In this document: piece after piece, positions 1-64,000 of the stretch
How positions within the stretch are numbered: the stretch's first letter is position 1
Layout of the letters: the number at the start of each line of letters is the position of its first letter
Origin: Craspedostauros australis
Taxonomy: Eukaryota; Bacillariophyta; Bacillariophyceae; Mastogloiales; Achnanthaceae
Length of the DNA: 64,000 nt
Reading direction: 5' to 3'
NCBI GenBank assembly: GCA_026770025.1
Contig: JAMXDE010000004.1
Span: 2,666,001-2,730,000 of the forward strand
Notes under the pieces: model-generated
The model's input: only the letters and a program-made list of their open reading frames with translations
Told to the model about the DNA's origin: nothing
Databases searched by the model: none
Translations under genes and position numbers: made by a program

Positions 1-314
1 CGAGTTGACTGTCTGAAGAGCGCACACAATTTGGCGCACACAGAGTAGTGCAGCGCTTTCTCATCGTGCTGCGCTTACGTGCTCGTTGACGTCCTACCCA
101 TCCCAGAATTGCTGCATTGTCTCACAGTTTAGGACAAGGTGTGGTGTATCTGGTCAATAGAATAGTTGAGAATAGATCTAATGCAATTATAGTATATGAG
201 TGGTGGTGCAGTGCTCTTCTATTTGCCGGATTCGACGCGATTCAATCTCCTGGTTGCTGTTGCAAGATGCGTTCCAGACCACGAATCCCTCAGTATTGTT
301 GAAACTTGTATGAT
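1..314. other. Flank of transposase, no gene seen
   Basis: The first 314 bases hold only a 61-codon open frame with no recognisable product. They lie downstream of the transposase stop and may include the end of that element, but I found no terminal inverted repeat. Confidence 0.4.
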
Positions 315-1434
315 CTAGTATTGTACTTGGAATAGAGAGTTGCCATGTTCGATTTGAAGCTGGGTTATAGTGACAATTGCTTTCATCACATGCTTGTGCA
401 ACATCAGGTCATGGCGGAAACGATGCTCCAGGATCTTCCAATTCTTGAAGCGGCCATTCACAGTCTCATGGCGAGCACGAGCTTGGCTTTTGGCTTGCTT
501 CTCCGCCTCTGTAACAAAATCATCGGATGTTCGGACAGCTTCGTCACCGCGGTATCCACGATCAGCCTCCACCATCTCACCATCATCCAAGTACTGTTTC
601 AGCAAAGAGCGAAAGATCTTGAGGTCTGGGTGCCGCCCACAAGCAAACGGACCATTCATCCATACGATATCCCCCTTTTGGATCGACACAGCGATCTCAT
701 ATCTGATTCCAGCCGATCGGAACTTGTGCGAATACCACTTGCGGTCAAATGGGGTTGGCTCGTTGATCTTGAAATCAGTGCCATCAACAGTGACCAGGCA
801 CGATCTGTTCAAATCGCCTGAGTATCGGTTCTCCCACAGGATCTTTTCATGGTGACGTCGAAGAGAGACAAGCAGTGCAAAAGATGTGAGCTTGTTTGTT
901 GCTGAATCAATTGTGAGTGAAATGCATTCCCCTTGGACTTACCACATCATTTTTCAAATCCGCTACAGCCTTGATGGCTGACCAGATATGGAGCTTGAGA
1001 GTCTTATCTGTGGTCCGAAGGAAGACGCATGCCATGCGCACGGATGGGTAGTGCCGCATGTAGTAAAGGGCCCAAAGGAGATGCTTTGGCTTCAGGTCCC
1101 CACGACGTGCTGCAAGTGCCCACAGCACAGAGCAGAGATGAGGCGAAATCCCAAATGCAACGGTAAAGTCCTCCCCGAATGCACCTGATCGGCATCGTAG
1201 ATTGGTGATGCACTGACCAGGGGTGAGAAGGATGTAGCGCGCAAGATCAAGAAAGTCTTGCACGCTGCCGATGGAGTATCGCTGATCGTAGGCGCCATTC
1301 AACATTGGTTGGGTATTGGATCGAAGGAAGAAGTTGAAGCTGAAGTGATGGCTGTCCCTGCCTCTCCAAATCATGAAGGATCGGCCAACTGACTTGGGAG
1401 AATCCGTGTCCAATGATGAAGTTGTTTGCTTCAT
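315..1434 (-). CDS. DDE transposase, PIF/Harbinger-IS5 type (DDE_Tnp_4-like)
   Basis: Cut-and-paste transposase with an RNase-H-fold DDE core. It is read in two frames. The N-terminal part (1434-943) has a helical region ending in 'HLLWALYYMRHYP'. The catalytic part (about 890-315) has 'VDGTDF' (first Asp), 'VEADRGYRG' (second Asp), 'ARHETVNGRFKNW' (Glu) and 'FRHDLMLHKHV'. The frames join over a GTAAGT donor at 942-941 and an AAG acceptor near 891, giving 'NDV-LTSFALL' and about 350 aa. That intron would be only about 52 bp, so a frameshift is an alternative. The order and spacing of the motifs match transposases common in fungi and stramenopiles (family knowledge). The N-terminus may extend upstream, because open frames continue to 2234 on the same strand. 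No inverted repeat or target duplication was identified. Confidence 0.85.
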
Positions 1435-2644
1435 CTGTTCTCTTCTGTAAATGGTTGCTGGCTTGCACCAGTAGATGCAGCCACTGGCATGGAGCCATTC
1501 GCATCCCTCTACATTTGAATCGTTGGAAGCAGAGCATCACGTTGTGTTCGTAGCCTTTGGTTGATGTTGGCTGTGTGATGATGGCGATGCGAAAACCGAA
1601 GAGCATGGTTCTGCGTTGACCAGAACATCCCAGTAGATGATGTCCTCCACCAAGAGACCACCTCCGGAAGGGTTGGATGGTGTTCTCCCTTTGTCTGAAC
1701 TCAACGCAGGAGAGAGGAGCAAGAGATGTTGGTGCTCAACTTGAATCGTTGTTGTGAAGCACCACCCCTGGTTCGTGTGTCTGCTTCCATTGCATGTGGC
1801 AACGCAAATCGGAGAACAGGCCGATCGGCCAAAGCGCACCTCTGCGATGAGCTGTCGTGCGACAGGGTCAACATGCTGTTTGGTGGGACTGGCTTCGACA
1901 CAAGCCAATGACAAGTAGAGTCGAGTACTCCACTCCACACCATTTCAAAAAGGCGTCCGACAAGTACACAATCCGCATCCGACAAGTACACGATTTCCAT
2001 CCGACAGATACTAAATAGGCAAGGAAAGTAACGTTTTTGTAACCGTCGGACTAGAACTTTTGACTCGTCGGACCAGAAATTGTGAACCACAAATTCTGTC
2101 TTTTGTTTTCTACGTGAGCTACTACTGACTGTTGCGTAGGAAAGCACACATGAGACTTGTCGGCGAAAACCAGGTACTTGTCCCCCCAAAAACGAATACC
2201 GTCGGTTCCTAAGAATTTCTTGTCGGAGGGTCAATATACAGATTTGAAGACATCATTCCAAGCGAGCCGTCCAAAGCACATGAAGCTGAGTATGCTCACC
2301 AAATCCAACTGAGCTCCCACAAAAAGCAAATTCGACCCACGAGGAAGTTGCATTCCAAACCAAACAGGATGATGGCACCTCATGCCCTCATGTACGCACC
2401 ACGATCCTCCTCATCTGTGCAATACTGCTGATTGAAACAGGCAATGACGGATGTGACAGCCTGGATGCTTGCCGTAGTCTGGCTGCGTTGCTCCTACCTG
2501 CGTGTTTGAATTGAATAGACAGCTGATTGATCGATCGATGATACCATCTCCCAGCATTGGTCAAGTTGTTTGCAGCGTTGCACTCGCAGTATCTGCTGTA
2601 ACAGGGGTGTCCATCACAAGCCCACAATTCAGCTTACCTCCAAG
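1435..2644. other. Spacer between transposase and divergent gene
   Basis: Minus-strand open frames at 1537-1938 and 1701-2234 could be an upstream exon of the transposase or decayed element sequence, but no domain is recognisable. A short phrase TCCGACAAGTACAC recurs at about 1948 and 1978, with a variant at about 2000. The rest shows nothing I can name. Confidence 0.35.
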
Positions 2645-4759
2645 ATGGCACAAATCCAAGTTGCTCGAGCTCAAAGGTGGTCACCCGCAGGAGATCACGC
2701 TGCTTACATCATCAAAGGCTTCATCTCCAATCCTCCTCGCTTCCAACCAACCAAGGAAGGCTTCTCGAACTTCTGGGAGTCGCACGTCGAGTGGCACAGT
2801 CTCTACAGCCAAAAGAACACGAAGAAGAATTTTCTCAATTGTTGGGCCCGTCTGCTGAAGTTCCTCGAGAGTGGAAAAGGTGCGTCCGTTTTGTGATGTT
2901 CTCTGTTGTGACTATTATTGTGATCGCCGACTGTCCTGACATGCTCGTGAACCAAATCTCTTCTCACACAGCTCTGATTTGCTTCGCTGTGCACAGGATT
3001 TGGATCTGATTTTCGCAAGAGGTGCGGTCTGGATTCCACAGAACGCCTCGCAGAGTTGCGTCAAGAACGCGGGATCAACCTCAACTACCGACCAGCACAA
3101 GGCGCTGTCAACAACACCAATGCCAATCACCCTCCTGCTGCTGATCTTGCTCGCGGTTCTTCTTCGGACGACGACGAAAGTTACCTTCCTTCTGTTCATT
3201 CTGATCGTCTCGGTTCTGCTGTATCTTCAGACAGCTTGGAGCTCGACCCAGGATTCGTTGACGACGATCTCTCTCAAGCTACCCCACCATTCATTATGCC
3301 TCGTCGTGGAGTTCAAGGCCCTCGTGGACCCCCTGTCCGAGACGTGAACAAACCAACACCTCCTCCTGCCCCCAAGCGCGACGCCACACCCAACGACAAG
3401 ACCATCGTGGATGCCATGGGCAAGATGGGAATCCGTAGTGCAGATCGCGCCATGAGCCCTGCACTGGACATGGTCAAGCTCGGATCATTCACTGAACGTG
3501 CTTTTGATCCATTGACAGCTGCAAATGGAACAGGGCGCTACCGGGAGGGGATTCACATGTTTGTGGTCCTGGACGCAAAGGTGGATCCAGATTCTGTGGC
3601 ACTGTCTACAGAGGATGAAGGATGGACACTGAAGCTGACCTACAAAGTGCCAAAGATGTACTTCACAGCAGAGTGCATCTACGGAGTCTATGGTTATGAT
3701 AAGGATTTTTCTACAAGCCTTGCGGCAGCTAAGAATTATTTCCAGGACCTCGCTCGAAAGGTCACCGATGATGCAGGCGAGCTCGTCGTCAGCTGCCAGT
3801 TCAGCCTCCCAAGGAAGATCGACAGTCTCTTCCGCAATGTCAAGACCAAGGACCTCGAGGAGCCCAACTTTGAGATAGTTGAGAACTATCTCGGCACCAC
3901 CACACTGGTGACATTCTGCTTTTTTCAAGAGAGCTTCAATCAGCAGCAGTTTGGGACGGCTGGTCGTCGTGGCGTCCGAGGCTTGGATGGGATGGTGTAC
4001 TCCTTCAATCCCACCATGCCTTTGCCTGCAGCCCCAACCGCACAAGGATTCGGATCCCACCCCTTTGGCCATCCTGCTCCAACCCAACCAGGCGGCGCCA
4101 GCGGCAACCATCATCCTGCTCCGTTTGGATCTCCGATTCCCAATTCTGGTGGCGGGTTTGCCAGCCCTGCAGCAACCACCCAGAATGCTGCCCAGACTGC
4201 TGCGATTCGCCAGCAGATGGAGCGCGAGGCCGCGGCCCAAGTTGCTCGAGCGCAAGAGCTAGCTCGCAAGGAACGGGCCGAATGCGAGGCTCTCTTGCGT
4301 GCGGCAAAAGAGCGCTCCCAGCTTGATGCCCAGGCCAAGGCCCGAATTGAGCATGAAGCTCGAACCCAGTTCGAGGCCATGCGCAACGAAGCTCTTGCTC
4401 GTGAGCAGCATGCGCAGGCCCGGCTGGCTGAGCTTGAGGCGCAGCTCCTTCAAGCTCACACCAACGCATCCCTGGCTGCCCACAGCTCCAGCGGGTTGCC
4501 TGGTGGTGGCGTTCCCGACCCAGTCTGGAGCTCTTCTCAATCCAGCAGTGCTGGGAGCTCCATCCCCACTGTCGAGATGGAGATGACACCTCTGACGGGT
4601 TCTGTGCGCCCCCGCAATGGTGAGGACGCCCCGCGTCGTGATGATGTGCTCCGCCTGAAAGTGGATGAGGTATCAGGCGGGGCTGCAGCAGGAATGCCTG
4701 ATGGAGTGAATGGCAGTGTTGTGTCTGCCGATGCAACAGGGCACACTGTGAACGCCTAA
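2645..4759 (+). CDS. Unknown 665-aa protein with C-terminal coiled coil, possibly element-linked
   Basis: Two exons, 2645-2879 and 2997-4759, joined phase 1 across a 117-bp GT-AG intron (GGTGCGT donor, GCACAG acceptor). The start is the ATG of 'MAQIQVARAQRWSP'. The N-terminal 80 residues are Trp-rich with 'NFWESHVEWHSLY' and 'NFLNCWARLLKFL', loosely like a Myb/SANT helix set. A central globular region follows (around 'REGIHMFVVLDAKVDPD', 'VENYLGTTTLVTFCFF'). Next come a Pro/Gly/Ala-rich stretch and an Ala/Glu/Arg-rich coiled coil of about 90 residues ('QMEREAAAQVARAQELARK' onward). It starts divergently from the transposase 1.2 kb away. Harbinger elements carry a second DNA-binding protein (family knowledge), so this could be that partner. 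It could equally be an ordinary host gene. Confidence 0.6.
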
Positions 4760-5620
4760 GTGCAGCGCAACGCAGCACACCGCATCAGCCTGGATGCGTC
4801 AACAACAACAACAACAAAATCACCGCATCAGCGTGAATGCGTCAACACCAGAAACATCACACGAGAAGCAGCAAAGCACACAGAAATCACAGACAGAGAG
4901 CACTACTCCCCAGAGTAGATCACACAGAATAACGACAACAGTACGAACAAAACCAAAACAAACACCAAAAAACAACGAAAACAACAGAAACAGAAACACA
5001 AAGGAGAGAACTAACTAAGTACTCAATAGTAGTAGGAACAAACAAAGTACCATGATGGGTGCAAACCACATATTTATGTCTAATCAAGTACTTAGTCTTG
5101 CCAATTCCGACATAAAAAGTAAGCTTTTCTCCTTTTCCGACAACTCCCTGGGTATTTCTGCCTGGGAGGTAAATTGTCAAACTTCGCCGCGAAGAAGAGT
5201 TCTTCTGTCGTTGGTGTAGTCTGCGGCAACGCAAACACTGATTCGTTCGTCAGCTGCCACGTTTATCAAGACAATTGCATTCAAGTGTGTCCTTTGTGAT
5301 GTTTCATATGAATTCAATTGGGGACTGCAACTCTTCTCCTTGTCCTCCACCAATCATACTACTAATCAGGGGTTAGAATAGTCTAGACTAGTGCATCCAA
5401 AGAACAACATACTAGCAGTCATTTATATGTATGGTAACGTAACTACGGCTGATATGCTATCTATCCCTTAGTTTGCACTAGTCTATACTTATGCTTCCAC
5501 TCCAACGGAAGTCAATACTCTGAGCCTTTGCCTCTTGTTGCTCTGGTGAATTCGATGGTTCCGCCTGATACATTCGCAGACGGGAGCACGTCCTTCAACT
5601 TGCCATCCATCCCACCCACT
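4760..5620. other. Intergenic, A/C-rich then AT-rich
   Basis: The first 250 bases are A/C-rich (CAACAACAACAACAA-type runs) and probably 3' untranslated. The remainder is AT-rich without a supported gene. TAATCAAGTACTTAG at about 5080 and AACTAAGTACTCAA at about 5010 are partly complementary, but too weak to call element ends. Confidence 0.3.
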
Positions 5621-6991
5621 TCATCCCCGCGATATGTTCCGCAGCGTCATGCGCACCTTCTGCCGCGCTTCGTCGTCGCTGATCTCCTCCCAATACAGCC
5701 CGCGGCGCTTCAAAAATCGCACACCGTTCGCCTTGATCTGGTCCACCAAGATCTCGGATAGCACCGTCTTTTGGATATCGTTATGCTGCCGCCCCCTCAA
5801 AAATTCGATCAGCGCCACGTTCCCGGGATGCTGCTGATACGGCCGTCCACGCCCCATCACGACATCCGTCTGCCGCGGGCAATGATAGCAATCGTCCGGT
5901 TTCCTCGTATCGTAGCGTCGCGACAGATCTTCATCGTTGCGCTGCAGTTCCTTGATGTAGGCTTGCGATTCGATATGCAGCATCTCGCGCGGCACGCCGT
6001 ACGTGGCCAGTTCCAGCGCGATCTCGGACATGGAGCCGTAATGCAGCCTTGTGCGTAAGCGCACGTAGCGCGGTGACGTGAGCATGACGAGACTGACGAA
6101 GGGTTTGATGCGAGGATTCTCAAAGCAAAGATGCGTGCTCGTCATATCGGCCGGCACGCAGTCCGTGATGCCCAAACGCGACATGTGGCGGATGGAACTG
6201 AGTCCGATGCGATACTGCTGGTTTGTGGCGCCGATCATGTTGACGACGATGACGTGATTTCCGACCTGCCGATCGTCCAAGCCTTCGACCATCTCCATGA
6301 GGTACCACATGGCCTGCAGGAACGCCATCGTCGTGCGGAAATGGAAATGCTTGTAATTCATGACGAGGAATCTGCGATGCTGATCGTTGTGCAGATTGCG
6401 CACGAGCAGCCCACCGCTGCGGATGGAGGTTTGGGCATCCTCGGGCAAGTCATCAAAGCTCAAAGGCAGGGTCATGTGATCGACTCCGAACAAGGTTTGG
6501 CGCAGTTCGTAGAACTGGACCAGGAATTGAGCGGCCTGCGCAGGTTTCCATTGCGCCTTGCGCAGCATGTTGATGCGCATCTCGCGATCCTGCGCCAAGG
6601 CAGGTGATAGGAAGGCAGCTTTGGTGTATGCCGCCTTCTTGCGGATCAAGGAGATCTCGCGTTGCAGATCGCGGAGGCTCTGTTGCACGCGTTCGGGATC
6701 CTCGGCTTGAGAGGTGGGAACGCCATGGATGTCGCTGTAGACGTGCTCTCGTTCTGTCAAGGTCAAGCCGCTGAGTTCGTCGGCCAGCAGCTGCTCACCG
6801 TCGGTGATTGCGTTCCTGGAGGAGCGGATGGGCGTCGCTTTGGCACGCAGACCTCCGGCAGCAGCAGACTTGGACGTGGTGGTGACCACGGCATGGCTGC
6901 GACCACGAGAACTGCGGCTGCTGCCATGCTTTTGGAACGGCCGGAAGAAGCTCTTGCTTCTGGCCTCCTTCTTTTGTGTTGTTTGCGTCAT
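5621..6991 (-). CDS. CRAL-TRIO-like protein with C-terminal DUF6824 domain
   Basis: Single-exon protein of 456 aa. The N-terminal 60 residues are Ser/Arg/Lys-rich. Residues about 90-340 resemble a Sec14/CRAL-TRIO lipid-binding fold, with a helical front part and the core 'NHVIVVNMIGATNQQYRIG' followed by 'HLCFENPRIKPFVSLVML'. The C-terminal 85 residues are a clear DUF6824 domain: 'DVVMGRGRPYQQHPGN', then 'KTVLSEILVDQIKANG', 'RFLKRRGLYWEEISDDEA' and 'KVRMTLRN'. DUF6824 is frequent in diatom proteins, often beside other domains (family knowledge), and its role is not established. The CRAL-TRIO reading is inference from pattern and less certain than DUF6824. The start is the first ATG, after a TATATAA-like stretch near 7010. 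Confidence 0.85.
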   Translation of the reverse strand: MTQTTQKKEARSKSFFRPFQKHGSSRSSRGRSHAVVTTTSKSAAAGGLRAKATPIRSSRNAITDGEQLLADELSGLTLTEREHVYSDIHGVPTSQAEDPERVQQSLRDLQREISLIRKKAAYTKAAFLSPALAQDREMRINMLRKAQWKPAQAAQFLVQFYELRQTLFGVDHMTLPLSFDDLPEDAQTSIRSGGLLVRNLHNDQHRRFLVMNYKHFHFRTTMAFLQAMWYLMEMVEGLDDRQVGNHVIVVNMIGATNQQYRIGLSSIRHMSRLGITDCVPADMTSTHLCFENPRIKPFVSLVMLTSPRYVRLRTRLHYGSMSEIALELATYGVPREMLHIESQAYIKELQRNDEDLSRRYDTRKPDDCYHCPRQTDVVMGRGRPYQQHPGNVALIEFLRGRQHNDIQKTVLSEILVDQIKANGVRFLKRRGLYWEEISDDEARQKVRMTLRNISRG

Positions 6992-7899
6992 GGTTGTGCT
7001 GTGTTATGTTATATAATACTGTGTTCTACTGTGCTGTTGAGTATTGTTGTGCATGTGCGTCTGCGATGATCATGAAGTGGGAGGTTACAGAGGGGATGCC
7101 TGTGGCGATACCAACACCATGTGAATCGAGAAGAGTGACGTTGTGAGTGGCTCTCATGCGGTTGGGTTGGGTTCCGCCACCAATTCCAACATGCAATTGA
7201 TCTGTCATGTTGGTGTGCCTCATGCTTTGCGGCAACTCTGCCTTCTTCGACAACGAATCGATCTGGACGAACCGTCAGCGATGGAATGGCTGCCTTGTGT
7301 TCGTGATTCTCTGTCTGTTCGTCTCGAGACGCGCAACTGCGCGCGATGTTTGTTCTGACGTGTTGCAGACACGAACCTTTCAAAATAGTGAAGGCAATAA
7401 ATGAAGGAAACAGGAAAGGAGAGCGCGGAAAAGCTGCATTGGCCCCACAAACTAAGGCAAGGTCATCAAACAGCTCAGAATCTATCGACATTCAAGGTCC
7501 GCATCCATGTATCCAGGTCCATTGGTTTCATTTTACTTGTGTGCTGTTACGAGAACTATCTTCCTTGTTGTGCCGTTGTGGCATTCCCACGGTATGATAT
7601 TCTACGATGCTGGGATACTCGAGCATTGTCGAGCCTCGTGCCCGTTCGGTGTGCTATTGTTTGGCGTGTTGGTGTCGGGACTGTATGGTACTCACCACGA
7701 TTGGAGTACTGCGAGGATTGTGTGATGTTGGATTGTATTGTGCTGTGTTGTGTTGGGGTGGATGGGAGAGCGCTGTCCCAATTTGAATTCGAATTGGAGC
7801 AGGGTGAAGTGCATGCCATTGAATGTCCCTATGACACTCAATACCACAGTGCACAGTCGTGCGTTGACACGAATTGCCATTGCAACCAACGCAATTGCT
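6992..7899. other. Intergenic between two minus-strand genes
   Basis: This holds the promoter side of the DUF6824 gene and the 3' side of the mitochondrial carrier. Open frames up to about 186 codons occur on both strands but overlap each other and show no domain. TATATAATA lies at about 7011-7019, roughly 20 bp before the DUF6824-gene ATG. Confidence 0.3.
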
Positions 7900-9354
7900 C
7901 TATTTGGCAAACGCCGACGGGTACATCAGATGGCCGATCTTCTCCTTCATCAAGTCCATGATGAACACGGCGCACACCATGCGTCCGTAGCGGAAGGTGG
8001 CACCACGATAAAATCCGGTGAAACCAGAATCTGCCATGATCTTTTGGCCCGTTTTCGTGAAGGTATCGTACGTGGAACGCTCGATGTCGCCCTGCATGCA
8101 CGTTTTGATGGTATCGAAGGGATGGGTGAGGTAGCAGGCAAAGAGACCACCCAGGAGCGCGGCGGGGATGCGCGCCTTGTCGTTGGTGTCGAAGGTTTCC
8201 GGGTAATTCTCCATGAGCCCACGGCGCACGACGGGTGGGATGGACAGGTACCCGCACGTCCACAGGGCTTCTCGGATGGCGCACCCGATGAATCCACGTC
8301 CGATGTTGGCGGGGTTCTCCATGATGTTGGAGAGGCGGACAGGGACGCCGCCGCCCTTGCGCTGCTGCTGGATCATGATGAGCTCAAGCGGGCTGCCGAC
8401 CAATCCGCTGATGGTACCCGCGCCGATTCCGCATGCCATTTCTTCGAAGAGGCTGAGGTTGCGGCTGGTGTTGTCACCCAGCAGCATGCTTTTGAATCTG
8501 CCGCCGACGGCGAATTGAATCATCGTGCAGGAACCCATGTTGACGCAGTTGGAACCGACGCCGCGGTACATGTGGGCGGGGTTCATGGAGATGGGTTTTT
8601 GCTGTTGGACCATGTTCTTGGCATAATTGAATGGTTGCAAAATCAGAACCTGTTGATGTTCATGTTGTTGGTATTGGCGTTGTTGATTGGCACCAACGAT
8701 GATGATGATGATGACGGTTGAACGACGGAGATGTAAATGATTTTCATCATGGTATGAATGCGATCAGCCGTGATGACGCAAGCATGCGATCATGATTTCG
8801 ATGATTCATCAATGAATGCATCAAATGAATTGATCGGTTGATTAATCGATGCATTGATCCATCCATCCATCCAGTCATTGAGTGCGTGATGTTGGCATTT
8901 CAAGAAGAGGTGAGGCGGAATGGCATGAATGAATGGTGCAGGGTTGCAATCATGACATGATTGCAAGCGTTGTCGTGGTAGCATGAAGGTGCCATCAAGT
9001 GATGTACGATGGTATGCATGTGGGTCGGTTGGTTGGTCGGGCAACCAGGTGGGTCAATTTATTTTGCATTTGCATTTTCGATCATTGCAGCGAATCCAAG
9101 CAGACAGAGAGAGAAGATTGATTGGGTGAGATCGAGTCGAATGAAGCTATTCCATCGTCGATGCCGTGGATCATGATCGTCCATGCGCTTGGAAGCGTTG
9201 ATCTTTGACCATCGTCATGTCCCTCTCTTCCCTGGCCTGCGCGACCATTCATCGCATTCGGCATTGCCATCGCACCTGCGATCAAGCTCACCTCAATAAC
9301 TCCCACCGTCATTCCGACGGTGGCATTCTGGAGCTCGTTCAATTCTGATGACAT
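7900..9354 (-). CDS. Mitochondrial carrier family (SLC25) protein
   Basis: Two exons, 9354-9292 and 8649-7900, joined phase 0 (TTATTGAG/GTGAGC donor, CAACAG acceptor), give 270 aa. The short first exon (21 codons, 'MSSELNELQNATVGMTVGVIE') supplies the start of transmembrane helix 1. The join restores 'GVIE-VLILQPFNYAKN', the first carrier signature. The other two signatures are 'SPLELIMIQQ' and 'HPFDTIKTCMQ', each followed by loop and even-numbered helix sequences such as 'GFTGFYRGATFRYGRM'. Three signatures and about 270-300 aa are normal for the six-helix inner-membrane carriers. Substrate cannot be assigned from sequence alone. The 642-bp intron is long for this window. It is divergent from Tim9, which escorts proteins of this class. 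Confidence 0.9.
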
Positions 9355-10092
9355 CTTGCTTGGTTGCTTCTGCTTCTGCTGTTGCTGATTATTCGATGTG
9401 GAGGAGAGGTATGTGATCTCTTGAATTATGATACTATGCTTTGAGTGACGCTTGGTTTGGTTTGACTTGAATGCTCGAATGAAAGTGAGTGAAGAAAACC
9501 GGAGGGAGACGGATGTGCCGAAATGAAAGTGACCGCAATGATGGACGAGAGAAGTTGTGAGCAATGAACGAAGAGCCGATCCGCCATTTGATGTCGACGT
9601 TGGCGTTGACGTCGTCGTTGTAGTGATCGCAGAAGAGGAGTGGACACGAAACTGCACGCAGAACAGCGGTATCCAGAATTTGCCACATTTGTTCTCGTCT
9701 GCATGTCGCTCGTTGATCCAGAACCATCGGCTGTTGTTCCATTTTGTCGTCTGTTCGTCTGATCCTTCGTTGGTGGAGGGAGAAGAACTTTGGTGATAGT
9801 AGTCGGATGGGTCGGTAATCACACAACATCGCGGAAACGCGTCACTCGATCGCATCGCATCGTGTCCATGTCTGTGTTTCGGGTTTGGCATCTCCAGTTC
9901 CGTGGAACGAGGCAACAAGTTGTGCGAGCAACGGTATCAAACCCATCACGAAAGATCATCACCACCAAGAACACCACAACTCGCACATCGCACACAAGAG
10001 GCCATCGACGACGTGCGATCTTGGAACAGACCCATCCAAAGCGTAATCGAAACCGCAGCATCCTATTGTATAATACCAAACAACACAGAACC
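9355..10092. promoter_or_regulatory. Divergent promoter region, mitochondrial carrier / Tim9
   Basis: These 738 bp separate two oppositely transcribed mitochondrial genes, so both promoters must lie here. The sequence shows CT- and GT-rich patches near the carrier start and CAC/ATC-rich patches near the Tim9 start. I could not identify a defined factor site. Confidence 0.45.
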
Positions 10093-10620
10093 ATGGAGAA
10101 CGTTCAACAGCTTCCGCCGCACCAGCAACAGGAGTTCATGAAACACCTTGAACAGATGCAACTGAAGGACAGTCTGGTGTGAGTGTGTGCGCCTGTTTTC
10201 TCGTTCGTGTCTGCATCAAACGGTACAGATGATTAGGCTAGAGAGAGATAGTTTTTTGTGTAGCCATGCCCAGCTTTCAATTTTCGGTGCAGAGTCTCAA
10301 GTTCTAACCCAATTGCAACTTCCGCTCTGCTCCTCCTCTTCAAATACATTTCAAATGCGCTCAACCACAACTCTACACGACACGAAACTGCACTGCGTTG
10401 CACGCTCCACAGCATGTACAACAACTTGGTCGAGCGGTGTTTCAGCGGGTGCGTGTCTTCGTTCCGTTCCAAGAATCTGGACAAGTCCGAGATCACCTGC
10501 GTCGAGAATTGTGCGGCGCGGTATGTCAAGATGACGCAGCGCGTTGGATTGCGGTTTGCCGAGCATCAAGCATTGCAGCAGCAGAAGGCGGCCAATGCAG
10601 TGGCAGGTGGTACCAACTGA
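10093..10620 (+). CDS. TIM9: Mitochondrial intermembrane-space chaperone Tim9
   Basis: Two exons, 10093-10178 and 10413-10620, joined phase 2 (CTGGT/GTGAGT, CCACAG/C), encode 97 aa. Residues 38-42 'CFSGC' and 58-62 'CVENC' form the twin CX3C motif with 15 residues between, typical of small Tims. The following 'YVKMTQRVGLRFAEHQ' is diagnostic for Tim9 rather than Tim8, Tim10 or Tim13. With Tim10 it forms the hexamer that carries hydrophobic carrier proteins across the intermembrane space to TIM22 (family knowledge). The start is the first ATG before the Gln-rich leader 'MENVQQLPPHQQQEF'. Its 3' end faces the SANT gene with only about 165 bp between stops. Confidence 0.95.
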
Positions 10621-10785
10621 TCGGTGCTACGAATACGTATGGCGCAGAGCAGAACAGGGCAATGCAGTGGCAGTCGCAATAACAATGGCATGATAAAGGA
10701 AATGACACTTACAATGGATAGACAAATCAATCTTCAAACTATTCGCCATACTTTGACAACGGATGGCATTTTCGAAATTCATGAT

Positions 10786-12303
10786 TCACTTGATGAACTG
10801 CGCTCCACGTAACAGAGACCGGGCATCGAGGTTTGCATTAGGCAATGTATTCATCGCCGCTGTGGGTGGTTTGCGACCCCTTCCACCACGCTTGGGCGTG
10901 TCGTCCAAACTACTGGCTGTCGCGGTCTTGCTGCGATTGTTCAAGTACGCCTTGACTTGCGCCAACGTCTTCGAGTTGCGCAACAACATCACAATCTGCT
11001 CTGGTTTGTGCTTCCCCTTGGCATTGCGCACGATCGCTTCTTCGGCCGGCGTCCATGCGATCGTGCCAGGTTGCGTTGCGGCGGGCGGTGCTGTTGGCAT
11101 CATGCCCGATGGATGCATGGGACTCGATAGCAGACCGCCTTCCGATTGTTTGCGTCCCGTGCGCTGATGATGCAGCGTGACAGCGGCGCGAGCCAGGTAC
11201 TCGATCATGGCGGTGTCCATCTCGATGTTGGATGGTAAGATGGACGTTAGTTGTTGCAACGCCACGGGCAGGTCCTTGAGATCGGGTGGTTGGGTGGCAG
11301 CAGTTGCGGTGGTGTTTGCGTTGGACGCCGAGGCGATTGGCTGGCCAGTGGTTTGGGGTGCAGGAGGAGCAGTAGCTGTCATTGATTGCGTCGCTACTGT
11401 GCCTGGCGTCGTCGTTGTCGTTGCTGCAGTTGCAGTTGCCACTGCTTCAGCTTTTGCTACCTCGGTCGTCCCAGACGTGGGCGCGGTACCATCGACTGCG
11501 CCTTGCACGACTGGCAAGGCTGTATTGACTGTTGGCGCTGCCGCATCAGAATCCTCCGTGTCCAACCGCCGTGCGGCCGAAGGATTGTTGTACTTGACGT
11601 TGCTGCGATCAAACCGCTTGCCCAAACCCACGAGCCGTGCATGCAGCAGCAACGAGTAGGCAGACGCCATCTTGAGACGTCCCATCGCCTGCGCTTCCAT
11701 GGCGGCATTGAGCAAGTCCTCCGCCTCTCCCAACACGGCGTCGTAGACGTTGACGGGCGTGTGCACCGTGGGCGATGCCGTCGTGACGGTCGATTTGTCG
11801 CACGGGAACTTGCCGCGCTTGCTTCTGCGGTAGGGTCGTTTCTTGCTGGGTGTTTTGGAGGCTCGTGCTGGTGCTCGCGGTGGTGCCACATGCAGCGGAG
11901 CTCTCGTCACGGCTATCGGTATTGGTGGCCTTGTCGGTATCGTCGCTGTGGTCATGGCGCGTGGCTGTGGGATACTTGTGCTTGTGTGAACATAGGGAAG
12001 TGCTGTCGTCACTGCTGTCGTCACTGCTGTCGCTGTTGCTTGGGTCATCATGGTTGTGGGTTGCTGTGGCGATGCCAGACGCAGAGGTGGTCTCGTGGTT
12101 GTCGGAACTGCCGATGGGTGTGGTGCAACTTGAAGAGGGACAGAACTTCGTGCCACTACTGTCATCGCCTGTCGTTTGTTGGGTTGCATGGCTGTTCCAC
12201 CAACAACGGCCACAGCTACGGGCAAAGGGCGTTTGGTTCCAGACATGATCACTCTCCCTACTGCTGCGACAGGAGCTGGTTGTGGTGGTGGAGGAGGCGT
12301 CAT
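10786..12303 (-). CDS. SANT/Myb-like, low-complexity nuclear-type protein
   Basis: Single-exon, 505 aa from the first ATG of the frame ('MTPPPPPQPAPVAAVG'). The frame is open further up to 12615 but has no ATG there. The protein is Ala/Thr/Pro-rich with Gln-poor low complexity. A basic cluster 'SKKRPYRRSKRGKFP' looks like a nuclear localisation signal. A helical block 'DAVLGEAEDLLNAAMEAQAMG' lies mid-protein. Near residue 417 'IAWTPAEEAIVRNAKGKHK' followed by 'EQIVMLLRNSKTLAQVKAYL' resembles a single SANT/Myb helix-turn-helix. An AT-hook-like 'RGGRGRKPP' follows. These suggest a chromatin or transcription role, which is inference. Confidence 0.75.
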   Translation of the reverse strand: MTPPPPPQPAPVAAVGRVIMSGTKRPLPVAVAVVGGTAMQPNKRQAMTVVARSSVPLQVAPHPSAVPTTTRPPLRLASPQQPTTMMTQATATAVTTAVTTALPYVHTSTSIPQPRAMTTATIPTRPPIPIAVTRAPLHVAPPRAPARASKTPSKKRPYRRSKRGKFPCDKSTVTTASPTVHTPVNVYDAVLGEAEDLLNAAMEAQAMGRLKMASAYSLLLHARLVGLGKRFDRSNVKYNNPSAARRLDTEDSDAAAPTVNTALPVVQGAVDGTAPTSGTTEVAKAEAVATATAATTTTTPGTVATQSMTATAPPAPQTTGQPIASASNANTTATAATQPPDLKDLPVALQQLTSILPSNIEMDTAMIEYLARAAVTLHHQRTGRKQSEGGLLSSPMHPSGMMPTAPPAATQPGTIAWTPAEEAIVRNAKGKHKPEQIVMLLRNSKTLAQVKAYLNNRSKTATASSLDDTPKRGGRGRKPPTAAMNTLPNANLDARSLLRGAQFIK

Positions 12304-13728
12304 GGCGTTTGTCTGCGTGTGGGTTGGAATGTGTTGGTTGCACACTCTGGGGCAATCGTGTGAGGCGGACCCGTTTTCTTGCTGGCTTCGCGAATCAATT
12401 TGTGAGCCGTCGGTCGTTGCGCGTTGGATGCGGTGTGATGTGGACTCTTGCCATCGGCTTTCTCGCTCACTCAACAGCTCGATCACTCCTTTGCTTGTTG
12501 TTTGCGAGTGTTCCGCTTGTGTTGTGCTTGTGCTCGGCTTGATGCTCTCTCTTGTTGCTTTCGCCGATCTCACCTTTCGTTTTCGAGCGGTCGACCACTC
12601 ATTATTTTGTCGCACATTCCTCTTCGGTCAAAAATGGCGCCAGCGAAACCAAAACCGAAACAGAGGATCACGCCTCGGAGGACCAAATCCAACCATGATC
12701 GGCGATCGAGAAAACCGTTGAAAGACGGTTAACATGGCAATACTGGGAGGGACTTCTCGAATAAGAGGTCGCATTCTCATGGACCTCGCAAAACGTGTGA
12801 CACTTCCGCGACACGGAAAGGGCCTTCTTCGTGGGACAAGCGATTCGCGTCACAAAATCGGAACACGACTGTCAACGTAAAAGTTCGCGCACGCAAAATG
12901 TGACACTCTCCGCATTGACATGAGCGTGTGTGAAGTTGTGTGTTTCGTCATCGTTGTTTTGTTGTGTGATGGAATCTTTTGTGTCTGGTTTTGTCGTGTT
13001 GATGTGGAGTTACACATCAGTCTACTCGTGCTACTGTGCTTGGAGGAATATGTGCTAAGATGATGATGGGTGCGAACGGATGCGGCTTGGCTGAATGCCA
13101 AAGTTCTCTGCTCCGAGGAGTTGGGAGAGGCATGGCACCCTGTTTCCTGATTTCTTTTTCCTTGTCGAGATGGCGAAATTCGGTGTCTGCGCGGTGCAGT
13201 CTTCGAAAGAATCATTGACACGGACACTGTCAAGTTGCGCAACCCTGTCTCCGCAATTGACACAACTTTTGGCTTCGGAGTGACACCAACGACCAAGGGC
13301 TTCCATGACCGGCTTTCCTACCACTCCCTGTTCTCTGGTTCCCGTTCTTTTGCCGGTGATCAAGAACTCCAGCGTCTCATTCGTCCATGCCGAGCCTCTT
13401 TCTCTCTCCATTCGCATCTGTATCAACGAACAGGCACCTGTGCCAAAGCAGAGCAAGAAAGGAGGACGGACGCACCATCAACTGCGAGGGTTCTGTGATT
13501 CCTGTCACACACATCAAGAAGCGGTCGGTCCAAACAGATCTCATCCCCACAAAATCAAAAAGTGATCACAAACACACCATCAACGAAAGCAACACCAACA
13601 TCAGCATTCAACCATCAATCAAGTAATCATCCATCAAGCATAGCAGCATCATCGACGTCAACAGAAACACATTCAGCAACACTATCAACATCAACAGCAC
13701 AAGCACAAGCACAAGCACAAGCAATACC
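12304..13728. other. Intergenic upstream of SANT gene
   Basis: Contains the upstream region of the minus-strand SANT gene, with a TGGCGCCA palindrome at 12635-12642. It also holds an A/C-rich leader-like stretch (13560-13728) ending in four AAGCAC units just before the ATG at 13729. No supported gene is seen between. Confidence 0.35.
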
Positions 13729-14418
13729 ATGTTCAAGATAGCCAGCAATCAGAAATCACATGCATTCCTCCCAGGAAGCGACACCGACAAGGACTCTCTC
13801 CAGGGCGACTTGTGCAAACGGAACAGTCGTCCTCGGCGCAGACGTCAGAGGCAACAGTCCGATCTCGCATTCTTCCTCGAGGGCAACGACAGCATGGCGA
13901 GCACGGCAAGCACCAGCACATGCAACAGCCTTGGCGATAGCAGCAATAGCATCAGCCTGCTTGAAGAGCAGCCAGCCGCACAGCAACAATCCAAGGCGCA
14001 GCTGGGCAGTATGACGCTCATGTCCGTGCTGCCAGAATCTCGAGAAGTCAAGACGCATCATGCAGCTGGTGATAGGAGACGCCATCGCACAAGGCGCAGA
14101 CGTCAACATGCGGATTGCCTTACCATCCAAGCCTGGCAGCAGCAGACGGTCGTTGAAGAGACTCAGACCATGACCAGAACAACAACAACCACCATCGTCG
14201 CCCTCGTGAGCGACCGGCCTGCAGAACGCAGAGCCCGAGATGCGCGCACCTCCAAACCATCATTAAAGGCACCATCCAAGTCCCGATCGCCGACATCAGC
14301 CATTCCGAACAGCGATTCTTCCTCAGGACGTCCAGGAAACGCGCGCAAGCCTGGTGCTCGTGGGAACAACAAGCCAAGGCGGTGGGGATCAAGCAAGATT
14401 CATCCAGCTGCCATGTAA
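13729..14418 (+). CDS. Hypothetical basic Ser/Thr-rich protein, reading frame uncertain
   Basis: An ATG follows a long CAA/CAC-rich leader of the kind seen before other genes here, and the frame stays open for 229 codons. The product is Ser/Thr/Arg-rich with no recognisable domain. The alternative plus frames look more protein-like in two places. One starts near 14058 and includes 'MQLVIGDAIAQGADVNMR'. Another near 14265 includes 'TIIKGTIQVPIADISHSEQ'. This suggests either unseen introns or frameshifts, so the exact coding path is not settled. Antisense open frames also exist. Treat it as a locus, not a firm protein. Confidence 0.35.
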   Translation: MFKIASNQKSHAFLPGSDTDKDSLQGDLCKRNSRPRRRRQRQQSDLAFFLEGNDSMASTASTSTCNSLGDSSNSISLLEEQPAAQQQSKAQLGSMTLMSVLPESREVKTHHAAGDRRRHRTRRRRQHADCLTIQAWQQQTVVEETQTMTRTTTTTIVALVSDRPAERRARDARTSKPSLKAPSKSRSPTSAIPNSDSSSGRPGNARKPGARGNNKPRRWGSSKIHPAAM

Positions 14419-16626
14419 ATACCATATCATGCAACACCAGTACGAGTTCAGCATGAGAGGCACACTGCATCAATTTTCATTCCATACGAACGGAAGATCC
14501 ATGTCTAACGTACTATTCTATCATATGCACATAGTTCATGACATGCGTTAATAATATTAATACATCCTTGTATTGCACAACAGCAACAACAACACTAACA
14601 TCACCGACATGAAATAGTGCAACTCAAGTGCTGCAAAAGCCAACTTTCTGGGGTAGAGCGCAACAGTGCTGTTCCATGTATGATGCCAGCGCAAGATGGA
14701 ACAAAGAACAAATCGCACTGGGGGACGAATTAGTTTGTTACCATAGTCATACACGAGTGTAGTAGTACCGTGTCACCACTGCAAAGCGCTTCACAAGCCA
14801 ACCACGTCCCAATACCGACTCGTATGGCACAGTGCGCGCCACCGCTCCGACCTGGCGACTTCCAACTCCTACCAAGATGGCCAACCCAATCGCTGCCGCA
14901 GCTGTAGCATTTGCGCTGGCCTTTGAGCAACATCACTCACGTCCAAACCAGCACGCTCTCACTCACTCCCTCGCTCTCTGCACACGAGGCACGCAACTCA
15001 TTCCCACGAAAGATAGATTCGTATACAATCAGACCGTTGATCGCATCCAGAACACATCAACCAGCTGCGATGCACTTCCCATGCCTCCATCGGTACCTGC
15101 AACGAGGGCAGTACTTGCTGGATTGGATTTGTGGCCCTCCGATGGATCTCATTGCAACGATCGACCCACCCATTGCGGCGATTGGTTGCCAAAAAATGAG
15201 AGTCCATCGCAGCCATCATGCAAGTAATCGAGAACCCATCAAGGCGTCATCGGACGGGAAGCACCACCCTCCCCGGAGCCGCGGAGTTCTGGTTAGTGTT
15301 GGCAGGCATCAAGAGATGGGTGAATCTTCCGGAGGTCTGCTGGTGCAGGAGGGGGGATGATGGGATTGAACGAGAGCAAGGCATGGTGTTTGATGAGTGA
15401 TGTGATGTGATATCAATGATAACATGGGCCTAGTGATATAGTTGCTGCTCCATTAGAGGTGGAGGCAGCTTGGTTGTGTATTGGTACATCCCCAGAGTGA
15501 GGGTTGTTGTTGTTGTTTCTGTTTCAGTTGTTGTTTCGGTTATTAATGATGTTCTTTTGCAGAGTAGGTATTGATAGAAGAGGAGCGTGTAGTGATGAGT
15601 TTTCATGTGATTGATGCAATCAGTATGATGGAAGGAGCCAACAGAGGCGCCCTTGTGTGTATGGATGTGTATATGGTGTGGTTGTTTGATTGTGACGCGT
15701 GTATGGCATCGTTCTACGGAAGGTGGGGCGCGTGGATTCAAAAATAGAAGAAACACGCACACTGTGGGATCAGGGATGGATCTTTGGCGATGTCGTGGTC
15801 GTTTGGTGGAGTGCATGCCCGTACTGTAGTGTGCTTGTTGGTACGGCGCAGCTTGGATGGTGGTGGCTTCTGGTGTCTCCCTTTCAAGATCGTTGGGTGA
15901 CAGAAGTTAGAACCATCGTTGGAGCCTCGGATGCGATGGTATGCAATCTTGGGAACTTGGGCAAACGATGGAGATCACCTATCCATTTGGTCTTTGATTG
16001 GCGACGACGACGATGTTGGCGTGTGTGTGTACGTGGGGATGCGCATGTTGTGCGGTATGACCACACACGTGCAGGTATGTGCGCGTGCGCGCATGTGGTC
16101 AAAGGCAACAGCCCTGGGCTGAGGTGGGCTGGATGTGTGATGTACCTACGAGCATGCCACAAGTAGCTTCGGACCCAAGATGGAACGAGGCAATCGTGTG
16201 TGTTAAGGATGAGCTGGAGTGTTGGTCAGGTGTAGAGCGTCCCTATGTATTGTATTGTACGGCGATGTTGTCGACTAGATACAATGTGTTGGGTGCCTTT
16301 CTTCATCGCAAAGCACGGATGCGTGATGCATCGCAGAGCATGTGTGATGATCAAGGTAGATGGAGACGGGGTATAGAGCATTGATGTTGTTGTGATGGAT
16401 GATGGAGCTTGCACCAGGGGATGCTGGTACGAGTCCGCTCGTACTTGCACTTGTGTTGGTGCTCGTGCTTGTACTTGGACTTGCGTGGATGGAGTGATGT
16501 GGTGTCTGACTATCGATGGGACTTGGCGATGCAGCTTCGGGATGCACGCATGCATTGACGGATACATTCATGGATCAAAGCACTCTACGCGAGCCTCAAC
16601 TCGTATTGGCCTGTCGGTTGATGTCT
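14419..16626. other. Intergenic, no supported gene
   Basis: A possible short first exon starts at 14878 ('MANPIAAAAVAFALAFEQ') but I could not find a partner exon. 15450-16560 is rich in GTTGTT, GTGTGT and short imperfect repeats, including alternating GCTCGTACTTG-like units around 16430-16480. Nothing else is supported. Confidence 0.3.
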
Positions 16627-17004
16627 TCATTGCTCCGCAGAAGTGGGGAGCGAAGGGGTGAGGTTGATGGAATGAATGGGCTTGTTGACTTGCTCGAGCA
16701 ACAGGCGGCGCTTCATCCGTCTCAGCTTCTTGACGAGGTTGGCCGAATCCTCCGGCGACGCGCTGCCATCGGGCCCTGAGAATCGTGTAGATGTGGGCGA
16801 CGGGGGCGATGGTGGGCTGAAGCTGCCAACAGAGCATCTTGGGGTGGGTGGCATCATGAGGAACTCAGAGTCTTCTGGTACGGAGGTCAGCATGGATGTG
16901 CGGACCAGCGACACCCTTCGCGGTGTTGTGGGGGGCGATTGCATGCTGATGGGAGAGACGTTCATGTTGCCGTGAATGTGGCTGTCGTCGATTGCGAGAT
17001 TCAT
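16627..17004 (-). CDS. Hypothetical 125-aa Ser/Pro-rich protein
   Basis: An ATG-initiated frame of 125 aa. It has many SP/TP dipeptides ('SPISMQSPPTTPRRVS', 'MMPPTPRCSVGSFSPP') that look like proline-directed phosphorylation sites. A basic helix 'SANLVKKLRRMKRRLLLEQ' lies near the C-terminus. No known domain is recognised. The upstream 150 bp are GTT/GTC-repeat-like and probably untranslated. The composition is unlike shadow frames in this window, which is the main reason to keep it. Function unknown. Confidence 0.4.
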   Translation of the reverse strand: MNLAIDDSHIHGNMNVSPISMQSPPTTPRRVSLVRTSMLTSVPEDSEFLMMPPTPRCSVGSFSPPSPPSPTSTRFSGPDGSASPEDSANLVKKLRRMKRRLLLEQVNKPIHSINLTPSLPTSAEQ

Positions 17005-19791
17005 GTTTGCTGGATGTGGTTGTGGTGTGGTTCCTTTCGGTATGAACGTCGATGCTGGTGTTGGTGTCGATGCTAACGTGAGTGTTGATGTTAACGCGAG
17101 TGTTGATGTGAGTGCGGATGTGGGCGCGTGTGATGACTGCTTGGCGTGTCAAATTGTGTCAAGGTGGTTGGTCAGTACTCAGTGGCACAGAGGAAGGCTC
17201 GGTTTTGACCGTTGGTTGTACTTCGTACCCACAGGTGAGTGAGGGATTGTTGTGTGCTGAGCACCAATACGGGATGCTGGTAGCCGATCTGGTCACCGCC
17301 ACGGAAAAGATCGGATCAGCGAGCCACAGCAACAAATCAAGGTGTCGAGACTGCACACAAACATTGAGAAAGGAGCAACCGCAGCGATGGGGAGAAACAG
17401 GAACCGGGTGTGGCACGCAGAAATACGCGAAGACAGAAGGATAGCATCATGGAGGGCACGCAGGATGTCAACGGAGATGGTGGAAGAGGCAACGATGTCA
17501 ATGACGGAACAGGCGGCTGAAGTTCCTTGACACTCGTCGAACGTTCCGCAACACTTTGTTCCAAGGTGGGTGCGCACTTGAGAACCAACGTGTCGTGTTT
17601 TGACACAAAGATACCTTTTGATGCGCGCGCTCGCGCCGTAGATCTTCTACGTGAATCAACCAATCACTCTTGCGACACTTCTCTTGCGCTGGATCTTTCG
17701 TGACATCCAACTTCGGCGTTTTGCGCGTCAGTTTGGTAAATGGGCAAAGTGACAACAAGATTCACCCCAACACTCCGACACAACCGCAAACCCACCGCTC
17801 GGAATCGGACGCAAAGGGCGGTTGCGATAGCCAACTCGAGAGAGCCACTTGCATGGTGGTATGCTTCTCTGTCCCGAGACGAAGTGCTTTGATACTGTCA
17901 CGCTTTTTGTGCCGTCCCGAGGAGAACGGGGATTGGCACTGCAGACATGCGCATACGTATGCCCTACTCGTCGGAATGAGAACAAATGAAGGCGAAAGGG
18001 ATGGCCGCGCGTTCATTGATGAAGGCCGGTTCTGAGTTGTCGAGGAAGACGATCTTATCTCTTCGCATTTGAAGTTCTATCTAGTGCATTAACTATGGTC
18101 AGGAAGAACAAAGGGAATCGCCTGTGGCGCAGCGATCCAAGCTCCGATTGCGTCGTTGCGGAGAGGGTGCACACGAGGCCATGGTGCGCATACTGCCCAC
18201 CTGGCCTGAAATCATCTTTCTTGGGAGGCCACTCCTCAACTCTCGGTTTTGTAATACGTATGTGTGCATGCCACAGAATGCTCTGCGCCTCTTACTTGTC
18301 TACATTCAACGAGAAGTTCTAACGGGAACGGGCTATGGGAAGTGAGTCTCGGCACCGTGGATGAATTCTTCGGCGCAAGAAACAAGAAATCAGCTCCCTC
18401 TTTGGGTGGCGCTGGTGGTGTAGCCGCATGAGCGCTCAGCGTTGAGGACCATACCAATCGAGGCTCCGAGGAGGCGACGCAAACGAAAGAATGTACGTAC
18501 TCTATCAATACGACCACTCTACCTAAAGTCGTTTCATACGATAGGTCACGCCAAAGGAGCTCGCCAGAATCGTTGGGCTCGATGGTTCACGCCTCGATGG
18601 TTCACGCATCTCGCTCTCTCTCTGCCCGATAGCACCGACGTCTTTTGGATCTACGAGTACTAGTACGAGTACGAGCACGTAGGAAGGAATAGCAGGGATC
18701 GTAACAGATTGTCCGTTTGCGTAGAGTCGTCGGATCCATAACCGGAGCGGCGGAATCTTAAGTGTTGCATTCCGTCATGGAATTCCCAAGTGCCGTGCCA
18801 ACCACAGCAGGTACCCCCAGTCAGAACTGCAGAACAGAACGTTCCAATTCAGTCGCAGGTTCGGCCTCACACGCAGCGCTGTAGCGAAATTAGAGGAGAC
18901 GAATTGGAACAGGAACATGACCCGACCACGACCACGACGGCGATGGCGACATGGTGCGTCGAACAGTGGTAGTCTTTGCGCACTCGTTTCCAAAACCAGA
19001 ACAACCCTGGTCTCAGAGAAATTCTTCCTGCCTCCTCCCGGCTGCGACCAACTCGCACATCCACTCGCACACTCCCCCTGGAATAGTGCTCTGCGAGTGT
19101 AGTATTCTGCTTCATACTACCTACTCCCCGCGAGAGAGCTTCCCACACCCAAGACATCCTAATGCAAAGATTAGCAAGTTCCCACGAAGACGACAGACAA
19201 GAAACGGCAGATCCCACGAAGAAGGGCGAACACACCGAAATTTCGAAATTCTTTTGAGAATTGTTCATCGCGGCGAATTCCACCAACAAGTATCCATGGA
19301 CGCTAACAAAGTACCTTGGCAATGGAGGGATGGACAGACTATGCCTATTTTGGCGCCAAAACAGATTTGCGTCTGGGCAGAGCGGAACAAAAGTGACGAA
19401 GAGCCTCGAAGTCCTACAAGTTTGTGTACGGTGCAGCTCGTATCCGCGAAGAGGATGTCCATAGTTTGAATCATCCTCTTTGGGAGTACTGCCCGATCCT
19501 GTTGTGGGTCATTCTTCACGATAGTGTACCATAGTAAACAAGTACTCTAAACACGTGCCATACTTGTATGAATTCCCACAGATGAGTATTGTGCGCAAAG
19601 TGCCATTCATCATTTTGCACAACGAAAACCTGAGACGTGGCACAGAATCAGCCACCAGCTGACGCACACGAAGATACGATAGGCACCTGTGGTTTGAAAC
19701 AGGCCATAACTCCAGCAATTGTCGCAACTGCAAGAACTGAAGTCTTCTGTGCGAGTGGACCACAATCCACTTGAAGTCCAACAGCGACAAC
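17005..19791. other. Long intergenic stretch upstream of urea transporter
   Basis: No frame over about 170 codons shows a domain. Visible patterns are short imperfect GATGTTGGTGTC/GAGTGTTGATGT repeats at 17040-17130 and a TACGAGTAC cluster near 18655-18680. The last 450 bp are the promoter side of the urea transporter gene and hold a perfect TTTTGGCGCCAAAA palindrome. Confidence 0.35.
19348..19361. promoter_or_regulatory. TTTTGGCGCCAAAA palindrome upstream of urea transporter
   Basis: A perfect 14-bp palindrome 431 bp before the urea transporter ATG. The half-site TTTGGCGC resembles the E2F/DP consensus (established for E2F factors). Whether a factor binds here is inference. Ten-base cores of the same site recur at 37882 and 52870. 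Confidence 0.35.
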
Positions 19792-22220
19792 ATGCACTCG
19801 AATTCTCGCGGCACCGCAAGACCGTACTACGCGGTCGATGCGAGCGACAACAGCGTGGCGAGCGATGGCTGGTCGACCCTCCAGGACAACTCTGTTGCGG
19901 CCAGCGACGGCGACAGCGCCACCTACGCCACCTACACCTCCCAAAAGTCGCTGCTCGACACGATCAACATCGTTCAGGAGGACATCAGCGTGAAGCCAAT
20001 GCGTGCGGTCGCCAACGTCGCGGAGGATCGCAAGCCCAAAGCCAAGGACAACGACGATGGCGCCGAGGAGAACCAGCAACAGGCGGCTGCGGGCGGAGCT
20101 GCGGCAGGTGTTTCCATGGCATCCATCTTCTCGGCGCAGCTCATCGCCAAGAAGTTCGCGGAAAAGATCAAGAAGACTGTGGCGGAGGACGTCAAGCCCA
20201 ACATCACCCAGACCATCGAGCAAACGCAGACCATGCTGCAGGCGCAGGTCGCCAGCATCCAGTCCACCACCCAAACGACCATCGATTCCGTCTCGCGACA
20301 ATCCAAGCGAGCTTCGGCCGCCTTTCAAGAAAAGGCCGTAGAACCCTTGCAAAAGAAGACCCAGGAAACGGTGGAGGCGATTGGCAAGTCATCGCGACAG
20401 GTGGTGGAAGAGCAGGTGGTGCCGAAGTGGCAGGCCGTGCAAGATACGACGCGTGCCACGGTGGACACCCACATTCGACCGCATGTGGAACGTGGATCGG
20501 TGTTGCAGGCCAAGATCGCTCCGTACTATGTTGGAAACGCGCAGTCCTTCGTGCGACTGTACTCCTACGAACCCCCGCAAGACAAAGAAGATGACAACGT
20601 AGAACTTGAGACGCGCGCGGTCGTAATAGAAGGTGAAGGCCCCGTGAAAACGGACCAGGACGTCGAAGTCGCAATCACATCGAAGCCCAAACCAAAGGAC
20701 CAAGCGACGCGGCAATGGATTCATTTCGCAGGCGTCATGCTCGAGGCGACGATGCGTGCGTGCGGACGCGTTGTGTTTTGCAACAATCCTATCACAGGAT
20801 TGATCATCTTCCTGACGTTGACAGTGGCACATCCGTGGCTAGCACTGTCAGCCTTTGCGTGCGGACTCAGCACCAACGTCATCGCGCATCATCTGCAGTT
20901 GGGGACAGAGCAGATCACGTCAGGGCACTTGGCGACTTGCAGCGTCTTGCTGGGAGCGGCGTGCGTTGGGTACTTCGATGTCACGGAGTGGAAGGCAGTG
21001 GCAAGCTCTGTCTTCCTCGGCGCCCCGATGGTGCTCACGACAACACTCGTGCTGCAGCAGAAGTTGGGATCGGAGTTGCCGCTGTTGCATCTGCCCTACA
21101 ACGTGGTACTCCTGGCATTGCTCCTGGCCTCCGTGTCATGGAATCAGTTCTCCATCATCCGCGTTGTCCTCGTCGATGAGATCCAAATGGAAAGCACGAT
21201 CAAAAACATCCTCACGGGGATCTGGAAGTCCACGTGGTGCGGTATCGGCATGATCTTCCTGGCGCCGCAGCAGATCTGGGTTGGCATTGTGATTTGGTGC
21301 AGCATACTGCTGTACAGCCGCATCGTCGCAGTATCCATGCTCCTCGCCTCCTTCCTGGCCTCGCTTGGTGCTGCCGTGTTGATCGGCATCCCGCCCGGAA
21401 CCTTGCACACTGGATTGATCTCGTACAATGCCGCACTTTCGGTCGGCGCGATCGTGTCCTACCAACGACACTCCAGCCTCGCGGCGACCTGCCTCATGGG
21501 CTTCTTCGCCATCGTGTGGACGGGCATCGCGCAGAGCTCATGGAATACTCTCTTTTCATTCATCGCGTGAGTACTCATGTGTTCGATGTTGGATGATATT
21601 GTGTTGCAGTCAGTTTGTGCAAAGCGACGATGATTGCAATGGTGACAAGGCTGAATATCCAAGGCAAATGAGGATGCTCAACTCAACTCAACTCGACACC
21701 ATCTGCAACTCTCTCTCACATGCGTATGGTACATGCTCTTTTCCCTCTCTCTTTCTTTCTCCGTATTCATCTTCGACTCACGCTCTCCAATGCTGCACTC
21801 TACAGGAACCTTTCCATGCCATTGACTGTGCCATTCTGTGCAGCGGCGTTCTTGCATCTGATGATTGGGACCATGCCGTCTTCACCCATCGGATCAGTTC
21901 CACGGGAGAATGCCATCGACATACCACCGGAGGACGATCTTAGCACCCCTCGCCCGACCGAAGAAGACGCAGATGGCGATGTTCCCTTGGTGCCTCCGGC
22001 GGCGATTAGCGTCCCAACCCAAAGCCAAGTGGGTGTTTCAAATCAAAAGGAGTACGGTGGGAAGGAAGAGACCAAATCAGACAACTACTACGGCGCTGTG
22101 GAAGAGGATGGTAGCGACGACGACAGTGCAGGAGTCCACGTATTCTTGGACGACTCCACGGAAGATGCTGAGCATTCAGAGCACAACCTGGTCAACGAAG
22201 AGACGCCGTTGCTTGTGTAA
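19792..22220 (+). CDS. Urea transporter (UT/SLC14 family) with long N-terminal extension
   Basis: Two exons, 19792-21566 and 21806-22220, joined phase 2 (ATCGC/GTGAGT, CTACAG/G), encode 729 aa. Residues about 310-615 form the membrane domain. It has two inverted halves: 'CGRVVFCNNPITGLIIFLTL' with 'TSGHLATCSVLLGAACVGYF', then 'CGIGMIFLAPQQIWVGIVIW' with 'LHTGLISYNAALSVGAIVS'. These match the duplicated selectivity-filter halves of urea channels. The splice restores helix sequence 'SFIANLSMPLTVPFCAAAF'. The N-terminal 300 residues are soluble, Ala/Gln/Lys-rich and strongly amphipathic ('IKKTVAEDVKPNITQTIEQ', 'SRQSKRASAAFQEKAVEPLQ'), which is not usual for the family. The acidic C-terminal tail ends 'NEETPLLV', a dileucine-type sorting signal. 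The first ATG is used. Diatoms run a urea cycle, so urea movement across plasma or internal membranes is plausible. Confidence 0.88.
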
Positions 22221-22392
22221 TCAGCCAGTCCACCAGCGACACGGCCCTGTGCAGTCCGTGTGTGGATTGAACATGCCATTCGTTTTCTCTCTATATATAT
22301 ATACTAAAACAATGTAATATATCATGCGGTATGGTGTATGCGCAGTATGTGGGACGGGTGCATCTGGTTGGTCTCAACTGCTCTCCGAGATA

Positions 22393-23497
22393 TCACGCAA
22401 GAGTGTAGTCAGCGTCATCAGTCGAGTTGGTGGAAATAAAGTGAGTCTTGGACTCTGCTCGTGTCACTGGCGTCATCTCGCTCGATGGTGAGACTGCACC
22501 GCTCTCTACCATCTCCAAGCGCTGATTCACGGCACCTTCCAGATTGTGCGAGTTCGACGAGAGCCCTTCTGCCAGTTCTTCGCTCCCGCCGCTTGACTGC
22601 GAAATTAGAAAGGTGCGCAGGAAAGGTGCGCAGGAAAGGTGCGTAAGAAGGTAAGTGAGAAACGTGGGTAGGTGTAGAGGATATATGGCATGAGTTGAGG
22701 CATGTATGTGAGTCGATCAACGTGGCTCAGATGAGGCATACACCAACACATACAGAGAACAGTTGGCCGCCTTCTTCATTGCTCACCCAATGACTACTTA
22801 CCCTTTTGCGGTACAATGCCGCAGCGACGACGGCGACCAGAACGGCCGCTGCAAGCAGGTAGTTGGTAGGGTTGAAGATGCCCTCGGATCTCATGGTGTC
22901 CGTCGATCGTGTGGTACCGCCGGATGTGCCCATCTCGGCGCTGCCTCCATTGCTATCTCCATTCGCCACGTAGGCATTGTAGCCATCTTCTCCATTCCCA
23001 CCGTTGCCGTAGACGTAGTTGGCCTGTTCTTCGCAGTCTTCGTCGCCCTCTTCACATTCCACGGCGCTGTATTCGCAGTTGTTCTCAACACCGACGTAGG
23101 ATTGCATGTAGACGCAGTCGCCGTAATAGTCTCCAAGGGTGTCAGCATCGCAACAGCTTGGTGCGCAGGATGTCGTGTCATCCGTGCTCGAGCACAGGGC
23201 CAGGACTTTGCAGATAGGTTTTTTGCTCTCGTGCAAGAGATTGCATTTGGGTGTGGGACAAATCTTGCTTGGTCGTGAACATACTTTTAACGAGTACAGC
23301 ATGTGCGACCAGGAAAAGCGAGACGAGAAGGTCCCCGATGACAACTCCCTACGTTGCTGCGTGGCAGAATTGCTTCGTGATGCTGCGACTGCTGCTGCTG
23401 CGACGTGGGTGGTCGTTGTGCTGGCCAAGCAGAGCATTGCCAGCACCATGATGGCGGAAGTTGTCATGTTCGTTCTGTTGCAGGTTGATGTCATCAT
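22393..23497 (-). CDS. Single-pass secretory membrane protein, paralog A of the L-x-GA-x-N tail family
   Basis: Two exons, 23497-22802 and 22596-22393, joined phase 0 (AAAAGG/GTAAGT, TTCGCAG/TC), encode 299 aa. A signal peptide ('TTSAIMVLAMLCLAST') leads a Cys-rich ectodomain. It starts 'RFSWSHMLYSLKVCSRPSK', followed by about twelve further Cys and an acidic 'CEEGDEDCEE' segment. A Gly/Asn linker and one helix ('NYLLAAAVLVAVVAAALY') come next, then a basic stop-transfer 'RKR'. The second exon encodes the cytosolic tail with 'LEGAVNQRLEMVESGA'. The same ectodomain start and tail motif occur in genes B (24795-25862) and C (31046-32047). Role unknown. Its stop is 172 bp from that of the urea transporter on the other strand. 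Confidence 0.75.
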
Positions 23498-24794
23498 GGT
23501 TGCTGTCTCTCTGTGTGCGCGGTGAGCGAGTGGACTTTGGTTGATGCTCTGTCTTGGGCGGTAGTGTTCTTGTCTTTTCTGTTGCCTCGAAGTTTGTGGG
23601 GATGCATGTTTGTGAGTTGTTACCTCAAAGTTGAATGAGTGGTGGCGTTTGCGTTTGGGCTGGCGTTTGCGTGATGGATGGAGAAGTCGCAGAAAGATGA
23701 AGCTCAGCGCGGTGACTTGAGAGAATGTTGAGTGGTGACCACTCGCATGGATGGCAGTTGGGTTGAATTGCCGGCGCGGAGAGCCTCAAGGGAGAGAGAC
23801 GGTGATAGGAACTGGGCTGTATCCTGTTGTCGTCACATTGTCTTCTTGCGTTGCGTTGCGTTGCGCTTCATTTGCGTTGAGCTGGGTTCGATCAAAGCAA
23901 GCTTTCTTGAATGTCACGGATGGATGTCACGGATGCAACGCACATCGACGTTCTCCTCTCCGCGCCAAGGTGACCCTTCCTCATCTCGACTCCGTTCGCC
24001 TCTCCTTGCCTGGTTGGTTTCCTTCACATCGGTAGTACAAGTTGTCGACTTGTGGACATGTTGTCTTGTTGTGTTTGTATTGCCATCGAAGGAGGTTTCT
24101 CTCTCAAGCCGTTGCAACGCTCCCAACGAGCAGCGAAGGGATGACACTATGGATGCCAACAGGTGACAGCGAAGCTTGGTGCACGTTGTGCCTCATCCAA
24201 CTACGATAGCCAAATTGTGCATTTTGCACCTCCAGCGCCAAACCCATGGTGATTGTCGACGCGCCCGGCGCTCGCCATAAGTACTTTCATGTGTGTTCTT
24301 CGCTGGCTTGCTGACGGTTCGGAAAATTGCAAGCAGTCTTGTTTGTTTCGTGGAGTTGCGTGTCGCAGATGGGGATCCACAAGACCAACATGGCCTCTGT
24401 TTGGCTGTTCTCTCCTTTCCATTTCGCTCTCTCTCTCTGCTTCCGGCTTGGCTTGAAGAGGGATGTTGGTCTTGGTTGAACGGAGGCTCATGCCGATGGT
24501 TGATGTCTGGAACTCTTCTTGTCACAGTGTGATTCATGTGCGTGTGGTCTTCTGATAGACTGCGGAACGGAGCAGAAGCAGAGCCCAAGTATTGTAGCAT
24601 ACTCATCGGATGCATGGTGGGTTATCACTCTCATCTATGGTGTTGTTAATATTGATTTTTCATTCATCACGCTAATTGTTGTCACATCCTTATTCACATG
24701 TTGGCGCGCTTGCTCTGTGTATTCTACTCGTAGTAAAGCACTCGAGTTGCTTCGTTCCATTGCTTGTAGTTACTTGTTGTGTTTGAGGCGAAGC
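23498..24794. other. Intergenic between paralogs A and B
   Basis: These 1.3 kb separate two minus-strand paralogs. GT/CT-rich tracts and a duplicated GTCACGGATG phrase near 23910-23935 are visible. No frame carries a domain. Confidence 0.3.
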
Positions 24795-25862
24795 TCAAAC
24801 ATTGACCGTTCCGTCGACGTCCGTTTGTCTGTAGCCTCCGCCGTTGGTCGGTGAGTTGGGTGACATTCGCGAGAACAGCGTCATTCGCTTGTTGAGGGCT
24901 CCGCGAAGTGGATGCAGTCGCGGTGATCCGGCTGCTCGTGCTCGCTGGTTCCTCCTGCCGAGGACGGCTCCGACGAACATTGACACGACCACGGCAGGCA
25001 GCAGGAACAGCAGCAGGTTGCGTCTACCTCTGCGTGCGCCGTCGCTCCTTGTCCCTTGTCCGCCGTTCAGGAAGTTCCTGCTGCCGCCACCGGAACCTCC
25101 ACCTCCACCGGATCCACCGCCTGATGAGCCTTCGTAGTACGACACGAAGCCTTGGCATTCTGAGTCGCAGCTGCCTGTGGCGGAAGAAACAGAGCCGCTG
25201 CTGGATCCACCTCCACCTCCACCAGAGCCGCCGCCTCCACCAGAGCTGCTGCTACTGCTGCCGCCTGATCCTCCACCTCCAGAACCGCCGCCGCTGCCTC
25301 CGCCCGATCCACCACCTCCGGACCCACTTCCACCAGAACCGCCCCCGGATCCTCCTCCGCCACTACTGCCTCCTCCCGATCCACCACTACCGGAACCTCC
25401 TCCGCCTCCAGAGCCTCCACCCGATCCACCACCAACGGAACCTCCTCCACCTCCAGAGCCTCCGCCACCGGAAGGCACCTTTCCAGCATCAAACTCGCAG
25501 TCATCTCCGTCACACTTGTAGTACTTCCGGCACTGCTCGATCTTGGAGTGCGGCTTGCAGACTGGTGGCGCGCATCCGAAGGGACCGTCGCTGGGGTGCT
25601 TGCACATGCCGACCTTGTACATAATGTTGGTGAAGCTGAAGGAGAGGTTGCGTTGTCGTTGCTGCTGCATCTGCTGAAATTGCAGCTGCTCTTCGATGCT
25701 CATGTCTTCAAACTTGATCGGTTGATGCTCCATGACGTTGACTTCATCGGCCAAGGCATGGTGGATGGCGGCCACGGCCAACAGCATCATGAGGAAGGTG
25801 GTTCGTTGGAACATCATGCTGCTGTTGCTATTGCTGATATTGATGATGTTGTTCCAGTCCAC
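24795..25862 (-). CDS. Single-pass secretory membrane protein with Gly-Ser linker, paralog B
   Basis: Single-exon frame of up to 355 aa. The functional start may be the second Met, before 'MFQRTTFLMMLLAVAAIHH', a signal peptide cleaved near 'ALADE'. An acidic/Gln-rich segment precedes 'LSFSFTNIMYKVGMCKHPSD' and a small Cys cluster (six further Cys to 'CDGDDCEFDAG'). About 110 residues of almost pure Gly/Ser follow, then a short 'CDSECQGFVSYYEG', more Gly/Ser, and a helix 'LLLFLLPAVVVSMFVGAVLG' at about 282-301. The basic tail has 'HPLRGALNKRMTLFSRM', matching paralogs A and C. The Gly-Ser stretch would be a flexible stalk (inference). The repeat is GC-rich (TCCACCTCC-type on the plus strand), so copy number may be assembly-sensitive. 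Confidence 0.78.
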   Translation of the reverse strand: MDWNNIINISNSNSSMMFQRTTFLMMLLAVAAIHHALADEVNVMEHQPIKFEDMSIEEQLQFQQMQQQRQRNLSFSFTNIMYKVGMCKHPSDGPFGCAPPVCKPHSKIEQCRKYYKCDGDDCEFDAGKVPSGGGGSGGGGGSVGGGSGGGSGGGGGSGSGGSGGGSSGGGGSGGGSGGSGSGGGGSGGGSGGGSGGGGSGGSSSSSSGGGGGSGGGGGGSSSGSVSSATGSCDSECQGFVSYYEGSSGGGSGGGGGSGGGSRNFLNGGQGTRSDGARRGRRNLLLFLLPAVVVSMFVGAVLGRRNQRARAAGSPRLHPLRGALNKRMTLFSRMSPNSPTNGGGYRQTDVDGTVNV

Positions 25863-26989
25863 GCTTTGCTGTTTGCTTGCTGGTTTCGTTTGTGTTGATT
25901 GTCGTGTTCTGTTTCGTCGTGCTATCAGACCTTCTGGATTACTACTGCAATTCTAATTGTGATTGCGGATGTCGATGTCAGGTTCGAGGTTGCTCTCTCT
26001 CGTTTGTGTCTTTCAATCTTGTTCAGCGCTCGCGCGTGCAGCAATTTTTGTGGACTGGGTTGTGGCTGTCGCCTTGCAATTCTGCGATGCAACATGAAAC
26101 GCCCGTCTCTTTCTCACTCCGAGAGGCAGAGGGATTTGGGAGAAACCTTCGGTGGCAATCCAGGACTGCGCAACGCTCCCTCGACCAAGACACAGAGATG
26201 GAGAGGCAATGCACACCGTCGTGGAGTACGCAACGACGCCTCTGTCTGGTGCGTTTTTGTCGAGAAGGAGAACTCCGCATCGTCCGTTTGGTCTCTCTGT
26301 GAAGCAAGTGAGAAGTTTGGAGCGTCGCATCACATTTTTGTGAGGTGCGCACAAAAATGTGAGGTGAGTTTTGTTCCTAGCGTTAATTAGTGGGTGTCAA
26401 AATAAATATATTGAATTATGCTATTGAACGATGGGGACAATAACGGTCGGGCTGCCTAAATACGGTCGCTAAAAGCTATCAAGATGTATGTGTGAAGTGT
26501 CACAACTAAGAACAGAAATGTCACAAAACGTGTTTGGACAAACTCAATCGACTTGGTCGTATTGACACTCATGAATGAATGGAGAAATGGGAATGCTTTT
26601 GTGCAACCACAAATCTGGAATCCATTCGACGCGAACGTTGTTGTTGTTGAAGTCATTGTTGGCCTCAGTGGCCACCATCTCAACCAGCGCGCAAGCAGCC
26701 AAAGAGAGGCGGAAGCGAAGAAAGATGCATGCACAGGTGATCATGCTTTGAATCGTATTGCATTCTATCGTATTGCATTGCATGGCGCCGCATTGAATGA
26801 CATTGGTGGCTGTTGCAACTTTGACTTTGTCGGGGCTGTCTCACATTCGTTGATCGAGTGTTTGGATCATCGAGTTCCGGACGTACTTCCGCATGGCATA
26901 TACTCGTACTTCGTACTTAAGTATCGCACAAGCACAAGCACAAGCACACAAAGAGAAGACAAAGAGAGAAACAGAAAGATCGGCTCAAG
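25863..26989. other. Divergent upstream region, paralog B / MFS transporter
   Basis: 1.1 kb shared by two oppositely transcribed genes. The end near the MFS gene has AAGCACAAGCACAAGCAC repeats in its probable leader, like those at 13690. A TGGTTGTTGTTGAAG-type patch is near 26640. No gene is seen. Confidence 0.35.
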
Positions 26990-29076
26990 ATGGCATCGCA
27001 AGAGATTGACGATCGACCGAAAGATGGCGAGGCTGGATCTGCGTCCATCGCAGAGGCAGAGACGGAGCCGTTGCTGACAACGATATTCGGTGTGATGGGG
27101 AACGTTCTGGGTGAGCATATCAATAACGTGCGACTTCGTGAGAGAGACGGTGGCACTTTGCGCATCAGAACAGGGATGGATCCAATGCGATGATCGCACA
27201 ACTTGATTCAGCGTGGACATGACTACGCAGTGCATACGTGGACGTACCTTGATTTTGTGCTCGTGTGATACCAGGTCCCTTTCCAATCTCATCCAAAGAT
27301 GCTCGCTCGCTCTCTTCCGCCTTTCCTTCTTTTCTTCCTTCCGTGATCCGCTTACATTCTAACTTTGCTCACGGCTTCATCTTTCGCATCATCATCATCT
27401 ACATCATCATCAACTAACGCAATACCAACCTTTGACGAACAAACAGAATGGTATGACTTTGCGCTGTTTGGATTCTTTTCCGGTACGTCCATCTATCCTT
27501 GCGTACGCGTATCGACGTTGTGTGCCACACCCCCAGGTGGTGATGATCGAGCCTGTGGTCCAAGCACACTGATCATGGAACGCCCACAGGTATTGTATCA
27601 CAATTGATGTGTGGGGTGCCACTTTCGTCACATGGCTTGTACGTACGCATTCACATAAATTCGTCACCAACAATGACACACTCACACCATCAACAATCGC
27701 ATCAAACAATCACTCCTCATATTATATGAGCAGACATCATCAGCGACGTGTTCTTCCCCGAAGAAGACGAGGATGACGAGCATTCCAACCTCATCAAGAG
27801 TTTTGCCATCTTTGGCAGCGCCTTCCTCATGCGACCCATTGGCGGCATGCTGATCGGTTACGTGGGCGACAAGCACGGACGCAAGCACGCATTGACGCGC
27901 AGCCTGTTTCTCATGGCAATCCCAACCACGTTGATGGGATTGCTGCCGACGTACGATCAGGTGGGAGGTTTGGCCATCGTTTTGCTGGTGCTGTGTCGGT
28001 TGCTGCAGGGTATTTCTGTCGGTGGTCAGCTGCCAGCATCGTTGGTGTACACGGTCGAAAAGAGAGATCCTGCGCACTGGGGGTACTACGGCGCGCTGCC
28101 CATGGTGGCAGCCAACTGCGGGACTTTGTTGGGCAATCTGTGCGGCGCGTTCATGAGAGAGATCTTGACGCAGGAGCAGCTACGAGACTTTGGATGGAGA
28201 CTGCCATTCTTTTCTGGCATCATCATCGCATTCGTCGCATGTTACCTCAGCCGTCATGGCCAGGACGTGCATACCAACGCGAACGTGTACGATTCCGAAA
28301 CGAGCGAGATCAAGAACCCGTTGCGAGCCGCGTTTCGTCGGGAGAATCGGCTGGCCCTGTTCAGCACGTCGCTGGGACCGATGCTGTGGGCTGCGGGATT
28401 CTACCTCACGTACGTGTGGCTTGCCATTTACATGGAGGAGCTGCTGGATCCGTCCGTGACCAACGCCTTCTGGGTGAATGCCTGCAGCCTGTTCTTCGGC
28501 ATGACCTTCATGCTACCCATCGCCGGACATGCCTCGGATCGGCTGGGCCGCATCAGGACCATGACGGTGGCAGCTCTTGCTTTGATGGTGGCGGGTCCGA
28601 TCATGCTCGTCGTCATCGCACGCGGCGGGAGCTTCGCAGCCTTCCTCGCACAATGGTCGGTGGGTGTGATGCTCAGCTTCTTCGGCGCGCCGTTGTGCGC
28701 ATGGTTGGTGGAATCCTTCGACAGCAGCGTGCGATTGACGAGCGCGTCGCTGGGATACGATCTTGCCCACGCCATCGCTGCGGGATACTCTCCCGCGATG
28801 GCCACGGCGTTGTTCAAGGACGTTGGCAAGTACGCGCCCGGCATGTTGTACACCATCTTTGGGTTCTTGTCGTTGGTGGGCATCTACACGAACCACTTTT
28901 GCGGTGGCAAAAATCTGACCGTGGAAGGCGGCGATGCATCGACGACTGGCAGCACCAATCTGAGCAACAACAATGGCATTTCTTCAGCGAATGGGACAGG
29001 CAATGGGGATCTGGAATTGAGCAGCAACAGCAACACTCCTGACGAAAACAATGTTCCGTTGCCACAAATATCCTAG
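26990..29076 (+). CDS. MFS transporter, metabolite:H+ symporter (ProP-like) type
   Basis: Three exons, 26990-27110, 27447-27482 and 27734-29076, encode 499 aa. The 36-bp middle exon is a microexon. It is placed because the joins rebuild 'GNVL-E-WYDFALFGFFS-D-IISDVFFP', the helix-1 signature of this family (both joins phase 1). Further evidence: 'IKSFAIFGSAFLMRPIGGML' and the MFS loop 2-3 motif 'GYVGDKHGRKHALTRSLFL', helix 4 'VLLVLCRLLQGISVGGQLPAS', and twelve predicted helices in all. The C-terminal tail is Asn/Ser-rich. Bacterial relatives move proline/betaine, citrate, ketoglutarate or shikimate with protons (family knowledge). The substrate here is not assignable. The acidic loop 'EEDEDDEHS' after helix 1 replaces the shorter bacterial loop. 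Confidence 0.9.
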
Positions 29077-29389
29077 ATAGGACTATTCATGTCAAGGACA
29101 GTGATCGAACATTGGGCAATGGCAGAACCAGAGTATTCCGTTTCCAAACGAAGCAACGTTGATAATTCAAAATAGGACTTGCATGATTTTAAAGTGTTGA
29201 TTTTGTTGTTGGATTTTGTGTTGTCTTTTCTGATGTGTACGTTTAGCTGCATTGCATCACGCCGTCATCACTGGATGTCGATTTCATTGCAATTGTTTTG
29301 TCGTATAGTACAAGTAGAACACTCGTAGAGTATATAATAGCACTTTGTGGAAGATCACCATGCGGTTCGCAAACGCACTTTGCTTCTCC
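29077..29389. other. Tail-to-tail 3' region, MFS / Rieske-like
   Basis: 313 bp between two convergent stops, AT-rich, with TATATAATAG near 29330. It holds both 3' untranslated regions. Nothing else is seen. Confidence 0.4.
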
Positions 29390-30052
29390 TTACTTCTTCA
29401 AACTGATCATGACGCGTCCGTCTCTCTCTCCGAGCGCGTACACGGGCAAAGGACCGGCCTCCTTATTGGCCGAAAACAGGGACTTGGCGATACCACCAAG
29501 GAGACCCGTCTGTTCTGCCGATTCCAGCTGCTCTCCCGTCGTGAGGCTGTACGTCGACTTGCAGAAATCGCAGCTCAATCGTGGCGCGCCCTTGCTGTCG
29601 TCACTGGCTGGCAGGACTTTGGCCTTCGTCAATGGGATCTTGCACGACGGACACGAGACGCTGAAACAGAACATGTCGTCGTCGTGTTTGAGGACCGACA
29701 CGGCGCCCTGGGGATTGGTGTTGCGATCGACGAGCGGCAGGGCCATCGTCTCGATGAGCCCGATCTTGCCTTCCTCCTTGGGCAGATCCTTGGTCCTGAT
29801 CTTGGGCACGGTGATCCATTCCTTTCCGCTGCCGGCGCTTTGGCCCAGACTGCCCTGTCCTGCGGAGCCCTTGGAGTTGCCGCCGCTGTTGCCCAATTCC
29901 TTTTGGAAGGAGCCGCGTCCGCGCTTCATCATCAACGCAGAACGCTTTGTGGGTGCCGAATACGATGGCATGATGTAGGCATTCGTCATTGCTGGTGCCA
30001 TGACGACGATCTGCGCGCAGATGGTCATGAGGATTGGGCTGATAGACTTCAT
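29390..30052 (-). CDS. Plastid Rieske-like protein with paired CxxC motifs
   Basis: Single exon, 220 aa. The N-terminus 'SPILMTICAQIVVMAPAMTNA' is a signal peptide followed by 'YIMPSYSAPTKRS'. The aromatic residue right after cleavage and the basic Ser/Thr-rich stretch fit a bipartite leader for a complex plastid. Residues about 80-180 have Rieske-fold features: 'WITVPKIRTKDLPKEEGKIG' strand, 'MFCFSVSCPSCKIPLTKAKV', and 'PRLSCDFCKSTYSLTTGE'. A canonical Rieske cluster uses CxH and CxxH. Here both are Cys-only (CPSC, CDFC), so the site may bind zinc or be a modified cluster. Plant PSB33-type thylakoid proteins are also Rieske-like without all ligands (family knowledge), so a photosynthetic role is possible but inferred. 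Confidence 0.75.
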   Translation of the reverse strand: MKSISPILMTICAQIVVMAPAMTNAYIMPSYSAPTKRSALMMKRGRGSFQKELGNSGGNSKGSAGQGSLGQSAGSGKEWITVPKIRTKDLPKEEGKIGLIETMALPLVDRNTNPQGAVSVLKHDDDMFCFSVSCPSCKIPLTKAKVLPASDDSKGAPRLSCDFCKSTYSLTTGEQLESAEQTGLLGGIAKSLFSANKEAGPLPVYALGERDGRVMISLKK

Positions 30053-31045
30053 CTTGATAACTTTGTTCTTCTGCTTCTTCTGGGCTGCTTCTGATTACGA
30101 TTTATGATTGAGCGGGGGTAGACTCGAGCAGAGATCTCTTCGTTTTGCACTCTCCATTCTCCATCCCGCATGCTCTGGTCCCAACATCGTTGCGACAGAA
30201 CACGACAGCATCACCTGATCGTCGCATGACTGTTGCCATGGTGGCGAGTGATGTTGCAGTGTCGATCCTGCGTCATGTTGATGTTGTGGCGTTCTCATTT
30301 CACCACTTCACATCAACAACGTCATCACAAGCAGTCGAGCTATTCGGACACAGTCAGAACAAGTTCTCAAAACACTCTAGCTTTGTGCGGAGATACTAGT
30401 ATACTCCGATGAATGACCATGTGACACTGCAAAACAAGACCTGCTCGGATTCTTGTTGGGTTCCAACTCCTCGATTATCGGTCATCACCAACAGACAACC
30501 GAAAATATCATCGGAGTCAAACAAGATTGGGATGAGCCGGATCTTGTGGATGATAGTTGTCACACACAAGCTCACCCGTTCGATGGCGATCATACCGTCT
30601 AAATAACGTCCCAAGGTACTGTTTGTTGGGTTGACTGCGACGAAAGTTTATGTCACATGGGTCGCCGTTCAAATTCGATCTTGTGGAAGCACGCTTCCCA
30701 CAAATTGGCATGGTGCGGCATTTGAGTTGGTTTCTCCTGTTCTTATGAAGCCTTTCGCCAACACGACCGCCAATTGGGCACGGAAGTCCGCAACGTGTTG
30801 TAACGCGGGAGCACTCTGCCGTACATCACCACACAAACAAGAAAGTGGAAATTAGGAGCATGGGATGAAGAGCACACAATCTACAACCAACAACAATCAA
30901 CAAGACATTCAACAGCCTCGACGAAAACGATATCCGTAACACCAGCTGAAGCATCGACTGGAGCATCAACCGAAGCATCAAGAGGTAGTAAAAGCAACAA
31001 CAGAAGCAATAGTAACACCGCAATAGCAACAGCAATCGAGACAAG
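30053..31045. other. Divergent upstream region, Rieske-like / paralog C
   Basis: About 1 kb between two divergent starts. The right end is an A/C-rich leader with repeated AAGCATCGACTGGAGCATC-like units before the ATG at 31046. No other gene is supported. Confidence 0.35.
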
Positions 31046-32047
31046 ATGAGAACGACAAGCATCCTCCTCCTGATCGCCGCCTTGGCGTTCGCCCAAGCAA
31101 AGGACCCCACCACAGCAGTCGAAAAGAAGGAAGACAGAATACTGTCAGGTACGATTCTAGCACAGCGCAGCGCAGTGTCACGCCACACGACAGTCAAGCA
31201 TGGAACGATGCAGAGCCTGTCATGCATGGGGGTCCACCTTGGGCTTCGATTGATCGGCTGTTTGATGGATAGGTCACCGATGTTGCTTGAGAACTTCTCC
31301 CTAGTCGCAATATCTGACATTCAGTCCGCCCTTTCCCATCTCCTCTCCCGCCATTCCTCGACTTGACTCCACTCTGCTCTCTTCTTTCATATTGCACCTA
31401 TTGCTCGTACTGCGCCTATTGCTGCAGACTACATCCCACCATCAACGCACACGCCAAAGGCACACCCGCCAAAGAACCCAAGCACAACCACAGCAGCAGC
31501 ATCTGGAAGCGGATCAGGATCGGGAAGCGGCGGCGGTTCAGGTAGCGGCGGTTCCGGAGGTGGAAGTGGCTCAGGTAGCGGTGGATCCGGAAGCGGAGGT
31601 GGCTCTGGCAGCGGTGGATCCGGAAGTGGAGGTGGCTCAGGCAGCGGCTCAGGCAGCGGCGGTTCCGGCTCTTCTTTCAGCAGCAGTAGCGGCGGCTCAG
31701 GCAGTGGAAGCGGTGGAAGTGGCTCAGCGAGCAGCGCCACAGGCAGCGATGGAGGCGGCAGTGGCGCCTTCGGAACAAACGGCTCGCGATCGACAGGATT
31801 CAACCAGAACATGCGACGAACGGGACCAATGGTCCTCGTGGGTGCCGCTGTTGCCGTGGGTGCAGCCATCGCTGTCACAGTGCGTACCAAGCAAAAGGTT
31901 ACCTCGAATGATCATCCGCTCAAGGGAGCTCTCAACCGCAGAATCAACCTCTTCTCTTCCATGGCCACGCACGGTTCCGGAAGCAGACCCGCACGCAGAG
32001 ATCAGGAAACAGAAATGGGATACGTCAATGCGAACAACATCGTGTAA
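31046..32047 (+). CDS. Single-pass secretory membrane protein with Gly-Ser linker, paralog C
   Basis: Two exons, 31046-31148 and 31428-32047, joined phase 1 (CTGTCAG/GTACG, GCTGCAG/AC), encode 240 aa. Exon 1 is a signal peptide ('RTTSILLLIAALAFAQA') plus a charged stretch. Exon 2 gives a Pro/Thr segment ('PPSTHTPKAHPPKNPSTTT'), about 85 residues of Gly/Ser repeats, 'FNQNMRRTG', a helix 'PMVLVGAAVAVGAAIAVTV' at about 167-185, and a tail with 'HPLKGALNRRINLFSSM'. The tail is nearly the same as in B and related to A. It lacks the Cys cluster of A and B, so the membrane stem and tail are the conserved core. Single-pass type I topology is predicted; the function is unknown. Confidence 0.75.
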
Positions 32048-32464
32048 ACGGTGTCGCATCATGCGATGCAACGCGATGCACAGCCCCTCTATGTGTCTGT
32101 CTCTCTTGTTGTAAGCATGCCACGCAAGGACATGTCCCACCCTCCTCTACGTTCATCCATCTACTGCTCTGCTTCATTTGAAAGAACAAATCCACCACAA
32201 CACCACATCAATCCATTTCAACGATTGGTCCAATAAACGCAACATCATACTAGCAAACTGTACCATTACTACGACAACACCCGGCGCAGCTTTTGCTCCC
32301 GTACAGCCTTGAACTTGAACCGTGTTTGATTCGGACGCGGCTATTTCTTTGGCGAAACGCGATCCCGCCAACCGAATTTGATTTGTCCAGCGGAGATTCT
32401 CTTTCTGTTGTGGGAACACTCCGACATCTCGCACACAAAACTAGCACATGATCGTTGTTCTCGG
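32048..32464. other. Intergenic between paralog C and MscS gene
   Basis: About 0.4 kb holding the 3' end of paralog C and the promoter of the MscS gene. No gene is seen. Confidence 0.35.
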
Positions 32465-32563
32465 ATGGCTCCAGCAACAAAAGATCCACTCTCTGGCACA
32501 GTGCTCATACTACTCGACACTACCAACATCGACATTGACATCAACATCAACACTCACGCTAAT

Positions 32564-32594
<31 letters not shown>

Positions 32595-33826
32595 CTATGT
32601 CGAGACGCTCTGTATTCGACGCTCAACGCATCATGCCGGCCACATCGGCAGCCGACGAGTTCTGTGAAGCACCACCGGCGACGCAGGATGAGGAAGCGTC
32701 TCCTGCTTTGGCAGGCAACATCCTTCCCTTCTTCAAAACACTCATCTTGGCACCCATGGAGGCCAATCTGATCCTGCAGGAGGTCCTGCGCTTGTGCCAC
32801 TGGGAGGACGTCCTCTTCATCCTCTGCATGGGCTGGCTGCTGCTTCCGTTGGTCGAAACGTTCTACAACCACAGCACTTCGAGCGCTTCGGCGCCATTCC
32901 GACAAACCAGATGCTACCACATCGTCAGTCTCATCGCGCAGATGAGCCAGATCGCTCTCCTGATCTACATCGTCGATATCCTCGACATCGCCAGAGCTGC
33001 CGTCGGCATTTCATTCCGAAGCACCAGGGACATCCCGGTCACCTTCGCCAAACTCGTCTACCTCCTCTGGGCGGCGCGCAAACTAGCGCGCTTCAAGAAT
33101 TACCTCCTCCTCAAATCGACCGACGGCAAGCGCCCGGGCCTCATGCATCTCATCGACCGCATGCTCGATGGCATCATCGCCTGCATCACCCTCTTCTCCG
33201 TCGTCGACGTCCTCGACGTGGAAGGCGCCGGCCTCAAGAGCTTCATCACGTTCGGTTCCGCCGGTACATTGGCATTCACGCTGGCGTCGCAATCGATCGT
33301 CAGCGCCATCGTCAACGGATTCGCATTGAGCGCGTCGAACCGATTCTACGTCGGCGAATTCGTGCGCTTCGGCGACGGCACGTCCGGCACCGTCATGAAG
33401 TTGGGTTGGATGGAGACCATCTTACGCAGCAGCGACAACCTCATCGTCGCCGTGCCCAACACGCAGCTGGCGGGACAGCGCGTCACGAACTTATCGCGCC
33501 ATGATCGCTGTCAGGTCCTGCAGCATTTGCGGTTCGATTACGACGATATGGACAAGCTGCCCGCTCTCGCCGAGACGATCCGTCGCGAGTTGCCCAAGGT
33601 GTGTCCCAACTTGATCATGGATGGATCGCGACCCTTTCGCGTCCTCGTCAGCGATATGTGCGATACGCACGTGGAGTTCATGGTCAATGCGCATTTCGCG
33701 TTGCCGCCGATCGGCGATCTGTACTGGACGAATCGGCAGCAAGTCATCCTCACGATCCATCGGTGTGTGCAGGAGCACGGATTGAAGATCGCCGTGCTGC
33801 GGTTCGGCGGTGTTGCGAAGTCTTGA
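32465..33826 (+). CDS. Mechanosensitive ion channel, MscS family
   Basis: Single exon, 453 aa from the ATG at 32465. A later ATG at 32597 ('MSRRSVFDAQRIMP', 409 aa) is equally possible, because the codons between include an AGC run encoding poly-Ser. Several hydrophobic helices precede the pore helix ('VLFILCMGWLLLPLVETFY', 'QMSQIALLIYIVDILDIA'). The MscS pore and beta domain are clear: 'FITFGSAGTLAFTLASQSIV', 'SAIVNGFALSASNRFYVGEF', then 'GTVMKLGWMETILRSSDN' and 'AVPNTQLAGQRVTNLSR'. A C-terminal alpha/beta domain follows. The pore helix has the Gly/Ala spacing of the family. In algae such channels release osmolytes or ions in plastid, internal or plasma membranes; location here is not shown. 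Confidence 0.92.
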
Positions 33827-34148
33827 AATGCTCGCGGCGTGGATCTTCATGATGGGGTCATGGAAGAGTAGGTACAAAGAGGCGACGGCGGCCATTGGAG
33901 AGGGAGCGTTGTAATCATCTGTTTCATGTCGGCGCCTACGAGTAGAGAGTGCATGATGGATCTATCAACAAGCTGTGGTTGATGTTGATGTTGGTGTCGG
34001 CGTTGGTGTCGACGTTTGCGTTGGCCTACCCGGTACGGTAAAATGCAGCGATGGTACAAAGTTGTATGTGTGCATAGGTCGTACGCATGCTCTTGCACAC
34101 CCACGGATATTTAGTGTCACTACGAGTACGATCATTTCAATCTAAGAG
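33827..34148. other. Tail-to-tail 3' region, MscS / DUF1995
   Basis: 322 bp between convergent stops with an imperfect TTGATGTTGATGTTGGTGTCGG stretch at about 33978-34020. Nothing else is seen. Confidence 0.4.
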
Positions 34149-35297
34149 TTATGCTTGAAAGGCCTTGAGGATGGCCTCACTATCGGGCCGCTCCTCCCCG
34201 GCCAGCATCGGCACGTACACCTCACCTTCGTTGTTCATCAAATCGCGACGCTGATGTGCCACCCACGGTGCCGTCGGTGACATCTTCGTCATGCAACCAA
34301 GGATGGGAAAGTAGGATGTCCCGCTGATGTAGATGTTTTGGAAATGATAGATGGTCTCGAAGGAGTTGGCGAAATCCATACGCTGCTGCCTGCCACGCAC
34401 GCTCTGCTGTCCCTGCGAACTGATCTTGTCTTCGAGGTCGGCGTTGATGAGGATGACGGGCCGATCGCCCGCGGCTTCCACCATCTCCTCCAACGGCCTG
34501 ATGATGGAAGATTCGATGCCCACCATGCTCTGCGGAGCGATGAGGAGGAAGACATCGTCCTGATGCACGGTCGAGCCATCCTCTTCGTTGATGTGCTCAT
34601 CGACGACGTGCTCCTTGCCGATGGCACCGAAATTCAAATAATCCCCCACCATGCCCTCGTTGATCTCGCCTTCCTTCGATTGCCAATCCATCATCTGCAG
34701 GAGCTTGGCCACGCCGTTGAGTTGCTTGGGCACGCCCGTGAAGATGCCCACGCCCATGCTGCCCTGCACGCAGACGCGCACGCGTAAGTTACCTTCCTCG
34801 ATCAAGCGTATCGTGATGGCGCGCACCATCTCGAGGATCGTGCCGATGCGGTAGCTGTCCATGGAGGGGTTCATTTCGGGGAACATGCTGACGATCTTCA
34901 TGCGGTTGGATACGGTCGTGGCATTGGAGTTGGCGCATCGGATGACGGCATCCAACGTGGCTTGCGCTGCCATGTCATAGAAGTACTGTCGGACGTACCG
35001 ATTGTGTGGCACCTGGTTGAGGTAGAGATTCTCCTTGATTTCTCCCCTGGGCTTCTTGATGTCGTCCTCGGGATCATCGTTGAGCTGAATCCCGAGCTGA
35101 ATCAGTTTGCCCGTCACCGCTGGGTGGTCGACGATCCAGCAAAAGCGCAGGAGCTTGCGAATGACGACGTCCATTGGTGATAGGTTCTCGAGGAATTCTG
35201 GCCGCACCGGTGCTTGAACTGACGAAGCGACTCGTGATTTGGATACTGGCATGGCATCTACCTCGCGAGAGTAGGTTGGGATTGAATTGAATTGCAT
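34149..35297 (-). CDS. DUF1995-domain protein
   Basis: Frame of 382 aa. The N-terminal 100 residues are helical ('SPMDVVIRKLLRFCWIVDHP'). The DUF1995 domain follows, from about 'FYDMAAQATLDAVIRCANS' through 'RVRVCVQGSMGVGIFTGVPK', 'DDVFLLIAPQSMVGIESSII', 'PLEEMVEAAGDRPVILINA' to 'YHFQNIYISGTSYFPILG'. DUF1995 proteins are found in plants and algae with plastids, some linked to photosystem II accumulation (family knowledge). This frame lacks a leader. A frame with a clear plastid-type leader ends 142 bp upstream on the same strand. A GTGGGT donor at about 35453 and an acceptor near 35266 could fuse them in phase 0. So it may be an exon of one larger plastid protein. Confidence 0.8.
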   Translation of the reverse strand: MQFNSIPTYSREVDAMPVSKSRVASSVQAPVRPEFLENLSPMDVVIRKLLRFCWIVDHPAVTGKLIQLGIQLNDDPEDDIKKPRGEIKENLYLNQVPHNRYVRQYFYDMAAQATLDAVIRCANSNATTVSNRMKIVSMFPEMNPSMDSYRIGTILEMVRAITIRLIEEGNLRVRVCVQGSMGVGIFTGVPKQLNGVAKLLQMMDWQSKEGEINEGMVGDYLNFGAIGKEHVVDEHINEEDGSTVHQDDVFLLIAPQSMVGIESSIIRPLEEMVEAAGDRPVILINADLEDKISSQGQQSVRGRQQRMDFANSFETIYHFQNIYISGTSYFPILGCMTKMSPTAPWVAHQRRDLMNNEGEVYVPMLAGEERPDSEAILKAFQA

Positions 35298-35439
35298 GGC
35301 ATTAAATCAAATGAAGTGGCGTGCAGTCGAACGAGATGAGTACAAGGAGAAGAGTGGTGGGCAACAGGAGGGGCAGCCGGTGGATACGAGCAGAGCACAA
35401 AATTAATAGGCAACATGGGTATTAAACAGAAACAAGAGC

Positions 35440-36036
35440 TCAAGGTCCGACACCCACACATCCATTCATGAATGCAAATGATGTGCCGTCCGCGATGCAC
35501 AGCCATCCCCACTCACCCATATCTACCGTGACAGTTTCAGAACGTGGTGGCTTGCCTCGTTCCTGAATCTGAACATCCAATTCCATGGACTGCGTATCGA
35601 TGTTGATGAGCTGAGAGCTTTCAATGAGGTACGATTCACCGCTCCAGGCATTCTTCTGCTTCATTTCTTGGCCCAAACTCGAAAAGACTTCTGCGATGGA
35701 TCGCAATGTGTCAGAATGGTGCTTGTTCAAGTATCCCATGGTGAAATCCAACTGCGAAGCACTGAGCGATGCATGCTGAGATGATGATGGCGTTGACGAT
35801 GATGTAGACGGCAATGGCGATTGCCTTGATTTGGCTGTATTGGAACTGGCATGGCCAAGGTGTCTCTGATGCTGTTGCTTTCCGAAGTCTCCGAATGCTG
35901 AGGATGCATCCCCATCACACTGATGACGATGGCAATAACTCGAGGAGACATGACTGCCGTGCGTGGTGAACCCAGTCGTCACGCTCGCGCTCACGCTGAT
36001 GAGCAGCACCACCAAAGAACTTCTGAAAGTGAACAT
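35440..36036 (-). CDS. Unknown protein with plastid-type bipartite leader
   Basis: The frame opens at 36096, but the best start is the later Met before 'MFTFRSSLVVLLISVSASV'. That is a signal peptide, followed by 'TTGFTTHGSHVSSS', which fits the Phe-at-plus-one rule for diatom plastid import. A Ser/Gln-rich linker leads to a conserved-looking segment: 'LDFTMGYLNKHHSDTLRSIA', 'SLGQEMKQKNAWSGESYLIE', 'LINIDTQSMELDVQIQERGK'. I do not recognise the domain. The stop comes right after 'GTSFAFMNGCVGVGP'. The 'GTGGGTGTC' there could be a splice donor leading to the DUF1995 frame. Counted as a separate gene until transcripts decide. Confidence 0.55.
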   Translation of the reverse strand: MFTFRSSLVVLLISVSASVTTGFTTHGSHVSSSYCHRHQCDGDASSAFGDFGKQQHQRHLGHASSNTAKSRQSPLPSTSSSTPSSSQHASLSASQLDFTMGYLNKHHSDTLRSIAEVFSSLGQEMKQKNAWSGESYLIESSQLINIDTQSMELDVQIQERGKPPRSETVTVDMGEWGWLCIADGTSFAFMNGCVGVGP

Positions 36037-36482
36037 GGTGATGGATCTTTCTTGTATTGGTGTGGTCGTCGGAGTAGACGCTGGCACGATGGTCAATGGC
36101 CTCCTTCAGAGTCACGTGTGTTATGATTAATCGGGGCACCTCTCTCGAGAAGAGCAACTCCAGCAAGGAATGAGCACATGCGAGGGCTGTTGGGGTTGGG
36201 TAGGGTTGAACGGGAAGATACGGAAACGCGCGCCATGGTCGATCTCGTTGACGTCGCCCGTGACTCAACTGATGCCGAAACAAGACTCAATGGATCAAAC
36301 GGTGAATCCTCGAGTCTTTCCACACTCTCGTGTATGAGCCAGATGGAGGAGGCCTCCCTCCGCACGAGTTGCGTCGACTTGGCTTGCAGGGAGACCATGC
36401 TGCTGCTAAGCATTCACATTCCAGTTCAGCGTCTCATAGTGGGACCGCTATTCGACGCCTCCAATCTCCTCTATGATCTATT
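36037..36482. other. Intergenic upstream of leader-bearing gene
   Basis: About 0.45 kb between two minus-strand genes. Open frames exist on both strands (for example 36093-36413) but show no domain. Probably promoter of one gene and 3' end of the other. Confidence 0.3.
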
Positions 36483-37667
36483 CTACCTCGCACCAATGAT
36501 CGCAGACGGCCGATGCTCCTCATGATCCAAGCTCCACCACAGATTGAGGTACGGCATCTTCTGTCGTTTCAGATGCGCCATGATCCACGGCACGGTGGTG
36601 CGGTATTCCTTCCACGTCACATCGTTCTTGGGACCGCGCACTTTGCCTTCTCCCACCAACCTGTATCCCGCATCGACCAGTATCTGCAGCGCTTCCTTGA
36701 CGAGATGGAGGTTATGGATGCGTGACTCCTGACTCAGCTCCATGAAGACGTTGCGCACCTGCTGCGTTTGCAGCAACCGTCGCGCACCCAACAGAACCTG
36801 CGCTTCGTGATCCTCGACGTCGATCTTGAGGATTTCGATGCGCGGCATCATGCTGCCGGCATCGAGCCAGCCACGATTTTGCGCGAAGTCGTCCAACGTG
36901 ATGACGGGCAACATGGAAACGAGGGCATCGTCGAGCTTTGCATTTGCGTCACTTGCTTTGCCATCGTCGACAGTCCGAAACTGCCCTGCGCCAGGATTGA
37001 CACGATTCTCCACAAACATGGCCTGGCTCGTTTGATTGGATAACCCGTACGCGAATACGTTGATGCTTGCATTTCCTGTTTCCGTTCCGTCCCATCCATT
37101 CAAATGGATGGATTCGCACAGCCGTCTTTGATTGTGCGGATTGGGCTCGAACGCATCCACCGTGATTGCACTGCGCGCGCTCGCACTCAATAAGGAGTAG
37201 TATCCAATGTTGGCGCCCACATCCATGACGTGCAACTTGTCGCCGTTCGCCTTGGACAGTAAATGCTCCCAGATCTCTTCCAAGATGAATTCGTAGTACT
37301 GCCCGCGTTCCATGATCATCCAGCGGCCTGGATCGAACTCCTTGGAATGCAGCGAAATCCAAAAGGGATGTTCGCCGGTCGTCTCGCGTTTGTGAAGGAT
37401 GGTGCCGTTGGTGGTGTCGCGCAGCAGCGCTGGACAATCGACCGTCCGGTACTCGCGCTGCAGATGATTACTGCTCGAGATCATTGTCGGCATGATCTGC
37501 ATTTCATTCATCAGGGCCCCTTGTTCGGTGTATTGCATGGATGTGACCAGCAAAGTGATCACGACGAAGACGCCTTGCAGCCACCTCGACTTGCATGCTC
37601 TCAATCCCACAGCCACAATGGTTGCGTGGGTCCTCCTCTTTTGTGAGCTCTTCAATGGTGGCACCAT
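36483..37667 (-). CDS. FkbM-type SAM-dependent methyltransferase, membrane-anchored
   Basis: Single exon, 394 aa. A short basic cytosolic N-terminus precedes one hydrophobic segment, 'WLQGVFVVITLLVTSM', at about 29-44, which gives a type II signal anchor and suggests Golgi placement. The catalytic domain has SAM motif I 'LHVMDVGANIGYYSLLSA', motif II 'ITVDAFEPNPHNQRRL', and the FkbM C-terminal motif 'IEILKIDVEDHEAQVLLGAR'. FkbM enzymes O-methylate sugars and small-molecule hydroxyls (family knowledge). A Golgi-anchored version next to a sulfotransferase suggests glycan or polysaccharide modification, which is inference. The first ATG is used; length is normal for anchored algal members. Confidence 0.88.
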   Translation of the reverse strand: MVPPLKSSQKRRTHATIVAVGLRACKSRWLQGVFVVITLLVTSMQYTEQGALMNEMQIMPTMISSSNHLQREYRTVDCPALLRDTTNGTILHKRETTGEHPFWISLHSKEFDPGRWMIMERGQYYEFILEEIWEHLLSKANGDKLHVMDVGANIGYYSLLSASARSAITVDAFEPNPHNQRRLCESIHLNGWDGTETGNASINVFAYGLSNQTSQAMFVENRVNPGAGQFRTVDDGKASDANAKLDDALVSMLPVITLDDFAQNRGWLDAGSMMPRIEILKIDVEDHEAQVLLGARRLLQTQQVRNVFMELSQESRIHNLHLVKEALQILVDAGYRLVGEGKVRGPKNDVTWKEYRTTVPWIMAHLKRQKMPYLNLWWSLDHEEHRPSAIIGAR

Positions 37668-38041
37668 CGAATCAACTCAATTGGCAATCCTCTTCGAGTA
37701 GAGTGCACACGTACTCGTATGCAGAATGCGCACAGCTCAACGAGGGCAAGGTATGGTATGACATGCCATGACATGTCGGATGATGCGATGGGCAATCAGC
37801 AGCCGAAGCAGCGCGCACTGTGGGACCTCACAGAGTGATTTGTTGGTCACGTGGGTCATTGCGACGCAGCGAAGGAAAACGTTGGCGCCAAAAGGGTGGG
37901 TTATCCACGACTGAGAAACACAACAATCACGTCCACGGTGAACGCTGCGACGAAGTGCTCTCGCAGAGTGTTGTGCCAGAGCCCCACAGCCAGCATTGTG
38001 CCGTAGAGCGTGGCGTCAATCATTTCCTTCCCAGCGGCACC
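37668..38041. promoter_or_regulatory. Divergent promoter region, FkbM / sulfotransferase
   Basis: 374 bp between divergent starts, holding both promoters. It contains a TTGGCGCCAA palindrome at 37882-37891, about 150 bp before the sulfotransferase ATG, and short ATGACATGCCATGACATG repeats near 37759. Confidence 0.5.
37882..37891. promoter_or_regulatory. TTGGCGCCAA palindrome
   Basis: A ten-base palindrome in the shared promoter, matching the core of the site upstream of the urea transporter. It resembles two back-to-back E2F half-sites. Binding is not shown. Confidence 0.3.
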
Positions 38042-39292
38042 ATGCAGATAACGCGGAACGCATTGAGGCGGCATGTCACGCATTACAACATCCGGGTGGT
38101 GGCGGCCGTGGGCACCGTGTGCATACTCTGCTCTTTGGTGGTGCTCGTGAGACTGTCATCGCGGTTGGAGCCTTCCAAGATTCAGGTCGTTGGCAGCGTC
38201 GCGCCACCCTTGCCCAACTCCAAGTCGAGATACAGCGCCTCCGGTCACATCAACCATCGCAATGTCCGGTTGCGTCCCGTTGTGTCGGAACAGGCACAGA
38301 CGGAGTCACAACCACAGCGATACCTGCCGACGACGTATCGATTCGCCGTGAATTATCCATTGCCGGTGCGGTTGCCCATTGTGGTGGTCGGGATGCCAAA
38401 GGCAGGCACGTCCTCCATCTTTGGCTTCCTTGCATGGAACGGGATCATCTCGCAGCACTGGTACTGCTGCAGTCAACAGTACTCCACGAAGGAACAGAAG
38501 CAGATCGATTTCAAGCCTGAGGGCGCGCAGCCCAAGCATAAATCATTCCGGCTCATGTCAGAGTGCATGCTCTCCTATTTGTCGTCTCAGCGAGGACAGG
38601 AGGATGGAACGAGAAGTGCGGCGCAGGATCACAAGCGAGATCGCAACGCTCATGCCGGCGATGATGACGATGACAACCACCAACTGCACTCAACACATCA
38701 CAAATCCATCTTTGAGTATTGCGGCAACTACGACGCCTTCACGGAAATGAACGGACCGCGGCCATACATCGAAGACCCGAAGACGCACCGGCACGGCACG
38801 CAATTGGATGACGGCACCATCGACACGCAGTCTCCTGTGCAACGGTTGTTTTTGCCGCAGCATTTCCAGCTGGAGGAACTACACCGGCAGTCGCCCGACA
38901 GCATGTGGATCCTTAACACACGCCCCGTCAATCAATGGATTCATTCGATCCTGAAATGGGATGGCGGACAATACTCTCTGGCCAAACAGATCATGAACGA
39001 GTTTGCGGTGCAGTATCCGGATCGATATCCAATCGTTGCTGGTGGTCACGTTGATGCCGACGATGAGCCGAACCTTGAGCAGTGGAAGGGTATACTGAAA
39101 CGCATTTACGAACATCACAACGAGCATGTTCGGAGCTTTGTTCAGCAGCACAATCGCCAGCATGCTTTTTTGGAGATCGACATCACGTCATCGAATGCGG
39201 GCGAAATCTTATCCAACACATTTGGATTGTCGTCGGAGTATTGGCATCAACTGAATCCCACAGATCGCTCGAAGTACGTTGTGCAACAATAG
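38042..39292 (+). CDS. Type II membrane sulfotransferase
   Basis: Single exon, 416 aa from the ATG at 38042 ('MQITRNALRRHVTHYN'). The frame stays open upstream, but this Met sits just before the anchor 'VVAAVGTVCILCSLVVLVRL'. The luminal domain begins with 'LPIVVVGMPKAGTSSIFGFL', the PAPS 5'-phosphosulfate loop (PKAGTSS). The 3'-phosphate region is 'SMWILNTRPVNQWIHSILKW', with Arg and Ser in the expected places. A hydrophilic His/Asp/Arg insert ('HKRDRNAHAGDDDDDN') lies between. These are features of Golgi carbohydrate sulfotransferases (family knowledge). It is divergent from an FkbM methyltransferase with the same topology, so both may decorate one polysaccharide (inference). Confidence 0.85.
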   Translation: MQITRNALRRHVTHYNIRVVAAVGTVCILCSLVVLVRLSSRLEPSKIQVVGSVAPPLPNSKSRYSASGHINHRNVRLRPVVSEQAQTESQPQRYLPTTYRFAVNYPLPVRLPIVVVGMPKAGTSSIFGFLAWNGIISQHWYCCSQQYSTKEQKQIDFKPEGAQPKHKSFRLMSECMLSYLSSQRGQEDGTRSAAQDHKRDRNAHAGDDDDDNHQLHSTHHKSIFEYCGNYDAFTEMNGPRPYIEDPKTHRHGTQLDDGTIDTQSPVQRLFLPQHFQLEELHRQSPDSMWILNTRPVNQWIHSILKWDGGQYSLAKQIMNEFAVQYPDRYPIVAGGHVDADDEPNLEQWKGILKRIYEHHNEHVRSFVQQHNRQHAFLEIDITSSNAGEILSNTFGLSSEYWHQLNPTDRSKYVVQQ

Positions 39293-40280
39293 CAAATGCG
39301 TTACGATAGCGACAGGGTGTTGCACTACCACGTTTTAGAGAGATGACCATGTCTGTGTTTTGAATCTGCTGGAATGTCGCGACGCAGGACAGAGAGACCT
39401 CTTCCTTCCTCGGTTGCTTCTCCGCATGATCAAAAGCAAACGGGTCACTCACAAAGGTCATCAGCTGAGATGCGGTTTGGCACAAGGAGCAAGCAACCAA
39501 GCATTCTGTGTCTTTGCTCATCTCGACTCGTACGCTACGGCGGTGAACCAACACTCCGCCCTTCGTGTCTTGGCGGAGATGTTGGTCTTGTCGGAGAGGA
39601 GTATCAACACATGGTGCTGCGTTGTGTTGCGTAGCTTGACACGAGTATTGAGAGGTTCCAGAACAAGTGCCCGGAAGCATGTGCATTGCCTTGCGCAAGC
39701 GACCAAACACATGATCCACCGATTCGTGTTGCACCAAGCTCCACCACCATAGGGAGAAGCCGCCCATTACGGGCACGATCGCAGGGTTTAATAGAATGAA
39801 ATAGACCAGTCATCCAAGGATTCACCACCCAAGATCGCCGTCGCCGTCGCCAGCTTCTCTTCCCTTCTCCATTTTATTGGACATATCTATGTGCAGTGGT
39901 CCACAAGTGGTCTCCTCCTTTGACGAAGAGGCAAGATCAAGATGAGTGCTGATGACCGAGAGTCATTCTAAGGCTGCATCATCTATGGCCGACGACGCGA
40001 TCATTTCCAGTCCTCTTGTGCCATACTGCACTTGCATATAATATTTATCATACTCCATACCGCGTGAATGTTGATCCGCAAAGAGCAAGCACAACACTCC
40101 AGCTGCTCCATCTACGGACAGAGAGAATGTACGCATGATGCTGTTTGGTCTTGTATCTCCTCTTCTCGGACTGTGCAATACTCCTGTCCCTTTTGGTGGT
40201 CTTCATTTTTTGCGAAACGCATTCGGTGGTTTGTCAACAATTCCTTGTTGTGACCGATCGAGATTCAGGGCGCTTCGGGG
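39293..40280. other. Intergenic, left flank of TTAA element
   Basis: About 1 kb between the sulfotransferase stop and the left TTAA. A minus-strand frame (39183-39776) and a plus-strand frame (39360-39752) overlap each other without a domain. No gene supported. Confidence 0.3.
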
Positions 40281-40284
40281 GTTA

Positions 40285-40322
40285 AGACCCGCCTGAGTGA
40301 AAATAGTACACCTTTCTCGGGA
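40285..40322 (+). repeat. Left 38-bp terminal inverted repeat
   Basis: Starts GACCCGCC directly after TTAA and ends CTCGGGAA. It is a perfect match to the reverse complement of 53949-53986. Confidence 0.85.
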
Positions 40323-43300
40323 AGTCCTCTCAGATTTCCCTATAAATTTAATATGATGTTCCTCTGTATGAGAAAGTGACGGATTGACTTTCCTAGAATT
40401 GCTACACTTTATATTTTATAAGTTATGAGGGCTTGAGTTGAGAAATTCCCCACAGTAGCCCGTGCTTTAGGTTTTTAGCTTTCGATCGGACATGGATGCG
40501 ACTCGTCATTGTCTTCAAGTTGGACGTCGGCGAGCGGCGAAAATGTCCTTTTTTCCTCTCTGAGACGGACTCACAGCAAGGCACTCGAAGCTGAACTCAG
40601 ACGTGTCTACAGTCGTGCGAACGGATCAACATTTCGGCTGTTTTTGGCCCCAATTGATTGCACGCAGTTTCTCGCAGTGGACTTGGAACAGGTGTGGAGG
40701 AGAAAAACTGCATCAGAATGCGATGGTACGTACGTGCACTGCGCTGTACGTACGACATTAGGATGGGATGAAGGTGCAGAGCTATCAGCATATTCCACCA
40801 GGTATAGTGGGATGTTACTTTTGCCTTTGCTGATGCTGGTAGTACTTCGTGAGCGCGGGAACTGTGATCACTGCCGGGTTCGTTGCACCATGATCTCGCG
40901 CGTTCCACGTGTGGTCTCTCATTTCATACAAGGGGCACGAGACTCTGTGACAAGATAGGTGCAGGAGGATGACGTTCCCATCCTGCGAATCAAAGTTGAT
41001 CGGTGGAAACTACAGCACATTCCTGATGTACGCTGCTGTGCTCTTCTCGAGTTGCTGAGTTGCCGAGTCGCCGCGCGTTGCGCCTCTCAGACAGGATTTC
41101 GGTGTCTTGTTGTTGTTGTTGTTGTGGAAGTTTGTGAGTTCATTTTGCTCTTTCCTGGATCATGTTTCATTCCTTTTCCTGGTTCTTTTCCATGTCGCAC
41201 CCAAAGAATCGCTCTGTACTTTTTCAAATGTCGGTGGACAGACAGACGTGAGATGTGGTGTTTTGTTAGAAACATGCGTGGAACAAAACCAAATCAGATA
41301 CTGCGCTCGCGAATTGTGGACTGCTTTGTGCCTGTCGATACGCGTTCCCAGAAGAATCGGTTCTGGTGGGCCACAAAACTGCGGAGTGGCTCTGCGAGAA
41401 CAGAATGATGTACCGCACTGAACACAAGAAGGGGAGTACAGCAGGAGATCATATAATACATCTGTGTTTTTATTGTACATGCCCACATTTGTATTATTCG
41501 CCCATCGGAGGCTGATGAGGTTAGATCTTGTGATGGATCGGCTGACTTCCGCAGAATCAACATTCCACCGTCAATTCCAACCGTCAACGATGGTGTTGCA
41601 TCCACAAGGCGCGCTTGGTGGTCAGCGGCGCAGGCAGACTTGGAGTGCGAGGATTGTCAGCATTGTTACCCTCATGAGATAGGTATGACGATCAGTTCCA
41701 TGGTGCGTTATCGTCTCCAGAGTTGGCGTGGATCAAAGACAAGGAACAACAACTATGTGCTGACCGTTTGGACCCCATATTGTGGATTGAGTTTAGGGTA
41801 TTTGAATTGATTTGACAGCGGCGTTGCTTCGAATAACAATTCCTCTTGGTGCTGTGGAACCACAGTTCCATTTTTGCTCCTGGCGACGACATCGATACTG
41901 ACATGCGCGTGCGATTTTTTTTTTTTTGCGCCCATGGATTTGGTATCATCACTCGCTCTCGCTGATCGTCATCATTCTCCGTTGTCTGCTGGGGCCGTTC
42001 GTGGCAGTCTGGGTGGTCACAGAGCAAGCAACAGCCAGCGCCAAACATGAATGGCACCGGCGGTTGATGATTGGTGAACGCTGTTGCACAGGCGGATGCG
42101 ATTTGTTGTCTCCCCCAGCGGTTGTTGGATGAGTGACGGACAAGAAGCTGGTGGTGATCGTCTGTACGGAAAGCGTTGGCGTAGATGGATGGGATGTTCT
42201 GAGCAATGAAACAATAGTACCATACTAATGGATGAGGTAGTATGGATGAGGCTGAGAGCTTGTTCCGATTTCCTCGCAAGCACAAACATTTTCGAATTGA
42301 TGGCGTATGCTCGTCCTCTCGCCGCGATTGACTTGTGTTTGCGTGAGAGCAAAATGTGAGCCACTGCTCTGCGCCGGAAACTGGTGTCCATTTGCAAGAG
42401 AACTGCGCATCCCAATTCACAAGTCGAGCGACAAATCGCGCACACTCCAAACTACATTCGTGACTTTCCGATACGACACGACACGACACGACATGCTACT
42501 AATACCAGTACCATACGTATTGGATAGATTGACGAATGGATGGATGGAGCGAGCTGTGATCATCCCAAGGATACCGTATCGACACACTTGGCGACGAACC
42601 ATAGTCGCCGTATTGGTACCATCGCAGGACATGGTGCAGATACGCGGAGCAAACGCCGGTACGTGCAGCCACAAATTGCTACACGCAACTGTGAAAGGGA
42701 ATGGCGCAAGTCACCAATTAGCTCATGGGCAGAAGTCAGCACATTTGCTCTTGGAGTCAGTCCAGTTGTACCAGACAATGTTACCAGCATCATGGAGATT
42801 GCATTGTACTTAGAGCAGAGAATTTGGGATCGATCATTCAAGAATCTTATTCCATTCGGCATGGCGCTTGGTGTCAGCAGCGATGGTGTCCACGTAGCAT
42901 TCTGTGGCAATGCTGCAGGTGCCCACCTTGTGCCTACTCTAGCAATTCACTGATTAGATTCTTATCATTGAATGATAGGTATGCTCATACACTGGACAGT
43001 GTACGACAGCAGCATCATACCCACTCTGGCTTGCACAGGAGCGTGAGAGCCGCAACCTGGAGTTGTGCCGTGCCAACTCCTTGTTTGTCTTGGGTCCTTT
43101 GTGTCCAATTTCTGGTTCCCCGATTTTCTCCCAAATCAATCTACTGAATTTTTCAATAGTGGTATACGATGTTGTTGTGTGCGTAGCACAATTGCAAACA
43201 TTACTGCATTCATCCTTTGCACGATCCTCTCCGTTGGATGAACTCCATACCTTGATTTCAACGCTTCCGACATACCCACCCACCAATACAATGTATGCGA

Positions 43301-43465
43301 TTCACCCTGTGCTATTTTTAGTTCGGCGCGTTGTGTTGCCGGATTCTCGTTTTCTCTCGTGTTATGTCTCACGATAAAGTTGCAATATCTTCCCCTTTCC
43401 GCTGCGTTCACGGACTCCATCGGTTTCGACAGCCACATGCCCGGACTGCCGTCATCTTCTTCGTC

Positions 43466-43735
43466 TTGTCGTCTACTTTGTAGTCGTTCAATTTTATTTC
43501 GCAATTCCGCCTGGTGCTATTCCTATGCCAACAAAAGCATACCTATGTAGGGACCCCGTGTTATTCTTCGCACAAACATTTTTGCACCCTCACCTGAACG
43601 TTTCCATCACGCATTCTATCAGTTTCGACGTCTGGAGGGACGAACCACTCTCATCTCCTCCGCCTCATTGTTTACTTTGTAGTCGTCCAATTTTTATTTC
43701 GCAATTCCGTCTGGTGCTATTTCTATCCCACCAAA
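43466..43735 (+). repeat. Imperfect direct repeat pair, about 57 bp, 203 bp apart
   Basis: ACTTTGTAGTCGTTCAATTT at about 43471 recurs as ACTTTGTAGTCGTCCAATTT at about 43674. Both continue through TTTCGCAATTCCG(C/T)CTGG and TGCTATT(C/T)CTAT. Related fragments sit near 43310 and 43850. It may be a decayed tandem array. Confidence 0.6.
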
Positions 43736-44651
43736 TCCATACCCATGCAAATTCCGCTCCGTCGACATGCACCTTCTGGAGGGCATCGTCAGTGTCATGC
43801 ACGATTGGCGCGATTGAGGTGAGTCTATGCCATTCCAGTTGCATCAACCTTTCGTATTGCGCAATACTGTATGGTGTTTGGCTGATGGGAAAGGGGAGGT
43901 TGTGTCTGAGCGATCTACACGCTCCGAATTGATGTTGCTCGCAATCCTCTTGCGAGGGCTGCGGACTCCGGCAGACTGTGTGTTGACTTTCAATTGCTCG
44001 CGGATCCGTGTGGTGTTGGCCTTTTCGAATTCCACCAATGGAAGGAGATTCACATGGCGTTGATGCAGATGGTTACGCAGGTTTGCGGATGACCTGGATG
44101 CTGGAGATGGTGCGGGGCATGATTTCCTACCGCTTTGCATCACGAGGCCAACGACTCAAGCAACAGAATTGACGATCAGCGACGGCAGTGGACAAATTGC
44201 AGCGGCTCCTGAAATATGTGGAACCACGGACGCGTTCCTGCACCATTGTGAGCGCTGCGCTTTTGCGGTTCCATCATGGTTCGAAGATCGACTTGGCGTC
44301 TTCTACTTGTCTCATACTCGACAATACACTGCATGCCTTGGTCGATGCCCGATCCAGTTTTGTGGTCTTGATCGAAAATGTGGGTGTGGTGTGGGAGTTG
44401 TTGTTGTGATTTTGGCGCACCTCGGTCAAATCTGATTGGATGGGAATCATCAATGGTTCAGTGTAAATGTCGTTTGTTGCTCACAAGGACAAACTACATT
44501 TAACAAACGAACAACGAAGAACCAAAGTATATCCGAAAATCAAGAAAACAACACGATGGGATCACAAATGACAGATTCATGGACCAGCCACCAGTCTCCG
44601 ACGCACCAATCAAAAGCAACAGGCAGAACAGAATGTCCGCCCCAGCGAACT

Positions 44652-44908
44652 CACATCACACATCACACATCACACACCACACACCACACACCACACACCA
44701 CACACCACACACCACACACCACACACCACACACCACACACCACACATCACACATCGCACACCACACACCACACACCACACACCACACACCACACACCACA
44801 CACCACACATCACACATCGCACATCGCACACCACACACCACACACCACACACCACACACCACACACCACACACCACACACCACACACCACACACCATGCA
44901 CCACACAC
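44652..44908 (+). repeat. CACACCACACAT microsatellite
   Basis: About 257 bp of CACACCACAC units with interspersed CACAT and CGCACA variants. The 239-codon frame across it (His/Thr repeats) is an artefact of the repeat. Confidence 0.95.
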
Positions 44909-45560
44909 CCAACGACTGTACTCTTGCCCATTCACTGCGGATACTTCAATCGTCGCATCTGAGACGATCGGAGCCGACAACCAACGCAATTCGAGATGGC
45001 AGCCAACGAAGAACAGATCGATTGTATTCAACCGTGTTGCGTTCGGCCACCAGGGACGTAATCATGATACACACTCGATCGTCTCTCACGATGCCAACGC
45101 AAATGATGAGAAATTGAGGCTACAATCGATGAGAATAAAAAGTAAAATTCAATAGAGAATGAATGGATAGACGGATTGATGTAGCACTCGTTGCTCTCTC
45201 TCTCTCTCTCTTGCACTTGCTCTCTCGTTGTGTTGGCGCCGCGTCACACTCACTCTTTCGCCAGAATAAAAATCGCAGATGGTTCCACATACATTCTCCA
45301 ATCACAACCACGTATGCACCAATGAGCGACCGTTGAACTGTTGCTGCCGATCTCGACACAAACACATCCCTCATGCTGTTGTGAACGAATATGCATGTGT
45401 CATTTTGGTTTGTTGTGTATTGTTGTCGCTGTCTGCTGTGCTCTCGTATCTGCAATGTCAGCACAACACTCAGTGCTCCCCAACATCGAGATCATTCAGA
45501 ATCATCTGTGCCTTCCCCCCCCCACCCACATCGTCCGTCAGCCACCATCGCTATCGCATC

Positions 45561-48500
45561 ATGACCCGTCCACGCGAGGATTCGAGCAGCGACCCCAATC
45601 CATCCCAATCAAAGGTGCAATGTCAAACAGCAACTGCTGGCACATCCATCTATCCCCAACCACCTCATGGGCACTACGCAACGTACCAATACTCTGCACC
45701 TGTTGGACCAAACCACAATGGCAGCGTTCACAGTCCTCCTCTCCCCATGGTTGCGAATCATCATGTCCCTCCCAACATACAACCTCCTTCCTTTTGCATC
45801 CCCAGCTACATCGGTACAGGCGTGGGTGGTCTACCATACTCTACATTCCACCCCAACAACAGCATGGCAACTCCAACATCTGACTACATGGGGCCCAACT
45901 GCTTTGGTATCATGCCTTGCAAGCAATGTCTGACCCTGTTCTGCAGTCACTGCAGTAGGCCACCATTTTGCCCAAACTGTGCGTCATCCATAAGCGGAGG
46001 TGCACGTCACACAGGTGTGAATGCCTTGGTACCACAGGCCAATTCGTTCTCCATTGGGACTTGTGGTGGTGCTGCTGCGCCAACACGTCCCAAGCGCAAA
46101 TCATCAGCAACCAGATGCAGGGCGCCACATCGACAGGCAGGAGATGATGTGCTCGCGCGACAAGATGTCGCTGTGTCTATGGAAGAGTGCGAGTCGGATT
46201 GTGCGAGTACAACCAGTGAGGATGACACGGATGCTGCGTTCGTTCCAGCCAACGAGGGCAAGGTGAATCGAAGAGAAGTGCTGCAAGCCATTTTTGAAGC
46301 AGCTGGCATTAGCATCAAACCCCTCTCACGGTTCCATGTGGATGGATTTGAACGTCTCCCACGAAAGACAGCGACTGGTCGTTGGAGTCTCATCAACCGA
46401 GTCTGGGATGGAGTTTGTGGTGGGTCAACCCAGCACATGTTTCCTGGCAGAGAACCCCCCGAACAGCTTTCAGAAGCCATGACCCTCGTGCGACATCGCA
46501 AACAGCTCCCTCCTGTGTTGCTGGAGCAGACTCTCTGTCATTTAGCCTTCTGGGGGAATCAAGACCTATCGCTGACTGCTCGTGCGGTTTTGGCAATGAC
46601 CTGTGACTCCAGGCGCTGCACCCGAATCCTGGCCGCGCACTACGGTAGCTTGTCGAAAGGAGACAAGGCAAAGATCAAGCTTGGACGCCGAACCATGTCT
46701 CGTACAGGACACAGGCGACTGTCGCGCGCTGGAGGTGCGATCCTTGCTGGAGGCCAGTTCCCACACGCAGACTACAAGTACCGTGTCAAGGAATCTAGTC
46801 TCCAGGGAGTGATCTCGTTTCTCACCTCCATGTTCCAGTACCGGCCAGGCATCACAAGGAGCATCAAGTTGGCTGGTGTTCTGTTCCCAGACCTGCCTAT
46901 CTTCATTCGCGGATCAACATCTGATGCAGAACTCTTTGCGAAGTACAAGAACGCAACAGATGACCCTGTCGGCAGGCCTGCCTTCATGAGTATCCTGACA
47001 TTACTCACACGACGTGGCAAGTGTCAAACTGGCCTGTCCTCCTTCTACACAGATACTCTGACTGTATTCATGCACTTCCAAAACATGATCAGGAGAGTCA
47101 TGGAACTGCTTCGGACTCAGAACAAGGAACATCAAGACAAAGAGCTCGTGTCTGAACTTCTCAACGAGGCACAGGCCATCATCACGGACAACAATTCTGT
47201 TCTTTCATTTGCGAAATGGAAATATGCAAACAAGCACATCCAGGTGAAGTCAACCACGGATAATCTACATTCCGCAGAGTTCGCTCTGACAAATGGCTCC
47301 CTCCCGTTTGTGAACCAAGCATGCAAGCAATGTGCAGATGTCATGACATTCTTCCCGATTCGCGTTCGCGACTTCATGCGAACTGCCACCAACAACATCA
47401 CTGGCAACACGTTCGAATTGGATCGCATGGCTGCAGCAATTAACCTGTGTGATGATGCACTGCGCCAGTACATGGCCCACCAAGTGAGATGAAAGGTACA
47501 AGCACAGAAGATCAAGGAGGAAAAGGAGCGCCTCAAGGACCATCCAGATCGCATCATTGCCGTGCTTGATCACAAGCAACGCATCCTCCCAACGGAGAAT
47601 CAGGAAGCTCAGAAAGCGTTCTTCGGAAAAAACGGAATGTCTCTCCTAGGTGTCATGACAATCCAATACAAGAACGGTAAGTTCGAGTACCGATTCATTG
47701 ACATGGTGATGAAGGGGCGGAACAAACAGGATCATGTCCAAGTTGCTGGTGCGATCAAGATTCTTCATGCTACCGTGCTTCCGAAGCTTCACAAGGGGGT
47801 CAAAGAGGTCGTATTCCAAAGTGACAATGCCAGTTGTTTTGCAAGTCCGGCACTGATGAGGTACATGCATGGACTAAACCAGGGAGAGGTTGAAGTTGAA
47901 TACACGATGCCAGAGAAGAAGAAGAAGAAGCGGAAGGCGACAGGCAAGAACAAAGGCAAGCACAAGGACAAGGCTAAGTATCCACCTCCCCCCAAAATCA
48001 ACACCGAACAGTCATCTTATCATGATGCGAAGGCTGCATCATCCACGAAGGCAAAAGCACAGCAAGACACCGGAACCCGCCCTCCCAAACCACAACTCCA
48101 AATCATCCAATGGCTGTACACCGAGGCACAAGCTGGCAAGAGTGCTTTGGACGGACACTTCGGTTTTGTCTCACGTCAACTCAGGTTGTATGTGGACAGT
48201 GCCAGGGACGCAAAGATTGCCACCGAAGGCGATGTTTTCAAAGTGCTGAAAGCTGCCAACATCAAGGGGACAACAACGCTTCTGTTGGATCTGAGCGGAT
48301 TGGGACACGCCATCATCTGCGATGTGGACGGAAAGGAAAAAGCATTCGCGACCAACCGAGTTTCCGTTCGCGCCACCCATCAAATTGATCTGATTGATGA
48401 CAAAATTCAGGTCACAGCATCATCGGGATTGACGCATCCAGAGACCATCACTCAGGACAAGATCGACAAATTTGACATTCTCCATCTCGATGTCACTTGC

Positions 48501-49205
48501 AATGATGAGGACATCACAGAGGTCCCACCGGCATTTGTGATGGATCCACAGAATATCCGCGGCTCACAACCGACTGAGCGACGACACGCAACAACAACAA
48601 ACAAGAGCACCACCAAGACGGAAGTGTTCAAACGTGTTCTCACTTCGCGTGTTCTGGAACCAGCAGCGGCAGCAGAAACGGCAAATTGTGAAGGAAATGC
48701 CACAGTGGACTTCCCTCAATCCATCAGGCAGGGATGGGCGATCTGCCACCCAGACAAAGCCACCTCACGAAAGAAGGATCCATCAGCACGTCCGGCAACC
48801 AAGGTACCGTCCATGTCGAAACAAGTGGCGCAGATCGTGTGCGATGCTGCGATTGCTTGCAGGAACCCAGACACGAGGAGGAGCGCTCATGTGCTTCACG
48901 AAGAGCTGATGGCCGGGCCTTTCATGCTTGATTGGGAGCAGAGGATCAAGGTGGACATCACGTACCTGAAATGCTTCCTGGCAGCTCCTGACGGTCGAGC
49001 GGAGAGATACCTCGAGAACAATGGCTACTTGGATGACGAGGAGTGCGAAGAGCACCTGAACGAGATGCATGAACTGCGGATCATGGCATCCAAGGAGAAC
49101 ACTCAAAGTGAAGAAGCGCACGAAGAGCAGGTTCTGGATGATCGCCCATACGACGGGCAGGACGCTGATGTGATTGATGGCAACCTGCTACCTTCCGATG
49201 ATTGA
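45561..49205 (+). CDS. Transposase-like zinc/DDE protein of the TTAA element, one in-frame TGA
   Basis: One continuous frame of 1,214 codons from the ATG at 45561 ('MTRPREDSSSDPNPSQS') to 49205, broken only by a TGA at 47490-47492 between 'MAHQVR' and 'KVQAQKIKEEK'. Upstream codons stay open to 45279 but look non-coding. Features in order: Pro/Asn-rich leader; zinc knuckle 'CKQCLTLFCSHCSRPPFCPNC'; basic linker; a helical domain ('GVLFPDLPIFIRGS', 'SFYTDTLTVFMHFQNMIRRV'); then, after the TGA, an RNase-H-like core with 'IIAVLDHKQRILP', 'EVVFQSDNASCFASPAL', and, after a Lys-rich insert, 'LYTEAQAGKSALDGHFGFVS'. The last resembles the GK-x-x-x-D-G third acidic site of several uncharacterised eukaryotic transposases. 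The C-terminal helical domain ends in an acidic tail. Exact superfamily not assigned. Confidence 0.7.
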
Positions 49206-49478
49206 TCCTGACGACCACTGCAAGTATGCTACCAGTATTATAATGGAGTCTGTAATACAATAGTCTATGTCACATTGGTAATATCAACTCGCAGCAAGGC
49301 GATATCAACAGCAGTAGCTGCGTGTTCACAGGGATTACAGGAGGAAGCTGTTGTTGGTATGTATAGAGTGGTTCTAATGTTATTGGTTGCTACGATCTAG
49401 ACATGCACTATGGAACCTCCATCGCTGTGCATCTACTCAATTCGCACATGTGATTGCTATGTATGGTATGGTACACGA
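49206..49478. other. Spacer between transposase-like gene and peptidase pseudogene
   Basis: AT-rich tail-to-tail spacer of 273 bp. No feature is recognised. Confidence 0.4.
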
Positions 49479-52347
49479 TTAGAACAAAGCGTGCATCAAT
49501 CCAAACCCAGCCCATTTCTCGTCAGCTGACTTCTCGGCCTTCTTTGACGACGTCTTGAACATGAAATCATACGCCAGCACGGTCATGAAGGCGTTCTGCG
49601 TCGGCGTTGCAGCCAGACCATTCCCGCCCTCCACACTCTCATCGTATTATGACAGCCATTGCTTTCCCTGAACCAGGCTCCACAGCTTCTTCACCATCTT
49701 GCGCGTATGCGCTGGGTGTATCCGATCATCGTTCGTGCGGCAGAGAATAGGATTGGTGGAGATTTTTGATCCTATTTGATGTTGTGATACAGCGAGGTCT
49801 ACCCCATGAACATCTCCAATCGGACGTCTCCGGATCACCAAATTCGCTCGTCCAACCGGGTGTGCCATCCGACTGAGATCTCTGGACCGCTTCATGTCAT
49901 GGATCGACTGTGCAATGCACTGGCCGAACAGTTCAGGAGCATCACGAAAGCATCCGCACCACCAATCCTCCGCCGGATCCGCCGCGGATGGCCAATGTTT
50001 TGGCTTTTCATTTTTTCGACCAAATCAAATCCTCAGCAACTGCGATGAAGTCTTCGGGTGGCTTGGTGCGCTTTTCGCGCACCGCACCCTCCAGCGAGAC
50101 GATATTGCAGCAATTCAGACACATGGTTGGAGTGGAGTCCATCATTCGGGATGAGAGTGTGTGCGAGCAGTACCACAGAATGGGCGCAGTTTGTATCATA
50201 TCATGCCATGCCAACCAATCGGACATTGATTCAATTGTGAGTATGACATGAAGTGAAGTGAGAATACAAATGGAAAAGAATGAAGGAGTGAATGACAGGT
50301 GTTCCCACAAGCTCCGAAAGTCGTACTCCTCCAATGCGCCTATTGTGTGCATGCTTTCCATTCCTGATTTTCGTCTGCTCTGCGCCGCGCACATGTCATG
50401 CACAGCTGCGCGAGTGAACAACACAATCATACACAGCAGCAACAACATCGACAATAATTGGCACTCACCTGATGCCAGCTGGGACCAAATTCTTCATCAC
50501 CACGCACGTTGGCTTCCGCGCAGACGCCGCCACATTCCAACCATGCCAGACCTGTTGCGGGGTGTAATGCAGACCGAAACGACCTCAAAGGCACCGTAGG
50601 CGTAGAGCAAGGTGGGTCCGCTTGTTCGTGGGGACGCCTCTTCGACATCATGAAGTGCAGAGCATCGGTGCTGTCTTTGCTTTCTGCGATGCATTGCATG
50701 ACGTCCAAACCTTTCGAATCGAAATGACTTGGTAGCAATTGCAGCTTGCTGCCAAGGTGGACCTCTGGATCAACCCGCTTCATCATCTTCTCGTCTTCGC
50801 CATCAAACACGGATGCATCGCCGAGCCACAGCATGGTTGGTTCTGTGTAGCTGGTGGTCGTGATCCAGAATCGATCGCTCTCATAGGGATGCGCAGATCG
50901 AACGCTGGCGGAGGCGATTCGGGGTCGCTTGTCGACTCCCACCAAACGCAGCTTGTTAGCCTCCTCCTCCAATTGATAGAACTCCAGCTTCGATCTGACG
51001 TTACCAATGAGCAAGAGGATGAGGTGGTTCTTTGTGATGGTGTAGTTTTTCGGAGGAGGCAGCCGGAGGTTTTGAAGAGGGTATGATATATCCAATCGTC
51101 CGGACCATACTGACGAATTTGTGCGCATTGACGTAGATGATGGATCCAGCCTTGAATTCCTTGGCACCCTCAGGTGACCAGTTGGATTGCAAAGGGATCA
51201 TGAGAACGGTGCCACCGAAATCGATATCCGAATCTTCTGGTGCAAGCAACGGTTTGAAATCCGGCGGATCTCCTGTCTCGATTCTGGTATGTTGTCTGGG
51301 CGGCAGCATGTGCTTGTACTTGACCTCCGTATCCAGAATTTGGTGATCTGGTGAGTGATGGCCCTCGTGCGGATTTTGTAAATGCCCCTGCCACGCACCC
51401 TCTGATCGTCGACGTTGGCTGAGACTGCGATGTGAGACTTTTCACCTTCGAAGACCACGAGCGCCGATGCCAGACCTGTGCCTCTGACCCACTCGCGGAT
51501 CGTCCTGGGGCATCCCGCCCTCATGAGAGACGAAGAACCAAATCCGCCCCGACCAGGAGGATGTTCCTTGTTTTGTAGCAGGCTCTGGTCTTATCCTCTG
51601 GTATTGAGAATGGCCTGTCGGTGACGAATGCGGATTTGACGAGATCGAATTCCCTAACGACGACGGAGTCCGTGCTGCCCCGCGACAAACTGAGAAGTGC
51701 ACGGGTGATGAGCTTGCCGTCTTGCGACATTGGATCTCTCGCTCTGGGCAGCACCCAACTTCCCTTCCATGTCCATGGCATCTTCTCCTTTCTGGCAGGG
51801 TTGTCCAGATCCAGCACCTTGATCCATTTGGGGTTGCTGGTCTGTTACGACGCCAACGTCGTTTGCGCCAGATGCCTTTTTCGATTCTGCAGTGTTTGGA
51901 GTGTGGACAATGTCGATGTGGATGCAGGATTGTTGGTTGGAAGGATGACGCGAACAGTGAAGCAAGACAACATAATACGAGAATAATATGTGAGAATAGA
52001 ATGCAATGTTGTTCTGTGTGTGAGGAGCGCGATGCATACCATGGAATACTTGCAGAGCTTCTTCAGCTCATTCGTGCAGTGTATTGTGCATTGCGCATTG
52101 TACCTACCTTGGAATCCTTCCACAGATTGAAGAGCATGCCATTGCTGGCTGCATCCATCCCCATCTTGCTGACGAAGGGTATGGTGTCATTCGCCTCACG
52201 GACGTCCACGATGCTTTTGTCGGATCTGGTCTTGGGCTTCGTAAGACTGCCGAGCGTGTTGAGGCACATGTCGTTGGCCCTGGAGCCAAAGCTCATGGAA
52301 GATTTGCTGTCCACATCCTCCAACGAGGCGTAGGAATCGTCCGCCAT
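49479..52347 (-). pseudogene. Prolyl oligopeptidase (S9 family) pseudogene
   Basis: Homology to a whole S9 prolyl oligopeptidase can be followed in pieces. It begins 'MADDSYASLEDVDSKSS' (52347), then a GT-AG intron (52107-51887), then propeller pieces ('VLDLDNPARKEKMPWTWKGS', 'LLSLSRGSTDSVVVREFDL', 'DSDIDFGGTVLMIPLQSNWS', 'YTITKNHLILLLIGNVRSKL'). The hydrolase part has 'LAWLECGGVCAEANVRGDEE', a second intron starting at 50468, 'PPEDFIAVAEDLI', nucleophile motif 'RGGSGGGLVV', and 'TNDDRIHPAHTRKM'. It is broken by a TAA at 51847-51845, by at least four frame changes (near 51523, 51335, 51085 and 50640) and more in the catalytic part. The catalytic His motif reads 'EGGNGL' instead of EGGHGG. Introns show the source was a nuclear gene. 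It lies inside the TTAA element. Confidence 0.88.
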
Positions 52348-52869
52348 GTTGCTTCTCTTTGCGTCGTGATGCGCTATGATGCGTTGTGATGCGTTGGAAT
52401 TGTCACGGTCGCACAAGCAGGAATGAGTGACCGTAACGGTACAACCCACCAACTGAACACGAGCGGCGATCGGTCAATTGATCGACGCAATGAGAGATGC
52501 CAGTTGAGATTGGGATGAAGCACTTCAGAAGATGAACGTGCTTGTGCATGATGCTCTTGATTGAAAAAAGATGATGGCAAGCGAGTATGGTACTCGTGCG
52601 GTTGCCAAGCGATGCCGATGGAAATGGAAATGGCAACAGTGATGATGCGAAGCCACGCGACGCGATGTTTCCCACCAGTCAACACAGGGCCCCTTTCGTC
52701 TCTTGTGTTGACTTGTTTCTTGTCTTTGTTTGTCAAGTCTGTCTCTTTGGATGGCTCGTGCGTTGAGATTCTCAACGAAGCCTTCGAGCCAACGTGCCAG
52801 GTTTTACTCAGCAGATATGACGTCTGTCCGGATACCAAGATCACAATCGACAAAAATCATTACTTTTCA

Positions 52870-52879
52870 TTGGCGCCAA
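52870..52879. promoter_or_regulatory. TTGGCGCCAA palindrome inside the TTAA element
   Basis: Third exact copy of this ten-base palindrome in the window, about 520 bp upstream of the peptidase pseudogene start. Function not shown. Confidence 0.25.
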
Positions 52880-53046
52880 AGAGTTCAAAGGACGTTCTGG
52901 ACGATACCTTCGATGAAACAAACTGTAAAAATTGTGAAATCGAATCAAAAACGCCGGAACGGCGGCCGTTGAAATGGATCGAAACAGTGCGGGAAGCAAA
53001 AAAGTGGGAGAAAAGCAAGAGTTCGCGACAAGGGCAACACCAGAGC

Positions 53047-53330
53047 GACGGAGGAGGTAACTGTGTGCAGATGACGTTGTTCAGACAGAGTCATCAGGTT
53101 GCTCAGGGTTAGAGTTAGGGCTGGGGTTCTGGCTTGGGGTAGGGTTAGGGTTAGGGTTAGGGTTTGGGAGGTGGGAAGCAGTTGCTCAGGGCTAGAGTTA
53201 GGGTTAGGGTTCCGGCTGGGGTTTCGGCAACTTGGGAGAGACGAGGGAGGCAACTGCGTGTGGCTGACAGTACTCAGACAGAGCCATGAAGTTACTCAAT
53301 GTCAGGGTTAGGGATGGGGTTAGGGGGCCA
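53047..53330 (+). repeat. Telomere-like TTAGGG repeats within a diverged tandem duplication
   Basis: GGGTTAGGGTTAGGGTTAGGG occurs at about 53150-53166 with variants (TTAGAG, TTAGGGCTGGGG) on both sides. A unit containing GGAGG(T/C)AACTG(T/C)GTG, CAGACAGAG and a TTAGGG patch is repeated about 200 bp later (53047 and 53246). TTAGGG is the common eukaryotic telomere repeat, including diatoms, so this is an interstitial or subtelomere-derived tract. Confidence 0.8.
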
Positions 53331-53948
53331 GAGGGTCAAGACTTGGATTAGATGTGTGGGTTGGGGTTGCCACTGCCTACAGGACTGTGGCGAGGGTGCT
53401 GTCCATTTCCATCTTGGCACCAGCAATTCACATCGTCCAATTCAGCGCTGCGCAACTTGCATCGTATGCGTCTTGTGCATTGCAGCCAGTGCATCCCCCT
53501 TGCTACCACTCTGACATAACAGACAGGAGTAAGAGGAACAAGGACCGTGCCTACCATCCTGGTTGACGGCCCATGGCACATCGCCCTGCATCACATTACA
53601 TCACAATACATCACATCACTCTCCACACAACAAGAGTTTTGTGTCCACACCAACGATTCTGTGTGAGCACAAGGTAGAGTCACTCTCCGGAAATTCAAGA
53701 ATCGCGAACAAAGCCCAAACGATGGAAGAAAAAAGAACGTTTTGGGACGAATGACCACTGCGACTCTATTGAAGCGCCAATGAGCACTGTTGCGTCTGTG
53801 CGTTATTCACCTAATAGGTAGATTCGACATGATTTTCAACCCTCCATAACTTTAAAATGATTGGACGGAACAATTCTAGTTCTTGCCATATGATGTATTT
53901 GATGTAGGACAAGAGATATACGCAGTTATTTTTAACACAGAAACGACG

Positions 53949-53986
53949 TTCCCGAGAAAGGTGTACTATTTTCACTCAGGCGGGTC
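53949..53986 (-). repeat. Right 38-bp terminal inverted repeat
   Basis: The plus strand begins TTCCCGAG and ends GGCGGGTC directly before TTAA. It is a perfect inverted match to 40285-40322. Confidence 0.85.
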
Positions 53987-53990
53987 TTAA

Positions 53991-54454
53991 TTGGGGAGTA
54001 GACTTCGCGAGCACATTTGTCACAACACGGGAGGCGTGGATGTGTTTCGCCAGCGTCGCGGATTGCGATGACGCGTAGGGCATGATCACCAAACAGAGAT
54101 AGATAGATAGAGAGAGTGAAGCACAATGAACACACAGCGAAGATGCGCTCAGTTGCCACCGGCATCAACAGGACATCTTGTGTGGCGGCCATGTTCTGTC
54201 ACGACAATCACCGAGGTGGTTGGATACCATCCGCGAGTTGGATACTTGCTGGTACTGGTGCATAGTTACAGCACCAAGACAATCGAAGGCAACTTAGCTT
54301 GGGACGATCACCAAGGAGAGAGGGAGAAGGATCTTCGAAGGACACGATCATAAAATCATATCCTCCATCGACATCGAACGATAACACACCACAAAGGCGC
54401 TAACCAAGACGACGCAATCCAGTCTCCGCTGTAAGCACCACCATCATCCTCACA
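53991..54454. other. Promoter side of the G8 gene
   Basis: 464 bp between the right TTAA and the G8-gene ATG. It has GATAGATAGATAG near 54105 and an AC-rich leader before the start. A transposon lies immediately upstream of this promoter. Confidence 0.4.
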
Positions 54455-57400
54455 ATGGCAACAAAGAACAGCCAGCCATCGATGATCACAGCGTTCCTCA
54501 TCCTCATCGCCTTGGCGTCTCAGATTCCATGCACCATCGCTCATCAGGAATGCTGCTCCTGGAACTTTCGAGATTGTGACGAAACCACCAGCGACTATTG
54601 CAAAGAAAACCGCGAACACTGCGAGGATGATTGCGGCGCAGTGTGGATCACTCCAATGAACACCGACTTCTGTGCCGCACGTTGGGAACTCTGCCCGAAC
54701 ACAGCCGTCCACGTGACTGGAGAATGCTGTGAGGGCACGTGGTGTGAACAGACCAGCGAGGTGAGTCCTTCTATCGAGTACTCCGCAGTGTTCGTCTACC
54801 ATACTCCAGCGCGATGCATATTCGGCGATCCTCAACGACAAGATGGAATGTGACAGGATCTGCTTGGCATCAACGACCAAGCCATGGCTTTCCGTTCTCA
54901 ATTCCATCCCATGTGTAGTCTGCTCCGCTCTCACATTTCTCTCAATCGTTCCACCTCTTTGCTTCAATTTGCATACTCGTGCATGATCAACATCTACACC
55001 CACAGTATTGGAGATCATGCCAACCAATCAAGGACGAGTGCTGTTCCTGGAACAACCGAGATTGCACGGACAACTGGTACTGCAAGCAAGACAAATTCAA
55101 ATGCGAGAGTGATTGCAGCGGTGACTGGATCAAGCCGCCGAAGGATTGCTTGGCTCGGTATGACCACTGCCCAATCACAGACATCGGCATGCAGTCCAAC
55201 TGCTGTCCCGGGACGGTCTGCACCGACTTTGGGGTGAGTGCACAGTTTGGGTGGGGATAGTCGTGTTGTGTTGCCACGTCCTGGAGATGAACGATACCAC
55301 GATTCACTTGTGCGGCACAACGTAACTCACCTGTTCATACATGCCATGTCTCTATGCTCCATTCTCATACTCCGACTTGCTTCCGCGCGCTACCGCTACT
55401 TAGAACTGGCAAGCATGCGAACCTGGAACTCCCATTGGCGGGACGGACCCGTCTCCTACACCGTCCCCGACTTGCGAATCTACTCCAAACCCAACTTCAG
55501 CTCCAACGCGGCAGCCGATTGGAAGTCCAACTTCAGCTCCAACGGGCAACCCGACAGCAAATCCAACTGGAAGCCCCACATCAATGCCAACAGCTTCTCC
55601 CACGGCCTCTCCGACAGCGTTTCCTACAGCGACCCCAACAGTTGTCCCAACAGCGTCTCCAACAACGACCCCGACAGCGTTTCCGACAGCGTTTCCTACA
55701 GCGATCCCAACAATTGTCCCAACAGCGTCTCCAACAACTGCCCCGACATCCAAACCGACGGGTAGCCCAACGATTCGCCTGATCCCATCTCCGACTGCAC
55801 GGCCAACAGATACACCGACAATTGCACCAACGGCGGCGCCCACTACTTCGCCAGTCTCACCTTCAGCAACTACAGAGCAAAAGTGCTGCTCGTGGAACTT
55901 TAGGGACTGCGAAGACTCCACCACCGACTATTGCAAAGAGAACGGCGATCATTGCGAAAACGAATGTGGCGGAGTGTGGCTCACCCCTGTGGAGACCAGC
56001 TCTTGCGCTGCGTATTGGGAACTATGCCCCAACACTGCTGTGCATGAGACCGGAGAGTGCTGCGAAGGAACGTGGTGCGAGCAAACTAACGAGGTGAGTA
56101 CACCACAACACTTGGGGTGGATGGAACGGTTGATTATCTGCCAACCCTGCTTGGTTGGATTTGATTGGGCATGGGCAGGCATGCTATGCCTCAAAGTAGA
56201 GGAGTGTGTCGCTCGACTCGGCCCTCCATGCAATGCAGGCGCTCTTGAAACTCCTACCACCCTCCAGCTTCTGAAACGAACCTGTCACTCTTCTCCAATC
56301 TCACTATTTCACCAAAACAACCCACACGATCACACTCAATGCCACAGCATTGGAGATCATGCCAACCAATCAAGGACGAGTGCTGTTCCTGGAACAACCG
56401 AGATTGCACGGACAACTGGTACTGCAAACAAGACAAATTCAAATGCGAGAGTGATTGTAGCGGTAACTGGATCAAGCCGCCGAAGGATTGCTTGGCTCGG
56501 TATGACCACTGCCCATTCACAGACATCGGCATGCAGTCCAACTGCTGTCCCGGGACGGTCTGCACCGACTTTGGGGTAAGTAGAAGTACCAAAACAGGAA
56601 GGATATCATCACATCGCAGTCCGAATATTCGAGAAAGTTGTGAAATGCTCAATGCACCCTCATGTTTACACTCACAATTTCACTTCTTCATTCACCGCCA
56701 ACGCACTTTTCATTCAATTCTTCTACTCTTCTCCCCGTTGCCCGCACAGAACTGGCAAGCCTGCGAGCCGGGCACTCCAGTTGGCGGAACAGATCCACCT
56801 CGTACCGCCATGCCAACGAGTCGGCCAACTGCTGGCCCAACCATCGGACCAACCACAAACCCAACACGCAGCCCCACTGTCGCACCAACGAAATCACCTT
56901 CGACGAAGGCGCCGACCTCACCACCAACCTGGTCACCAACTTTGTCGCCAACTTCGCCACCAACGTCGTCACCAACCGAAATACCTGTTGATGGGCCAAC
57001 CAACGCACCGACGCTGGTGCCCACCAATTCACCGACAACTCGTCCCGTGATCCCTCCCACATCGTCTCCGACCATGGAACCGAGCGGTTCGCCCACCAAA
57101 CAGCCAGTCGCCTCTCCAACATCATCTCCGACCCTCGGACCGACGACTTCTCCAACAACGACGCCGACTTCAGAGCCAACGCCAAGCCCAACTGACCAAG
57201 CTACAGCGAATCCAACAGCAGACGATATCGGCGATATCACATTCCCCACTGGCGACTTCATTACGGCAGGCACAGCCAACGAAAGGATTACCTTTCCCGA
57301 GCCACCGGAACCAAGCTTCCCACCTCGTGCCAACTGCCCGCACGAAGAATCTGGGCTCCGGGAATGGCAAACGTTTCTCCCATCCACTGGGAACGTACAG

Positions 57401-60400
57401 ATCCCAGACGATACTCGTGTGGTCATCCGGCGTTCCATTTCTGAAACCCTCGGAAAGGTGACGATTCCAGCTTCATCCGAACTGATCATTGGTGAGGATG
57501 CGGATGGTATCACCATGGATACAGCCGGCTTTGATGTCCAAGGCAAATTGACGATTGGGTCGCCAGATTGCCGCATCGAAACGCCTGTGACAATCACCCT
57601 GCATGGCAGCCGTCCCAGCGACGTGGTCACGAATGTTCCTGATCCCACCGTCAAGGGAATTTCAGTTTCCGGCGAACTCAACATCCACGGCAAGCGGTAT
57701 TACAGAACGTGGACTCGACTTGCACTGACTGTCGAAGCAGGCGACGACATCCTGATGGTGCAGAACAAGGTAAACTGGGAAGAAGGACAAGAGATTGTGC
57801 TGATCACGACGGCGATGAAGGATTCTCGCGAATGGCACAGAAATGAAGTCGCCATCGTGAAGCGAGTGATTCACGACCCGATCAACGGCGCAGGCGTCGG
57901 TTCTGCCGTCCTTCTCGAGTCTCCTGTCCAGTACGACCACAACGCCAACAAAGGCTACCAAGGAGAAGTTGGCTTGCTCAGCCGTACCGTCATGATCCAA
58001 GGCGACGAATCTTCTGAACCTACTGATCCAGACCCGCTGAACTGCCGCGATGACGGCCGGTTCAACCTTGGCGATCGCAACGTGCCATGCCCGAACACTC
58101 AGCTCACAGGATACGGCGGACACGTGATCATTCGCGACGGCGGCCGTGGGTACGTGGAAGGGTTGGAACTGTATCGTATGGGCCAAACAAACGTGCTCGG
58201 AAGATATCCCATGCACTTCCATTTGCTGAGAGACAGTTGCGAGGATTGCTACTTCCGCGATTCTTCGATCCATCAATCGTACTATCGATGCATCTCCATT
58301 CACGGCACAAACTCACTGCAAGTCTCAGAGAACGTAGCCTACGATGTCACAGGATTCTGCTACTACATGGAGGATGGTGTGGAGACGGAGAACCGACTGG
58401 AGTACAATCTCGGTGCACATATCCACCTCTTGGGCGACTCGCCACCATGGGGTTGGGGTCAAGAGGTCGCGCCAGTGCGCCAAAGCAACACGCTCACGTT
58501 GCCAGCGGACATTGCTGCTTCCGCATTTTACATCACCAACGTGCACAATCACGTCATTGGGAATGTCGCATCGGGTGGCTGGGCTGGATTTGCCTTCCCC
58601 AATCTGAGAGCACCAGTTGGGCTGCACAAGAATGTTGCCATCTCGCCGGAGCAGGCCAACGGACTGACCATCGACGGAAACACCGCCCATTCCACCTCCT
58701 GGTGGTGGTTCCACGCAGCGGCATTCTACTTTGGCGGGTCGCTGTACTACGTCAACGATAATGGCAACGAAATCCTCGAGTACAATGCCGGCAGAGATTT
58801 TGGCTCGGATAGGGCTAGCGACTACCCGCTGCAGGTCACCAACAGCAAGGTATACCTGGCCGCAGCTGTCGGATTGGGTTCGTGGACTGGTCGTTTCGAT
58901 GTCGTCGGATTTGAATGCCACGACTGCGGATTGTCCCTCGAATCTCTTTCTAATGGCTTTTGGATCAACGACCTGCTTGTCGTCTGTCGCACCAACGTGC
59001 CCATCATGCTCCCGGAAGAAGCAGACGTGAGGCAGATTCATGCCGATGGTTTTATTTGGTACGACACCGATATGGAGCATATCATCACCAAGGCCACCTT
59101 CCGCAACTGCGGGTACCGATCTGACCAGTTCAATCAGTACGATAGCAACGCAGACCGCGGATGTGGCGACGAAAATGATATTGGCTGCTACGATGGCTCG
59201 AGCGTGTGGGGAATGCTCACGCACAGCGACCAGTTCGTCCCGGAACTGATGCAGGCAACGAAGGACATCGAATTTGATAACTGCGGACGGCGCTTCCGCA
59301 TGAACGATTTCCGCTGGCAACCACCGTATTCATCGGTCAGCGCCCGAGTTCAGAATTGGCTTGATATGGACGGCACAATCACGGGCCTGGGCGAAAGATC
59401 CGCAGCTGGGTCTGGGCTTTCCGATGCTGGCATGTGGTGGCAGGCCGACGAAGACAGTAAGTCCGTATGTTGCTACAATGGATTGTTTTGTGTCACCTAG
59501 CGGCGGCTGTGTTTGTTGTTTGCTTCGGAGAAGCGCACGTTCGTGGGCCAAATCAAAGTCACTGAACGCAATACGAGCGCATTCACAATCTATCACCATC
59601 AAATCTCAAACTCCTTGCGCCTCTTTCGACTTTGCGCCGTGTCATTGCGTTCCTCCGCACTGTGCTACACGAAATACACCACACTGCACTGCGGCATCCT
59701 TCAACACGCTCGCGCGTCTTCTACTCGTACGATAGGTGTGTACGATCCACAAGCACCGCTCTGGTTCTTCAGTCTGGAAACTGGTCCGCAGCGTGGTCTG
59801 GGCCATTTCAACATGAAATGGGACGACAGCCTCCACAACAGAATTGGTGGGGGCGAGTGCAGTAATGGCGACGTCAACGTGCCATGCCAACCGCATGGGT
59901 ACCTGCGCCACCTTGGTGAGCGATACGAGAACGATCCTGGATTGCCTGTGACAGCCAACGGTGACATCGTCGGCCCCGTCGGTGGCTTTGGCTGGAGGCT
60001 TGAGTTGGACGGAGGTGCACCCAGATCCCTCAAGTTTGACCTCATCGAAGTTGACTCGGACACTCCATTGCTGTTGAGCATCGCGTATCCTCAGGGCACC
60101 ACGTTCACCATCGTCGCCCACGCCGCCTGGTGCTACGCAACGCCTTCGTTCGCCTGCACGGCAACCTTCCAGCAGGTCGGATCGGTCTCGGAAGTGCTCC
60201 AATCCAACGGTGATACCTACCACGTCGACAACGATGGGGTGCTAACATTCCGCGTCGTCCAAACACCAAAGACGTGGGTTGGTACACCCGATTTCTACAT
60301 TCCAGATTACGACAGCCCTGGCAGGAAAGAAGGCGAGTTGGCACTGCAACGATTCGAACGCGACTCGGTTCGACTGCCGAGGAAGTCGTACGGTCCCTGG

Positions 60401-60577
60401 TTGCAGCTGGATGCATCGTGCTCCAACAACGGTGTGTACTGCACCGGGAGCGTCGTCGATTACAGGCCCAATGTCTGCCCTGGTGGGTACGTACAGACTG
60501 GATATGACACCTGCACCAACTCCCAAAACCCCACGCAGAAGTACTTCGCGGATGGAACATTCTCTGGTGTCCCATAA
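54455..60577 (+). CDS. Secreted G8 / parallel beta-helix protein (CEMIP/TMEM2-like) with duplicated Cys modules
   Basis: Six exons: 54455-54760, 55006-55233, 55404-56093, 56348-56575, 56750-59456, 59736-60577. All are GT-AG, the first four joins phase 0, the last phase 1, giving 1,666 aa. A signal peptide ('SMITAFLILIALASQIPC') leads Cys module A1 ('CCSWNFRDC...CCEGTWCEQT'), module B1 ('CCSWNNRDC...CCPGTVCTDFG') and a Pro-Thr stalk. A2, B2 and a second Pro-Thr stalk ('SPTSSPTLGPTTSPTTTPT') follow. From about residue 678 there is a G8 domain ('SGLREWQTFLPSTGNVQIPD', 'VTIPASSELIIGEDA', 'ISVSGELNIHG'), then parallel beta-helix repeats including 'GRYPMHFHLLRD', the HFH motif conserved in CEMIP/TMEM2, and a C-terminal exon. 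Animal relatives bind or cut hyaluronan (family knowledge); the ligand here is unknown. A cell-wall or matrix role is inferred. No membrane anchor is evident. Confidence 0.9.
55006..55233 (+). repeat. Duplicated Cys-rich exon B, copy 1
   Basis: Exon 2 of the G8 gene, 228 bp. It differs from the copy at 56348-56575 at about six positions (roughly 97% identical). The neighbouring A modules are far more diverged. Confidence 0.9.
56348..56575 (+). repeat. Duplicated Cys-rich exon B, copy 2
   Basis: Exon 4 of the G8 gene, the same length and phase as exon 2. Protein changes are few: Y to H at the first residue, D to N and I to F. Confidence 0.9.
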
Positions 60578-60991
60578 CGACCCTCTCTGCAAGAGTGCGA
60601 CCTCCGTGCTCAGCCACGCTCAATCCCACAGGCAACCAACGTTAGAGTTTGCTCCTTTCATGTTGTTGTACCATTGATTATAGCTTTACATGTGTACCAT
60701 ACATAAGCATTAGTCTCAATATTTATGAACAAGTGGAAGCTGATGCAGTCTCTATGTGTATTGGCGCAGTAACACGAGTGCGTTCAGTGTTCCTCATCAT
60801 CAGGCGACATTGCCACATGTGGAGAAAATGAAACATAGGAGGCGCTGCTCTCAATACCCCATGGCGTTCAATGGCTGTTGTTCCTTCAAAGCTTTCTTTC
60901 TATTTGGTGAATTATGTTCCCATTCACCCAGACACGTTCGTGCTATTACTCCCTGTACGTCCCATTCTTTCACCAGTAACCGGCACCCTGT
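60578..60991. other. Tail-to-tail 3' region, G8 / Ser-Lys-rich gene
   Basis: 414 bp between convergent stops. No gene or marked structure is seen. Confidence 0.4.
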
Positions 60992-63900
60992 TTATTCGTT
61001 GCAGACCGATAGAAAGGACAGTGGTTTTCCTGTCTTTTGGAACTTGATCTTGCGCGTGCTGTTTGGCTTCTTCGTCTCCTGCTTTTTCTTCTTCTTCTTC
61101 TTGGTGGTTGCTGCTGCTTTGTCGGCATGCTTCGAGGATACGGCCTTCGCCATTCCGGCGTCGCTTTCCAAACTATCGTCTTCATTCACGCCGCCGCTGC
61201 TGTAGGTCGTGTCGGTCGTGTGGCTCGTGATGCTGTTGTTGGATATGGACTTGTCCACCTGCGTTCGCCCTTTCGACGTCGAGGAAGTGGCAGTGTTGCC
61301 ATTTCCTGGTTGTTTGGATGTCGGTGTTGCTGTTGCAGATTGTCCCAGCGAGCGTGACGATAGACCAGAGAATCGAGAAACCTTGCGGCAACTGCCTCCG
61401 CTACCCCGGGCAGTCTCCGTCTCGATGGACCCGATATCCGATTCCGTGATGTCGGCGCTGGCTTCGCTTATGGTCGGACAGTCCTCGCTCCCCTGGAGTG
61501 AGACGGAGGATGACGTCGATGACAGGGTCGCGATGGAGGCATCGCTCGAGGTGGACATCGCGGATCGTGACGCGGTAGATTCCACGCTCCGGATGGACGT
61601 GGAGAGTGGAACTTCGAACGATTTGGTCGGTCGCAGTGGCTTTCTGCGTTTCAGTCCCTTGACATCAGAAGCAGACGGCAGCTTTGTCATGTCACCGCTG
61701 AAGGATTTCGATTTCTTCAGTGATTTTCGCTCTTTCTTCTTGGACGATTCCTTTTTCTTCTTCTTGGACTTCTTCACGTCATCGCTGATGCCGTCGCGAG
61801 AAGCGGACACATCAGGAAGCGACATGAAGGAGGTGGCGGTTACATCCATGATCTTGCGCAGCGACCGACTGGATTTTGGCTTCTTCTTGATGCCATCATC
61901 GCCGCTGCCCTTTGCATCTTTCTTGCTGCTGGATTTTCGTCGTTTGAGCTTCTCGCGTGGTTCCCCCGATGACGACTTTTTCTTTGGTTTCAAATTCCTT
62001 TGCGACGACGCCTTCCTGGTCTTCTTGTGCTTCGAACCTGTTGATCCGAGACTCATCATCGATTGCGGTTTCTTAATTGGATCTGCCTCGCCCTGTTTTG
62101 TCGCTCCGCGCATCATCTCCACCGATGTGCTGAGATGATCCAACAGCGCTCGTTGGCTGGACGGGTACTTTGGACCAGCATTATCATCGTCGTCGTCGCT
62201 ACTATCATGACTTGCAGCATCATTGGAATGTTTTCCTTGTTGCTGATCCGCGAGGGTCCGCGTCTCTTTCAGCTTCGCAATCATGCGTTCCATTTCGTGC
62301 AACGACGACGAGCTGCTCTCGCTGCTGTCGCAGCTGAAGGACTTGACGTTGAGCGTTCCTGACGATGACAGGATGTACATGGCATTCATCTTCTCCAACG
62401 CGGCGAGCGTCTCGCTGGCCTGCGCCGTGGATTGCGTCAGTTCGGCAAGATCGTCACCAGTCGTCGATGACGTTGACGTGTCCAAAGGATGCGACTCCAT
62501 CGGTTGCTGCTGCGACGCCTGCGAACTGCTCGTGAAGGAATGGAATGATTGGGATCTCAAGTTGGCCTTCCGCGGCGTCGCATCTTCATCCATGACGTTG
62601 CGATTGCTGCGCGAACTCTTCTTGCGCACATCCTTGCTGCTCGTGCTCTTGGAACGGCGCAACGATTTTGGCTTCTTCGTTGCCAATTCGCTGCCGCCAC
62701 GCGCACGTTCCGTCGTGTCTTGCAGCACATCGTCGGAATCATGCGACAGCTTGCCGTCCTTCGCGAGATGGCTGGTATCGCGCCGCTGCTTGGCGTTCAC
62801 CGTCGGGACGCTCGTGTTCATGACTTGCGAATTCATCAGGGTGTTGTTGCTGGCCGTGGTGCGCAGCGTGGAAAATGACTCATTGGACGAACCCGTCGCA
62901 TTGTCCATGATGTCGCTGCCGGCCATTGAACCCGAACTGAGCGTTCGGGAGGATTGTTGCGTTTGCGACGCGGGGCTTGCGCACAGGCTGTGGGCGGGTG
63001 GATCGATGATACGCACGCGCGGTTTATCAGACTGCGGTGGTTTGCCCGACTTTCTCGACGATCCGCCTGGAATGAGCGGCGGCGCCGGTGGCAATGTGTT
63101 AACGGCAACAGGTGGTCGTCCGGCCGTCGGGCTCGGTTTGGCCGTTGCTGCCAACGCGTTGATAAGGGCCTGAGACGGAGAGAATTCGTTCTTCTTGGGT
63201 CGTCGCTTTTTGATGAGGACACCGCTGGGGGAGATCAGAGTGGCCGGACGTCCTGGAACACGGCGCGGACCGCCGATGCTGGAACGAGAGTGCGCGCTGC
63301 GACCCGTGGCACTCGCGACGGAGTTGCCGGATGACATGGATTTCTGCTTGTTCATCTTTTGGAAGTGGTCTGTTAACGATGCCCCGATGCTGGTGTCTGA
63401 ATCGCTTCTGTGCGTGTCGACGCTCTCTGTCTCCGACAAGATGCCGAACTCGGACGACGCCGACACATCGGATTCATCCGTGACGGAGTGCAATGGAACG
63501 TTGTACTCGTCCTCGCTGTCATGATCATGATAATCGCCGTTCTCATCCAGATCTTCGAAGGACGACAGCTGCGTCGCCGAGGTCCCGATCGTGGCGTTTG
63601 CCGGTTCATCGGATGACGACGACGAGGACTCGATCGGCTGTCCGCCGTCGGCCCTTCCGGCATACGCCTTGATGTCCTTCAACGTGATGGATTGTCGAAT
63701 CTGACCGGATGGCAGAATGACGTGATCCTGTATGATGTCTATCTCGTAGCTTTCATCGGATTCGCAACTGTTGTGGCTGACGCTGTGGTGACTGGTGCTG
63801 CCGCGCCTCTTGCTGGATGCCGCGGTGTCCATGGTGATGGTGGTTGCCTTTCCGTCGCCGGGTCTGGCATCCACTTCGTACGTCGATTCGGCTGGTTTGA

Positions 63901-64000
63901 GGAGCTCGCTGTCCAGAGACAGAGCAAAGTCCGTGAGGGGTGTCTTGTCCTCATCGTCATCGTAGAAGCTGTGGCCGCTGCTGTCATCATCATCAGCTTC
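60992..64000 (-). CDS. Ser/Lys-rich low-complexity protein, 5' end outside window
   Basis: The frame is open from the window edge (64000) to the stop at 60992, at least 1,002 residues. An internal Met at 63874 is not necessarily the start, because acidic coding-like sequence ('DDDDSSGHSFYDDDEDKTPL') continues upstream. The protein is Ser-rich throughout with acidic patches, many SR/SK and RRKS motifs, and Lys-rich runs ('KKSKKKKKESSKKKERKS', 'KKKKKKKQETKKPN') that look like nuclear or nucleolar targeting signals. No folded domain is recognised. 'VILPSGQIRQSITLKDIKAY' near the N-terminal end is the most ordered-looking segment. It is likely disordered, heavily phosphorylated and possibly nuclear; function unknown. 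Confidence 0.75.
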   Translation of the reverse strand, partial: EADDDDSSGHSFYDDDEDKTPLTDFALSLDSELLKPAESTYEVDARPGDGKATTITMDTAASSKRRGSTSHHSVSHNSCESDESYEIDIIQDHVILPSGQIRQSITLKDIKAYAGRADGGQPIESSSSSSDEPANATIGTSATQLSSFEDLDENGDYHDHDSEDEYNVPLHSVTDESDVSASSEFGILSETESVDTHRSDSDTSIGASLTDHFQKMNKQKSMSSGNSVASATGRSAHSRSSIGGPRRVPGRPATLISPSGVLIKKRRPKKNEFSPSQALINALAATAKPSPTAGRPPVAVNTLPPAPPLIPGGSSRKSGKPPQSDKPRVRIIDPPAHSLCASPASQTQQSSRTLSSGSMAGSDIMDNATGSSNESFSTLRTTASNNTLMNSQVMNTSVPTVNAKQRRDTSHLAKDGKLSHDSDDVLQDTTERARGGSELATKKPKSLRRSKSTSSKDVRKKSSRSNRNVMDEDATPRKANLRSQSFHSFTSSSQASQQQPMESHPLDTSTSSTTGDDLAELTQSTAQASETLAALEKMNAMYILSSSGTLNVKSFSCDSSESSSSSLHEMERMIAKLKETRTLADQQQGKHSNDAASHDSSDDDDDNAGPKYPSSQRALLDHLSTSVEMMRGATKQGEADPIKKPQSMMSLGSTGSKHKKTRKASSQRNLKPKKKSSSGEPREKLKRRKSSSKKDAKGSGDDGIKKKPKSSRSLRKIMDVTATSFMSLPDVSASRDGISDDVKKSKKKKKESSKKKERKSLKKSKSFSGDMTKLPSASDVKGLKRRKPLRPTKSFEVPLSTSIRSVESTASRSAMSTSSDASIATLSSTSSSVSLQGSEDCPTISEASADITESDIGSIETETARGSGGSCRKVSRFSGLSSRSLGQSATATPTSKQPGNGNTATSSTSKGRTQVDKSISNNSITSHTTDTTYSSGGVNEDDSLESDAGMAKAVSSKHADKAAATTKKKKKKKQETKKPNSTRKIKFQKTGKPLSFLSVCNE

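Follow-up and report, generated by a model that had tools for sequence, protein, structure and literature searches.

The window, which is the whole 64,000-nucleotide stretch of the Craspedostauros australis contig that was analysed, contains a giant DNA transposon with terminal inverted repeats (TIRs), a broken putative transposase gene and the relic of a peptidase gene. Its features, in window positions, are as follows.

40286..53986, forward strand: whole transposon, 13,701 bp between the two target-site duplications
40282..40285: left target-site duplication, 4 bp, TTAA in the window copy
40286..40323, forward strand: left 38-bp TIR, beginning GACCCGCCTGAG, which recurs genome-wide
45561..47489, forward strand: N-terminal 643 codons of the putative transposase frame, upstream of an in-frame TGA, with relatives in other copies
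45918..45980, forward strand: six-cysteine cluster, CxxC-x5-CxxC-x5-CxxC-like, CKQCLTLFCSHCSRPPFCPNC, likely zinc-binding
47490..47492, forward strand: TGA stop breaking the transposase frame in the window copy
47493..49202, forward strand: C-terminal 570 codons of the putative transposase, with the putative DDD core
47568-47570, 47823-47825 and 48150-48152, forward strand: putative catalytic D residues, with an E at 48123-48125 as the alternative third acid
49825..51044, reverse strand: frame-broken relic of a prolyl-oligopeptidase (S9) gene with a GGSxGG stretch, with further copies in the genome
53949..53986, reverse strand: right 38-bp TIR, exact reverse complement of 40286-40323
53987..53990: right target-site duplication, 4 bp, TTAA in the window copy

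The initial annotation, made from the sequence of the window alone, reported perfect 38-bp inverted ends 13.7 kb apart, each bounded by TTAA. Indeed, the two repeats are exact reverse complements enclosing 13,701 bp, and they are the only two matches of the 38-bp end within the window, where none was expected from 100 shuffles. The genome search that the annotation had proposed (75 Mb) returned at least 51 matches of the 38-bp end and at least 56 of a looser end pattern, all such match counts being lower bounds, with no match of the reversed-pattern controls in either case. Ten of the 56 looser matches were unpaired ends. The window element is one of 23 TIR-paired copies (family A) found in the genome, and the closest copies show near-identity. 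Family-A inverted repeats are headed by GACCC. Fifteen of the 23 pairs span 12.9-14.3 kb and eight span 20-46 kb. Two further branches of the same lineage were found: a compact sister branch with similar ends (D), in which 17 of 22 pairs measure 6.0-6.1 kb and 16 of 22 contain a transposase match among the matches listed, and a second giant branch (B), for which the search gave 11 real matches against one for the reversed-pattern control. Elements of branches A and B carry 5'-GA at both ends. A transposase match is present in 22 of the 23 family-A pairs. The possibility that these ends occur only as short MITEs, raised in the annotation, was rejected, with no short independent MITE among the pairs found, the shortest pairs being 12.9 kb (A), 9.3 kb (B) and 6.0 kb (D).

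Flanking sequences were read for both family A and branch D. Equal 4-bp duplications flank 26 of 29 family-A insertions read at both ends, the other three having unequal flanks, and all 22 pairs of branch D, a set built from 58 of 64 end matches, the remaining six being without letters; one copy is common to the 29 insertions and the 22 pairs. All matched duplications have the form NTAN, and a central TA is present in 59 of 59 distinct flanks of A and B. An empty site in the assembly carries a single ATAA with 72/72 and 55/55 identical flanking bases, demonstrating a clean 4-bp duplication. No empty site was found for the window copy. The repeats, matching flanks and empty site show that both the TIR transposon and its 4-bp duplication are genuine. 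The TTAA-specific targeting suggested in the annotation did not hold: most matched duplications differ from TTAA, which accounts for 6 of 26 in family A and 1 of 22 in branch D.

The annotation also described a protein of about 1,200 codons at 45561-49205. Such a frame is open over 1,262-1,312 codons in at least 16 other copies, with the matched part stop-free, but in the window copy it is split into 643 codons, a TGA and 570 codons. Among 38 aligned rows, some of which represent the same place twice, the stop at codon 47490 is shared by the window copy (L031, L040) and L058 and by no other row. An intron at this TGA was considered and rejected because most other rows continue without any break at that codon. 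The window copy cannot produce a complete transposase, and any mobility would presumably depend on enzyme supplied by an intact copy. The transposase protein is under selection, with dN/dS of 0.16-0.36 in pairs with dS > 0.1 among 21 frames chosen as open.

The zinc knuckle named in the annotation is a cluster of six cysteines rather than a CCHC motif, and a similar cluster is present in subfamily B. The DHK and QSDNA motifs are conserved; the first and second D are conserved in five sequences and the third D in both rows covering it, with the conserved E at 48123 as the alternative. Structure prediction and profile searches had both been proposed in the annotation. In the structure models, which are of low to middling confidence, the strand-helix order fits an RNase H fold and the first two acids terminate strands 1 and 4. 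Fold searches returned nothing significant, and acetyltransferases ranked level with or above nucleases. Pfam searches with the two protein halves gave nothing within E 0.1 except chance-level rows, NCBIfam no family above cut-off and a PDB profile search no match; the viral and prokaryotic contigs searched contained no relative. The gene, about 1,300 codons long, putatively encodes a DDD transposase, in line with the annotation's impression of an enzyme that has a likely DDD/DDE core and does not look like piggyBac.

The prolyl-oligopeptidase relic is present in 22 of 23 family-A pairs, that is, in every pair with a transposase; therefore, the giant family-A branch probably derives from a single gene capture. 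Taken together, we consider it probable that the locus holds a recently mobile giant DNA transposon, inserted at 4-bp NTAN sites by a DDD-type enzyme of about 1,300 aa, carrying the relic of a captured peptidase gene and belonging to Sola or near it. In the proposed mechanism, this transposase, with its DDD-type core, would bind the GACCC-headed inverted repeats, excise the element by cut-and-paste, as we infer, and insert it at an NTAN site, leaving the 4-bp duplication. One lineage would have given rise to the compact, mostly 6-kb branch D and the giant branches A and B, and family A would have taken up the peptidase gene, probably once, and carried its decaying remains through later subfamilies. 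The lineage offers small and giant versions within one genome, together with target-site duplications, an empty site, copies both intact and dead, and a gene that was captured. It therefore suits the study of how eukaryotic DNA transposons grow beyond 10 kb and of whether cargo is useful or a mere rider, and an enzyme that mobilizes 13 kb and accepts a loose NTAN target might become an algal tool.

This large family inserts at NTAN and has a passenger gene in decay; most likely, therefore, the element is an oversized addition to an already described kind of transposon, most probably belonging to Sola or near it, an assignment made by anatomy and not by sequence. Sola elements have a DDD transposase, a 4-bp target-site duplication, TIRs of 11-1124 bp and a size mostly of 2-9 kb, with some exceeding 15 kb (PMC10741241). 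The lineage described here has 4-bp duplications (26/29 insertions, 22/22 pairs and the empty site), a 38-bp TIR within that range, and a size of mostly 6.0-6.1 kb in branch D and of 12.9-14.3 kb in those family-A copies that lack long stretches of additional DNA. The giant Sola1-1_Ec32 (21.5 kb) of Ectocarpus, a stramenopile, carries an accessory gene on the opposite strand (PMC12477816). The element resembles it in its putative DDD transposase, 4-bp duplication, length above 10 kb, stramenopile host and additional gene on the strand opposite the transposase, but this gene is a decayed prolyl oligopeptidase here and a ParB-methyltransferase there (PMC12477816).

It is also possible, though less likely than a Sola-type element, that the lineage represents an undescribed DDD superfamily distinct from Sola, with NTAN targets, GACCC/GAGCC termini and the same general chemistry. 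In one alga, such a superfamily would combine a compact branch, mostly of 6-kb elements and with open transposase copies in their dozens, with two or more giant branches. One of the giant branches would have gained the peptidase gene and continued to transpose across several subfamilies as the cargo decayed. The lack of Pfam (E 0.1, beyond chance rows), NCBIfam and PDB matches and of viral or prokaryotic relatives in the searches above agrees with this reading, but the searched libraries hold no known Sola profile, and absent matches are therefore expected for Sola too. A further point for this reading is the strict central TA (59/59 flanks of A and B), which is more stringent than the AWWT, AAAT, ATTT and ATAT duplications of Sola2 (PMC3627910). 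On the other hand, duplication length, size and DDD pattern agree with Sola (PMC10741241), and a giant Sola-1 exists in Ectocarpus (PMC12477816).

Membership in Kolobok, which alongside piggyBac is the second superfamily to target TTAA, is unlikely. According to its description (PMC9587614), Kolobok has 5'-RR and YY-3' termini, with which the 5'-GA here agrees, is reported from the diatom Fragilariopsis and includes KolobokP with duplications of 3-4 or 4-5 bp that are not TTAA alone; the 4-bp duplication and the presence of TTAA among the sites are further likenesses. In contrast, classical members are TTAA-specific according to the same source, whereas many sites here are not TTAA (TTAA in 6/26 and 1/22), and the C/DxxH motif described there between the second and last catalytic residues is absent from the interval separating acids two and three, as assigned here, in both rows covering it (the window copy and L104), a difference that hinges on the third-acid assignment.

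A divergent piggyBac element is very improbable and was rejected: the likeness lies in the TIRs and in the TTAA at both flanks of the window copy, whereas most copies have other tetranucleotides and no strict TTAA target, and Pfam lists no piggyBac family for either protein half at E up to 10, HMMER filters dropping most rows above about 0.1. Moreover, piggyBac transposases are about 600 aa, and the one here is about twice that length.

A chance or nested composite, in which unrelated DNA was trapped between two short-repeat copies, is rejected as the origin of the family with similar firmness, the nested form having been raised in the annotation. Despite the eight pairs of 20-46 kb, 22 of 23 pairs combine the ends with both transposase and relic, 15 of 23 pairs share a length of 12.9-14.3 kb and branch D, with similar ends, has 17 of 22 pairs at 6.0-6.1 kb and the transposase in 16 of 22 among the matches listed. 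Nested insertions do happen, as Copia-type reverse-transcriptase matches lie within two B copies; they are under-counted, 150 of 1493 Copia candidates having been scored, their positions being matched to the element intervals by visual inspection, with a further comparison covering six rows. Duplications of KDZ (Kyakuja-Dileera-Zisupton) elements are 8 bp, unlike the 4 bp here. The lineage nevertheless shares giant size, nested insertions and accessory genes with the KDZ giants, whose transposases can pass 1,300 aa (PMC12477816), close to the length of about 1,300 aa found here.

The transposon at 40286-53986 has 38-bp inverted ends with TTAA outside, exactly as the initial annotation described, and 13,701 bp lie between the two TTAA sites, one of which stands outside each end. 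The genome search proposed in that annotation was run on the 74.8 Mb assembly (90 contigs), where the window is C2:2666001-2730000, and the 38-bp end recurs, with at least 56 matches compared with none for the reversed-pattern control. A chance origin of the repeat pair is excluded by shuffled-sequence controls and by this recurrence. The observation of a TIR transposon is real and well supported. Its features include the following:

40286-40323 and 53949-53986: terminal inverted repeats, 38 bp each, exact
44596-44952: CACCACACACCACA-like tandem array (14-base period), lying 5' of the transposase frame
49825-51044, strand opposite to the transposase: relic of a prolyl oligopeptidase gene in broken pieces, including a GGSxGG stretch
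53098-53331: telomere-like TTAGGG runs within the transposon, close to the right end

Genes near the element include those for a urea transporter, a DUF6824 and a DUF1995 protein, and a CEMIP/G8 protein bearing PT repeats; such families suggest that the host is a diatom.

Genome-search counts are lower bounds. In family A, the giant branch that includes the window copy, 46 of the 56 end matches form 23 facing pairs, each on one contig, and ten are unpaired; the pairs span 12.9-14.3 kb in 15 cases and 20-46 kb in eight, and the transposase of the window copy has a match inside all but one of the 23. These ends fall into two types, one reading TTTCTCGGG on its inner side and the other AAAGTCGGCG. 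Branch B, likewise giant, is marked by the ends GACCCGGTTACTCTAGG; this pattern matched 11 times, against one match for its reversed control, and gave five pairs of 9.3-31.7 kb. The compact branch D, with similar ends GA(C/G)CC..CCGAGTGAGTCGACCTG, has 22 pairs, 17 of them 6.0-6.1 kb long and 16 with a transposase match among those listed; its transposase core gave at least 88 matches genome-wide, 72 in frames of at least 1,160 codons. Branch D is strongly amplified in this genome, and Copia-type elements are also very abundant.

Among the 29 insertions of branches A, B and D that were read at both ends, 26 had the same 4 bp on both sides. The matched duplications, on either strand, were ATAA (14), TTAA (6), ATAT (2), ATAG (2), GTAA (1) and CTAA (1), and in a pattern search for D all 22 pairs had agreeing flanks of the form NTAN, with TTAA in one (a D copy on contig C8 is counted in both sets). 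These data refute the TTAA specificity suggested in the initial annotation. The central TA is invariant over 59 distinct A and B end flanks, and it was not strictly imposed by the search, since the end patterns tolerated three mismatches. The outer two target bases are mostly A or T (56/59 and 55/59), and the next twelve bases of these flanks showed no strong preference except scarce C at -6. The misfits are C2:2630137 (ATAA/TTAT), an inverted structure at C59:67361-113718 (ATAA/TTAT) and the B copy on C43 (CTAA/TTAT); on their left side, the B copies on C43 and C28 have identical flanks over 63 bp.

One empty site was found in the assembly. On C59 a family-A copy lies between two ATAA, adjoining another element's end, and on the opposite arm of the C59 inversion a single ATAA joins the same flanks (left 72/72, right 55/55); C1:550020 has the same arrangement as this empty site, with a flank identity of 69/72. 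The 4-bp duplications and the single ATAA of the empty site show that insertion is by a 4-bp stagger. Within the inverted structure (C59:54108-113718), the sequence to the left of the family-A copy reappears as its reverse complement at 113.7 kb. A second family-A element has its left end, in identical form, on each of the two arms. The structure may be genuine, or two haplotypes may have been assembled as a fold-back. Two element ends stand only 4 bp apart at C59:67334-67391 (GGGTC-ATAA-GACCC) and 6 bp apart at C2:2630107-2630167 (GGGTC-TTATAA-GACCC), the pattern that would result if an element landed in the duplication next to an older one.

The transposase frame of the window copy is broken by a TGA at 47490. 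Among 38 rows compared, some of which show one place twice, this stop occurs in two rows of the window copy and otherwise only in L058, a copy of a more distant subfamily at C8:858625, where the codon corresponding to 47490-47492 is a stop perhaps by recurrent mutation. Sixteen other copies are open over 1,262-1,312 codons, the matched part being free of stops. Among 21 frames selected as open, printed pairs (dS > 0.1, 708-1,071 codons) gave dN/dS of 0.16-0.36, which indicates that the transposase has been under purifying selection; dN is lower in the C-terminal half. Between distant family-A subfamilies, dN is ~0.09-0.11 in the N-terminal half versus ~0.02 in the C-terminal half, a contrast that suggests either a shift in DNA-binding specificity or recombination among the subfamilies.

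The first acid (DHK) and the second (QSDNA.CFAS) are common to five sequences of four lineages (A, B, C-type and two of D), and the third motif, GKS.LD.HF, was seen in both rows covering that region; alternatively, the third acid could be the conserved E in YTEAQ. A lysine-rich insertion accounts for the difference in spacing between the window copy (D-84-D-108-D) and locus L104 (D-83-D-45-D). In single-sequence models of low to middling confidence, strands and helices follow the order strand-strand-strand-helix-strand-helix, with the first two acids at the ends of strands 1 and 4, and the RNase H fold has the same order and acid placement. Fold searches gave no significant match, and acetyltransferases ranked top. 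A six-cysteine cluster at 45918-45980, with a similar one in B, is the likeliest candidate for the DNA-binding part of the transposase. The FFGK.G and SDNA motifs may resemble those of repeated, uncharacterised proteins from invertebrates and fish, which we take as a lead only.

The window element is most likely a giant Sola-type DDD transposon, new but of a described type. Sola is characterized by a DDD transposase, target-site duplications of 4 bp, a length that is mostly 2-9 kb but at times exceeds 15 kb, and TIR lengths of 11-1124 bp (PMC10741241), and these traits, compared by description, fit the family, whose DDD core is putative. Sola2 duplications, published as AWWT, AAAT, ATTT and ATAT (PMC3627910), are alike in length and AT content but unlike in the central TA. 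Close to the family's anatomy are the giant KDZ, EnSpm and Sola-1 elements of the brown alga Ectocarpus, which are described as generally >10 kb, with nested insertions, accessory genes and transposase genes often predicted broken and moved in trans; Sola1-1_Ec32, of 21.5 kb, bears a gene opposite to its transposase (PMC12477816). An undescribed superfamily instead is unlikely, though it deserves some weight. Kolobok, known for a classical TTAA rule (KolobokP is not TTAA-only), a C/DxxH motif and 5'-RR termini (PMC9587614), is an unlikely assignment; the family departs from the classical TTAA rule, and from the motif as the acids are placed here, though it has 5'-RR termini. PiggyBac fails on the target, which is not TTAA-specific, and on Pfam, where neither half of the transposase matched a piggyBac family at E up to 10. 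The putative transposase would act by DDD two-metal chemistry and the elements would move by cut-and-paste, broken copies such as the window's being presumably mobilized by enzyme from intact ones.

The relic matched prolyl oligopeptidase with best E-values of 6.7e-5 and 1.3e-4, and it travels together with the ends and the transposase gene: its relatives were located at 37 loci, and only one of the 23 family-A pairs lacks one. All but two of these loci belong to a pair, have a family-A transposase match no more than 22 kb away or, in the case of C61:223 kb, adjoin a transposase piece at C61:225065; the two apart, C12:326987 and C3:1277331, may be host genes. At the protein level, ten rows (the window's among them) show 100% identity, most of the rest 63-88%, and a few less; inspection by eye of 15 loci, including the window's own, revealed no frame running unbroken through the region of the active site. 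The simplest account is a single capture before the A subfamilies split, followed by decay in transit. The ten rows closest to the window copy are 99.4-100% identical over the 1.5 kb that follow the transposase, which speaks for recent mobility. Two element copies, at C12:1945615 and C37:7849, have left flanks identical over 1,504 bp, either through segmental duplication or because two haplotypes were both assembled.
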